NCBI GenBank assembly: GCA_032718865.1
Contig: JALUTQ010000009.1
Location: forward strand, 310,001 to 374,000
Length of the DNA: 64,000 bases
Source: Tilletia caries
Lineage: Eukaryota; Basidiomycota; Exobasidiomycetes; Tilletiales; Tilletiaceae
Reading direction: 5' to 3'
Under the pieces are notes generated by a model, which had not been told where the DNA came from, made no database searches, and saw only the letters and a list, made by a program, of their open reading frames with translations. Positions 1 through 64,000 of the stretch are shown piece after piece. The number at the start of each line of letters is the position of its first letter. The first letter of the stretch is position 1. The position numbers and the translations under genes were made by a program.

Positions 1-19
1 TGAGCGCTCTTCCCTTCTC

Positions 20-1416
20 TTGCTGCTTCCATCTCGTCTGAGTCTGCCATGGCACTCACTGACATCGTCTCTCTATGCTTCAATTTGTCGCTCTTTGCGT
101 ATTCAGCTTTTGTCTCTCCCTGTCTCTGCACAAGGTGCAGTCCGGGACGTCGCCAACGCGTTTCGTCTGGTCCCGCTGCACCCCTCGCAGTGGCCTGGCA
201 TTGTTGTTCGTGGTCTCGATGATCGCTTCTACATCGATCAATTCCTCGGCTTTGGTCTGGCGCCCGCCACCGGAGTATGGGGTCGGGTGGCAGATGCACT
301 CGCCGACATCCTTCGCGCACACGGTGTCGGACCCATCCTTAAATGGGTCGACGATTTTCTGTTTCTGTCCGTGCCCCTTCAAGACCTTCCCTTGGTCAAT
401 CAACTTCGACGTCAAGCCGCCGAATCCATTGTGGAGCGGCGGACACGGGGTGGCGTCGCTTACTTCGCCGATGGCGAAGGAAAAGAACATGTGGAGGACT
501 ACCACTTCCCTCTTCAAAACTCTCCGCGCTTCGACCCACCGAGCTCGTCACCTCCCTGTCAACGATCTCTGCGATATCAGACCCGCTCGGCATTCCTTGG
601 AAGTCTGAGAAAGATGTGGACTTCTGCTCGGCTCCCGTCTACATCGGGTTTACCTGGTACATCGCCGAGCGTTGCGTTGCGCTGCCGGACAGCAAACGCC
701 TCAAATACCTCGCAGCTCTTGCTGATTGGGGTCAGCAGCCACGGCAGAACCTGCGCGCTGCTCAAAAGCTATTCGGGCGGCTTCAGCACGCCAGCTTCGT
801 CGTTCAACAGGGGCGCAAGCGTTTGGGCTATCTTCGGCGGTTTGTGGCTTCTTTGTCGCATCTGTCTCCTCACCAACGTCACCGACCTGGAAAACAGGTT
901 GCGAAAGACATGGCGTGGTGGACGTCGGCGCTTTCTCGTCCCGACTTGCGCCGTAGCTTTGCGAAAGACGATGTTTTCGACAAACGTTTTGTCGCCTGCG
1001 ATGCTTCCACCACCCACGGCATTGGCGTGGTTGTCGACGGCGCCGAACTGTTCATCCCGGTACGTCCAGGCTGGAAGAGCCAGGGTCGCGACATTGCCTG
1101 GCTCGAAGCCATTGCTCTCGAAGTCACGGTACAACTGCTCGTCGACCAAGGCCTGGCAGACTGCAGGCTGCGCGTTCTCACAGACAACTCTTCCGTCTTC
1201 TTCTCGGAGCGCTCAGGTCACAATAGGAACGCGTCCGTCATGGAGGCACTCGCGCGTATCCGTGATCTCGAAGCGGCATACAACATTGAAGTGGTACCCG
1301 TCCTGGTTCCCAGCGCGTCAAACCCTGCCGATGGACCCTCTCGAGGTTGTTGCACCTCACCTGCGCAACTTCGTCGTCCAAGTCTCCATCCCGCAATACG
1401 GCCGTTCTTTGGATGA
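20..1416 (+). pseudogene. Reverse transcriptase-RNase H polyprotein, frameshifted
   Basis: The RT palm shows DVANAFRLVPLHPSQWP (motif A), FGLAPATGVWGRVADAL (motif B) and KWVDDFLFL (motif C, WVDD in place of YVDD). A different frame then carries the RT thumb (DPLGIPWKSEK, IGFTWYI) and RNase H with acidic residues in VACDASTTHGIG, LEAIALEV, LRVLTDNSSVF and NPADGPSRG. The frame change is explained by loss of one A in the A4 run at 516-519, after which reading is continuous. The N-terminus lies partly upstream of the window. RT/RNase H would copy element RNA to DNA. Confidence in the family is high; functionality is unlikely. Confidence 0.8.
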
Positions 1417-2787
1417 TCGTACTTGGGGTGCGCTGCAGCCAATACTGTCAAGCACGTTTGCCTCCACATCAACTTCGCGTGCCACATCCTTCGCACCAGC
1501 ATCGGCTCCACGTCCTCCCCTTCCTCCACCACCAGCACGTCCACCCACCACGCCCCCCGCGTCAGCCTCTGCTGCTACGCGCACAACGTCAAAGCGCCGT
1601 CTGCCTGTAGCAGCAGGCGGATATCTCGAGGTCCCAGCAGCACTACGTCTCCTGGACTGGGTTCCTCCGGGCTCATCACTTCTCTCAGCTCGGGACCCAC
1701 AGCAACGACGACGGGTCCTCGCCGCTGCCTGGGCGGAGTCCACGCTAGCCACGTATGGAACTGGTCTCCTGCGCTGGCTGCTCTGGTGTGAACAGCACGC
1801 TCTTCCTGCTTCCGCTCGCTTCCCCGCCCATGTCGGTGACGTTGTGGACTTCATTGAGTCCGTTGCGGGTCATTTCTCCGGCGGCAGCATCAGAAACTGG
1901 GTTTCGGGTCTACGCGCGTGGCACGCCATTCATGGCTCCGCGCTAGACACAGTTCACCTCCGCATCGTCACTGCCCTTCGTGGTGCCGACCGTCTCACAC
2001 CCGAGTCCTCAAAGAAGCCCCCGAGCACCATTTCGCCTTCACCACCTCTGGGCGATCCGGCGCCATGTTCAACCCGACAGTCCGCTTGACTCTGCTGTCT
2101 GGGCGTGCATACTGGTTGCGTTCTGGGGACTGGCCCGACTTGGTGAACTTCTGGTCAAAAATGGGAAATCCTTCAATAAGAGGTGGAACCCCCCGAGCGC
2201 GAAGTTTGCATGGGAGACCGCTGCGCGTACCAACCCTCCTGTGATCGCCGGCGTTATTTCGCTGCCATGGACCAAGACACAGGCGAACGGAGAGAAGCTT
2301 GTCCTTGCTCCGCAGACCCAAGGTCCCTGTCCCGTCCAAGCGCTTCAGCACCATCTGCACATCAACAAACCGCCTGCTGCCTCTCATCTATTCGGGTACT
2401 ACCAAGGCAAGAAGTTTGTCTCCCTGACTCGCTCCGTTTTTCCAGCATCGGCTCTCGGAGCTGCTTGCTGCTGCGGGTATCGCCGCCGCCACACTGCAAG
2501 GCCACAGTCTGCGCATCGGAGGATGCACAGAGCTGCTCCTTCGTGGAACGCCAATTGACACAGTCCGCCTTCATGGACGATGGACGAGCGAAGCATGGCG
2601 GCTATATTTGCGAAATCACGTCGAGCTGCTTGCTCCTGCACTCATGGACGCGCGCCCCGCAGTTGCCGTTGCTCTGGTTCATGCCACTCAAACCCCGCCG
2701 CCGGCATATGAAGCAAATGAGACGTCAACAAAAATCTCATCTTCCTCGATGGCGACCCTCGGTGCACATGCCTCGTCCTGCGTGTAA
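1331..2787 (+). pseudogene. Tyrosine recombinase (integrase) of the Ngaro-like element
   Basis: Read through two single-base additions (C5 run at 2018-2022, T5 run at 2437-2441), the span gives 484 residues with no internal stop. Visible parts are a low-complexity leader, a SAM-like core-binding domain (AESTLATYGTGLLRWLLW through SIRNWVSGLRAWH) and a catalytic domain. The catalytic domain carries the first Arg in GLARLGELL, the H-x-x-R box in GHSLRIGG, a His in RLHGRW and a candidate nucleophile Tyr in WRLYLRNH. The ORF overlaps the end of the RNase H ORF in the +1 frame, as is usual in DIRS-order elements. It would integrate circular cDNA by site-specific recombination. The two frame breaks suggest inactivity. 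Confidence 0.75.
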
Positions 2788-2842
2788 ACGCATCTGGCGC
2801 GTTCTCCTCTGGCGACTCGCTCGCTAGCACCTTCGGCGCGCT

Positions 2843-2957
2843 TGGGCTCTGCTGCGTTTTACACGTTGACGTGAGTAGGAACTCGCATCCAGTCGCAATT
2901 GATTCGCGGCCCCAGGCATCTCTTCCCTTTTCCTTCTTGCTCTGACGATCAGACGAC
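2843..2957 (+). repeat. Split direct repeat, B1 copy
   Basis: 115 bp, starting at TGGGCTCTGCTGCG and ending at GATCAGACGAC, identical to 3497-3611. It lies just after the recombinase stop codon, where Ngaro elements carry B1. Confidence 0.8.
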
Positions 2958-3496
2958 AAAGGTCGTCGTGTGGCGCAGCCTCACTTGGCCTTTGGAGTCG
3001 TCCAAGAGGAGAGCATGCGAAGGAGACCGGGGGGGCTGCCGATGCTTTGTGCCACGCTCTCTACCTTTGACTGACACCCTTTGTTTTCCTTTGTGCAACC
3101 ACTCTTCGGACCTCAGCCCGAGCAGCTCGAAAGCTGCCTTTGTCAAAGGGTCAGCAACAAAGCTATATATACGGCCATCCTCATCCACTTTCCTTCCTGG
3201 CAGCCCCCACATCACTCTCATCTGCTTCGCCTGCTCTCTTCCCTGATTCCTCTCTTTGCTCTCAGAATCTTTTTGATCCCACCCTTCCCTCCCTCAAGAT
3301 TTCGTCTTCTGCTCCAAGCTCCGACCTCGCTCGCCTTTCTTCTCGAATCTCACTCGCCAGTCGCCACCGACCAGGAGCGGGCTCCTGTTCCTTTTTCTTC
3401 TCCCGGCTTTGGTTTCCATTATCCTCATTCCCTATTCCCTAGTTCCGGTTTTCTTTCTGTCTCTTGTCTTGTACTCCTGTTATCGATGCTATGTTC
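2958..3496 (+). repeat. A2 segment between split repeats
   Basis: A 539-bp pyrimidine-rich segment between the two identical 115-bp repeats. It contains a TATATATA tract at 3164-3171 that could serve as an element promoter. In the Ngaro layout it should match the A1 sequence left of the ORFs, which is outside the window. No gene is seen in it. Confidence 0.55.
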
Positions 3497-3611
3497 TGGG
3501 CTCTGCTGCGTTTTACACGTTGACGTGAGTAGGAACTCGCATCCAGTCGCAATTGATTCGCGGCCCCAGGCATCTCTTCCCTTTTCCTTCTTGCTCTGAC
3601 GATCAGACGAC
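3497..3611 (+). repeat. Split direct repeat, B2 copy (element right end)
   Basis: Identical to 2843-2957 over 115 bp. Similarity stops after GATCAGACGAC, which sets the probable 3' end of the retrotransposon at about 3611. Confidence 0.75.
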
Positions 3612-3869
3612 GAAGGCCGCCCGAACCGATCGAGGCAGCTGAGACTACCCGCCCGACTTTGGGCGGGTAACCCGAATGGGTACCATACTGAAGCAGTACC
3701 AATGTGACCTCCACTTCAGACCTCATTTCCCACGCTACAAGGAGAGAAACACGTGGGACAGTAGTCACGCGAGGGGCGCGTTCAGCTGCCGTCAAGGTGA
3801 TGACACTGTCTGAGCGTCCAGAATGGTAACCACCCTGTCTTTCCTGTCTCAGTGGTGATCAGCTGCAGA

Positions 3870-4175
3870 CAGGAATTCAGTCTGGCCAGCTGTTGCTGCG
3901 CAGAGATTCAAGCGAACTACCAGGGTTCGAGCCCTGGCAAGGCTGCAACACTTTGGTGGGCCGCCAGGCAGTAGAGCCATTATTAACTTGAATTTCGATG
4001 CGCAGCAGTAGCCGGCTTAGTAAGTTGGGGTCCCGGAGGGGGGTTGCCCGTGTTCCTCCGATGAAGGGGCCTCGTAATTCTGAAAGGTGGGATCTGCGCC
4101 TGCGGCGGATCCCCAAGAGGGGCTTTTGCCACTCTTGCGTTAGGTGACACTATGTTTTTTTTTTTTTTTTTTTTT
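3870..4175 (+). other. Possible SINE-like or tRNA-derived segment with poly-T tract
   Basis: GGTTCGAGCCC at 3924-3934 fits the pol III B-box consensus and sits in a stem (CCAGGG/CCCTGG) like a T-arm. A long T run lies at about 4153-4174. I could not fold a complete tRNA: the loop is short and no convincing anticodon arm is present. A tRNA-derived SINE or tRNA relic inside the hAT left region is possible. No protein-coding signal is seen here. Confidence 0.3.
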
Positions 4176-4481
4176 TGCTGTTGCTGGAACTGAGAACAAC
4201 ACTCAGACTGGGAGTGCGGTTTATTGGTTGTGAAATCATGTAGTTATCCTTCTTTCCTACCACCACCATCCCCCCCAATCCAGACACTCAGCCGATTTTG
4301 CCCGAGCTCATCCGAAAATTACCGAGAGTTCAAAAGACCAACACTCAGAAGTCAGAACTCAGAAGAACAACACTTCAATCTCAGAGCAACATAAAGGGAG
4401 ACAGGGTGATAGGATTGCATGGGATCGCTCAGATTAAGAGGATGGAGAGGAAAAGACATGGAAGAGGAAACAGAAGTCATG

Positions 4482-6449
4482 CTACTCGTCCTCGACCAGA
4501 TCGTTGAGGACAAAGTCTTTGATGGTGGTGAAGCCAGCGTTCATCCAGGAGTCGAGACACATGATGTGGGTGACTGTCGTTCCCGAAAGTCGGTTCCTGC
4601 GCTTGGTGATGACCTCTCCACCACGAGAAAATGCAGCCTCCGAAGGGACACTGGTGGCAGGAATGGCCAAAAGATCGCGAGCCAAAGCGGCCAGGCTTGG
4701 GTAACGAGACTGATTGACGGACCAGTAGTGAAGGGAATCTGAGGGAGCAGGGGTGGGGATGGGGGGCTCAGCGAGGTAGAGCTCAAGCTGCTTCCCGGCG
4801 TCGATAGTGATGGGGGCGGGCGCCGCAGCAGCGAACTTCTGCCGACGCTTTTCGTACGCAGAGATCGGAGCAGAGGAAGAGCTTGGGGCGTGATTGTTCG
4901 TAGCTACGATGGGATAGTTGGTAGTCAAGTGGTATTCGAGTTCCGAGATGATGTATCGAAGATCGTTCCCTCCGTCGGCACGAATGACTTCAGCCTTCAT
5001 GGAGGGATCGAGAATGGTGGCCCACTGAACCACAAACGTATCAATCAGATGCTCTCGGTACTCGGTAAGCCGGGTATCAAAGAGCGCCAGAACCTCCATC
5101 CCCCAAGGAGTAAGAGTCGAAGCCGCTCGAAGCTCTTCCAGACCCTTGTTCATGATGATGTATCCTTCGGCCGCAGCGCTGATAGTTGGGAAGCTGCGGC
5201 CCTGCAGGTGGTCGCTGACGTCCTTGAATTCGTTGAGGATCTTGATCGTATCCCTCATGGCAAGCCAGACCTGCTCAGACCACGCAGAAGTGCTGTGGCC
5301 GCTCTCGAAGAGATGACGCAGGGCAGGCTCGAGCCGCTGCAGCCCAAGCAGCTGTGCCAGCGTAGAGTTCCACCTGACCTCCATAGCGGTCGAAGGGACA
5401 GCGTACTTGATGCCCACTGACTCGCATGCAGCGATCAGCGCCTTTTCCGTCGGCTTTGAGCGGTGGAGAAGGGAGACGAAGGCCCGGGGCTCGGCAAAGG
5501 TCTCGTCTCTCCCGGCATCCTGAAGACCGTGCTTGACGATGAGGTTGATGAGGTGAGCGGCGCAACGAGACGGGAAGAAGGGAGCCGGCGCAGCGCGACG
5601 CTTGAGGATGGTAGAAATGTTGTAGGCGGAGGCGGTGTTGTCTGTGACACACGCCGAGATCTTCTTCTCGATTCCATAGTCTTGAAGCGCGCTGGTTATG
5701 AGATTGGCGGCATTCTCTGCGGAGTGAGGGACGGGGAAAGGGGCGAAGTCTAGGAGCATCGTCTGTAGCTCCCAGTCTGCCGTGATGAAGTGGGCCGTGA
5801 GTGACAGGAACTGGTCCCCATTTCCTGCCGTCCACCCGTCCGTGGTGAGAGCGACTCTGCCGGGGAGGGAGCGGAGGTAAGCGCCAACCTGAGTCTTGAG
5901 GAGGCCGTAATCGACGCTAATCTTGCGCGTCATGACGCTGCGGCTCGGGCAATCGTAGTCAGGCTGAAGAGTCTTGAGTAGGGCCTTGAAGTCCGGGTGA
6001 TCCAAGACGCTGAGGGACTGCTGGTCGCGGAGCATCCAACGCTCGATCATGCCGTGTATCTTGAGCTTGGCAGCGTGGGGAAGCTTGATGAGGCCGAACG
6101 AGAGGGTCTGCTGTCCCGCCTCCAGCCTGACCTTCTTCTTGCAGATTTCCAGATGACGTCCCATGGAAGAAGTCCCTGAAACAGTGAGAGAAACGCGTAA
6201 GAGAGGGAAGTAGGCAGACGCGGACATGCCTCAGGCATACTCACCAGTCTTGCCTCCCTTGTACAGGAGCTTCTCTCCACAGTGCGCGCACTGCACCTTC
6301 TCTTCGTCCGGCAGCTCCTCAAACTCACTCCAAGCAGCAGCTCGCTTGACAGTGGCACGGGGAGGGGAATTGTCGTCGTCGACATCAAAGACGATGGGAG
6401 TCCCAATAGTACGGCCCGCGGCTCAGGGTTGAATGGCATCTACGTCCAT
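4482..6449 (-). pseudogene. hAT transposase with BED zinc finger (early stop codon)
   Basis: Two exons: 6449-6245 and 6175-4482, joined across a GTGAGT..CAG intron of 69 nt. The joined reading gives a BED finger (CAHCGEKLLYKGGKTG then MGRHLEICKK), a central RNase H-like region (LTTDGWTAGNGDQFLSLTAH, CVTDNTASAYN, RCAAHLINLIVKHGL) and the C-terminal hAT dimerisation region (YPSLAALARDLLAIPATSVP, AFSRGGEVITKRRNRL). The only ATG in frame (6449) meets a TGA at 6425-6423, codon 9 (CCC TGA GCC), possibly a former CGA. Otherwise the ORF is clean, so the copy may be young or may start differently. It would cut and paste the surrounding element in the nucleus. Confidence 0.85.
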
Positions 6450-7132
6450 CGTGAATGGCCGTAATTGGGGGCTTGGGGCTGTTCTGGAGCAAAAACGAGG
6501 GATTGAGAGCAAGATCAGACTGGCAGTGTGTGGTGAAGGCGAGAGGATGAACAGAGTAGGTAAAGAAGTGGATATAGCAGTGGTATGAATGTATGATCTT
6601 TGCGTGGGAACTGATCATGGAAGCAGATATGTAGAAAAAGTGCGATCTGAGTAGGCGGAGCAGTTCGGGTAGGTCGGGTACCCGACCTTAAGTCCGAACC
6701 CGAACCCTTCCGCTCCAGCGTACCCGAACCCGATCTACTAGGGTCATTTTCCGGATTTTCCTACCCATTACCCATACCCGAACGGGTGCCCGTTCGGGCG
6801 GGTACCCAATCAACAACACTGGTCGCTGAGCTGTGTGTGCGCAGTGATGATCAAAAAATGATCACCCCCGATTCCAACTCAAAAGTCACGTGACCATTTG
6901 AGCCGGATCGGGAGCGCCCAGCTCGCTGGGCAGCCTGGGGGGTTAGGTTCCGGCTAAATGATTGCAAAATAACCGGGCAGGAGATGGTGTGAGGGGGGCC
7001 ACAGGATGGCTGAGCAGGGGCCAAGAGATGGCAGAGAACGGGCCAGTTGGTGGTTTCAAGTCTGAAAAAGACGAACACGAGGGCAAATGTATCCTTGCCA
7101 TCAGCTTCCATCACCGCTCACACCTGCTCACC

Positions 7133-10100
7133 ATGAGCTCCCACGCAGCGCATGCCGCGAGTAGACGTGGGCGCGACACTACCAGGCAGCTACTGCAGCT
7201 TCCCCAAACGCTACCCTTGCCTCCGCAGCAGCTTACAACCTTGCCCCTTTACAGCTCATCTCCACCGTTGCACTCATCTCCTCCGCCATCCGAGCTTCTC
7301 CCTTTTTCCAGCACCTTCCACCTCTTCACTTCCCATCCCCGACACATCCACGTCTTTGTTTTTCCAAGCAGGAAACTTCACCACAGAAGCGGCGGCGCAG
7401 ACAGCCCGCGAAGAGCGTGTCGACCCAGGAGAAGCACGTAACGACAAATGAAAGACCACAGCCTCTTCATTCTCGTCCTGATCCCCTCGGGCCTCTGGCC
7501 TCGCCTTCGATACCTCCATCCGGCGACGACGGGGAAGGCCTTTCGTTTGGGCCAACGGACTGCGACGACTTTGGCGACAGCTATCCATTTCCCGACCCTT
7601 CCCCAGCTCCCGACCTTTCCCCAGCAAAATACAATGAACCAACCTCTGCTCAAACCTCGATGCAATACGCGAGCATGCTCTTTCACGAGCACACAGCGTA
7701 CATGGCTCGCATTGATAGTCGTACTTGGATTGTGGAGGGGATGGTCAATGGCTTCACAGAGGCGAGTGCGAAGTGATGACGATCGTATCAAATCTTACTG
7801 ATGCTTCGAGCTACTGACAAAAGAAATGATGTGTCTCTTGCCCTCTTCAAATTGGTCAATTCTACCACCTCACACTATATGAGGGAACAGGAACGACAGG
7901 ATCGGAGGACATGGCCTCGTGCGATTGCACAGATGGGCGGCGTGGAATGCATTGCGTCCACAAGGAGGCACTGTTGAAACATCGCGAGACATTCAAAGCC
8001 GAAATGCTTTTATCTCAGAGAAGTACGAACTTGATCCAATCTCAGACTGTGATACGCGCGTTCAAAGTGTCAGCAGAATGTTGACTTCATGTTTCTGTTC
8101 TGATTTGTAGTCAATCCTACCGCGATCCAGTTTGGAGCACACCTACGAGGTCGCCGAGCCTGGTTCTCCGTGCTCTCCACCAAGAGCACTATCGCGGCCA
8201 GCAGCCAAGACGGGAAGAGATGTGTTGTCTCCCTGGTCAACGTGCGCCTTTGGACATGCTCGGCCGCTCATTGCTCATCAGCTCCACAGCCAGCGGAAAG
8301 CTGCGTTCATCGGCAGCGTGCCCATGCCTTTTGGAACGAGACGACGGGATTAGGCAGCCAAGACGGTGTTGAAGATGATGAAGAGGCACTGGAGAATGAT
8401 ATCGGTCAGTGCTCAGTAGACGAGAACAGGACGATGCATTGGAAGTGCGCTGTGCGGTATGCGCACAGCCGCACGCGAATGACAGGCTGACAGGTTCAAT
8501 CATGTTTTGTGTCGATCTCTAGATGATTTGGAACACATCGTTCGAGACATCGAGAGCCTACAAGCGCACGTCCAGGCTCGCCCGTGCTCCTATCGGCATA
8601 TCCCACCCCCACCGTTCTGCCGTCTCCCCTCCGAGCCGCTTGCTTCTCCAGTGGTACAGGGGCATCTTCTCCCGACCATTCTTCCGCTCGGTAAACACGC
8701 GCGTTGCGACTGCGGTCAAGCCAGTGCAAGCGGTGTTGCGGTGCGCATGAGACCTTGTAAGGTCTACTACAGCACCGGAACAGTGGCTAGAAGCATTGAG
8801 ACCCAGGAGTGTAGCTGTAGAAGTGGTCCAGAAGGGAGAAGCATTGGACCTGACCTCTCGGAGTATGGGCTTCTCAATTGGAACAACTCCGTGGTTGTCG
8901 CGCACGAAGTGTTCATCTCTTACACCTCTCAACTTTCTGCGTCTCCAACCCCTTTCACAGCCTTCTGCTCTACCATACAGCATTCGTACGAGCAACACGC
9001 ACCCGGCAAGGCCTCAAAGTTCCTCGCAAGGACAACATTCGTCAAACTTTACTTTGCGTTTGTCTCCCTTCAGCATCTCGACGTTTCCTTTTCCTGCTCC
9101 CTCTGTGGTCCTTCCCCGGCCATCGTCATTGCGGATGGAGTGGTGCTGGCGTACAGTGCCGCTCTCAAGCACGCCGATCTCTGCCCCCCACAACGCCCGG
9201 GTCGGCAATCAATGATAAGGCTCGGAAGAGAACGATTGTTCCGTTTCTTCCTTCTGCTGCTGCTCGGACAGCAGCTCGATTGGTAGCGACTTCATTCGAC
9301 GCCTCCAGCAGTGAGCAAGTTGAAGCCCTTCAACAGTTCACTTCCGCCATCGACGCATCGAGCTCCACCCCCTCCGCTTTGCGTCTCTGGGCTGGCCGTT
9401 TCAAGCAACTGCTCCTCGACATTTGCCTTACCACCAGCCTTCCCTCGATCTTCAAGATGGCGCTCCAGCAGGCGGTGCTTCAGTTTGCGGCAAGCGATGG
9501 AATTCTGCAGCTTTGTCGCCCTGTCTGCCAATCAACACTCTCCGATATCAGCACACTCACAATCACCACTTCCCCCCCGATGATCACTTCGCTCGACTAT
9601 CTACAACGCTGGCTCGTCATTGTCCTTTCCTTGGCAATGTGTTTGTTTTACTTGCGCACAACAGAACGACCCTCATCGACACGGCGTGGGTCCAAAGCTT
9701 CCAACTCCTGATGGCCAGTACCAGTGATGCAATCGACTACCAGCTTGCCCTTCTCGATCCCCAACCCACGCCGCCCTCATCAACCATCCCACAGCAGACC
9801 AGCTACACGCACACCGGGACGCTGTACGGCGCGCCTCAGTGTCGAACCCGACCCAACTACCCGAGACTGGACGAGGGGAAGGATGGGAAGAAAGGAGAGA
9901 AGCAGGCGGCGATCGAGGGAAAGCAGGAGGGAGAGGTGCAATGCAGGAAGTTATACGATGAGTATGTCAAGCGGCAGCGTACGGGAGGGTTGATGGCTCT
10001 CTGGTGCACTCACTGCATCTGTGTTGGCTTTCATGTCATTCCGCAGGCAGAAGGTCGGAACGATGTGTTCTCCGCAATCTTTGCCCACTGGCCGTCTCCT

Positions 10101-10421
10101 CCATCTGTCATCGTTTACGACTTCGCCTGCCAGCTGGGACCTTACTCGTTGCGGCGGGAACCTGGGTTCTTCAAGAACACACTCTTTGTCGTCGACCAAA
10201 TGCATGAGAAGGGGCATACGAATTGCTCGGCAGCCAGCAGGCTGTCTACATACATGCGAAATGATCCTCAGCTACAGCACCTATACTCTTCGGCAGCCGA
10301 GTGCGGGAACTCCGGACTGTCGAGAATCAAGAAGACGGTTTCCTATTGCAAGCAAGAGCATGCGGTCGCGCTGGTTCGGGTCTTTCTGTCGATTTGGAAC
10401 CGGCGGCGGAAGCGAGTCTAG
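7133..10421 (+). pseudogene. KDZ-family transposase with cysteine clusters
   Basis: A multi-exon gene, best judged by its C-terminal part: VIYDFACQLGPYSLRREPGF, FKNTLFVVDQMHEKGHTNCS and AECGNSGLSRIKKTVSYCK. These match the KDZ (Kyakuja-Dileera-Zisupton) catalytic region. Upstream exons carry cysteine clusters: CDCTDGRRGMHC near 7915, HARCDCGQASASG near 8700 and SCSLCGPSPAIVIADGV near 9100. Frame at 9184-9189 needs one extra C (C6 run) to continue into TTPGSAINDKARKR, so the copy may be broken. The start at 7133 is tentative, and introns near 8090 and 8490 are inferred from splice-like sites. It is convergent with the gene at 10281-12045. Element ends were not found. Confidence 0.7.
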
Positions 10422-12045
10422 GCGACGGAACTGGAGCGGGACGCGGAGGAAGAGGAAGGGATATCGCTGCGCGATTGGGTGTTGGAGCCGGATGTCGAAG
10501 CAGAAAGTCGTTGGATTTGTGCTTGAAGCTCCGCGTTTTTGTGCCAGTAGTTCTGCCTTCTCCGCCATCAACCTCTTGTTTGCCTCCATTTGTCGCGCCG
10601 CGTCCGCTCTCCCTGCCTCTCTGTAGCCGTGCATCGTCTTTGTGAACTCGTTCCGAAACGTTTGTGCCATTCCGCGCAATGCTGGCCGCGCAGCGTCGCA
10701 TAGATTCGGGCTTACATAGACCACATCATCAACGCTGGCTTTGCCATTATCCAACGGCGCAAGAGCAATGACCACGGCCATGTCCGTACGTCTGGACAGC
10801 TTCGCGCCCTGAAAAGAGATAGAAGAGGGTTCAACAGTGCTCCTGCTCAGCATGGGATTCGAGAACAAATTCTGGAAGCTATACTGACCTGTTCAATCAG
10901 CCTCCATGCCCCTCTCTTCATAACCCTGATCCTTTCGTCCGCATTGCTCTCGTACTTAAAATGCTTGAGCGCATATACATGCGACTGAGCCAGGTCCACT
11001 GTGGAAACGGGGCGGACATGAATTGAGCAAAAGAAGTCTTCTTGAGGCAGGCCAGCAACGAATCCATGACTGCACACACTCACGCCAAATCAGACGTTGC
11101 TCAAGCTCTGTGAGTTTCGGCTCCGCGCGTGGGTTGACGCGTGCCCTTTTCTTGCTCTGGGATTTGGGGGCAGCATCGTGCTCGTTCGATGATGCAGCTG
11201 AAAGGACGATGACAAAGGAGCCAGAAATATGGTAACATTTAATATTGACGAGCAGTGCGTGGATGTTCACAGTCTACTCACCAGAGATTGCGTCCAAATC
11301 AGCCTGTATGTCGCTCCCTCCCTGATTCTCATCCCCTCCAGAGCTTGAACCCTGGCTGCGCTGCGTGTCCGGAAGAATGAACGGTGAAGGGGGTCGGATA
11401 TCAGTTTCCGAGCGGTCGGTCGATATGTGGGCTGCTGCTGCTGCTTCGGCGGCCATCATAGCGGCAGCGAGAGCGGGCCCGGGGGATTCGACAGGGCCGA
11501 GAGCAGGCTCTACGCCAGCGTCAACAGCGCCAGCACTGGCAGCGGCAGCAGGAGCACCAGTAGGAGCAGCGCCGGCAGCAAGAGCACCAGCAGGAGCAGC
11601 GCCGGCAGCAAGAGCACCACCAGGAGCTGCACCGGCAGCAGGAGCAACGACAGGAGTGGCGCCGGCAGCACCGGCAGCGCCGAGAATGGCCGTGGCGACT
11701 GGACTGGGCACGCTGGCTGCAGCAGGATGGCTACCATCGGCAGGCGCAGGAGACGGCTGCTCCTGCTCGGCGCTGCTGTGATTCGTTTTTGCTGGAAGAT
11801 GCTGCAGGAGGACGCGCACAGAGTGAGTAGATTGCACAATGTCTAGAGCGCGTGCGCAGCCTGTACTCACATTGTTTGGTCTTGTTGTGCAAGCAGGGCA
11901 GTGGGCACAACATCTTCGGATCGTTGGGGTCGAGGCAACCGCGTCTGCAGACCCGCACTGCTGTAAGGCAAAAGATCGGTAAGTTGTGCGCATCGAAGGG
12001 AGGGGATACTGGTGACTAACCCTTCTTCTTGCCTGTACTACTCAT
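10281..12045 (-). CDS. Unknown multi-exon gene with small cysteine motif and Ala/Pro-rich middle
   Basis: It starts at an ATG at 12045 (MSSTGKKKG, then donor GTTAGT). The next exon has a cysteine motif VCRRGCLDPNDPKMLCPLPC followed by LHNKTKQ, then a long Ala/Pro-rich low-complexity stretch (about 11274-11820). Later exons include AAPKSQSKKRARVNPR and a charged, probably coiled-coil end (ADAARQMEANKRLMAEKAEL). The ORF end at 10281 runs antisense into the last 140 bp of the KDZ gene, so the true stop may be earlier. I do not recognise the family. Its tail-to-tail position beside the transposase suggests it could be a passenger or partner gene of the KDZ element, which is inference. Exon borders are approximate. 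Confidence 0.45.
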
Positions 12046-12256
12046 CTTGTCTTTCTGGCGTATGGACGGCGTGTGTGCTGCGCGAAATGGCTGTTCGGTG
12101 AGTGGCTTTGTTGTGATTTTTTTGTGACAGATCACAGATGCCACGAAGTGCCCGGCTCTTCGCCATCTCTTGGCCTCTGCTCAGCCATCTCGTGGCCCCC
12201 TTCACACCATCTCCTGCCCGGTTATTTTACAAGGTTTCAACCACGCCCTTACCGAG

Positions 12257-13029
12257 CCTGGGTGCCTCCACAAGCAGCTCCTTACAATGTAAAATGACCA
12301 CCACACCACGCACCATAAGTGTCCCTCCCTTGTCAAGAGGCCTCAAAAGAACACCTTGACAGAATCATCGCAATGGCGCGCGCTTCTCTGCCATATCTGC
12401 TGACCAGTCTTCCTTCTGCGCCGCTTTCCAGCTGAGTGCTTCTGCTGACCGCTGACCGCTGATCACTTCCTCTCTCACCAGTCATCTCTGCCTTTCTCAC
12501 TCCTCTTCCTCATTCCTGCAGCTTCTTCGGATCGCGACCCTTGCTCCTCGTCGGCAACAGCTTGCGGCTTGCGTGCTTCTCGTCTTGGATGCAGCTTCCA
12601 ACGGCCGCACTTCATGCGTGAAGCTGCCTCTGTTCGTCTCGAGGTGAGCGTCTCTGCGGTTCCGCACCAATGCTCATTGCTCATCATTACTTTCTTGCGA
12701 TACGCACACCACAGTCCGCCTGTCCACCGCCGCCTCCCTGCTTTCCTGCTCGCTGCTGCCAGCCTGTCGTCGCTTCCCTGCACTCGTGTGCCTCGCGCCA
12801 TTCGCCGCCTCTCTGCCTGCCCAGTGCCCATCGCTCGCTGCCTACTTGCCGGCTTGCCGCTCTCGACCACGCTCGCTATCTTCACTGCTGTCACTGCAAT
12901 CACTATCGCTGCTCATATGTATCAATTTGGGGAATGAATGATGATTTATGGGCGGGCATGAGACTATGGCTGAGTGTGTGCTGAGTGGCCATTTTACATT
13001 GTAAGGAGCTCCTTGTGGAGGCACCCAGG
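12257..13029. repeat. 770-bp unit bounded by 40-bp inverted repeats
   Basis: 12257-12297 begins CCTGGGTGCCTCCACAAG and is the near-perfect reverse complement of 12990-13029. The inside is pyrimidine-rich with no convincing gene. The arrangement suggests a MITE or palindromic unit. I saw no clear target-site duplication outside the repeats. Confidence 0.55.
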
Positions 13030-13150
13030 CGTCCTAGCGGACTGGACGATCCCCGATTCGTTCAAACGGTCACGTGAATGTATTGGGTCTCGGTATCACA
13101 ACGGTTCGCTAGCTTCGCCTGGGGATACTGAGGCTAGGCACAGATACATA

Positions 13151-13774
13151 CACAGGAGAAAGGGGGTTAGGATTGTTTAGAGCAATAGCTATACAACAGC
13201 TATGCTATTGGGGGGGGGGGGGTCCAATAGCCTTGTCAATGAGAGATACGCCTGACAAGCTGTTGTAAAATCCCAATCCCTTTAAATTGAAACTTGGTTT
13301 TGACGCTAAAAAGTTTCAGAGTCTCAATCCCAACCCGCTACCCTTTTCTGGAGGCGATCTGGATGGGTGGCGGTCGTCTGGACACCTGCCCCGGCTCGCG
13401 GAGGATGCTGACGCTGGGAGCGTGGCCACACGATGAGTGCACCACCCCCCGCCCTGCCATTCCGCGAGGAGAGTATATCAGGCAAGCGTAATTCAATGGG
13501 CCTATGCCCGCGGTGATCCTGCCGCGTTTGGGCCCGAGCATCTGTAAGGTCAGGACTGAGCACGTGACTTGACGCGTCGTCGCGTCGAAGATACTCCAAA
13601 CACGGGTGAGGTGAGACTCGTCTGGTGGTCTTCTGCGCTAAAATAGGTCCAAAATCCCTGAACCTGCAATAGGTACGACAATACCCTTAAGGTATTGACA
13701 AATCCCAATCTTGCCCAATAGCTGTACCTATTCGGAGGATTGACAAAGAGATTGGGAGGGCCATTTCTCCTGTG
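13151..13774 (+). mobile_element. MITE copy 1 (CACAGGAGAAA termini, 3-bp duplication ATA)
   Basis: A 624-bp element with inverted ends CACAGGAGAAA / TTTCTCCTGTG, flanked by ATA on both sides (13148-13150 and 13775-13777). It is almost identical to 34383-35011 in opposite orientation. The inside has a G-run near 13209 and no gene. CAC-starting ends with 3-bp duplications fit a non-autonomous CACTA-like element; that placement is inference. Confidence 0.75.
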
Positions 13775-13777
13775 ATA

Positions 13778-14628
13778 TGTACAATCCTGCTGGGGCAATC
13801 AACTGTCGGATCTTCTGGGCGTCCAGCAATAAATGATCTGCAGCGTGCAGGCGCGCTGCGAAGACCAAAAGTCCGCCATCACGCATCACGTGGCCAAGGC
13901 GGAGCAGGGCGCCGGAGCGGTGGACAGCGTGCAGTCTGCAGCTGGCACTTGGCAGTGACTGTGCTGCGCGTCTGCGCGCCCGCCGCTGTCACCAAAGTAG
14001 TCGCCGCGGTCGACATTGAAGTGTGTTGATGTCTCTCGGCCGTATCTAACTCTGGAATAATGACCAGTCTCGAGGCGGGAAGAGGGAGTAGTGCCTGGCT
14101 GGAGGGATTGATTCATCAATCCCGCCGAACGAGCTCTGAGCCAGGCCCCGGGAACACGAAGCATTAAGCAAGGCAAGTCCAGCCGTGTGGGTCGGACCAA
14201 GCGCCCGCCTCGCCCAAGCGATGGCAACTCCGAAAGGCTGACAAGGGAACGACGGTCGACGAGAAAGCAAGGGATGTTATAATAAGCAGCGTAAACATAT
14301 TTCTTTGGATTGTGTGTGTGTGTCTGTGTGTGTATCGAGAGCGACCTGTGGTTCGAAGAGAATGAGGCCAAAAGGGGAAGGACCGACAGCATGTGTGTGA
14401 TGCAAGGGTGGAGGGGGAGAAGAGGAGGGGAGGCTGGGGAGAAAACTGTTCCAGGAAGCAAAAGAGAGACGGAAGAACGAAAACAGAAGAGTGGGGGGAG
14501 TTAGGGTTGTAGGGGGGTTAGGGTAGGCAGGTCGAGGGTGAGTGGGAGCGAGGGGAAGAGAGGAGAGAGAGAGAGGAGAGAGGAGAGAGGAGAGAGAGAG
14601 AATATGCCCGTGGTTGTGTATGTGTGAT
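13778..14628. other. Intergenic region, no gene seen
   Basis: It contains a TG-rich microsatellite near 14308-14332 and GA-rich repeats (GGAGAGA) near 14550-14600, probably 3' flank of the minus-strand gene ending at 14629. Short ORFs here lack coding character. Confidence 0.5.
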
Positions 14629-17600
14629 TCACCACTCCCCATCCAGCTCACTCAGCGCCACATCCTCCGGCGGCGCAAAGTACACCACATCACTCAAACC
14701 CGGCATCGACATCGAGCTCACCATCCCACTCCCACCCCCACCGCGCCGGCTCTTCCCAAACGAGGGATGAAGAACCCCGTCGTCACCGCCCAGAGAAGAA
14801 GAAGAAGGAGGAGGACAAGGGTCGCCGAGTCCTTTGCGTTTCAGCCCGCGAGCGCCCCGTGCTGATGATCCATGAGGAACCAGCGACTGGCTGGAATCCC
14901 CATTCGTGCTCGGCTCGTAGACAGTCGGTGAAGTGGACACCGGACTGACCGCCAAGTCGCCCGCCGCCGCCGCACCAGTGCCAGCGACGACCTCCGTAGC
15001 AGACGAGGATGAGGACGAGGAGGTCGTAGTGTCGATTTGGCCGAAGTGCAAGCCAAGTCCAACACCATCCCCGTCCCCGGCGCCGCTGCTACTCCTCCGA
15101 ACCGCTCCCGTCGATCCCTTCGCAGGCGACGGCAAAGGCATCGGCAACAACCCCGCGACAGACACAACACCACCACTCGGCGACGTAGCCGGTGTGTCCA
15201 CAGCCGTAGTAGCCGCCGTCCCCGAGCCCGCGGTCGTCATCGAGTCAGCCAACGAAGGCGCCCCCTCCTCGAACACGGGGGACATCGTTCCCATCGAGAC
15301 CCCCGCCCCATCCTCATCTTCATCCTCCTCCCACCTCCGCATGCTCCTAACGAGCGGACTACCGCCCACAGCAGCCACCTTGCTGCTCGCCGCTCCAGCA
15401 GCGGAATCCCCATCTCCCTTCACCCCAACTCCGGCACCCTTCTCAACCGCCGCCGCCGCCGCCTCCTTCTGCTTCCTCCGACTCAACATACCCCCCTCGA
15501 ACTCCCCCAGCCCAGCACCACCCCCACTGCTCCCATAATCAAAATGTAGCATCGCCTTGCTGAAGTCTTCATTCTCGCTCGCACTCGCCCCGTCGTCGGA
15601 GAGGTACGACGAGGAGGCGTAGTATGCCTGATGAGCCTGAGCATCCGAAGTCCGACGTCGGCGATTGTTGTTGCCGTTGTTATTGTTGTTGTTGTTGCTG
15701 CCCGTCGTCCGGCGCAGGGCCAGGGCTGCCGCTGCCGAGAGCGGCGTCCGGCCGGCTGCCATCATCATCTTAGCAGCATTGGTGGAATGGGACCCAGCCG
15801 ATCCCGGAGCGCCACCGCCGAGATCCATCTCGGCATCCGAATCCGACTCCACCCCCGCCCGTCCAAAGCCAGCAGCAACAGCAGCAGCAACCCGGAACCT
15901 CAACGGCACCCCCTTCTTATTCTTATCATGGGTAGCAGCGAGCCCACGCCCACTCGTGGCCGAGCACGCGTGCTGGTACTGGTACTGCAACTGCGCCAGC
16001 CCGAGCTGTTCGGCAGTGAGCGTTCGCCGATGATGGAGGTTGTTCTGCATCGCATTCGACGACGAAGACGGAGTGCTTGCGTGGCTAGTCGTGACGGGTA
16101 AGACGAGTCCCAACCCCCCACCCGCGCTCACAGCTCGATTCGGCAACGTCGTCCCCGACGCCGCGTTCGCTCCCGCAACACCGACATTCCCACCAACAGC
16201 AAGCCCAACCCTGCCGCGTCTCCCCCCACCGATCATACTCATCATCCCACCAAACCCAAGCCCGAGTCCAACGCCACTAACGTCCCCCGCCCGTCTGCCG
16301 CCCTCGCCATCCACGTCGGAAGACGAAGAGGTCGGGGGTAAGGGAACGTGTACGGCTACGCTGCCGTCTGCGCGTGGGATGGGTGAGGAGTGGATGGGGA
16401 GGAGGAGCGGGGATTGGAGGAGTGGGTTTACTAGCGTCGTTCCTACTGCGAGCAGGGAGGAGGAGGCGAGTGCTGAGGAAGTGTTTGTGGAGGTGGTGGT
16501 GGTGGGCACGGCCAGGAGACGACTGCTCGACGAGCGGTCGGTTATTGAATTTGCCCGACGGGGGAGCGGGGTCGTGTGTGTGGGCGGGAGGACACCACTT
16601 CCACCGCGCTGCATAGGCATTCGAGCCGCCGCTGCGCCGCCTGGCATGGTGGAGGAAGATGAAGACAGGACGCTTTCGTTCCGACCGCCAGAAGCGTTCC
16701 GAGAACTGGCCCGTCGTCGTTTACGCAGCATGAGGTCATCATCATCCTCATTTTCCTCTTCTTCGTCATCGTCGTCGTCGTCGTCGTCGTCCTCCTCTCC
16801 TTCTCCTTCGGAATCGTGCCCGTCGGAATCGTCCTGACTTCCATCCTCCTCGCCACTCTTCGAATCCCCTTCCTCCGCCTTCTTCATCCTCTTTCGCGCC
16901 TTCTGACTCCCATTGACCGTTTCTTCGTCGTCATCGTCGTCTTCGCTACCGGCCTCGCTGTTGGTAAGGACCGTGCGGGAGGCGTTCCGACTGCCGGCAC
17001 GGGAGTGCGAGCGAGAGTGAGAGCTTGTAGAGAGGCGGTGTTTTCGTCGTTGTTGAGATGCCGAGGCGCCTCGTGATGATCGGGCAGGGAGCATATCGAT
17101 GTCATCATCCTCGTCCTCATCGTCTTCCTCACTCTCCACAAGTGCACTCCTACTCGCGCGCCGTTTCCTGCTGCCATGTTCCTCATCACCCTCATCACCC
17201 CCCAGATCGCCCTTCGCCCGTCTCCTAGCCTCCCTTTCCAACCTTCTGACCTCCTCCTCAGCCTCCCTAGCCTTCCTACCCGCCCTCTCCGCATTCCGGA
17301 CAGCAGCCTGAGCGGCCCGGCGTGCGCGATCGCGTTCTTTTCGCTGGAGCTTGCGCCTGACTTCGACGGACATGCCGGAGAGGTCCATTGTGGAGAGTGC
17401 GATGGCGGCTGCTTCGGAGGGGGTGGGGAAGGTCGGGATCAAAGCCGCTGCTTGTTTTGCCAGTGTGGTGAGGTGGGAGGCTGTTGCGCGTGCGGAGGAG
17501 AGCGGGGAGAGGAGGAGGGTGTTAGGGGAGGGGAGGGTTTGGGAAGATGTTGACGAGGCGGAGGAGGAGGAAGAGGATGATTGTGATGGTGGAGGAGTTG

Positions 17601-18545
17601 TGCTTTTGGTTGGGGAGATGACGGGCGCCGGTGTGATCGGAGAGAGGGACGTCGCTGTTAATTTTGTTGGCAGGGGTGGGAGGGGCGGTGGACTGAAGAT
17701 GGAGGACGTGCGTACGGGAGTGGAGGAAGTCGGCACGGCCGTGGGTACTACCGACTTGGCGGGGGCCTGTGGCGGTGGACGAGTAGACGAGCGGGGTTTG
17801 GCCCTGGCCTGCGTCGCCGTCGTTGTTGTTGTTGACATCGGCATCGGCATTGGCTGCTCGGCGGTCATGATTTTGGCAGGATCGGTCATGAGGGATGGAG
17901 CTGATGCCGAGGGCGATGCTGCTGATGGTTTTGCAGCGTGTTTGTTTTGTTGCTGTAGCAGAAGGAGTGCTGCTCTGGAGGGAGAGCGTGGGGATGGGGC
18001 TCCTGCTGTAGCTGTAGCTGTAGCTGTAGCTGTAGCTGTTGTTGTTGTTGCTGTTAAAGAGCGTGTTGAAGCTGAGGGCGATGCTGATTCGGATGAGGAG
18101 GTGGGAGTGGGGAGTGGGTGGGAAGCTTTTGCGAGTGCTGCCGCTGCTCTTGTCCTCCGCTGGGGGCTTGAGAGCGAGAGCGAGAGAGAGAGAGAGTCAG
18201 TCTGGATGTGGAGAAGGCCGGACTCACGAAGCGAGAGGGGAGAGGCTCGTGCGCTGTGGATGATGTGTGAACTCACTCATTAGTGTTGGGTTTGCTAGTG
18301 GTAGGGGTAGGGGTAGTGGTTGTGTTATTAGTAGAGGTGGTAGCGACTGATAATAGGGATGGCGAGGTCGAGGTCGAGATCGCCGACGACGACGTTGTGG
18401 TTGACGATGCCGATGCTGCCGATGTCGACCTTCGATGTCGTGCTGCTGAGGAGCGAGTTGCGGCTGAGGAGCGCGTGGTGGGAGGCTGGGCCTGAGCCTG
18501 AGCCGGGGCCTGTTGCTGATGGACTGCGGTGGCTGCCATCGCCAT
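14629..18545 (-). CDS. Large low-complexity, probably nuclear protein of unknown function
   Basis: Two exons: 18545-18277 (starts MAMAATAVHQQQAPAQAQAQ) and 18166-14629, joined in phase across a 110-nt GTGAGT..AAG intron. The protein is about 1,270 residues, dominated by Ser, Thr, Pro, Gly and acidic runs. The best ordered part is a basic, probably helical segment (LSGMSVEVRRKLQRKERDRA and onwards, near nt 17280-17370). Next come KRRASRSALVES, strings of Asp/Glu (near 16750-16830) and KRRRASSRNASGG. Alternating basic and acidic tracts suggest a nuclear regulator or chromatin protein, which is inference. The end ALSELDGEW lies at the stop codon. No domain is recognised. The reading frame is fully open for 3.5 kb, which supports a real gene. 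Confidence 0.7.
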
Positions 18546-18706
18546 GATCGCTTACAGAATACTAGACACACTTGCTGAGTTGCTGACCGTGTGCTGCCGG
18601 CTGTGTTGGGTGTCCATGTATGTATTTACGCACAGGATAACGGATGATCGCCGCGAAGGAGGCCAGTGAGATGAGAAGTGTTGATGTTGTTCTGTTCTTC
18701 CTATTC

Positions 18707-18745
<39 letters not shown>

Positions 18746-20255
18746 TCTTGGTGTTCTTGTGATTGGGCCCAGTCGCCAGTCGCCGGCCGGTGATCGTCGC
18801 AGCGTCCCACTCAGTCTGCAGTCACAGTCACAGTAGTCGGAGTGTCAGGCAGCGTGAACAAGCACAGAGATGAGGTCAACCGTGCGAAGGTCGATGCTGG
18901 CAGAGGAAGGCCGGACAACCAGGCAGCGGAAGAGCGGGAGAGCAGTGGGGCGGGGCGTCACTCGTCACTCGTCAGGCGAAGGAGTTGAGCGAGACGCCCA
19001 GCATACATGCGAGGAGAAACCTACACGCCGCTAGATAAAAGCCAGGAAGAAACAGATTCGATTCGTATCAGCTTCTCGATTAGACTCTAACTGCCAACAA
19101 CTGCGCTCGGGGCACATCTCCTCCTTCCTCTCCTGTCGGGCGAGCGTCGGCTGCAGATGGCACGGGCGCATCCTTCTACACTCATTACAACGTGTTCAAC
19201 CTCTCTTCTCCGTCTGCCTCCCTCTTGAAGCTCGAACAGCTGAGAGCCTCACGCCTCACTCCTCACTCCGTCTCCACCCGACAACTGGCAGCAGAGGGCT
19301 AACGGGAGGAACGAGAGCGAATTCGAGCAGAGCGAAGTGGCCAATTTGGACAGATCTGCGATGAAGAGAAGACTAAACTGGGCATTCTAATTGTGGCGGC
19401 TCTCAAGACTGAAACACACGCCGTCTTGGTGTTGTGTTGGAGTCTCACACACGGGTCAAACGCCGAGTGCGGGAGTCGCGAGGTTGATCGATCGATCGCT
19501 GTTCTGCTGCACGTGACTGCGTAGGCGTTTGTTTGTGTTGAAGCAATTTACCGCATGGGAAGGTCGAACCTTATTTCGCCTCTCTTCAGCCTGTCCCGAC
19601 TTCCGAATGGCCGACGCTCACCCGGTCACCCCATCGAGCATCGAGCATCGAGCATCGAGCATCGAGTGCGGCTTGCCTCTTCCCGGACAGACAGGGGCAT
19701 GCATCTTTCTGGCGTGGAGGTGTGTATTGTGTGTGTGTGGTATGTAGTAGTGCGAGTATAGTGCGGGAAGGGTGACTGTATAGGAAATGCTCCCGGCTGT
19801 GTGCTCGCTCTTGCTTTGCGCCGGGTCTGCCATTTTCCCAATAAGACCTCTCGCTCGCACGCTCGCACGCTCGCACGCGAAGCAGTGATCAGAGAGACCC
19901 GCGTTCCATCCATCCTGTGAGCGAGGAGGAAGAGGAAGACGACGACGACGACACGCGCGGTTCATTCGATACCGACTCTCCGTGCGCTCCTTCACGGCCA
20001 AGCTCGGCGCTCGCTCTCGTTCACATGCTTATTATCCGTCCCTAACTCAGTCGTTATATATGTACAAAGCCTGGAACGCCGTCCCCCTCGCAGCTCGCTC
20101 TCCTCGCTGAGCGCTGACCCCGTCGACCTCATCTTCCCAAGCGTCAAGCGTCAAGACCGAGCGCACTGCGCAGCCCCTCCAGCTGATCGCTCCCAAGTCC
20201 CAGCTCCCAAGTCAGAACAGCCAGGGCGGTGCAAAGAGAGTTGAGGGAAAAACAA
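18546..20255. other. Divergent intergenic/promoter region
   Basis: 1.7 kb between two divergently transcribed genes, without a convincing ORF. It holds a GTGTCG hexamer tract (18707-18747), an ATCGAGC heptamer tract (about 19633-19666) and pyrimidine-rich sequence before 20255 that is probably the 5' UTR and promoter of the Pumilio gene. Confidence 0.5.
18707..18747. repeat. Hexanucleotide microsatellite (GGTGTC)n
   Basis: Six to seven tandem copies of the hexamer, seen directly, upstream of the minus-strand low-complexity gene. Confidence 0.85.
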
Positions 20256-20351
20256 GTGAGTCACCCTTTTCTCATTTCGCTACATCCAGAGACAGAGAGA
20301 CGTGACTGACTGCCGTCGCACGCGCTCTCCTACACACTTCGTCAGAAACAG
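20256..20351 (+). other. Probable 5'-UTR intron of the Pumilio gene
   Basis: Donor GTGAGT at 20256 (after AACAA), branch-like TGACTGAC near 20304, acceptor CAG ending at 20351. It removes upstream in-frame sequence and makes the ATG at 20410 the first usable start. Confidence 0.55.
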
Positions 20352-20409
20352 GAGGAATATCATCCAGGGAAAGCACAACGTACAAGCAGGAGCACGATCA
20401 AGGCCAAGC

Positions 20410-22694
20410 ATGTCGTCCTCACCCAGCTGGTCACCATCAACGGTGAAAGGAGCAGGAGCAGCGATAGGACGGGGAGGACCAGGACCAGGACCGGGACCAG
20501 GACCGACCCCGACTGCCGGCACAACGGCTGTCCCGAATGCACCCGCTGGGAATCTCACTCCCCAGCCGCAATCCATCTCATCATCCCAGGCCCAGACTAC
20601 GGCCTTCATCTCATCACAGGCTGCATCCACCGCTTCTGCTTCTGCTTCTGCTGCACCATCTCACTATAATCATCACCATCATCATTATACGACGACGGAT
20701 CCATCAGCTTCAGCCTCAGCCTCAGCCTCTACTTTCCCCTTTTCTTCTTCGTCCTCCTCCTCATCTTCCTCCCCTGCCCCTGCCGCTCTCGCCTTCTTCC
20801 CACAACAGACAGGCGCATATCGACAGCAACAACAACAACAGCAACAACAACAGCGAGCGTCGTCACCCCCAACAGCGTTCACTCCGCAAGGCAACACCTC
20901 GTTCGCCTCCTTCCTCACCCCACACCAAGAGTCCGAATCCGACTCTGCGTTTTCAGCCGTCCTCACCCGGCCACGCGCAGGCACGCTCCCAAGCAACGTC
21001 TACGCCGACGACTTCAACCCCGTCGCTGACTCCTCATCGACCGCGTACCCCTCTCCACTCGGGTACAGCAACAGCTCGGACGACAGGTACGGAGCGCAGC
21101 AGGGCATCTCGTCGCTCTCGCCTCCGCTCTCCCATCCGTCCCTTCTGCACTCAGCAGCAGCAGCAGCAGCAGCAGCAGCACCAGGTACGACTCGTGTTCC
21201 GCGTCGACAGACCTTCTATACAGGCACGGGCACGGGTACGCCATCCAGGGAAGGCTCCTCCTCCGCCTCCCTCGTCTCCAGCAGCACCTTCCAGTCCTTC
21301 TACCCGCTCATAGGCTCTCTGAGCGCATCCGCCTCCCGCCCCAGTTCGTCGGCCGGCCACGCCTCCTTCGGACTCGATCACTCCTCGAACGCTCCTACAA
21401 CAGCCTCGCGCACCCGCGCAGCGTCGAGCTTGATACCCTCCAGTCTCTCGCTTTCTTCTGTCAATATTCACTCCGACGGCTCGGGTGGGTATAGTAGCCA
21501 GCAGCAGGGAGCACCCGCAGGTTCGACGACACACTTCTTCCCCGGTCGCGTGCGTGGTCATACGACGGGAGTCGCCGTTGGTTCCTCCTCCTCCTCGCCT
21601 TCTATCTCCGATAGCGCAGGCACGAGTCCGAACCTCAACTCCGGTACTCAGCCTTCTTCGTCTTCCTCCTTCTCTGCCGCCGCCGCTGCTGCAGCTGCTG
21701 CGACAGCCGCAGCCGGACTCTTCATTCGGCATCCGTCCCCGCTCGGACCCGGTCTCGGCATCGGATCGTCTTCCCCCTCTCACATCACCAGCACGAGCGC
21801 CAGCGTCCGCCCTTCCTCACCACCTTCCCTCACCCGAGGCGTCATCGGTCGAGGCATCGCTTCCACAGCGCCCAATTCCACACTGCACTCGCCCACCCTC
21901 GGCCTGAACGGCAACGGTGGCGGACCTGCAAATTTGACGATCTCCGGCGCATCGGCTGCGGGAGGTTTCTTTGGACGGGACGGTTTGTTCGGTGCGAATA
22001 CGCCGATTTCGGGTAGCGCGGGTATCCCTTCGTCCCCCTCGACTGGAGCAGGAGCGGGAGCTACAAACGGAAGTAACGTCGTGCGATCGACTTCGTCATC
22101 ACACGGCCCTCCCCTGGGAAGGACTCGGGCTCGACCTTCGACAAGCTCGGCCGCTTCGCCCTTTTTGAACACGCGCGTTGAAAGCGGCGCTGGATCTCCT
22201 TCGACTCCTTCTGGTTGGAACTCGCTCTCGACGGCGGGAACGACGTTGTTCGGGGTTGACATTGGTGGGTCCTATTTGAACAAAAACAACAACAACGGCA
22301 ACGGAACTTCATCTGCTCGGTCGACTATGCCGCCTTCTACTTCTTCGGGAGCGGACGACTTCTATATGCATCAGACTGAGGAGGCCATGGTGGGTCGAGT
22401 CGGAGGCGGAGCTAGCGCTGGTCTTCGGACGGCTTCCTCGGGCGCTCACCAGCTTTCACAACAACAACAGCTATCGGATCCGTACGAGCACCACCAACAC
22501 GAACGCGCGAATATGCGCAGTCGAGCCTTGACGCTCGCCCATCCGAATCCGCACTCGCACCCACATCCGCTCCTGCTGCACGGTGGACTCGGACATGCGG
22601 TCGGTGACGGGGGAGCTTCTTCTTCGTATGGGATCGCTGCTCAGGAGGACGGTGGTATGGGCGGGCTTGGGTATGGGAGTATGCTCGATGCTGC

Positions 22695-22725
<31 letters not shown>

Positions 22726-25700
22726 GTTGGCTCGTCTTATAGCATCAACGAGCAGGAGGATGGTGCTCGGATTGGTCAGCAGCAGCAGCAGGGAGTAGGA
22801 GGAGCAGGTCCGAATCGACCGAGGGCGATCAGTACCGGTGCGCCGCCGCCCTTCTTTTCGCGTGAGGGGAGGACGCCGGTCTTTGGCCCCGGTGGGATGG
22901 GCTTGGGCAATGGTACTCCTGCTGGAGGTGCGGGAGGCGGAGGAGGAGCCTTTTTCATGGATTCTTTGGCGTTCGGAGGAAGTCCTCGGCTGGAAGGCTC
23001 TGAGTCGCTACTCTACAACAACAACCACAACGCCAACAACACCAACAGCGGCGTTGTCTCTCAACAACAAGCCCCAAACCCAACGTCAACTTCGACGTTG
23101 TCCTCCTACGACAATGTCGCCACTCCTACGCTCAGCGAGAACGCGGCCGCGCGCATCCTCAGGGACTACGCGCTCGAGCATGGTTTGAACCCGAGTCGGT
23201 TCGTACAGGCTGCGGCGGATATGGGGTTGGGCGTCAACTTGCCTGTGCACCACCATCTGCAGCAGCATCATGCTCACCACCATGGGAATGTGTGGGGGCC
23301 CTCGGCGGGCGCTGCTGGAGGAGGAGCGGGAGTCGGAGGTGGGAATAATGTGCTGATGGAGATGAGGGGTGTAGGCGTTCGGCCGAGTGTGTCGTTCCAG
23401 GAGCCGGAGAATGGGCATAATAGCGGTAGCAGTAACGCGGCGCTGTCGTCCTTACTCTCCACGCTGGCTTCGAATCCCGCTGCCGCCGGCTCCGGCTCCG
23501 GCTCCGGCGCGGGAGGTCGACCCTCGCTAACGCACACCCAATCGACTCCCGTCGTCCCACCGACGTCCCTAGGCCGAACGCAGCTGTCGTCGAACCAGGA
23601 CCGTCTCTTGGGCGCTCGGGACGACCTCGCTGCCTCTCCCACAGGAACGGCTCCGAGTGCACACGACCAGTTGCTCTCCCTCGTCGCTGGCTCGTCGTCC
23701 CTCAGCTCGGCCAGTCCGCGCGCACGGGCGGCTACGGCTTCCTTTGCCGGTGGTGCGTTTGGCAATGGAGGCGGCGGTGGTGGTGGTGGGGGTGGTGGGA
23801 TGGGTGACTCGCTCACGATGGCGCTGGCGGCGCATATGGCTTCGGCTGCTGCTGAAGAGCGGGATCGGGAGCGCGGGCATGCTTTGGGTGGACAGCAGGG
23901 ACAGGGACAGACGTACGGTCTGGGCTCATCTGCCGTATTGGAGAGTGGAGATCCTTCCGCCGCCCAAGCAGGTCCCGGCGGCGAACTCGAGTCCTCCTAC
24001 GGCTCCTCGTCCGGTCTTGCGCCGCTTGCGAATCGGTTCCGCTCGGGTACGATGGCGGCGGGTGCGCCGTCTGGCTTTGTAGGTCTTGGTGCCGGTGGAG
24101 TCGGCCGGTTGCGGGCGGAGCAGGAGTTGATGCGGATGGCGGCGATTATTAAGGCGACGCAGGCGCTTCAGGCCAGTGGGAATGGGAGTGGGAACGGTGG
24201 TGCTCATGCTGGAAGTGGTGGTGCGACTTCGGCGGGTACGGGTACGCAGGGCTCGTCGGCTGCTACTACTGCGGTCAATCGGTCCACTGACTCAGCCGGT
24301 GGACGGTCCGTTTCGAGTCGGGGCGGGTCACAGCGTCCTCAGACGGCCGATTCAGGCGCTCTGCACCGAGCTCAGCAGCAGCAACAGCAACAACAACCGG
24401 AGCTGTCAGCCGCTGCCGCTAGCGAAGCCCTCGCTGGCGCCCTCCACGCGACGGGCGAAGCGGGGATGAGTCTCCTCCCACCCCCCGCGGCCTCGCGCTC
24501 AGGCTCGAGCTTTGTGACGCGCGCCTCGAGGAGTAACAGCAATGCGTCGGCGCAGTCCGGATTGACGCCCAGTCCTACCACGGGTCCGAACACGCCCGGA
24601 GGAGGCAGTGGGTTCTTTGGAGGTCATCATCACTCGCAGGCTCGGCCGCGGGCTGCTACCACGGCTGCGCTCTCTCAGGGCGGCTGGCTCGGCTCGGGGG
24701 CGAACAACGTCAACATCGGCGGTGGTGCGTTCAGTGGGCATGTGACGCCTGTGAGCGGTGAGCCTTCTACTGGTGCCGGTGCTGGTGGTGGACGACAACA
24801 TCTGCACTCGCATGGAGCTACTGCTACGAGTAACCAGCAGACGCCGACGCGGTCGCTTTGGATTGGGAACTTGGACTCGAGCGTGACGGGTCAGGAGCTG
24901 ACGAGGGCGTTTGCGCCGTATGGTGCTGTGGAGAGTGTACGCTTGCTCCCGGAGAAGGTATGTTTCTCTCGTTTTGGTTTGCTTTGTTCTCAATATGGAC
25001 AGGACACTGACTTTCTTTGTGGATTTTCTTAACCTCGCGGATTTTTGTTGGAACAGGAATGTGGGTTCGTCAACTTTATTGATCTGGACGATGCTGTACG
25101 CGCGAGGGAGGACGTCCTAGTCAGGCTTGGGGGCCGCCTCGCCCTCGTCGAGACACCTCTCGCTCCGTCGGGTCAGCCCCGCACAGGAGGTACGGGAGCC
25201 AACGGGCAGGTCCGAATCGGCTACGGCAAGGTGGACTCTGCGCCTGGTGTCGCTCAACCTCCGCTTGGGACCGGTGGAGACGGTGCTGCTGCTAATGGGG
25301 CAAACTTCGGCGATGCTGTGCCGGATGGATTTGGTGCGGAGAATACGCAACCGACGCGAGCCCTCTGGATTGGGTCGATACCCAATACGACGACGCAGGC
25401 CGATCTGCTCAACATCTTCCAGCCGTTTGGTCCTGTCGAGTCGGTGCGCGTGCTGACGCACAAGAACTGCGGCTTCATCAACTTCGAGCGCGTCGACGAT
25501 GCCATGCTGGCTCGGACTGCTCTGCACAGTCGGGACTTCTTGGGCGCGGAGAATGGAGTGATTCGGATTGGCTTTGCGAAGGTGCCGACGAGGAACACGG
25601 AAGAGTTCACGATGGTGGATGAGGCTGATGTTGCGGCTGGAGGCATGCCGGCATACCCTCAGGCGACCATTGATGCTTTGAGTCAGCTTCAGGGAGCGAA

Positions 25701-28150
25701 CGGAATCTCGGGCGAGCAGCAGTTGAACTCGGGATATATCGAGAACTATCGCAGTAACCTCATCGTCAACCTGTTGCAAAACCAGGTTAGCCAGCAGGCG
25801 CAGTCGCAGTCGCAGTCGCAGTCGCAGTCGCAGCCTCAGCCTCAGCCTCAGCAACAGCCTCAGCAACAGCAACAGCCGCCGCAGCTTCAACAACAGCAAC
25901 CACCCTCGACACCGCAGGAAGCTTTTGTTCCAACCGCCGCCATGGGTACCGTTCCAGCCCCGCAAGGAGGCAGTGCTGTTGCGCCAAGCAACGAGAAGGG
26001 TGGCGTCACACTTCCGCCTCACCTCCAGCCCCAATACTCGGTCTCTGATCTGCAGCTGCTGATGCATGAGCTGGGCGAGAACGAGCCTGCTGGTCAAGCA
26101 CGGACTGATGTCCTCGCTGCCGCCGAGGCGCGTCCGCTGGCGACGTACTACTCCTCGATTCCGCTCGTTGCCGAGGTCTGCAAGAACCGTCGCTTCGACC
26201 CGAACCGACTGCGCGAGATCCGTCGACTCATGGACAGTCCCAACTTCTCCACGGCCGAGGTGGACAACTTGGCGCAGGAGTACATGAAGGACATTGTCGA
26301 CCTCGCTGCGGACTACATCGGGAACACGGCTGTGCAGAAATTCTTTGAGCGCGCCTCGGAGAACTGCAAGTACATGATGCTGGAAGAGCTCGCGCCGCAC
26401 TTGGCGATGATCGGGATCCACAAGAACGGTACCTGGTCGGCTCAGAAGATAATCGAGAGCTGTAGGCGTCCGGACCAGGTCGAGCTCATCTCCAAGCACC
26501 TGCGGCCCTACGTGCCTCCACTGATGCTCGACCAATTCGGCAACTACGTCGTCCAGTGCGTGCTGCCGTTCTGCTCGCCCGCCTCTGACTTCGTGTTCGA
26601 CGCGATGGTCGACCGGATCTGGGAGGTAGCGCAAGGTCGATTCGGAGCACGCAGCATGCGCGCCTGTCTCGAGAACAACAACCATGTCACGCGTCGACAA
26701 ATCAAGCGGGTTGCCTGTGCGATTATCTTGCACGCCGTGCCGCTTTCGACGAACGCGAATGGCGCTCTGCTGCTTACGTGGCTTCTGGACACGTCTAATC
26801 TGGCCGCTCGCTACCGTCTGCTCGCACCCCGCTTTGCGCCGCATCTTGCTCAGCTTTGCACGCACAAGCTTTCGCACATCACCATATGGCGTCTGGTCAG
26901 TCAGAACAAGGACATGAGTGCTTCGAGGCTCATCCTGGACACGCTGTTTGGCAAGGCTGGAGCGGGTGAGAGGGATGATGACAATGCTGCGTCGGAGAGG
27001 GCGAGGGGATCCAAGGAAATCTCACCGCTTGAAGAGATTGTTGTTGATCAGGTGAGTCAGATTCTTAGGCTCCTCTTCACTATGCATATGGACTATGATA
27101 CTGACCCCTTATGTATTTCTTTGGTTGCAGCTTCATGGATCGGGATTCATTGCTAAGGTGCTAGCAAGCCCTGTGGTGGAAGCTATGAAGACGGATGGAC
27201 GACCGGACAAGCCGCGATACGTTGCACAAGTGCGCAAACTGCTCGTACGCAATCGTCTCGTCGGCATGCCTGCATACCGTCGCCTTCTTGAAGAAGTCGG
27301 TTTGGCCGAGACGCTTCCTGCTGCTGTGGCCCCTCCGCCACAAGCACTTGCTCCAGGACCTCCGCCGCCTCTGCTGCACGGTCTCACCTCGCCGCCTCCG
27401 TTTGGCATGATGGCTGGTGGGCTCCCGCCAGGCGTTGGTCTCCCTCATCCTCATTCCCATCTCCCTCCACCGCCACCTCCTGGCGCTCCAGCTTTGCCAG
27501 AGCAAGGGATGTCACCTCCGCCCATCCCGCCACAGCTTCTCGCGGCGGCGGTGGCCGGAAACCATGCGGCGTTGCAAGAGCTCGTCCATATGGGTTTCCT
27601 GCCGCCGGGTGCGGTTCCACTTCCTGGTGGCGCAGGGACTGGCATGGACCCGGCTCAGCTGAATGACATGATGGGCCAGATGCAATTGGGCCAGCAAATG
27701 TATGGTCAGGGTGGACCGGCTCCTCCTCCTTTCGGCGGTGCGCCTCCAGGTCACCTCGGTGGCGTCGGCGGCGGTGGTCGTGGTCAACCAGGAATGGGTG
27801 GTCCACCTGGACATGGGCACGGACATGGGCACGGACACGCGCATGCACACTCGCACGGACACGGGCACGGTCACGGACACCACAATTCGCAGAGCGTCGA
27901 CTTTTATTCAATGTCACCCGAACAAGCCGTTGGATCAGGCCTTCTTTCGCCACCTCCAGCGCCACGAAGCATGGGTTGGCCGGCCCAACCTGCTCCTCCT
28001 CAATCGTCTTTTATGGGTTCCTTCAGTCCTTGGGATACTGCCGACCTGCCTAATCCGGGAGGACCTTTCGGGCGGCCTGCTGCGCGAACAGGACGTGGTG
28101 GTCGTCCTTCTACGTCGCCCTTCGCACCCGGTCCTGCGCCAAGACGGTGA
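20410..28150 (+). CDS. RRM + Pumilio-repeat RNA-binding protein (JSN1/PUF2-like)
   Basis: Three coding exons: 20410-24957, 25057-27051 and 27131-28150, all in phase, giving about 2,520 residues. The N-terminal 1,450 residues are low complexity (Ser, Gly, Gln, Ala runs). Two RRMs follow: SLWIGNLDSSVTGQELTRAF to ECGFVNFIDLDDAVRARED, and ALWIGSIPNTTTQADLLNIF to NCGFINFERVDDAMLARTAL. After a poly-Gln linker come Pumilio repeats (AADYIGNTAVQKFFERASEN, HKNGTWSAQKIIESC, QFGNYVVQCVLPF, QGRFGARSMRACLE), then a Pro/Gly/His-rich tail. RRM followed by PUF repeats is the architecture of yeast Jsn1/Puf2, which bind mRNA 3' UTRs in the cytoplasm. It is much longer than the yeast proteins because of low-complexity extensions. 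The chosen ATG follows a probable 5'-UTR intron. Confidence 0.88.
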
Positions 28151-28823
28151 ACCGACGAATATCTGCGAGGTTCCTTGTTACCCCATCCATTTAAACAGCC
28201 TTTCCTATCAACAATACCACGACCGGCCAGCAAGCCGATGTCATGAAAAGACTGGGATGACCGGTTCCAGTTGCACCCCCAAAACATGCCTGCGAAACCA
28301 ATGCTACAGACAACAGAAACCTCGACCAACGACGTCAAACTGCAAAAGAATCACCCCCGACCCAAGATTTCTCAACCAAACGTATCTGCCCACCAACTGT
28401 CTTCACCTTCACATCAACCAGTCTCAAAATGAAAATCTCAAGGTACCCCATACAGCCCCAACAAAGAGGCTCAGCTGTCATTCGTCCTCGCAGCGGTTTC
28501 GAAAACTGCCCCCCGAACTCAGAACTTCATCGTTAAAGCAGGCAAAACCAACTTCTTTTTTTCCAGTCTCGTTCCTTCTCTCTCCCCACCAAAATTGCGT
28601 TCTACACACTTCTTCCGCTTCATCGTCGAGACGGCTGCTTTCACAGATCTTCTCTCTACTACTTCTCTTCTGGTTTTTCTCACACAAATCTTTACAACGT
28701 TTCACGTCATGATCTCTTGCTCCTCGTCGTCCTTGTGTGCCTGGTGGAGAGGGCGGTCTATATAGTGAGGTCTTGCATGGGACTCTCGTTTGCCAGATGG
28801 GAGGACCATTTATGATGGATTGT
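28151..28823. other. Convergent 3' flanks
   Basis: 670 bp between the stop codons of the Pumilio gene (+) and the tRNA synthetase gene (-). It is rich in short pyrimidine tracts with no convincing ORF, and presumably holds both 3' UTRs. Confidence 0.5.
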
Positions 28824-31512
28824 TTACGAAGTGGGAAGGCGGCCCTTTTTGCTCCCCTTCTTGGGCTCCTTTTGACCTGGGGAAGAGGCATGGGGAGGAG
28901 GGGAAGGCAAAGGAGGGAACAATGGCTCCATCTTCTGCCCATCCGTCCTAAACCTGAGCGAGACGACGTCCCGCAACGTCTGTGCACCCTCCCACGTCGT
29001 CACCTCCTGTCCCTGCTCCTGCTCCTGCTGGTGCTGCTGCCCTTGCAAATCGAGTCTGTCGAGAAGCACAGCCATTCGCTCTGGCATCACAGTCGCGCCG
29101 AGGAGGATGCCGGCCAGACGGAGCGTCTCGGTCGAGTAGTAGACCGCGCGTTGGACCGTCGAAAGGCTGGCGTGGGCGGACCATGGTTCGAGGCGGGTGA
29201 TGAGTTTGTTTGCCTTTTTAGTTTCCGTTTCGGTTTGGGTCGGTTAGATGATTGCGGTTTGTCAGATAGTTGTGAAAGAGGAATGGGGGGTGGGGGGGGG
29301 AGGTCGGACTCACTTCGGCGACGGCGTCATGTACGGCCTGTAATGCCTTGGACAGCTGAAAGCGCTGCATATAAGTGTCGAACACACCAGCCAACTCCTT
29401 GATCTGGCGCTCCAAATTCTCATCCTCCGGAAGCACCGGACTCGGTCGGGGTACCTTCACCTCCGCCATTTCTTCTTGTCGACCCTCTTGTCCATCCGTG
29501 AGCCGTTGGAGGACTTTAGGCGCCAGCGCGCGACTGGTCAAGCCTCCTATTTGGCTTTGGAGGTTCTTGCGGTGGTATTCCCTCAGTATGCTCTCGTTGT
29601 AATCCGAGTCCGTGGCAAGATTGCCACCGATGCGCATAAGGTACCATCTCAAAACGTCTACCGATCCCCAGTTGGAGCTTTCGCCTGTCGTCGTCGTTGT
29701 TGGCGGTGACGTCGAGGATGGAGGGTGCGGACGGAACTGTTGGAGGGCGACGAAGGGGTCGACGACGTTTCCCAGTGATTTGCTCATCTTGGACTTGTTC
29801 ATCGTCCAATGGGCGTGGGCGACGATGTGGCGGGGCAGCGGCAACTTGGCGGCCATGAGCATGGCGGGCCAGTAGATTGCGTGGAACCTAACCAGGGAGA
29901 TATGACAGAGAATGTGAGCACCTTCACTCTGTGAGTGATCCTGGGGTTGACAAAAGAAAGACTCCAGCCACAAAGTACGTACCGGATAATATCTTTCCCT
30001 ACGACATGAACGTCAGCAGGCCACGCGCTTCCTTCCCACTCATCCTTCCCCTCTTCCCCTCCTCCTCCATCGCCACTCGTCGTCGCCGTCTTCCAAGGGA
30101 AGCCAGTGACCGTGAGATAATTGACAAGCGCATCAACCCAAACATAGATCGTATGTCCCTCCTCATCACCAGGGACAGGGATGCCCCAATGTAACCTCGA
30201 GCGCGGCCTAGATACGCTCAGATCGGGGAGTGGGCCCGACTCGAGCTCGGCGATGAGGGCATCATGTTGTGAAGGTGGTTGGAGGGGTGTCGTAAAGCGG
30301 TCGGTCGTCGTTGTTGTTGTTGATGTTGAAGAGGGATAGAAAGAAGGTGGAAGAGGTCGGGATGATGTGTGCCAGGTGAGGAGGGCGTCGCGGAAGAGGG
30401 AGAGGCGGAACTTGTAGCTCTCCTCAGACGACCATTCGACGCGCTGACCGGTTTCGATGGATTCCTACCAGCACGAAAGGCGTATGGGATGGTTTTCAGT
30501 GAGTAATGTGAATACTTGGAGAGCTTCGGGGTCGCTTCTTCCTTTGCCCCTCACCATGTGCTTTTCTCCCGTCTTGGGATCGACGCGTTCTCGAATCTGT
30601 GTCTCGGTATAGAAGGCTTCGTCTGAGACCGCGTACCAGCCACTGTGTTCGCCCTTGTAGATGTATCCTCCCTCTTGCAATCGACGCTGAGGTAGATCAA
30701 TCCAGAAACAGGAAGGTAAGAGAGGGAGGCACTGCGGACGAGGACGGTAGGTCCACTCACCCAAATCTCTCGCACGGCTTCTGCATGCTGAGGTTCCGTA
30801 GTTCGGATGAAATGAGTATGGCTCAAGTTGGCCGCGTCGGCAAGGTCCTGGAACAAGGAGAGCGCGAATCAGCTGAAGGGAAAGATGATCCTTGAACTTG
30901 TTTCTCTCCTGAGAAGGGAAGACGCACTCGGAAACGCATGCTGATGCGATCGCACAACGCCTTGGGATCCTCTCCCGACGTTTCTGCGACTTTCTGAATT
31001 TTGAGACCATGTTCGTCGGTGCCTGTGCTGAAGATTGGTTGAACGCTCTCTGGGAGGGAAGTGGATGAAGACGAAGAAGACAAGGAGAAGGGAGACCATC
31101 CGCGATATCTCCAGGCGTGATAGCGTGCGAGGACATCGGCGACAAGGTCGGAGTGGAGATGACCGATATGGGGCGCTGCGTTGACGTAGAAGATGGGCGT
31201 GGTGACAAAGAACGGCTTTGGCTTTGGCTTCGAGGGAGTGGTAGCTGGCTTGAATGTAAACACGGGTGGTTGGGATTGGGATTGGGATTGGGATTGGGAT
31301 TGGGATTGGGATTGGGATTGGGATTGGGATTGGGATTGGGATTGGGATTGAGATGAGTAGGGATGTATGCGCAGGAGGGATGGTGAGCTTCGCATTCTCG
31401 ATGCTCCCAGATCGAAAGCGAGGGATGAGGAGCATCGTCCTACCCGGCCAGCGTAGCAGACCTTCACCGCTGCCGTCGCCCTCGCCATCGCTGCCATTGC
31501 TGCCAGTGCCAT
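28824..31512 (-). CDS. MSM1: Mitochondrial methionyl-tRNA synthetase
   Basis: About six exons on the minus strand. The first has a basic presequence (MALAAMAAMARATAAVKVCY), then a Ser-Gln repeat encoded by a hexanucleotide tract. The class I catalytic core follows: FFVTTPIFYVNAAPHIGHLH (HIGH-type HIGHLH), FSTGTDEHGLKIQKVAETSG, YKGEHSGWYAVSDEAFYTE, LHWGIPVPGD with IYVWVDALVNYLT, VVGKDIIRFHAIYWPAML and NKSKMSKSLGNVVDPF (KMSKS loop). The last exon has an anticodon-binding helical part (EPWSAHASLSTVQRAVYYST) and ends KKGSKKGRLPTS. It charges mitochondrial tRNA-Met with methionine. The presequence and single-domain length match mitochondrial rather than cytosolic enzymes. Exon borders between 29,200 and 30,930 are approximate. 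Confidence 0.87.
31270..31350. repeat. Hexanucleotide tract (GGGATT)n inside a coding exon
   Basis: About 13 tandem copies of GGGATT on the plus strand. On the coding minus strand the same bases read AATCCC and encode alternating Ser-Gln in the mitochondrial presequence. Confidence 0.85.
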
Positions 31513-32141
31513 GTTCGAACTCCTCTCTTTCCTTCCTCGATTCCGAGATGGAAGCGCTGCAACTGCAAGTCGAAGCTGCGAATTGTGGGCATGATCATGA
31601 GTGCCGTTCCCGACCCGTTCTCCCTGTCCTATCTAATCTTATCTAGTCGACCCGACGAGCTCTTTCAGTTTCACCGCAGCTTTTAACCATGGAAAATCAT
31701 GACCCACAAGAGAACCTCAAAGGCCGCGAACCACATCAATTGCACCATCCTCGCTCCTCGACTGCCCACGGGGACGGGACAAAGGCGTCAGCACCTTGTC
31801 CTTGTTCTGCGCACTCGTCATCGCGGTGGTCGGTCGCGGAGGGGCCCCCCCGCCGGCTGCCAGCCGCCAGGCAGGTCGCAGGGATCCGCGACGTCGTTAT
31901 TGCGCAAGGACGGCTTATAGTGTCCAGATATCGAGCACACGAGGCGCCAGGCGGAAGTAGTATGGGACCTCGCTGATCATCCTCCGAATAATCAAGAGTA
32001 GTGGCGGCTCGGTGTCCAGAGATTCTCGCTCTTGATAAAGGGTGCACGCGGAACCTCTGGAGATGCGCACCTCAGCGGTTGTGGTAGGTTGTCGCTTGTC
32101 GTTGTCACTGACTTGTCCGCTGCGGGATCGCGATCTGCATG
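31513..32141. other. Divergent promoter region
   Basis: 630 bp between the tRNA synthetase start and the bHLH gene. No convincing ORF is seen. It contains the TATA-like element at 32142 on its right edge. Confidence 0.45.
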
Positions 32142-32150
32142 TATATATAA
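32142..32150 (+). promoter_or_regulatory. TATA box of bHLH gene
   Basis: TATATATAA, 123 bp before the ATG at 32273, followed by a pyrimidine-rich leader. Confidence 0.6.
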
Positions 32151-32272
32151 GAGCTCGCTGACCCTTCCTTCCCTCGGCGTCCTTCTACCCAGAGTGTCGT
32201 GTTTGACCTTCCCTCCTCCCCTTGTCGTCTTTCCCTCTTTCCCCTTCCCAAATACCACAGCCTCAATTAGAC

Positions 32273-34146
32273 ATGTCTACCGGTCCCACCCAGTTGATGC
32301 CGGCCCTGCCCGCGTTCCGGCACGCTTCCCATCACCATCACCACCCTGACGCGACGGCCCCTGCTACTGTACCCGCCACCGCCTCTAGACAGCAACACCG
32401 GCCATCTGCTTCCACCCATCCCTCACCTTTCTACCACCATCAACAGCATCGCCCTGTCCCCTCGTACCAGCAGGACTCGGCCCTCCGTCGGAACACTAGC
32501 GAAGGCAAGCGCTCCGCAGACTCGTCTGCCCCAAAACACTATGACCAGCAACAGCAGAGCTCCATCTGGACTCTCGTCGACAGTACACGCGTGCCTAGCG
32601 AGGCTGTCCTTCCTCCCCTCCGAGGATTCCAACTTCTGGTCGATGCTGCCAATGTAGCCACTGCCAAGGACAACACGTCCAACGTGACTTCGACCTCGAG
32701 TACGGTCCCAGTTCGGGAGGTCGCGTCCTTCCGGAAATCAGCCTCGCTTGAAATTGAGGAATCCTTGCAGCAAGAACAAACAGGACGGGGTCGAAGTCGT
32801 CGTCGCGCCGCGCCTGTGCCTGGCTCGCTCTCCGAGCGGGCTTCGCCTCCTCTCTTTCTGAATGGTGCGACGACTGAGGAAGGCGGCCGTCAGTCGCGAA
32901 AGCGCAAGCAGGGTCACGACGATGATGACGACAGTGAGGGGCAAGATGCGTACGAGGATGGAGCACGAGGGGAGGAGGATGATGATGATGAGGATGATGA
33001 CGACGACGACGAGTTCATCCCTCCCCAACCCCTCCCTCCGCAAAGCACCATCTGCCGCACCCTCGCTCCCCACTCCTTGATCGAGGACGCACCCAAGACA
33101 TCCACCACCGCCGCCGCCAGGAACAAGAAAGGCACCGCCGCCATGACGACTACCACCACCGAACCCAGCACTTCGTCCAAGCAATCAAAGAAGAAGTGTC
33201 CCTGCCGCCCGCGCTCCCGCAAGACTTCGCACTCGGTGATCGAACGTCGACGTCGACAGAAGATCAACGAGCGACTCATCCATCTGCAATGCTCCGTGCC
33301 CGCCTGTAAAGAGGAGGCGGAGATGCTCTTGCGCAGTCGGAAGGGCCGGGGTGGGATTCCTTCTTCGACGACGACGGCCACCAGAGGGAAGGGACGGGGT
33401 AAGGCCTCAGGGGCAGGGACGGCGGGCTCGGTGGCGAGTCGGGAGAAAGAGATTGAAGCGCAGCAGGAGGCGATGATTCGGTCTAAGTTGGAGAGTGCGC
33501 TTGTGGTGGAGAAGCTGTGTGTGATCAGTCATACCGTTGGTGAGTTCTATTCTCCTATGCTTCCCTCCCACCGCGGGTCTTGATCCTTGGGCCATACATT
33601 CTCTGACATACTTTCCTTCTAACAGACTACGTCGCCGAGCTCGAAGCCCGTCTGGCATCGTACCGCGAGGCATTCGCCCGAGCAGGCCTACCCGAACCTT
33701 CGTTCGTCCTACCCGCCTCCGACTCGCACACCTGTTCGGCCGCCCACATCACCGCCCACACCCACGACCTCGAGGACGAAGTAGAAGACGACGACGAAGA
33801 GGGGGATGATCAAGAAGTTGATGATGATGAGGAGCAGGACGATGGATCTGAGGATGGAGCAGGGAAGTGTGAGCATGGGAACCCTCTTGCAGCCGGGGGA
33901 CGAAGGGTCAGTCAGGCTGGGACGACGAAGAGGAAGCGACAAGGCAGCAATGCGAGCATGAGTGCGAGCGCGAGCGAGACGCCGAGTCCGACTCTGGCTG
34001 CTTCTGCCGGCCCTTCGATGTCGAGCACGAGCACGAACGCGAGCACGGGAACGGGGACGGGGACGGGTAATGGTCAGGTACCTCGGAAGCGGAGGAGACA
34101 TTGGGGCCGGGGCGAGGGCCCGCTCGTGGACGACCTTCCTCAGTGA
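32273..34146 (+). CDS. Basic helix-loop-helix transcription factor
   Basis: Two exons, 32273-33539 and 33626-34146, joined in phase (GTGAGT..CAG), giving 595 residues. A His/Gln-rich N-terminus is followed by an acidic region (runs of Asp/Glu near nt 32920-33010) and a basic region SHSVIERRRRQKINERLIHL carrying the E-x-x-R-R signature of E-box-binding bHLH proteins. An unusually long loop with SRKGRGG and TRGKGRGKASG sequence comes next, then helix 2 (KLESALVVEKLCVISHTV) running into DYVAELEARLASYRE across the intron. The C-terminus is acidic and then basic (GQVPRKRRRHWGRGEG). It should act in the nucleus as a dimeric DNA-binding regulator; its targets cannot be read from sequence. The ATG at 32273 was chosen because the frame upstream has no ATG and a TATA box lies 123 bp before it. 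Confidence 0.85.
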
Positions 34147-34266
34147 ATAAAGGGACGTGTCGTCCATTGTATTTTGCGTTCTCTCGGACTGTCAACCGGC
34201 ATGGATGTTATGCATACCATACATGCCTGATACCACTGCCCCAGTCGCATCCCCCAGTGAGTCGGT

Positions 34267-35468
34267 CACTGCTACCATGGGGGTTGTTTTAAGGGGTGTA
34301 AGACGCTTGTGGAACGCACGTGTTCACCTCATGTTATAATTTTCTATTTTGTTCCGCTGATTTGGGTGTTAAATCACCTTCTCACAGGAGAAATGGCCCT
34401 CCCAATCTCTTTGTCAATCCTCCGAATAGGTACAGCTATTGGGCAAGATTGGGATTTGTCAATACCTTAAGGGTATTGTCGTACCTATTGCAGGTTCAGG
34501 GATTTTGGACCTATTTTTAGCGCAGAAGACCACCAGACGAGTCTCACCTCACCCGTGTTTGGAGTATCTTCGACGCGACGACGCGTCAAGTCACGTGCTC
34601 AGTCCTGACCTTACAGATGCTCGGGCCCAAACGCGGCAGGATCACCGCGGGCATAGGCCCATTGAATTACGCTTGCCTGATATACTCTCCTCGCGGAATG
34701 GCAAGGCGGGGGGTGGCGCACTCATCGCGTGGCCGCGCTCCCAGCGTCAGCATCCTCCGCGAGCCGGGGCAGGTGTCCAGACGACCGCCACCCATCCAGA
34801 TCGCCTCCAGAAAAGGGTAGCGGGTTGGGATTGAGACTCTGAAACTTTTTAGCGTCAAAAACCAGTTTCAATTTAAAGGGATTGGGTTTTTACAACAGCT
34901 TGTCAGGCGTATCTCTCAATGACAAGGCTATTGGACCCCCCCCCCCCCCCCCAATAGCATAGCTGTTGTATAGCTATTGCTCTAAACAATCCTAACCCCC
35001 TTTCTCCTGTGTCTAATGGTGTTAAAACCCAGTAGGCATAGTGATCACGTGACTGCTGCAGGGACGCGGGAAGGTGTCGCCGTGTCCTGCGGTTTGCGCA
35101 GCCGTGTGCGATGGTTAGGGAACGGGAGCTGTTTGTCCAGGGTGAGGCTGGTACTGAGTGATAGCATGTTGATGAGACAGGTGACAGGTCAGAGAGTGAG
35201 TGATGCAGTTGAAGCTCGGGCCGTGTGAGCCGGAATGCCGAATGAGTCCCGCCAACGTCAGTCGCGAAATATAAAAAAAAAAAAATTCTCAACCATTTTG
35301 CAAAACCCTCTAAAGCATGAGTCCGCACCACCTAAAACGCTGCAGTTTTTGCCTAACCCTTAAAACGCCTCCACAACAGGGATGTTTTGAGAGAACCGTA
35401 AAATCATTGTAAAACAAATTATTACGAAGTGCTATACACCCCTTAAAACAACCCCCATGGTAGCAGTG
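34267..35468 (+). mobile_element. CACTA-like MITE, hosting a nested MITE
   Basis: Inverted ends of 34 bp: CACTGCTACCATGGGGG at 34267-34300, with its reverse complement at 35435-35468. Both sides are flanked by GGT (34264-34266 and 35469-35471). Without the nested element at 34383-35011 it is about 570 bp long and non-coding. An additional short inverted match (CCAGTGAGT / ACTCACTGG) lies just outside and may belong to an older element. Confidence 0.7.
34383..35011 (-). mobile_element. MITE copy 2 (CACAGGAGAAA termini, 3-bp duplication TCT)
   Basis: A 629-bp element in inverted orientation relative to 13151-13774 and nearly identical to it. Flanks are TCT on both sides (34380-34382 and 35012-35014). 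It contains a long C-run near 34936-34953. It is inserted inside the outer element with CACTGCTACC ends, so it is younger. Confidence 0.75.
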
Positions 35469-35833
35469 GGTGTTGCGAACTCACTGGCGGCGTTTGGATT
35501 TTGGAACGTCGGAATTGGGTGGAGCGAGTTTTCGTTCGGTAAAACACGAAGCAGGTTTTGCCCCTTTATTTTTGCACAGCATGACGTCGGGAAGGCCGGC
35601 AAGCAAAGATCTCCCATCTCCCCTCGCACAAGCGCACAGGTCGTCTTCCAATTTCCATATCGCTTTCGCTCTGTCCCCCTTTGTGCGCGGCGAGCATTCC
35701 CCGCCATTTATTCGATAGCTCTGCCCTCATCGTCTGACCACTGCTTTGGCTTTGAGTTCTGACCTGGTCGGGCAACTTGTCCTTGCTGGGAGTATAGTGT
35801 GGATGGCTGTGCATTTTCCGGTCTGGAAAGTTG

Positions 35834-35842
35834 GGACTGGGG
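35834..35842 (+). repeat. Left 9-bp target-site duplication, copy 1
   Basis: GGACTGGGG, identical to 43209-43217, directly abutting the inverted terminal repeats of the DUF6589/RecQ element. Confidence 0.85.
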
Positions 35843-35926
35843 TAATCACAACGTGTGACCGCCGGCGTGCCCGGCGACGCCGCAAGGCGGTCACATGACA
35901 AGTGCTGAGGTTTCCGGCAGAGCTGG
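35843..35926 (+). repeat. Left terminal inverted repeat with hairpin, copy 1
   Basis: TAATCACAAC, then a hairpin GTGACCGCC (35855-35863) / GGCGGTCAC (35886-35894) with an inner GGCGT/ACGCC stem, then GTTTCC and GGCAGAGCTGG. The order of blocks matches the right end read inwards, but the stem sequence differs. Confidence 0.8.
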
Positions 35927-36793
35927 AAGCGGAGTTACCAAAGTCACACACGATCACCCTTCATTCTGCCAGATGCTATCCTGCTGCTGATACTCACGTC
36001 AACATCGAGCAAGCCCATCTGCACACTGTGAGCAAGCAGATATCAAGGCCCAACAGTTCCTATCACACGCTGACCTCTTCTCTCTGTCTCTGCGCTCGCT
36101 GACTATCGCATCTATACTGTTTCCCCTCTTCCTCCCTGCTGACTCTTTCCCATCCTCTACTGTTGTCCCAACCTTCCAACAGGCACATCCCCTCCTTCTA
36201 CCGCGCATCAAGAGCCAACGCGCAGCCTTCGGTGACTCCTGGCAGTCTTGCTGGTTGTGCTTGCGGGGTTCTCGTGCGCGTGTCCTGTCGTCACGTAGCT
36301 GTGAAGTGTGAGTACCGCGTAGTCATTCTAGTCTTCTCTCCAAGCGGCAAGCGTCATCTTTCTGACTTCCTAATTCCCAACCGTGCACAGTTCATCAGAA
36401 GACGACATCCGCGCCTCCTCAGTCCTCGTATACGGTATATGTGAGTGCGGAGTGTCCTTTTTATCATCAACACTTGCGCGACTATTTCACAATGATGCCT
36501 AAGCCTAACCCCCAGTGTTTTTTTCGCATTTTTCAGAACACTGCTCAATTCAAATCGGTATTTCTGCCTTGTTCGACGTGTGTACTGGCTGTGCCTGGAT
36601 TTATAAGTCTGAGATTCACAGCAAAGCGATTAAGGTGAGCTGAGCCCAGATGGGATTCTTCACAATCACCAGTTGGCGATTGGCTCTAGACTCTAGTCTC
36701 CTACACATTCTGCTTTTTATGCTCGATGTAGGACGCTGAAAGCTGACGCATTTACATGACTTTTTTCCTTTTCTCTTCGATCAGCATTCAGCT

Positions 36794-39792
36794 ATGGCAA
36801 CGAAACTCTCAGACGATAAGACCCGGCGTATTGACGCTGTGCTGGATGCCATGTCCGACAATGAACTACAACTTCAAAATCTCCTAACTGAAATGCTGTT
36901 GAGCAGGTCTGACGCGGCAAATAGAAGGGTCGGTCTTTGGATCACTGGCGCAGCAGGTTCTGCTATCTCTACATACGGACCAGCTGAGCTCGTTCGGTCA
37001 CTCATTCAGCACGTCAAGGAAAGAGCCGTTCCCGCCGCCCAAGCCCAATTCAACGATGCCATCATGACTTATGCAGCCCAAGTCATGCTGAACGAGCTAC
37101 GCAACTGCCGGCGCGACTCTTTTTTGCACACTCCCTCGGCCACGTTACACTCGGTTGCTTCAGGACAAGGTCAATGGGTTGCCCTCCTCGACCATTATCA
37201 GGAGCGATATCCGACAACTTCAACCTTCCTTCGCCATCTCATTCCGACTTCTCCCACCAACCATACAACAACATTGAACGGACACGTGGATGGGAGCGGT
37301 ACAGCTTCTGATGGAGACCCGGGGGAGAGTGAGGACGAACACAATGAGGGGGAAGCGCAGGCAGATGGAGAAGGATTAGAGGAGGAGGAGGAGGAGGAGG
37401 AGAACGATGAAGAGGAAGGAGAAGGGTTGGACCAGGATGAAGATGCGATGGATGTGGACGATTCTGATCATTCAGATCTCAGGCCGATGAGCAAGGCCGA
37501 AAGGGTATGAGTATAGATGTGCAACGTGACCCTGTGACCTGTCAAATGAGCGCTGAGCTGACATCTTTTCTATGCCTTTCAGACGATGACGGTAGTGTTG
37601 TGAACATTCTACCACTATACTAAAAGGTGAGACCAGTCTCGACCCAAGTGTCATGGATGATGCATATATCCAACAGGTAGTCATCTCTGCTCTACTATTC
37701 TCGCAGAGTCGACAATGCAATCGATTCCAATGCCTCAACGCTGTCTTCTGCGAGCTTTCGAACACATCGTCGCTGATTTTCAACTTCCTCAATCGCCTCG
37801 GAATCACAGCGTCTCAGCGTTATGCCTATCGAGCTGTGACGTCGATGTCGACACGTATGGTGGAACAAGCTGCTTCCTCGGCTCGTAAGCACGATCGGAT
37901 ACCAATCTTTGTGCTGGACAACATCAACATATACGTTCGCCCCGCTGAGCAACGGATACAGCAGAGTCCTACCATGCATTCATTCACGATGCGTACAATG
38001 TTGGAGCTGGGACCTGAGTTCAAACCCGCAGACCTGACGATCGAAGACTGCGAAGCGCTCAGATTGGCGGACAAAACAGCACTCCAAGTGAAGGATCTCG
38101 AACCGGACGAGTCTTTTTCTACACGATGCAGCACTCATCCACATCAGTGAGGTCCTCTTTCGTCACATGAAGCTCTCTCGCCGACGCCGAAAGCAGATCT
38201 TGTCCGAGGTCCACCGAATGCGTCGAAATCACGATATTGACGTTCTCACCACTACTCAGACTGAAATCCACCCTCTCAAACTCGTACAGGAGGACGAAGG
38301 CAACTTGTCGGGAATGCAGCAAGTGCTGCATCAGACGATGAGAGATGTGGGATGGAATGTGGGCGACAAGGCTCTTCCAGTGGTGGGAGACCTGCTTACG
38401 GTCAACAATATCCTCAGCGTTGTCGCGGTGTCCGAAGACGAGCCCGAACCCATCAATCAACTCAAGTTCCTGGCTCCTTGGGCCGCGCCATGGCACATGC
38501 TGCTAGCATGGACCAGGCTGCTCTTTCGTCAGAACTATCTCACTGGCAAGGCAGGGTCAGATCTCTCGCTGGATCGAGTGCGAGAGATGCTGAATCGCGG
38601 AAAGACGGGATTGAACGAGAAGGAGCCTCAGTTCAACGAGGGTTGGGCCCTGCTACGACATACTTTCGAAGGAAGACTTCTTGCGGCCATGAAGTGAGTA
38701 GCTTTGTCCTGTCGCTGCGTCTTTATCCGGTCAGCATGCTCATGAAGCTCTTCAATCTTCAGCACCGTTATGGGAGAGGAATGGAATATAGCAGAATGGA
38801 CACCTCCGAAGCGCGACTTCTTTGCAGCCTGTCGCCGCCTGTATCGTGATCATATCTCTCCGGAAGCGGTGGTCACTGCTCAACAGAACAAGGACCAAGT
38901 GAAGGCGGCGGCAGGTCTGTTCTTGCGGGACTCTCTCATTGGGATAGAATACGAGGACGCAACGAAGAAAGGAGACATCGGTCGCATGGCGCAAACGGAG
39001 AGATACATGCTTCTCGGCTTCATCGCCATTGGACAACATAACTACAAGAACAATCTGCTCAGTCGCGCCCTTGCGGCCAAGGTCCTTCCATCCCGGGCCC
39101 TGCGAGTCTTGTACGGGGCGTCGTTGGTGAACAGGCATGGAAGAGCGGGAGATTGGGAGGCAGCGGATCATCTACAGGAGACGTTTGTGAAAGAGGTAAA
39201 GGTGAGCACATCGCACCGCGTCCTGAATCAGATGGCGCCAGGCGATGTGCAAGAACTGACTTCACTTGCACATGAGCAGGCTACAGCGTGGACGCAGAGT
39301 GGTTCCGATCTTGGACAACGCCTGGAAGACCGAATCTCGGCACTGCCGCACGTCTCTCAAGCAACCAAGATCACGGCGAGTGCCCAGCTTGGGCTTCAAC
39401 TTCATATCCGTCAACGCACAGCGAAAGATGCGTCAAGAGACATCACCTTGATACAATCCACGTCAACAGGCAAACGGCTGTTCACTGTGACTCCGCATCG
39501 TGGTCTGGAGGGTGCTGTGCAAAGGAAGAAGGGTCGCAAAAAATATGGTAAAGCTGTTGCAGCCGCATGGAAAGACTTTCAAACACTTCACAGCAAGATT
39601 CATGTCGACGATATCATCTCACAAGGATGGTCCAAACTTCGCAACGGCAGCTTGCGCAAGTTCCAACGCTCAGGAGATGCACTTTTGATTCGGGAGGCAA
39701 TGCTGAAGACAGTGGTGCGACAATCGGACGAGGAGGAAAGCAGCGAGTCCGGCGACGAAGGAGCAGGCGATGGTGTGGATGACGAGCAATAG
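36794..39792 (+). pseudogene. DUF6589-domain protein (candidate transposase), copy 1
   Basis: Exons 36794-37504, 37583-38693, 38763-39201 and 39280-39792. Leaving out the 80-bp insertion with one 5-bp duplication and one extra T (T5 run 38114-38118) gives 895 residues without a stop. The N-terminal domain (KTRRIDAVLDAMSDNELQLQ) is followed by an acidic linker. The core then has VVISALLFSQSRQCNRFQ, LNRLGITASQRYAYRAVTSM, IFVLDNINIYVRPAEQR (D-N motif), KALPVVGDLLTV and PQFNEGWALLRHTFEG. The C-terminal part contains FLRDSLIGIEYEDATKKGDI, with acidic residues also kept in copy 2. Its position inside terminal repeats with target-site duplications makes it the likely transposase (inference; DUF6589 has no defined function that I know of). 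The acidic residues noted are candidates for the active site. Confidence 0.75.
37596..37675 (+). mobile_element. 80-bp TG..CA element (solo-LTR-like), 5-bp duplication GGTAG
   Basis: It starts TGTTGTGAACATTC, ends ATATATCCAACA (5-bp inverted termini TGTTG/CAACA), and is flanked by GGTAG at 37591-37595 and 37676-37680. It differs from 56668-56747 by one base. It lies in exon 2 of the DUF6589 gene. Removing it with one duplication restores TMTVVISALL. TG..CA ends with 5-bp duplications are typical of LTRs. Excision as an intron (GTAG..CAG, 85 nt) would also restore the frame exactly. Confidence 0.85.
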
Positions 39793-39888
39793 GACGAAGC
39801 GGATAGGGGACTGCGAGCGCGACTCGCTGCAGAGAGGAGCGATGGTGGACTTCTGAACGAGATGTAATCCGGGCAAAGAGGAGTGAAT

Positions 39889-42743
39889 TCATGCGATGTT
39901 CAGAGTGTTGACTGTTGCGTGCGGAAAACCAAACTCACCATCAAGCTTGATGTGTTTTCTTCTCACGCCAGTCACCACCTTTGGTGAGATCCTTTGCAAA
40001 GTCTTGAGCAGTGGACTGACGTGCCCAAGTAAAGCAAGCATCGGAGAGAGATTGCAAAAAAAGAAAGCGGGCAAGATGTCCGCTTCGGTACCCAGGAGCT
40101 GCCGAAGCGGCTCCACGTCGAATCGATGATAGGTTGCTCCTAGTTTCGCTATGCGCCCTGCCATCGCTACGATGCGAACCACACTGAGATCAGAGAGAAC
40201 GCTTTCGGGAGAGGGAAGAAACCCTCCATGCGTTCTTCGCTGCTGAAATAGTTGGTGCCGCCAGTCCAGGAGATGCTGCCCAAGGCTGAGACGGAGAGGG
40301 GACAGAGCTGCATGTGGGCGTGGAAAACGATAGGCTCTAATTGAGCGGGAAGATTCGGCGGCTTCGGGTATTTCGCGTATGTCGAACACCCTCAATGGCG
40401 AGTCGGGCACGCAAACGTCGCAGCATGACGTGGCTGCACATTCGCGTCGCTCGCTCGATGGCTCGATCCAGAGACATGCTTGCATGCGGCTGTGAGACGG
40501 AGAGGAATCCGACATGAACGGTAATTGCGGTGAGACTGTGTTGTGCGGTGAAGCAAGAAAGAAGAAGGAAGACTCGATCAGCTGAGAATGCATCCACTCG
40601 AAATCCATCCTCATCGACTCCATCACCACTGCTCGTCGACAGCAGCCACCCTGAACAAAACGCAATAGCGCGGGCTCGACTTTGGCTCGCCGAGCAGCTT
40701 TGGCCGAGGATGGTTCGTCTCCGCCAGTGCCTCTGGCGGCAGAATGGCTGGTATTAGCGTGTTGAGAAGCGGAGTTGGTGGTGGTGGTGAGGTTGTTCCG
40801 GATGTTGTTTGATTCAAAAGCCCACGACTCAGCCAACAAAACAGCGACCCCTGTTTTGCTCAGCTGCCGCACGGCACGTCCCGCATGTTGAAAAAACTCG
40901 GTCAACGTTCGAGAGAGTCGAAACTGGATGATGAGATCCACATCGGCCACATCGAGTCCCATGAATCCGAAGACCGCTCGTTTTGTAGAAGCGCTGCAGC
41001 ACGTCGGTTTTCAGCGCATTGGTGCCCAGAGACGTGAACGAGCAGACGGTGGAGGCTAGGCAGGGATCCAGAAAACCCTTAATGGCCTCTGCTGCCTTGT
41101 ATGCCTCGTTCTTGGTCCGGACATAGATGATTGTCTTGGGTATGTGTTCGGGCTGTTTTTGCAAGGGGGGGAGAAGAAGGAAGCGAGATCACGAAACGAG
41201 GTATTGCTGTAGGACATGGCGCGCACCTCGAGCCTGATGTTGGGACGATCTGTTCCTGCATCACAGGCAAAGAAGCTTTGTCTGCCAAAGTCCAATACTC
41301 TCCAGGCGGTCTTGAGGGTGCTGGAAGGAAGCGTGGCGGTACAGGCAAGCACAGGAACACGGGCTCCAACGAGGTGCCGGAGCACACGGATCTTGCCAAA
41401 GTCGGGTCGAAAGGCTTCTTTTGTGCGGAGACTTTCTTGCGTGCCCCATTCGTCGACGACGTGGGCTTCGTCAATGAAAAATTCCGCCAACCTTGGCCCG
41501 AAAGCTCTTCTGCGAGAGGGCGTGAGACACGGGAGAGTTGGAAATCAGAGTCTCTGGAGAGGCAAAGATCAGATTGAACGCGCCACGCTTCAATTCTGCC
41601 AGCAGTTGCGCGCGACGGCTCTGCCTCCGTTCTTCTTCCGTAAGGCTGCTGCTCGTCGCACTGCAGGCAAAGATGAAGAGAGTCCTGATTAGCACAAAGT
41701 CACAAGTCACAACAGATCAAGATGTACATGTACTCTTCCGAGTGTCGACAGCGACTCATTCATTGACCATTCTGTTCCTGTCTCCAACCCAAGTTCCCAA
41801 CCGTCTCTGAATCCTGCTCTGCGACCTGCGTCGAGAATCGGGGTTCCGCACCCTGAACCTAGAGCGCATTCAATTCCACCCATCCCAATGAACAGATCTC
41901 TGAGCCGGAAGTCCAGGTGTCAAAGACTCGGCGGCCAGGCTCCGTTGTACCCATTAAGCCCACAACACGCACACTCTGACCTCTGTACGCAAGACTGAGA
42001 ACGTACCTTTGACTCTGGAGATCAGGTATAACCTCTCTTCTTCCGCTCAGGGTCTCTGCGTCCAGATTGATGGCCTTGATCGTTGTACCCTTGAACTTCG
42101 ACGCCTGTGTGAATCACGATGGAGATATGGACAATGAAGACCCAATAAGGAATATCACAAGTCACAACACGGTCAGAATTTGGAACTCAGAGATATGGAA
42201 ACAACAGAATAATGGGCCAGTGTACATGAAAGTGGGACTCACTTGTTCCTCCTGAAGAGATTGCAGCGGAGAAACGACTATGAAGGTCATGTCAGGGCGA
42301 AGCCGGGCGGCAAGCTCCATCAACATTGACTTTCCAGACCCTGTCGCAGACATGACTATGCCATCGTGCCCAAGAAGCATTCGACGCACAGGTTCAACTT
42401 GAAAGTGAGCAAGTTGAAAAGCTGCGTCATTTCGTGCCGCCCGAATCACCGCCTGGGCTCGACGCATGAACTCCTTCTGGGACTCGACCGAGTGTTCTCC
42501 GTCCTGTTCGTGGTCTGATTCGTCCTCCCAATCCTCCTCCTTGTCCATCTCTCCATCTCTGTCGTCTGTGCGGCTGCGCCTGGGCCTGCAACGACGCGCC
42601 GCATCAGTTGACTGCTCCGATGTTGAGGGCTGTTGCGGCTCTGCAGGACTGGAATCTCGAGCTGCTTTGCGCTTTGACGAACGCTGAGACCGAGTTTGAG
42701 GACGTACGTTGTTGCTGACATTAGCGAGCGGCGTGCGAGGCAT
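39889..42743 (-). pseudogene. RecQ-like DEAH helicase, copy 1 (decayed)
   Basis: Exon 1, 42743-42243, has an acidic leader then HDGIVMSATGSGKSMLME (Walker A) and TFIVVSPLQSLQEEQ. Exon 2 is 42104-42007 (KFKGTTIKAINLDAETLSGR). Exon 3 starts at 41660 (FNLIFASPETLISN, then IDEAHVVDEWG, VPVLACTATLPSSTLK, KTIIYVRTKNEAYKAAEAIK). Motif V/VI is MGLDVADVDLIIQFR and FQHAGRAVRQLSKTG. Frames break at an A5/T5 run (41477-41481, one base extra), a G7 run (41165-41171, one base short) and a small deletion near 40990 that removes sequence before motif V. It resembles RecQ 3'-5' helicases but lacks a recognisable RQC or HRDC domain. It is convergent with the DUF6589 gene in the same element. Confidence 0.75.
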
Positions 42744-43137
42744 ATTGGTAACTTGGTACTGTCATGGTATGATGGTTCTGGCTCACTGGCAACTGGCAAG
42801 GTTCAAACAATGCGTGACAAACGGCAGACGCGTATCAATCTCAAGAACAGATGCGTTTATTGCGCAGTGGTGCTGAATCCAATCAGAGTGGTTGTGAGTC
42901 GTGACGCGTGACTCGTGAGTCGTGACAGAATCTCAGCGGCTCAGTGCTCAATCTTGAAAAAACGAAGTTGCAAGTCACCCTCCCACACGGTCCCAACGAT
43001 AGCTAGGATTCTCAAACTCCGCAAGAAGATACTGATACACGCGATCTCAAAATATTGTTACAGAGTCAAGAGATCTTCATAAGCTGCATCTCGAGCTGGG
43101 AGCTGTGGAAAGGAGGGCATTTGGCCGTTTTGGTCAG

Positions 43138-43208
43138 CCAGCTCTGCCAGTTTTTGGAAACTCGTCGCGTGACCCCCCCGACAAGCGGGGGGTCACGGGT
43201 CGTGATTA
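43138..43208 (-). repeat. Right terminal inverted repeat with hairpin, copy 1
   Basis: Read inwards: TAATCACGAC, then a 10-bp-stem hairpin (GTGACCCCCC at 43169-43178 / GGGGGGTCAC at 43187-43196), GTTTCC and GGCAGAGCTGG. It pairs with 35843-35926 in block order. Confidence 0.8.
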
Positions 43209-43217
43209 GGACTGGGG
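43209..43217 (+). repeat. Right 9-bp target-site duplication, copy 1
   Basis: GGACTGGGG, identical to 35834-35842. Confidence 0.85.
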
Positions 43218-43568
43218 AAGCGAAGCTGGAGTGGAGGATTTTTCACTGGACGCCAGTCGGCAGTCGGAGTTCGAACAAATAGAACGTCATCGTCGCATGT
43301 TCCCGGCGATTCCGGGCTCTGGCCCTCTATCATCTGGGCTCTGGATCGCGCTGCGCGCACGTCTTGCCTGCAGCCTGCAATCTGCATGCTGGCTGCGTTC
43401 GAACTTCTCACAGAGAGAGGGAAGGTGGGAGTGGAGTCTGGCCCTGGTCTTGGTCTTGGTCTGCTTCTTGTGGTAAATCCGGAGTCTCAGGCAGAGAGAA
43501 AATGGTGAAACAGATTGATTGACGTGTGAGTCGGTGAGATGCTGAGAGAAGTTGGCGTTCCAGTGGCC

Positions 43569-43576
43569 TATATAAG
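43569..43576 (+). promoter_or_regulatory. TATA box of Ncp1-like gene
   Basis: TATATAAG 134 bp before the ATG at 43703, followed by a pyrimidine-rich leader typical of highly expressed fungal genes. Confidence 0.65.
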
Positions 43577-43702
43577 CCCGCCCATTCCCTCACACCCGCT
43601 CACCCGTGCCGCCCTTCCCTCCCACCACATCAGCATATATTCTGCATCCACACATACCCAGCTTCACACGCAACCCACCAACACATCACCAGTAACCCAA
43701 CA

Positions 43703-44551
43703 ATGTCAGACAGCATCGCAGCCTCCAACGGACAGCCCACCGTCCACGTCGACGTCAAGATCGCACACCCTGACGGATCCGTGACCTCGCCCGCGACCAC
43801 TACCGACGCGCCCGCCTACGACAACAGCTCAGCAGTCGCTGTCCCCGCTGAGAAGAGCGCAGCACTCAACGCATCCCCCGCCGCAGCTGCCACTTCCACT
43901 GACGCGCCCGTCGCCGCTGAGTCCTCTACCGCCGCCGCCAAGGCCGTCGAGGCTGGCGAGGCCCCGGCTGCTGCCACCTCTACCGACGCACCCGCCGCCG
44001 CCGAACCCGCCGCCGGTAGCTCAGCCATTGTCGCTCCCATCGACACCACCGACACCGCCCCCGCTGCTGGTCCCGGCTCGGCTGCTCCCACCACCGCACC
44101 CACCACTGGCTCGACCATTGTCACCCCTGCCCTCCCACCCAAGGAGCTCAAGAAGCTCGACAAGATCCAGCGTACCGAGGCCAAGAACCAGGAGTCCGAG
44201 CTGAAGAAGGCCATCAAGGACGCCGCCTCTTCCGAGAAGCTCTTCCGCAAGGCCCGCAAGGCCGAGGTCCAGTCCCAGAAGCGCCACGCCAAGGCACGCG
44301 ACGCTGAGCACAAGACCGCCAAGGCACTCAACAAGGCCAACGAGGCACACCAGAAGTCGGTCAAGACGCTCGAGAAGGCGCTCGAGGAGCTCAACATTAA
44401 GAAGAAGCACACCGAGACCACCAACGAGAGCTACGAGAAGACCAAGCTACGGATCGACGAGAACCGCGAGCTCAAGGCGAAGGGCGACCAGGAGCGTGCT
44501 GTTCGTGCCGCCGCGATGCACGGTACTCCCCAGCCTTCCACCGTCGCATGA
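43703..44551 (+). CDS. Ncp1-like Ala-rich coiled-coil protein
   Basis: A single-exon ORF of 282 residues. The N-terminal 145 residues are Ala/Pro/Ser/Thr-rich with an imperfect repeat around TSTDAPVAAE and TSTDAPAAAE. The C-terminal half is a strongly charged helix, starting PPKELKKLDKIQRTEAKNQE and continuing through KALNKANEAHQKSVKTLEKA to the end. This architecture matches basidiomycete proteins annotated as Ncp1-type DNA-binding proteins; I recall that naming but cannot verify it here, and a DNA-binding role is not visible in the sequence. Codon choice is strongly biased to C-ending codons, and a good TATA box with a clean leader suggests high expression. Confidence 0.75.
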   Translation: MSDSIAASNGQPTVHVDVKIAHPDGSVTSPATTTDAPAYDNSSAVAVPAEKSAALNASPAAAATSTDAPVAAESSTAAAKAVEAGEAPAAATSTDAPAAAEPAAGSSAIVAPIDTTDTAPAAGPGSAAPTTAPTTGSTIVTPALPPKELKKLDKIQRTEAKNQESELKKAIKDAASSEKLFRKARKAEVQSQKRHAKARDAEHKTAKALNKANEAHQKSVKTLEKALEELNIKKKHTETTNESYEKTKLRIDENRELKAKGDQERAVRAAAMHGTPQPSTVA

Positions 44552-45219
44552 AGAGCGTCTATCTTTCCTCTCTCAACGCGAAAACCCGCTGTCTCCTGCC
44601 TTCGTCTTCCTCCAACCACTCGAGGAGGGTAGTCCCTTTTGATACCCAAACACCTCCTCTTCGGTAAATCAACACCCACATACCATTTATACTCCCAAGC
44701 GACGCGGAACCTGCCCAAACCCAACTCGGAAATTTTGCGCACCCCCACCCTTTTTTCTCTCTCACCCTCCTCGCCCTCACTTCGCTTCCACTTCTTTCTA
44801 CAACTTTGCCCACCTCGACCCGCAACCCCCACAAAAACCGATATACCCCATTCCGGTCTTTTTTTCCTCGCTCCTTTTCTGTTCGCTTGACTGTTTGTTT
44901 GTGCAGCGCGTAGCATTTATACCAAGCTCACACTCTCCCGCACATGGAATGATGGAATGGAGTCCTTGTTTCAAAGTCTTCCCAGTTCCCACGTTCCAGT
45001 CTGGTCATCCCAATATCCCAAGGTCTAGACGGTAAAACAGGGTTCAGTTGTCAAAGGACAGGTAGGACAGAGACTAGAACAGAATGCGTAGCAAGAGTGA
45101 TGGGTTGTGTTGTAAGAGAGGTCGCCGATGACAGATCCGTGGAGACTTAGAGTACACTGGAAGCCCAGGAGAAGGACGAGAAGATGGAGACAAGGAGGAC
45201 AGCACCGACCAGCATCGCC
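44552..45219. other. Convergent 3' flanks
   Basis: 670 bp between the stops of the Ncp1-like gene (+) and the uricase gene (-). No convincing ORF is seen; it is rich in C/T tracts and presumably holds 3' UTRs. Confidence 0.5.
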
Positions 45220-46359
45220 CTAAGGCGTCCCCTTCCCAGCAGCAGCCCTGACAACCTTGGCCTTGATCAACCCACTCGGATTCGCCTGGGGCAAGAACAC
45301 CTCCGCCTCGCTCTCCCCCAAATTGCCCAGCCCCACAAAGCCCAAATCAACAGGCACATAGTGCTTATTCGGCAGCGTGTACTCCACACTGCTCACACTC
45401 GTGCACCCTTCGTCCGAGTCTTCCAGCGTGGCTTGGGCCATCTTGAAGAGCGTCGCTTGGACGGAGGCGGAGGCGTCGGTTGCGAAGAGGCGGAGGGTGT
45501 GTGCGAGGATGCGGGCGTGGAGCGCGTTGAAGTCGAGCGGGGAAGGGGAGGAGGAGGGGACAGCAGATTTTGTCCCGGAAGGGGGGTAGCTGAAGGGCGA
45601 GGGCTGGATGAAGGAGGACAGGGGCCCGGGCAGATCAATCGTGTCTAGAAGCGCGTCCAGAGCAGGATAAAGCACGTCAGACACCAAAGAACAATTCATA
45701 TGCAGAAAGAAAGGCAGAGCGCGCCGCGCGCATTCGAACTCACATGTGCACTCGATTGCCGTCGAGAAGACGCGGTCCTGGACCGGCTTGAGCGTCGTCA
45801 GTTCGTCGACGTGATAGCCGTGGAAAGCCGAGCCGGAACTCTTGAGCACGAGCAGGTTCTTGACTCCACCCTGGAGCGTATCCAGCACGAACTCCCCGGC
45901 TCCTGCGGTGTCCGTTGCTGACCGGTGCATGACGACCTTGGCGGTCCGGACCGAGTCCCCATCGCGCACAAAGCTATGCTTATGCGGTCCGCCCGCCTCC
46001 GCTCCCAGATCAATCCTGGACCACCTCAACGAATCCACATCGACCTCCACGCCATCCACATGCGCATACCTCCTCAAGAAGTGATCAGCGACATGCAACG
46101 CGAACCGCTCCGGAACGAGCACGACGTTCGCGCCGTCCAAGCTCTTCGCAAGGACGTTGACCGTGTTCTTGATGGTGTCCGTGGGGACGATGAGGGTGTT
46201 GTCTGCTTGGGTGTAGGAAGTCGCGAGGGAAGAGCCGGTGAGGAGACAGCGGACTGTGTATTCGGCGACTTGTTGGGAGGAAGGGTCGGTTGGGTCGCGT
46301 ACGACGCGGAGGAAGCGGACGAGGTCTTTGCCGTATTGGTAGGAGGCGAGTTGGGCCAT
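45220..46359 (-). CDS. Uricase (urate oxidase)
   Basis: Exons 46359-45744 and 45644-45220, joined across a 99-nt GTGAGT..TAG intron, giving 346 residues. Family residues are visible: YGKDLVRFLRV (catalytic Lys), ADNTLIVPTDTIKNTVNVLA (Thr-Asp pair of the second half-site), LKSSGSAFHGYHVDELTTL (Phe), DRVFSTAIE (Arg), SVQATLFKMAQ (Gln) and LPNKHYVPVDLGFVGLGN (His). It converts urate to 5-hydroxyisourate with release of hydrogen peroxide in purine breakdown, usually in peroxisomes. The C-terminus reads AAAGKGTP rather than a PTS1 such as SKL, so peroxisomal import by that route is not supported. Length and start fit the family. Confidence 0.92.
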   Translation of the reverse strand: MAQLASYQYGKDLVRFLRVVRDPTDPSSQQVAEYTVRCLLTGSSLATSYTQADNTLIVPTDTIKNTVNVLAKSLDGANVVLVPERFALHVADHFLRRYAHVDGVEVDVDSLRWSRIDLGAEAGGPHKHSFVRDGDSVRTAKVVMHRSATDTAGAGEFVLDTLQGGVKNLLVLKSSGSAFHGYHVDELTTLKPVQDRVFSTAIECTCEFECARRALPFFLHMNCSLVSDVLYPALDALLDTIDLPGPLSSFIQPSPFSYPPSGTKSAVPSSSPSPLDFNALHARILAHTLRLFATDASASVQATLFKMAQATLEDSDEGCTSVSSVEYTLPNKHYVPVDLGFVGLGNLGESEAEVFLPQANPSGLIKAKVVRAAAGKGTP

Positions 46360-46509
46360 TGTTTCTTTTGTACGATGAGGGGAGGGGGGAAGGGGGATTG
46401 AGGGGATTGAGGGGATTGGGAGGGCAGGTAAGTGAGGGAGAGGGAGAAGAAGGGTAAGGTACGGTATGAAGAGGGAGAAGGAGAGGTCAGCAATCTGATT
46501 TCATGGTCC

Positions 46510-46517
46510 TATTTATA
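46510..46517 (-). promoter_or_regulatory. TATA box of uricase gene
   Basis: TATAAATA on the minus strand, about 150 bp before the ATG at 46359. Confidence 0.55.
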
Positions 46518-47106
46518 CCCCAATCGCGTTGGGAAAGCGCATCGCTACGAGACACGAGTACGAGTACGTTGCACGGTGCTACAGCAGAGCCGCGAGGCAG
46601 AGTCGGGCGGGGCCGAAGCAAGGCAGGCAGGTCGGGCCGTCTCTGCCTCGTCTCGTTTCCGTAGTTCTCATGTTTCCTAATTTTTGTGAACACCACAAAC
46701 ACGGAGCCCTTCGCTCGCTCACTCTCGTTGGCCGACTACACACTCTTTCTCCGCTTCCACTACTACTCCTCGTACTTTTTCTGCTGGAAAGGAATCGAAG
46801 TCCCCCCCACCGTTGTTGTGTTCCCGTTTGGGTCTTCGAGCTTCGAGGCTTCTGCCGGACGGATGGGGACCTGGTGTGGTCGGAAGGTCATACGACCTGC
46901 ACCGCTGCACCCATCTCTTCTGGTTTTGCCTTTTTGCTCACCCTCATGACCTCCTGTAGCCTTCGCACTGACTTCTTGAGCTTGATGCGGTACTGTATAA
47001 AGAGTGCCGCCAGTACGTCCTGTTCCTCCCTTCCCTGTCCTGCCCAGTTAGAAGTACAGGATCTGACGAGTCTGATTTCCAAACAGTGCGCGTCGGCGGA
47101 CGGCGG
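46518..47106. other. Intergenic region
   Basis: 590 bp between divergent genes. It has a pyrimidine-rich stretch (46720-46960) and no convincing ORF; it probably holds the promoter of the small gene at 47107. Confidence 0.45.
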
Positions 47107-47482
47107 ATGAGCATCCCTCATCGTCGGTCCAGAGCCAGGTGAGTGAGCTTTCTTCGCGACATTTATACCAAGATCGAACCCCCATCCGAACGTCAAGCCG
47201 TGCGTTCTCTCCCCCTTCTGCAGCGACACGTCCACCTCCCCCTCCACCTCGCCGGAGAGCGCCCGCGATCTCGCGATGCCTCACCCCAAACCGGACGACG
47301 TTGACGACTATCCACGTCCTCGCGCTGCGGCGCCTCGTGCCGCATCTCCGCCTCCCGCTCCTGGTACGGAGGCCACGATGGAAAACGGTGCCGACATGGC
47401 GGCCGGAGGCCCGGACAAGACGAACGAGGGTCCGCAAAAGGAGAAGGAAAATCGGCGTCAGCGTCGGGAGCGTGAGCAATAA
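47107..47482 (+). CDS. Small charged protein, 3' end altered by a MITE
   Basis: Exons 47107-47138 and 47224-47482, joined in phase across a GTGAGT..CAG intron, give 96 residues. They start MSIPHRRSRASDTSTSPSTS and run through MPHPKPDDVDDYPRPRAAAP to a very charged end (KEKENRRQRREREQ). The stop TAA at 47480-47482 is made of the TA target site plus the first base of the inserted element; without the insertion the frame would read one more residue (Tyr) then TGA. Coding-like sequence on the far side of the element (48269-48430) hints that the original gene was longer, through splicing I cannot resolve. Function unknown. Confidence 0.45.
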
Positions 47483-48264
47483 GGTTGTCCCCGGAGTAAC
47501 GCGGAGGTCTCCGCCTCCGCACTTCCAAATTCCGCCGGAATTTTGACTTTCTGAGGCGAGCTCCGCCTCCGTAGACTAAGACAGAGCGGAAAAAACCAGC
47601 TCCGCGTTCCGACGGAATTATACAAAAGTTGAAATCCCAGCTCCGCGCTCCGCGTTTTTTCTGTGCGTTTTCATAATGCTCCTCCGTGCTCCGTGTATGC
47701 GGAGCTCGGAATTCCGCGGAATTCCGTCGGAGCGCGGTGGTGGTATAAGTTGCTCTCAGAATGACTTTAATACACTCAGAGCTATACATTAACCATCCGA
47801 CATTGTTGCGGTATTGACTCCAGTGCCATCCTGAAGCTCTCAACGGATGATGACGCCTGTTTTATCCCCTGCGCGTATCTCGAAGATGCCTATTTTCTCG
47901 GAATCCCGCACATTTCTGCGGAACTTTTGCGGAATTCCGGCGGAGCGCACTCAAAATGTGGTCACGTGACCCTTCTTTTCGACTATCACGTGACCTCACA
48001 GCTCCGTCGGAACTCCGCGGAAATTCCGCCGGAATTTTCACACAATTTTGACGACTCCGCACTCCGCACTTTTGGCTAGTAGGCCCAGGATTGGGCTCCG
48101 CCTCCGCACAAATTCCGGCGGAGTCCTCCAGGCGGACTCCGTGCTTTTTTAAGGTCAAAAATTTGTCAAAAGTGAGCTCCGCGCTCCGCCTCCGGCGGAG
48201 CCCTCCGTCGGAGGAGTGCGGAGTCCGCAAAACCCCAGCTCCGCGTCAACTCCGGGGACAACCT
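47482..48264 (+). mobile_element. TA-site MITE with CTCCGC-rich interior (783 bp)
   Basis: Inverted ends AGGTTGTCCCCGGAGT (left) and ACTCCGGGGACAACCT (right), flanked by TA at 47480-47481 and 48265-48266, as in Tc1/mariner-type elements. The interior has dozens of CTCCGC, TCCGCGG and GGAATTCCG motifs in both orientations and no gene. The inverted match continues past the first 16 bp (ACGCGGAG). Confidence 0.8.
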
Positions 48265-48268
48265 TACT

Positions 48269-48430
48269 GAGCATGCACACGACAACAACTCGGACGGCTA
48301 CGCTTCGGTCGAGCATCAGCAGGCTTGGAATAACAAGTACTCGAACATGGGAATGGGAGGAGGGTCGGCCCATGCGCGCGGCTCGGGTGGGGCTCGGATC
48401 GTCCAACCTGAGGGCAAAGGGTTCATGTGA
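48269..48430 (+). CDS. Orphan 3' exon-like ORF beyond the MITE
   Basis: 54 codons including the stop, open from the edge of the TA-site MITE: EHAHDNNSDGYASVEHQQAW, NNKYSNMGMGGGSAHARGSG and GARIVQPEGKGFM. Composition and clean frame look like the C-terminus of a real protein. Without the element the frame would not directly join the small gene at 47107, so either an intron lies between them or this belongs to a disrupted gene. No family recognised. Confidence 0.35.
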   Translation, partial: EHAHDNNSDGYASVEHQQAWNNKYSNMGMGGGSAHARGSGGARIVQPEGKGFM

Positions 48431-48888
48431 ACTCTTTCGTTTCGAGGGACCGACCTCGCACCTCGTACTCGCAAGCTCTCGCAAGTTCTCCCGCTCTGGC
48501 CTTCCCCTTTCGTCTCCGTTCTCCGCATCCGTCTCTCGTCGGTCGAACATCATCCTCGCCTGCTTCCTATAATGTACGACGGCGCGCCCCAGTCCAGTGA
48601 ACCCCAGCACCGGTGTATTTCTACGAACGCGATTCTTTCCTTGTATCATGCCGAGCCCTGCGCCAGCCAGCATTCGATGAATCTGAACTTGTCTTTGCCT
48701 GCCGTTGTTGTACTTTCCATCGCCTGTATCTCAAGATGGACATGCTGGCTGCTATCTGCGCACGTCCCCCGCAAATGAGGGGGGTCGGCCAGACCTGTCC
48801 TTCTTCCATCCCACCACGACAGGCTCCTCCCTGTGTACACTTTTTCTCATACATCGCGCGTCCGCTTGGAGATCCACGTCTGCACAGC
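48431..48888. other. Intergenic region
   Basis: 460 bp with no convincing gene; presumed 3' flank of the preceding gene and promoter of the thioesterase-like gene. Confidence 0.4.
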
Positions 48889-50368
48889 ATGGTCGACTAC
48901 GGTCTTACCAGGATCTCAGCCGCAGCGAGGACAGCTGCGATGGGTCCGGCGCCCCAGGTGTTTCCCCCCGTATGGTTCCGCAGGCTCATGGCTTCCATCT
49001 TCTCGCCCCAAGTCGCAAGTGCGGTGCCCGGTGTACTGCCCCGGCTCCCACCTTGGCTGCGCTCGGTTTTGACGCTGCTCGTCATTCTCAATGCGAAGAA
49101 CTTTATGGGGGTTTGGCATGCGCGGATCTTCTGTGAGTGGGCTGCCTCCGTCTTTTTTTGTGCTTATCGTGAGAAGGGCAGATAGCTGAATGTTGGCAGC
49201 GTGCATGTACGTCCTACAGGGGAACCGATCCTCTTCCGCATGCGCGCCGTCCCCGCGATTCACCCACTCCTGCCCTGGATCCGCAGCAACGCCTTCGCGA
49301 CGCGAGAGCCCGGAGCCGAGCCTCCGCTCAAGCTCGACTCGCTGCCGCTGGGGAAGGACATCTTTGAGTACAAGACGACATGGACGTTCTATGTCGATCT
49401 GGCGGACGCGGACTGGAACATGCACCTTTCGAACTCGTGTTATGCTTCGAGGCTGGACTTCGTACGGGCCGAACACATCCAGAAGTCCTTCATGCTTTCC
49501 CACTTTGACGGCTGTGGGTGGGCCTTGGGGGGGTACCATCTTCAACTACCACAAGGAGATCCCCATGTTCTCGAAGTATGCTCTCACGGTGCAGGTCGCT
49601 GGGTGGGACCAGAAGTGGATGTACCTGGTCGCACGCTGGACCCCTCCGCCAGACGATGTCGACGAGGAGACCGCCGAAGTACTCGAGCAAACGAAGCCCA
49701 AGCGGACTCTGAGCTCTGTCGAACTTCGCAAGTTTGCTGCGAGTGTTATGCAGAGCCAGCGAGAGGCTGAGAAGGGCAAAGGAAAAGCGGACGAGGGCAG
49801 CGGTGCCGCAACACCAGAGACTCGTCCTTCGTCAAACGACACAGCCCCGAAGACATCGAAATCAACGCCCACTACAGTCTATGCCACCGCCGTATCGCGC
49901 TACTGCTACAAAGCAGGCCGCAAGACGATCCCACCCTGGTTCATCGTGGCGACCTCCGGCTTCGGAACATGGGCGAGCACGCGCGAGAACTTCGAAAAAG
50001 CCGAGGCGCTCCGTATCCAAACGCTCAATGTGGCCAAGCGCGAACATGCGGCTCGGACCGGATCTGAGTTGGCCCGGGACGGCGTCTGGGCCGGCCGTGG
50101 ATATCGTAAACACGGGATCTGTCGAGTGTACGACCCTGCCCGACCTGAGGGTTCTGGGCCCTCTGATGAGCGCGGATTGGGTGCGTACCAAGACCAGGCG
50201 AGCTGGTCGACTGCGGAGTGGGAGGAGAGGAGGGAGAGGGGGTTGGAGGCGTTGCGTGGGTATGGATGTGTGTTGGCTCCGCCGGGTCAGACGTTGTCTG
50301 CGGCGGCTGTGTCTGCGTTGGGCACGCCGACGGGGATGGGGACGCCGCAGGGCGCGGGACTGGCGTGA
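48889..50368 (+). CDS. Hot-dog thioesterase-like protein (THEM6-type), one apparent frameshift
   Basis: Exon 1, 48889-49132, has an N-terminal hydrophobic segment (PPWLRSVLTLLVILNAKNFM) likely to be a membrane anchor. Exon 2 starts at 49220, where acceptor CTACAG gives the right phase. The 4HBT-like core reads TWTFYVDLADADWNMHLSNS, CYASRLDFVRAEHIQKSFM, then KEIPMFSKYALTVQVAGWDQ and KWMYLVARWTPP. A C-terminal extension with a Lys/Glu/Ser-rich insert follows (SRYCYKAGRKTIPPWFIVAT). The core crosses a frame change at a G7 run (49527-49533); one G fewer makes it continuous. In an otherwise intact unique gene this may be an assembly error. The family is known for acyl-CoA thioesterase-like folds, but the substrate cannot be inferred. 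Confidence 0.65.
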
Positions 50369-50933
50369 ATGGGGCCGGGCGTTGCCAACCGATTTCTTTA
50401 GATGCAACTTTCTGTGGCCTCCATCACCTTTGAATTCTGATATTCTGTCACTGCATGTTTCCATCGCAACTCTCTGCTTGCTCAGCATCAATGGGTTCCT
50501 CACCGCCCGCCTTGGTTTTCCCAGAAACACTCGGAACCCGGAGGCCAGACTACTCATGCCCAACCAATCGGCAGTCGCTGCAATTCAGCTTGCTTGCTTG
50601 CACGCTTGCTTGCTCTCCTCCCTTGCACCCTTGCAACTTGCGAGTCCCTTCGGTAAGTCGCGCTTCCCGAATCCGACCGAGATCCCCGAAGATCGAAGCC
50701 TGCTGATTGCATTGCCTCTGATCGGAACAGACATCGATCTCTCTTTGGATACTACGAGTACGATCGTCTGCCGGTATATCTTTCTCCTCGCGGTGAGTGC
50801 TTGCCCTCTCCAGTTCTTCAACCTGCTCTCCCCATCTCATCCCCTTCTTTGCTTCGTCCTCCGGCCTCCCTTCTTAGAGACAGCGCCACCTTCTACCGCT
50901 TCTGCCCAATCCCAGGAGGTGTTGGAGAGGTGA
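50369..50933. other. Region upstream of the Fanzor gene
   Basis: 565 bp with no convincing gene. It has CTTGCTTG repeats near 50588-50612. It should contain the Fanzor promoter and, if the Fanzor sits in its own transposon, that element's left end, which I could not identify. Confidence 0.4.
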
Positions 50934-53762
50934 ATGAAGGAGATGCCTGCGTACGAGGTAAGCAATCACTGGAGATCTTGTTGCATAGCTGTGCGTACTA
51001 TGCAAGATCTGACGCCACTTGATATCACTCAGCCGGAACCTGCGAAGAGGCCCATCGAGTTCTTGGACGAGCCGCAGAGCGTCGCTGGCCCTAGCGCTGC
51101 ACGAACTCGCGGACGTCCAACAGGGATTCCGATGCTGGATGCAGATCATGATGATGGTGGTGAGTACATGCAGTGGTGTCCTTGCGTGGAGTATGTTTTT
51201 GAACACAGACTCATTACCCTCTCTCTCTGGTTCAGATGCACGCCATCCTAACCCAGCTCCTCCGCCACGGCCGCCGTGGCTAGACCCCGATCTCCCGCCC
51301 CGGCTTGGCCCCGCAGACTACGAACACTACCAGTCCAACCCAGCTCCCCCCTTCGCCGCCACCGCCAACACCGCAAGATCTCGCACCGCCACCACTGCCG
51401 TGGCTGGACCCTACTCTCGCTGAGAGGGATCGGCCCCCCTCCGCCTCCCGGGTTCGAACTGCAACCATCGCAACCACCGCAACCGCCGCAACCGCCCACC
51501 TCATCATGGGAATCTATTGCGCGGCTACCAGCGAAGGACAAGCAGGATGCCCTAATTCAAGCACTCCGGTCCAGTCAGAAAGATGACTGGAAGGCCAAAG
51601 TCAACAACCTTCTTGACTTTGCGACGAGCTCCTTGGTGGCGGAAGTTCGAGTGGCGATTTTATTGGCGGCTGCACCAATTTTTCGCACCATGGTTTACGG
51701 ATGAGTCAAGCAGACTCTCGCGAAGATTGTGGGGCATCACAGGAGAGAGCTGGACGCAAGAATCCGCAAGGCTTTCAGACGCCTTTTTCTGCGGGCAAGG
51801 ATTGGGAATGGGCAACGACTGTCCATCAGCCACGAGCCAATCGGGAACAGGGCATCATTTCTGCTTCATCCCTGCGGTTCAGTCGACAGCAACTCATCTC
51901 TCGTAACGACATGGGGCAAAACGTTTCGGATGCGCGAGAAGGGGCACGCTTTTGGGAGTGCAGGACGTGGGCAACTCAGCGGCTTTGGGATGCATTCGTG
52001 GCGCGGGGCTTGAATACCTCCTCCCTCACGAAGCCAAAGGGGTCGAAGAGGGATACGGGAAAAAGAAAGATGGAGGACGGAGAAGGCAGCAGAGATTCAA
52101 AGAAAGTGCGCAAGCTATCTTACGACGCCGACTCTAAGGCAGCCTTCGAGAGACGTGCTGCCAAGGACAAGAAGAGAGCTCCACCCAAGCGGAAGGAGCC
52201 GGAATGCTTACGAGCTTTGCGACTTCGACTCTATCCTTCGGCAGAACTTGGAGCAAAGCTCCGGGAGTGGGAATCATTGGCGGCCTCTTTGCGACAGATG
52301 GTTCGCGCTCGCCTCCAAAAAGCAAAGGACGTCGGAGAGAAAACGGATGCCTTCTTCTTGGCCGACCAGACTTGTCTCAGCCAAACGAAATGGAACAAGA
52401 TGACTGCAGAGGAGAGGGCTTCAGTCGATCAGAACCGTCAACGCCTCATCGAACTTCCCCACAATTTTCAACGCGAACAAGTCCTCAAGGTGGCGGCGAA
52501 CGCTCGAGCGGCGCAGACAAACCTGGAGCGTGGATGGACAAAGTCCTATCGACTTGATTCCGCCGACGAGGATGATAAATCCGTTCTGTTCTTCACATCA
52601 GACGCCATCGATAAGCGAGGAGCACTATTCCCACGCATCCTCAAGCACATCGACTCCAACCTTTACGTGCGAGATCGCATGCTGGCTGGACCGGGCGAGC
52701 GCAGGAGAAAGCGATCGGACTGGGTCAAGCTCCTCACGGGAGCTTCCAGAAGCTTCAGCATTCACAGGACAGGCCGTAAGTGGTACTTGCTTCTGAGCCA
52801 CGACGCTTGGACGGGACCATACACAGAGGAAGGAAAACGGCAGGGGTTGGACAAGGGATGGAACTCGCGCAACAAAGCAGTCTTCGAACCGACAAAGCGA
52901 GCCGGAAACTGCATCGCATTGGACCCCGGAGCTCGCGATCTGCTTAGCGGCTACGATGCTCAACGGCAGCAGTTTTTACACTTATCTGACGGGTTTCAAC
53001 GAGCACATCGAACGGGCCCATGCAAGCATCGCAAGTGCGCAGTCCAAGCTGGACAAACTCAAGAATGAGACGGGGCCCACGGTGGACACCGATACCGGCA
53101 GAAGAAGACGTCGAGCGCGTCGGCGAGTCAACAAGCAAAGAGGTGGCAAAAAGAAGAAGGGCCGGTCTAGCTCGGCCGAGCAACGCGCTGCCCGCAAGGC
53201 CGCCAAGAAGAGCCATCCCCACTTCGTCCGCCCTAAAGAAAGGTCGATTTTGAGAGCACACGAACGGCTTCGAGTACACATCACACAGGCCCCAAACTGC
53301 ACCGTTAATGCCCTCGTATCCAACTACGACCTGGTGGTACTGCCGGAATTCATGACCGCGCGGATGATCAAGCGCCGACGTCGACGGCAAGGAATGCCAT
53401 ATTCCAACGTACCGCAGCGAGAGGCGGCGGTACAAGGCGATGAAGCAAACGAGGAACCAGCTGCCAAGTTCGTTTTGGCAAAGCGCTCTCGAGCTACCTT
53501 AGCTCGTTTTGGACATCGGCAATTTCGAGAGCGGTTGGTGGCCAAAGCACAAGCTGATCCCAACCATCAAAAGGATGTCCTCGTTACATCGGAGGAGTAC
53601 ACGACGAAGCAGCACCCCTTTCAACGCGGTCTGCACAGCAAGATCGGTGGGAACAAGACCTGGCATTACTGCCATCTCCGGGGTAAACGTGACAACGTGG
53701 GCGCGTTTAACATTCTTCTGCGCGCACTTACGAAAGACGAAGTGCGGCTCAGCTCCCAATGA
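50934..53762 (+). pseudogene. Fanzor (eukaryotic TnpB-like OMEGA nuclease), frames broken
   Basis: Exons 50934-50957, 51033-51159 and 51236-53762. The reading is continuous for 890 residues if one base is discounted in each of five runs: C6 51346-51351, C6 51434-51439, T5 51679-51683, T5 51784-51788, T5 52973-52977. The Pro-rich N-terminus is followed by a bridge/wedge-like part (LRALRLRLYPSAELGAKLRE) and a split RuvC: IALDPGARDLLSGYD (Asp at 52922), LVVLPEFMTARM (Glu at 53346) and KRDNVGAFNILLRAL (Asp at 53691). A conserved SEEYTTK precedes the usual zinc ribbon, but here CxxC positions read QHPFQRG and YCHLRG, so the ribbon looks lost. Fanzors use a guide RNA to cut DNA. The copy is either decayed or misread at homopolymers. 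Confidence 0.8.
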
Positions 53763-53888
53763 TCACCAGCAGAACTTCACGCTTACGCCCTGTCTCAAGG
53801 GCCACATTGACTCAGGTCTCCAAACAGGAATCCTGCGGAAACATGTGAATATACTGAGAAGCCTTTACCCGCAAGGCTGAGCGAGTCG

Positions 53889-53897
53889 AGCAGCGAG
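53889..53897 (+). repeat. Left 9-bp target-site duplication, copy 2
   Basis: AGCAGCGAG, identical to 61572-61580, abutting the left terminal repeat. Confidence 0.85.
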
Positions 53898-53978
53898 TTG
53901 TCTCGAACGAGACGCCTCCTGCTCCGCCAGGAGGGTCTCGTGTCAAATGTGGAGTCTGCAAGTGGGAACGACCGACGG
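53898..53978 (+). repeat. Left terminal inverted repeat with hairpin, copy 2
   Basis: TTGTCTCGAAC, then hairpin 53909-53939 (GAGAC + CCTCCTG pairing with CAGGAGG + GTCTC, one bulged G), then an inner block with GTGGAGTCTGCAAGTGGGAA ending about ACCGACGG. The inner block is nearly identical to the right end. Confidence 0.85.
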
Positions 53979-55080
53979 TGCGGGTCGACCGCACCCATGA
54001 ACCTCGTCTTCTCGGCAACGCCCAGCCTTCCTGCTGCTCAACACTCACATCCATCACTGATCACTCGTTGTGCCTTGAGTGCGGACTCTTACCATCGTGC
54101 TGTGAGTATTTGGTGGCGTGTGGCACTGCGCAAAGATCGAACCAACTGCGGATTACGCCTTCATGCTTGTCACCCGTTACTGACATGGCTCACGCGTCTT
54201 CTCATATACTTCTATCTTTTCAACCCCTCTTCTTCCTTCCTCCTTTCCTATTCCTGTTGCCTTTCTTCTCTTCCCTTTCACAGGTATCAGGAGCATCGCC
54301 GGGCCTTCTTTCTGGTGGTCCCGCCCCGCTGCCGAGCCTGTGTGCTTATTGTTGCCTGCTTCCGTTGTGAGTGGCTCGGCACCTCCACGGCCCCATGCCC
54401 TTCCCACTCTTCATCGAACCTCTCTTCTCAATTGACGTTTAGCCCAACATTGCATTCACAGCTTTTCGAGTCTCCGTCTCGGCGTCCGCCCCTCTCTTGT
54501 GGTTTTCCGGCTCAAGGCTTTACACGCGTTCGTCTCTGCAATATAAGCGATCATAACCCATAGAGCATCACACGGGAGACTTCAAGAGTGATATTTAGCG
54601 CTATATCTGGAACTGTGAGTAGCAGTCACTTGCCAATGCATCCGCAGATCTCCAGGCTTTTATTTCTTGCATTTTGAGCTGGAATTCACTCATCCTCCTA
54701 TTGATATCTTTATTGCAGTCTTCGGACCAGAAATCCGTCTGCCTTTCTGCTCGTAACAACCATCTGAGAGTTAGGCCTGGTTGTATTAATTTACTGCCAG
54801 CGGCGGGCGGCCTGCGTGTATCCTGCGTTATTACTGTTAACTTGTGAGTATGAAGAAGAATCAGAGTATCGGACATACGTTAAGTGTTAAGTGCCAAGTC
54901 ACAAATGCTCAGCCGACCCTCGTCTACACCGCTGACTGATCAAGTATCTCACACCTCATTATTCCTTGATACGTCTATGGCTGCAGACTGTAGATTACAG
55001 ACTACCCCGCGCGGCCGCGCCTCGCGCCTTCCTCTCACCTTCAGAAATCATATTCAGCAGTCGAATACTCCATACTCTCA
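53979..55080. other. Subterminal region of copy 2, no gene seen
   Basis: 1.1 kb between the left terminal repeat and the DUF6589 start. It is rich in C/T tracts near 54190-54300. Short ORFs lack coding character; it probably holds the promoter. Confidence 0.4.
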
Positions 55081-58000
55081 ATGTCGAACCAGGAACGTCG
55101 ACAGGCTAAGTTGCGCGACATACTGCAATACATACGGCAACAAAACCTCTCCTTCCAAGAGTTCGTTGTCGGAGTGATAGGTTCGCAGGATCCAGATGTA
55201 CGACTCTCCTCAACAAAATGGCTCGACAGTCATGCCAGTACGGATGCATCGAAGTACGGTCCGACTGTCATCCTGTCCACAATGAGCAAAGCAGTGCGGA
55301 GTCGAGCAACCCCAGACCACGTTCACGGTTACAATTGTGCTTTGGCGGAATTATCTACCTCGTGTTTTTTACAAGAACTGGAAGCTGCCGCGGCCGATAA
55401 ACGTCTCAAGGTGCCCGCATCTATGAACGACAAGCAAGGCCATAATCTTGAGGATGCGATTGCGGGAGGGTTCGGCGAGATCGAGACGGTCTACCAGACT
55501 TTAATGCCATCAACTATGGCTCTATTCTCGGTACTTGCTGGACGGGTTCCTCATCAACCCCAGGAAGAATCTCCCAGCCCCAAGGTCGGACAGTCGACTC
55601 CAGACTCTCTTCTCTCTACCAATGCCATGGAGAATGGGGATCAGGTGGATTCGATGGAGGTGGATGAGGAGGACGTCACGGAGGCTGAAATCCACATGGA
55701 TAAGAAAGACATGGTGCGTATAATGAGGAGTGAACGTCACCTTGGTGGCTATGCTTGTCACACCAAGGTTCTGACTTCTGACTGGTCTTCTATCTGGACA
55801 GTGTGTCATCACAGCTCTGTCGTGCCTGCTGGGGGCTCGAAGCACACGCATCAACCGCTTCCAGATGATCTTCGGTACTCTGTTTGCGATGCTACGAGTC
55901 CCAAAGCTGGCCCTCAGAGTGATGAACATGTGCGAGATCTGCGTTTCTTACAGCACCGCAGCCCGCGCGATGGAATCTATCTCATCGTCAGCAACGGACA
56001 AAGCCCACCAGCTCATGGAGGTACACCAGAACCGAGTTGCCTTCTTCTTCGACAATGTCAACATATCAGTCAAGCATGTTGTCCCAAGGCTGACTACTTC
56101 GAACGCCTCTATTGCTTTGACATCCCGTACCTTATTCTCCTTACCCCCAGAGTGCAAGGTCATACTTCAATCCGATGTGGACGCTCTGTCAGGAATCAAC
56201 AGGGACTTGGCAGGCATCCATTTGCTCCTGAAAAACGTCAGCCCCGGCGAAAACATCAACGACAACGATACTGTCTCGACTGGAGACTCAAAGGACATCA
56301 TTCACCGGGCAGCAGTGTTGCACATTGGACGATCCCTGCTTCAGTTCCTGCGCGTCGATCAGTCCCGCCGCAAGACTCTGATGGCTTCACTTCGGCGTCG
56401 AGTCGCCAAGCATGTTTGGAACAAGCTGGAGCCATCAACAACAGTTGTTGTCCCGCTCAAGCTCGTCAACGTCAATGAGGGTACCGTGGAAGGAACAAAG
56501 TCCGTTCTCGAGCAGACCATAGCCGAGCTCAACCTTCGGGCTGGAGTCACCTCTCCACTGCTGGTGGGGGGCGACCTTCTCACGGTGATGAATGTCAACG
56601 CAGCTCGCTACGCAGCTCGATGGGAACTGGACAAACAGAAACAGCTGACGAATATATATGCTGTAGCTGTTGTGAACATTCTACCACTATACTAAAAGGT
56701 GAGACCAGTCTCAACCCAAGTGTCATGGATGATGCATATATCCAACAGTAGCAGGTCCATGGCATCTGCTGTTGAACTGGGTATATATGATGTTCCACCT
56801 GTACGGTGAGACGGTCCGCTCGTGCGCCTTGGATCGCTTGCGTCAAGCGCTCGGCAGAGGCAAAACGGAACTCGACCTCAAACGTCCTCAGTTCGACGAG
56901 GGTTGGGCGCTGCTGCAGCACGTTTGGGAGGGACGAATTCTGTCCGCAATGGGGTCAGTTAAACATCACACTTCACAGCCGTGTGTTTCCAGAAGCGTTA
57001 TGCTGATGCTAGCCCCCCTTCCTCCAATTCTGCGTACATCTTGTAGACACGAGCTGGCAACAGCCGGAGAGACCATCGATGATTGGAACCCAGACACCAA
57101 AACGTTCTTCGACGCTATCGATAGACTGTACGAGAATCATCTCACCCAGAACGCCCTTTTTCAAGCCCGGGATGCCAATGACAACGATCGAGCGACCTCA
57201 ATTTTGTTCATGCGGGACTGTGTCGTGGGTCTTGAATACGCAGAGGCAATCAAAGCGGGCGACCTTGGAAGAATGGCAGAGGTAGAGAAACCTCTCTGCC
57301 TATCGTTCTACGGCGCGGGTCAAACCAAATACGGGTCGTTGCTTTTGGATCGAGCCCTCATCGACCGTGAACAACCAGTCGTGGCGAAGACTCTTCGAGC
57401 AGCTCAGTTGGTCAATCTTCACGGGCGTAAGAACGGATGGCAGGGAGCGGACCTCTATCAAGAGCAGCTCAATCGTAGATTACTGGTGAGTATGGGTTCA
57501 TCGGCCTTCTTCATGCTTAGACCTGTTGCACATCAATGCTTGCTCTCTTACCCTTAATCTCTCTGCTCTCCTCTTGCATCGCAGATGTTTCACCCTAGTC
57601 AGTCACCAAATCACACAGCCATTCGATATGAAGACAGGATGTCAGCGTTTGTTGGGTTGGGGCAGAGGCTGGTCGCTAAGGTACAACGCTCGCTGGACAT
57701 GATGACGGACTCTCGGCACAAGAAGTCAGAAGAAGAAGGCATGCGAGGCGGACATTAGGCTCCTGGCAAAAGATGCAGATACACATCGTCTGAACGTTGC
57801 CCAAGGGCCAAGAGCGTCCTCGTACAGAACTACTGCCATCCTCGAACAACTCAAAGAGGAAAAGCAAGATGTCGGCAATGGAACAAGCGAAGCAAGTGTG
57901 GAGCGAGAACAAGGAGCAGACGACGGCAAAGGATGTGATCGAGATGGGATACCTGAAGCTCATTGGGGGTGCATTACAGCGATACAAAACCAAAAACAGG

Positions 58001-58159
58001 GATCTTCGAGCGCGGGACGTGGACGTTTACCAGATTGCTACTGGACGGGAGAGCCCGGAGCCGGGACCAAACGACGGGCCACACGGCCGCGCAGAGCAGG
58101 GAAATTCTGGAGCAGGAGGGGCGGGAGAAGCTCTTCCGGACGACGACGCCGTGAACTAG
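55081..58159 (+). pseudogene. DUF6589-domain protein (candidate transposase), copy 2
   Basis: Exons 55081-55713, 55802-56953, 57047-57485 and from 57585. The N-terminal domain is LRDILQYIRQQNLSFQEFVV and ILSTMSKAVRSRA. The core is VITALSCLLGARSTRINRFQ, AFFFDNVNISVKHVVPR (D-N motif), GVTSPLLVGGDLLTVMN, GPWHLLLNWVYM and PQFDEGWALLQHVWEGRILS. The C-terminal part is FMRDCVVGLEYAEAIKAGDL, LVNLHGRKNGWQGADLYQEQ and AKQVWSENKEQTTAKDVIEM. An 80-bp insertion at 56668-56747 brings a stop codon; without it and one 5-bp duplication AVAGPWHLL is restored. A further frame change lies near 57715-57745. Block order and conserved acidic residues match copy 1. Probably inactive as it stands. Confidence 0.75.
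56668..56747 (+). mobile_element. 80-bp TG..CA element (solo-LTR-like), 5-bp duplication GTAGC
   Basis: Same family as 37596-37675 (one base different). Flanks GTAGC at 56663-56667 and 56748-56752. It interrupts the DUF6589 coding frame between AVA and GPWHLL; no GT..AG splice choice I tested restores the frame, so here it disrupts the gene. Confidence 0.85.
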
Positions 58160-58313
58160 GCTGAACATCAGCTGCTGGAAGATGCCGGCTGTCGTCAAGA
58201 AGAGATGGACGAAGGCGAAGTCAGTGATGACTGATGCATGAACATGATGGGAATATACAGCAACTACATTACCACCATCCCAAATAAACTCACATGCAAT
58301 GTTTTGGAGACTT

Positions 58314-61054
58314 TTAAGTAGGACGTGATGGTCGCGGTGCTGGGTGGCTGAGGAATGCACCTCTGGAGCTGATGTGATGCATGACCTCCGTGTTTGAGGC
58401 CGAATACGATTTGCACCACTGGTCAACTGCAAGGGCTAGAGAGTCGATGATGCCGGGATAGATCAGAGAGACCAAAGGACCTAGGTCCTCCACCAGCAGC
58501 TCGGTAGTAAGTTCTTCTTCCCGACCACGACTGGCAAGGAAGCGCGTGGTCAGAGCAAGGATGCGCTCTGCCACAAGATCAGGTAAGAGCGCGCGGGAAG
58601 GCAGAAGGGAGGGAAGTTGCCGGCTCTTGTGTGTTGTAGATCGCCAAAGGATCAAAGCAGCTTTGAGGCTCTGCTGTACCACCAAGAACTTCGGATGGGC
58701 CGGTGGAGCTGACACGACCGAACGAGAGGATGAGGAGCTGGCGGCGGTCGTGAGGGCTGTACCCAGAGTGGCTGATGCTGTAGAGCTGGAAAAAGCTGCT
58801 GCTGCCAGACTGCCGGAGCAGGGGCGCGAGGTGCAGCAAAATTCGGCTGTGACAGATGTCGGTGGTTTGTGTGTGGAGGCAGCGAGAAGAAATTCGTTCG
58901 AAGGGTTGTCCGAGCACTCCGCAATGTGGTCTGGAATAGTCCAGAGCCCACCTTTAACACATCGCAATGAGAACAAAACCTCTTCGACCGTCCGCAAGTT
59001 GAGGCGGGTCTCCGAAATGATCGTTTGCCTGACGCATACGTTCAAGTCGGTTATCCGCCGAAGACTTGCTGAGAGGGCGCTGCGCTGACGCTCGGCGTGA
59101 GCGGAGATCGTCATGGTCTCGTTTCCGGAGTCAACGACGCTCCAACGCTGCGCCAGTAGGCTCGAGCGTCCGGGTTTCGACTTCACGCGCATGGTTCGCC
59201 CAAAGTGTTGAGCCAGATCGAGAACGTCGTTGGGGATCTCGAACTGAACGACATGATCGATGTCTGGGAGATCGATGCCCAGACCTCCTGCTTCAGTCGC
59301 AATCAGGACACGCACGTGGCCTCCAGGCTGAAATGCGTTCGAGATCGTGTCCAGCTTAAATTCAGAAGAGGACAATGCTGTAAATGGTCGGACGATACCA
59401 TCAAAGGCAGGTCCGAAGCTGTCGAAATGATGCTGCAGGGCTGCCGCCGCCTCGTACGCCGCCGCTCTCGTCCGCACGTAGATGAGGGTCTTTGGGACCG
59501 CCTGTGGGGAGGATGGGGGCGATGTGAAGAGAGAGATTAGATCATTGAAAGAGCCAGCTGAGTGTGCCAGGGGGGAGACCGTGTAAGCAACGTTCGGTCG
59601 ATCTACGCCGGCTTCGATCGCGAACGTGTGTTTTGCTCCAAAATCGAGCAAAGGCAGTATGGAACGAACGGTCGCCGCAGGAAGCGTTGCAGATACTGCC
59701 AGAAGGGGAAGGTGAGCTCCGAGACGAGTGCGTAAGGTCTGTATCCTGCTGAAAGCAGGGCGGAATGGCAGGGCAGATCTCGCCGAGGGTGTAAGACCCC
59801 ACGTCTGGACCACATGAGCCTCGTCGACGACCAGGGCTCGCAGTCGACCTTTGAAGATCGGATCCTTCAAGAGGTCCTGCACAGATGGATTGTCGAGGAC
59901 TGCCTCAGGCGACGCAAACACCAAATGAGCGTGCTCCGAGATGATCATTTTGCGAAGATGCTGTCGTCTGAGCTCTTTGATTCGGTTGTGGCCGACTTCA
60001 GATTCTGCACTGCTAATGAAGAATTGACGAACACATGAACAAGACAATGGTAAATCAGCAAACTGAACGCATTTGTCAACAGCGGATCAGCGATGACAGA
60101 ACGTAGCCCATCAGACCTTCAAGCCACCCCACATTCGACAAAGAAAAGACATTCTCCATCAGATGCCAGCTGCCGCAGGCTAGCAGAGTAGCAGGCGTCG
60201 GCCGTCACCACGAAGCCATCCTGCATTCTCTGTGCCTTCCAACACCAAACTGTGCATCGAATATGTAGTGACACTCCATCCTCCATACGACCATACCTCT
60301 CTGTCTGCCGGCTGCCCTTCCCTCACGCTAGGTTCTCGGAGCTCGTCCACCCACTCACTCACTGACGCACCGAGCCCCTACCCACAACAACACGTCTGAG
60401 ACTCAGGAGACAGGAAGATACTCACTTTTTGACCGTATAGAGAGACTCAGAGGTAACTTGACTGAGAGACACGGCCCGAATCTTGGTGTCGCGGTATTTG
60501 CCGACCTAGATGAGAACAAGCAATGAGGCAAGGAAGAGAACGCAAGGTCAGAGAGAGTTAACGCGAGCATGGCAAATTGGCAGGTAACATAGAACAGCGC
60601 GACGCAACATCCAGGGACTACTCACCTGGTCGGCTTCTAGTGCGATGAGAGGACAGATAACCATGATGGTGTGCTGTGGATATAGAAGTGCCAGCAACTC
60701 CCATATGAGGGATTTCCCAGATCCTGTAGCGGCTCCATAGATGCCGTCCCAGCCGTGATACGTTCGCAATGCAGCTTCGAGCTGCTCTTCGCGAGGCTGG
60801 AATTTGGGATCGCCCCGGAAGACGCGAACAAGATCGATTAAGGCCTGTACTTGCTCGGCAAACGGCGCATCTGCGTTAAGGGCTGGAGGGGCACTCTCTG
60901 ACGAGACTGTGTTCATGCTTGTTGGTGCGCCTGTCGCCTGCTTTGCACCGCCAGCGCGATCCACATCTTGACTGAGCCGCTCACTGCGCCGCCGCTTTCG
61001 CGCAGGTCCTTCTTCGTCATCAGAGACTCGATTTGTGATATCTTTAAGAGCCAT
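58314..61054 (-). CDS. RecQ-like DEAH helicase, copy 2
   Basis: Exon 1, 61054-60626, is a basic/acidic leader (MALKDITNRVSDDEEGPARK) then FQPREEQLEAALRTYHGWDG, IYGAATGSGKSLIWELLALL (Walker A) and TIMVICPLIALEADQ. Exon 2 is 60505-60426 (GKYRDTKIRAVSLSQVTSES). The last exon runs to 58314: HLVFASPEAVLDNPSV, VVDEAHVVQTWG (DEAH box), LPLLAVSATLPAATVRS, KTLIYVRTRAAAYEAAAALQ, VRVLIATEAGGLGIDLPDID, then LAQHFGRTMRVKSKPGRS where motif VI reads GRTMR rather than GRAGR. The Ser/Ala-rich C-terminus has no recognisable RQC/HRDC domain. It is expected to unwind DNA 3'-5' in the nucleus, and the conserved pairing with DUF6589 suggests a role in transposition. Introns between 60,426 and 60,050 are approximate. 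Confidence 0.8.
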
Positions 61055-61489
61055 AGAAGATGAAGGCTGATAGGCGAGAGCTGTAAAAGTAGATACTGGA
61101 CGCTGGATGTACGAGTGATGGTCAAGACTCAAGACAAGATCAAGATTCAAGAGACGCGTGAGAGTTGAGACTGCTAATGAGATGGCGTGTCGTCGCAAAC
61201 TTGCGATATCAGACAGGCAGACCTCAGACCTCGGATTTCACGGCTCCGCTCCCTCCACAATCCACATCCAGAAAGAGCAGCTGGATAGCCAAACCTCATT
61301 TCTGCAGCCTGCGCGCTGAATTTTCCACTTTGTTCAGGGCTGTGTGGAAGGCCACCAGGACCATCAATGCACCTCAAATTTGAACAGGAAGAACATGTAC
61401 ACACATTGAGAAGCTGTCCAAAATTATGGGGGAACTTGTTAAGTGAGATCAAGAGCAATCTGGACTCCAAGAGGGGGCAAAACGAGGTT
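61055..61489. other. Subterminal region of copy 2, right side
   Basis: 435 bp between the helicase start and the right terminal repeat; no gene seen. Presumed helicase promoter. Confidence 0.4.
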
Positions 61490-61571
61490 GCCGTCGGTCG
61501 TTCCCACTTGCAGACTCCACATTTGAGACGAGACCCCCGCGCCACGACGGGGGGCGTCTCGGCCGAGACAA
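61490..61571 (-). repeat. Right terminal inverted repeat with hairpin, copy 2
   Basis: Read inwards: TTGTCTCGGCC, hairpin at 61560-61530 (GAGAC + CCCCCCG / CGCGGGG + GTCTC), then the block shared with the left end to CCGACGG. The hairpin is 31 nt in both ends of copy 2, with two T-A pairs replaced by C-G pairs. Confidence 0.85.
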
Positions 61572-61580
61572 AGCAGCGAG
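61572..61580 (+). repeat. Right 9-bp target-site duplication, copy 2
   Basis: AGCAGCGAG, identical to 53889-53897. Confidence 0.85.
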
Positions 61581-62028
61581 GCTCGCACGGTTCGGGATCG
61601 GGCGAGAGGATGGAAATCCGGCTCTTTGTTCTGCCGCTCTTCGGGAACTGCGAATGCGAACTGGGAAGTTGGAACTGGGAACTGAGAACTACTCTGGGAA
61701 CTACATAACAATTGCACGACCACCATGGCCGATTTATACCTGATCCCTCCCGACGCTTCCGACCACCTTCTGCAAGTCGTCCCCACTGGGAATGACAGGA
61801 GGGGAACCATGCTGAACGAATGATGAGGTGCAGGATGAAGAGCTCCCAGCCAGGTTCCCGCAATGAAGTTGGGCCCAGATTCATGTCGGCGTGTTGGAGC
61901 TCACTCTTCTCATATCCTCACCTTCCTTCTTGACAGGCTTGCAGAATGTAGATGCCCCTACTTCCAGAGACCCTTCCACATCGTGGATCTCCAACCCGCA
62001 CCCATCGGTCCCAGCCCTGGCGCAAGCC
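61581..62028. other. Region right of copy 2, formerly contiguous with 53888
   Basis: Before insertion of copy 2 this sequence followed the Fanzor gene directly, so 61581 onwards is the original Fanzor 3' flank. It contains GGGAACT-type short repeats (61665-61705). No gene is seen until the F-box ORF. Confidence 0.45.
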
Positions 62029-62799
62029 ATGCCATCCTTCCTCGAAACTCCGTCAGCGTCCGACATGCAACAAGCTCATGTCCCAGATGAGGATGCTGGT
62101 TCTGTGCCAGATGAGGACGCTGGTACTTTGGCTACCAGCTCGGCAGCCCTTCCCAACCGAGCTGCAGCGTTCAGCCTTCTCGATCTGCCCAACGAGCTGC
62201 TCTTCCCGATCCTGGACGGCCTGGACTATCGAGCTCTCAATGCCTTGCGCAGCACATGCAAGACGCTTCGCCAGATCCTCCTACTTCCGCGGTTCGATCA
62301 CGCGCTCTTCCGCAGTGGTTACGAGGATCACAGGGACTACGCGTTGGGAAATGTGATCTTTGAACACCAGAAGCGCGACAGATTCTCAGGGTTGGTGAAC
62401 ATGCGCGAGAGCATGCATAATTCTGCGGTACCACCCTTTCCAGTAGAGGTTCATCCGATATTGCACTCACTCGGCCAGCTGGATGAAGGACGAGAACAGC
62501 AGACAACCTCGCCCTGGGATTATCAACAAACACGACCCGTCTGGCTCGAGGAGACAGCCACCCGGCCCCCACTGTCTTCTCTTACGATCCGAGCTTACTG
62601 GCCACATCCCTCTATGCCCGTGGACGGTCGCGGCCGCGGAGGTGCTGTCACGGTAGAACAGGTCCTTTTCGTGCTTCTGGCGCCTTGTCCATGCAAGGCC
62701 GGCAAGCTTCCAAGGGCCTGTTCAGGGGACGGATCTGCACCCTTCTTATTTGGGTGGGAGGATCTCGTGGCGATACTGTTCCCATTTCGATGGTTGTGA
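62029..62799 (+). CDS. F-box domain protein
   Basis: An ORF from ATG 62029 (MPSFLETPSASDMQQAHVPD) contains a short acidic duplication (VPDEDAGSVPDEDAG) and an F-box: FSLLDLPNELLFPILDGLDY then RALNALRSTCKTLRQILLLP. The following region (EVHPILHSLGQLDEGREQQT and onwards) has no recognised repeats. F-box proteins link substrates to SCF ubiquitin ligases through Skp1. The ORF continues to 62799, but an intron or frame change near 62690-62790 may extend the gene into other frames (GDTVPISMVVNLNKAIAAAC). The start could also lie in an upstream exon. Function beyond the F-box is unknown. Confidence 0.6.
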   Translation: MPSFLETPSASDMQQAHVPDEDAGSVPDEDAGTLATSSAALPNRAAAFSLLDLPNELLFPILDGLDYRALNALRSTCKTLRQILLLPRFDHALFRSGYEDHRDYALGNVIFEHQKRDRFSGLVNMRESMHNSAVPPFPVEVHPILHSLGQLDEGREQQTTSPWDYQQTRPVWLEETATRPPLSSLTIRAYWPHPSMPVDGRGRGGAVTVEQVLFVLLAPCPCKAGKLPRACSGDGSAPFLFGWEDLVAILFPFRWL

Positions 62800-63533
62800 A
62801 CCTCAACAAGGCGATTGCTGCAGCCTGCAAATGCTTCGAGTCGCAGACCGACACTCCCGAGTTCCCGACCACTCTGAACCCTCAGCGGCGCAGCCGAACG
62901 ACGGACATCCTACCACTTGCAACGTCGTCTCCCCCACGTCCTCCAGCCTGCCTCCGTCCGCCCGGTCTTTCTCTCTTCTGCTCATGGTCAGTCTTTTTCA
63001 TCCTTTTGCTATCAGCCAACAGCACCTCCACGTAATGAGTCATCCAGAGTCGCCACTTCTCCATGTATGGCTGCTCAGCCGAGAAACTGACTTGACGCTT
63101 GCTTTTGTCAAGGGTCAGCGACAAGTCCACACAAACAAACCTACTTCTTCTAATGATTTCCACACCGTCTGGGCCTCTTACATCTCCTGCACTTACCTTC
63201 TTTGCAGAATCTTTGGCCCACCATCCTCTTCGCTTCAGCCTGGCACATGTTTCTCGCCTTTTTTTTTATCTGCTGAATGCGATCGCTTCCTCTCCAGGTG
63301 ATCCAAGCCTTCTTCCCTCTCTCCCAACAGGTCAGCTCATCCCTTTTTCTCACAGCCTGTAAATGCAAGACTTTCTGACATCGACCGCTGTGGGCACAAA
63401 TTGACCCGCATACATTTACGTTCTGCAGTCCTTGCGCGAGATAAGCCCGAATCCAGGCTCACCAAAGGCCTGGGAGACTTCATCATGCGCTGGGTGAGTC
63501 GTCAGCTCGAAGGATAGTCAGCAGACTTCGCAG
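62800..63533. other. Region between the F-box ORF and the FAS-like fragment
   Basis: 730 bp, pyrimidine-rich, with several splice-like sites. A short stretch near 63430-63492 (LARDKPESRLTKGLGDFIMR, then GTGAGT) may be an exon of the following fragment, but I cannot confirm it. Confidence 0.3.
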
Positions 63534-64000
63534 GACAGCCTCTGACCTCTCACTTCCTCATCTCCCGTGTTCCCTTCGGCCAGCGCGAGCCGAACTTCAC
63601 CGTGCGCTTCTTGCCAGTCAACCTCCCTTTCCACTCGCCTTATCTGCGTGGCGTGTCCGACCGCATTGCGTCGCATTTCTACACCGGTGTCGACCTTTGC
63701 AGCCCTGAGGAGCTCGCCATCGAGGTCCGCGGCAGATTTCACGGTTCCTATCTGCGCGCCTACACGGACGAAGGCATTCTCCGCTCCATCCTTCGACAGA
63801 TCTTTGACCGGCCCGTGCATTGGAGCAAGGCCACCAATCTCGGTTCCAACATCACTCCCTGCGTCTCCACGGTGGATACCGGCTTCGATGTCGTCGTCCT
63901 CGACGCGGGCTGCCAAATCGAGGCGTATCGTGAGGGCCTACCACTTCCGTCGCTGCTGGTATCCCCGCCACTGAGAACTCCGAGGACATCATCGCAGATC
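63534..64000 (+). CDS. Fragment resembling fatty acid synthase beta acyltransferase domain, cut by window end
   Basis: After an acceptor-like CAG the frame reads SRVPFGQREPNFTVRFLPVN, then LPFHSPYLRGVSDRIASHFY. Next come LAIEVRGRFHGSYLRAYTDE and ILRSILRQIFDRPVHWSKAT. This order (Ser-Arg-hydrophobic-Pro-Phe, FLPV.xPFHS, later PVHWxxAT) is that of the acetyl/malonyl-palmitoyl transferase region of fungal fatty acid synthase subunit beta. It transfers acyl groups between CoA and carrier protein in the cytosol. The usual upstream active-site GHSQG is not seen in the preceding sequence, so this may be a diverged paralogue, a polyketide/fatty-acid-synthase relative, or a pseudogene piece. The gene continues past the window. 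Confidence 0.5.

Follow-up and report, generated by a model that had tools for sequence, protein, structure and literature searches.

A 64-kb stretch of Tilletia caries DNA, referred to here as the window, contains two genes lying tail to tail, one encoding a DUF6589 protein and the other a RecQ-like helicase. Do these genes make up a mobile element, and if so, to which kind of transposon does it belong? The initial annotation had proposed a type not described before. We identified a genuine group of DNA transposons with several families in this genome. The element in question is, with a probability that we put at roughly 85%, an AcademH-type DNA transposon that moves by cut and paste, in which DUF6589 is the probable transposase and the RecQ-like helicase an accessory protein.

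Boundaries and genes of copy 2

The element, designated copy 2, occupies positions 53898-61571 of the window. It is bordered by the perfect 9-bp duplication that had been claimed for it: AGCAGCGAG is found exactly at 53889..53897 on the left and at 61572..61580 on the right, and the match stops at 9 bp, with unequal adjoining bases at both sides. The inverted ends, initially put at about 80 bp, are 81 nt each (left, 53898..53978 on the plus strand; right, 61491..61571 on the minus strand) and 84% complementary. The left flank consists of the end of a Fanzor-like repeat and approximately 35 bases that match nothing else, and the sole match of the right flank is itself; no empty site was seen.

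The ends had also been described as bearing hairpins, which are clear at the left end and weaker at the right. A hairpin is predicted at approximately 53907-53941, and the fold of the left 48 nt is better than that of 199 of 200 shuffled sequences; when all 81 nt are folded, equally good folds arise in 10 of 200 shuffles. The corresponding 48 nt of the right end surpass 190 of 200 shuffles, but over 81 nt as many as 98 of 200 are just as good.

Directly to the left of copy 2 there are Fanzor/TnpB-like reading frames (51617-53862), in which a Cas12f1-like TNB domain scores 22.6 bits, under the cut-off of 26.3. The right end of this Fanzor-like repeat occurs at eight further places, seven of them on contig C34. 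Elsewhere in the window, the two arms of an inverted repeat, each about 630 bp long (13150-13775 and 34382-35012), are 98-100% complementary and are separated by about 21 kb.

The DUF6589 gene, which encodes the probable transposase, lies on the plus strand at 55081..58159 and has several exons; its start, end and splice sites are estimated from open reading frames. The helicase gene occupies 58314..61054 of the minus strand, with its start estimated in the same way, leaving an estimated gap of about 150 bp between the two convergent genes. Pfam scans of plus-strand pieces detected DUF6589 (PF20231) on two of them at 40 and 125 bits (cut-off 27). This is the sole family above cut-off among the DUF6589 pieces scanned, and two pieces of the gene had no match at all. 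The minus-strand match to Helicase_C reaches 47.7 bits (cut-off 23.5), and two DEAD matches, at 22 and 23.9 bits, are both under the cut-off of 26. In the PDB, the helicase is most similar to RecQ proteins (top E 2.9e-10), which rank above the DEAD-box RNA helicases in the list of 59 entries. We take the sequences at approximately 60736 and 59825 to be its Walker A and DEAH motifs.

The claim that the ends enclose exactly two genes is correct as regards the convergent DUF6589 and RecQ-like genes, but the element also contains a solo 80-bp LTR-like repeat (TGTTG..CAACA, 56668..56747, plus strand) flanked by a 5-bp duplication, GTAGC. This secondary insertion interrupts the DUF6589 reading frame. 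A sister copy on contig C35, 98.6-98.7% identical to copy 2 over two aligned stretches, has an empty site at this position. The sister resides at a different insertion site (C35 at 1.53 Mb, duplication GGCGGACCG) and carries an in-frame TAG within DUF6589. DUF6589 is not intact in either of these two closest copies, and substitutions between them are too scarce for judging selection. Long open DUF6589 frames are present in other families, for example those on C23 and C25.

The 80-bp repeat was considered as a MITE or an intron, and both readings were rejected; it represents the direct repeat found at the termini of a TRIM-like element, about 355 bp long, that makes 5-bp duplications (loci L013, L015, L034 and L036). 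The repeat is matched at least 42 times across the genome, and solo copies are found in both DUF6589 genes of the window, at 56668-56747 in copy 2 and at 37596-37675 in copy 1, the latter possibly inside an intron. In the C35 sister, about 5.7 kb of inserted DNA with a GTCTC duplication divides the left inverted repeat in two (C35:1525203-1530936; L006 and L002), and a lone 42-bp fragment of this left end is found at C1:1294259 (L007).

Related elements across the genome

We searched the genome (38.1 Mb in 40 contigs) for both genes. The 75 DUF6589 matches were grouped by hand into 48 loci, and the helicase exon of copy 2, used as query, gave 67 matches. Of the 48 DUF6589 loci, 42 have a convergent helicase match no more than 6 kb away. 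Within the same distance, one of the remaining six has a non-convergent helicase match and five have none; conversely, 13 of the 67 helicase matches are near no DUF6589 locus. Such proximity is expected by chance at about 2% of loci, by simple arithmetic from 67 matches in 38 Mb and without simulation. The pairing described for copy 2 is thus general in this genome.

The two genes also diverge together. Their similarity to copy 2 covaries with a Spearman coefficient of 0.89 over 42 pairs, four of which lack a DUF6589 match and were scored zero; without those four the value is 0.88, and it is 0.85 over the 36 loci that are left when copy 2 and its C35 sister are excluded as well. We found nothing in favour of a chance arrangement, or a functional pair, of two host genes facing each other amid fortuitous repeats. 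We regard this explanation as refuted, with a residual probability that is negligible, because mobile copies occur repeatedly: the pairing recurs at 42 of 48 loci, the duplications are at different sites, and near-identical copies are located on different contigs.

We searched for ends at 17 of these 48 loci and located both in 15 cases. The other element of the window, copy 1 (35843..43208, plus strand), has the ends TAATCAC..GTGATTA and a 9-bp duplication, GGACTGGGG, at 35834-35842 and 43209-43217. The 9-bp duplications extend beyond copy 2 and into other families, and are exact in ten of the 15 elements: copy 1, copy 2, its sister at 1.53 Mb on C35, and the elements on C7, C6, C23, C32, C34, C35 (0.43 Mb) and C36 (0.85 Mb). 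Three further elements have 10-bp duplications (C36 at 1.02 Mb, C27 at 1.12 Mb, and C28, where the retrieved sequence covers nine of the ten left bases), and in one (C27 at 0.38 Mb) the duplication matches at eight of nine positions. No duplication was found for the C33 copy, although both of its ends were located.

Loci without inverted repeats or duplications, which would speak against the original proposal, were thus looked for among 17 of the 48. A duplication is present in 14 of the 15 elements with two ends (counting the match at 8/9), but C33 shows none and two loci yielded no ends, one in 9.9 kb of sequence (C25 at 0.27 Mb) and the other in two short pieces positioned by analogy with copy 1 (C4 at 0.16 Mb). 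As a control, the flanks of different elements were compared with each other; they agree at no more than five of nine bases (156 left-right cross-pairs from 13 elements). The duplications therefore do not reflect a shared sequence preference.

Terminal inverted repeats are likewise present in other families and not just in copy 2. The ends open with TAGTC, TTGTC, TAATC or TAGGC in 14 of 15 elements, and the outermost end bases of the C33 element deviate from those of the other 14. We folded eight ends from five elements against 200 shuffles each. A clear terminal hairpin is predicted at both ends of copy 1 and at the left ends of copy 2 and the C7 element (none or one of 200 shuffles as good), and a weaker one at the right end of copy 2 and in the C6 element (8 to 18 of 200). 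The hairpin at the left end of the C23 element is unsupported (75 of 200), and by reading, the right end of the C7 element has none. Since hairpins are clear at some ends and weak or missing at others, they are a frequent feature of these elements and not a general one.

In the C7 element (L070) the left hairpin lies between two copies of GTCTCG and the right end has a single GTCTCG, an arrangement suggestive of gain or loss of the hairpin between direct repeats. In the C27 copy at 0.38 Mb, an insertion of about 440 bp is present in the right end (L081).

DUF6589 as the candidate transposase

Residues of DUF6589 were compared in an alignment of 12 loci, out of 30 for which locus sequence was retrieved. 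An aspartate in the motif GD..T or its variants and a glutamate following (L/F)xD are kept in all 12 rows. The aspartate of a DN motif is found in eight; three rows end short of the site and one is out of frame. Both aspartates are also kept in a second alignment of six rows, two of them nearly identical. In copy 2, these paralogue alignments place the candidate catalytic residues at 56051..56053 (first Asp, DN[VI]), 56573..56575 (second Asp, GDLLT) and 57234..57236 (Glu, RDxxxxxE; from one alignment), all on the plus strand.

Conserved Asp, Asp and Glu residues in this order are the pattern that a DDE transposase would show, and DUF6589 is probably the DDE transposase of the element, the role initially ascribed to it. 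The argument for the catalytic residues is one from sequence. An AlphaFold2 model from an alignment of three pieces of the window had a mean pLDDT of 36.8 and was too poor for use, and a DUF6589 profile had no match in the PDB up to E 10. When the DUF6589 alignment was compared with viral contigs, none of 191 pattern matches was confirmed.

From these features, transposition may be envisaged as follows. The DUF6589 protein would bind the inverted ends, excise the element, and insert it at a target cut in staggered fashion, with 9 and sometimes 10 bp between the cuts, whose repair would create the target-site duplication. The RecQ-like helicase would be accessory, probably opening or remodelling either the ends, which are prone to form hairpins, or the gapped target while it is repaired.

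Relation to AcademH and other transposons

AcademH, the helicase lineage of the Academ superfamily, reportedly goes back to Kojima (2020, Mob DNA 11:15). Like AcademH, the elements described here pair the probable transposase with a helicase gene, as seen at 42 of 48 loci; the helicase is of RecQ type by its PDB matches. A published account of the superfamily gives duplications of 9 or 10 bp for AcademH and of 3 or 4 bp for AcademX, and ties this contrast to the encoded helicase or nuclease, respectively (PMC10045372); duplications of 9 or 10 bp without mismatch are found in 13 of our 15 elements. A further likeness is the fungal host, as AcademH is reported at low copy number from Basidiomycota, Ascomycota and Mucoromycota (PMC10799480). 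An Academ profile was employed in a study that had noted putative non-autonomous Academ elements in a mushroom genome (PMC8290104).

The proposal of an undescribed type, and of a pairing with RecQ not known before, is not supported, because AcademH with its helicase and its 9 or 10 bp is already in print (PMC10045372) and RecQ helicase was listed for Academ as early as 2013 (PMC3627910). Our comparison with AcademH covers the helicase, the duplication length, the terminal inverted repeats and the fungal host, and shows no difference. Organisation and the occurrence of both 9-bp and 10-bp duplications make a strong case for AcademH, though one short of proof: the main remaining feature, kinship by sequence between DUF6589 and the Academ transposase, is inferred.

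These elements could instead form a separate, undescribed DDE superfamily, in which a DUF6589 distinct from Academ was independently paired with RecQ, arrived convergently at 9-10 bp duplications, and has hairpin-prone ends opened by the helicase. Consistent with this, the name DUF6589 was not mentioned in the literature searched, and the likeness to AcademH is drawn from published descriptions. Nevertheless, two AcademH traits would have to coincide, one of them the joint occurrence of 9-bp and 10-bp duplications, in a kingdom from which AcademH is already reported (PMC10799480), and we consider a separate superfamily unlikely.

AcademX would belong to the same superfamily if the AcademH assignment is right. 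It differs in its nuclease and its duplications of 3 or 4 bp, compared with 9 or 10 bp here, and Pfam scans of the submitted element ORFs revealed no nuclease domain. MULE (MuDR) elements make duplications of about 9 bp and have long inverted repeats, as do the elements described here. Unlike them, our elements carry a RecQ helicase, and the MULE transposase domain (PF10551) was not detected in Pfam scans of the DUF6589 pieces.

Kolobok elements duplicate TTAA. This contrasts with the 9 or 10 bp without a common sequence in the present elements, and weighs against a KolobokH-type element, which we judge very improbable. KolobokH does combine a transposase with a RecQ helicase and is reported from fungi only (PMC9587614). 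However, its helicase is downstream of the transposase, whereas here the two genes are face to face on opposite strands.

If the assignment to AcademH is right, DUF6589, a Pfam family of no known function, becomes tied to a described transposon lineage. The equation of DUF6589 with the AcademH transposase may be useful in itself, as the literature searched makes no mention of the family by name. Fungal gene models with DUF6589 or RecQ-like domains may then in many cases belong to transposons instead of the host. In addition, the near-identical copies, whose ends are clean, lend themselves well to the question of why helicase-encoding Academ elements duplicate 9-10 bp and nuclease-encoding ones 3-4 bp.
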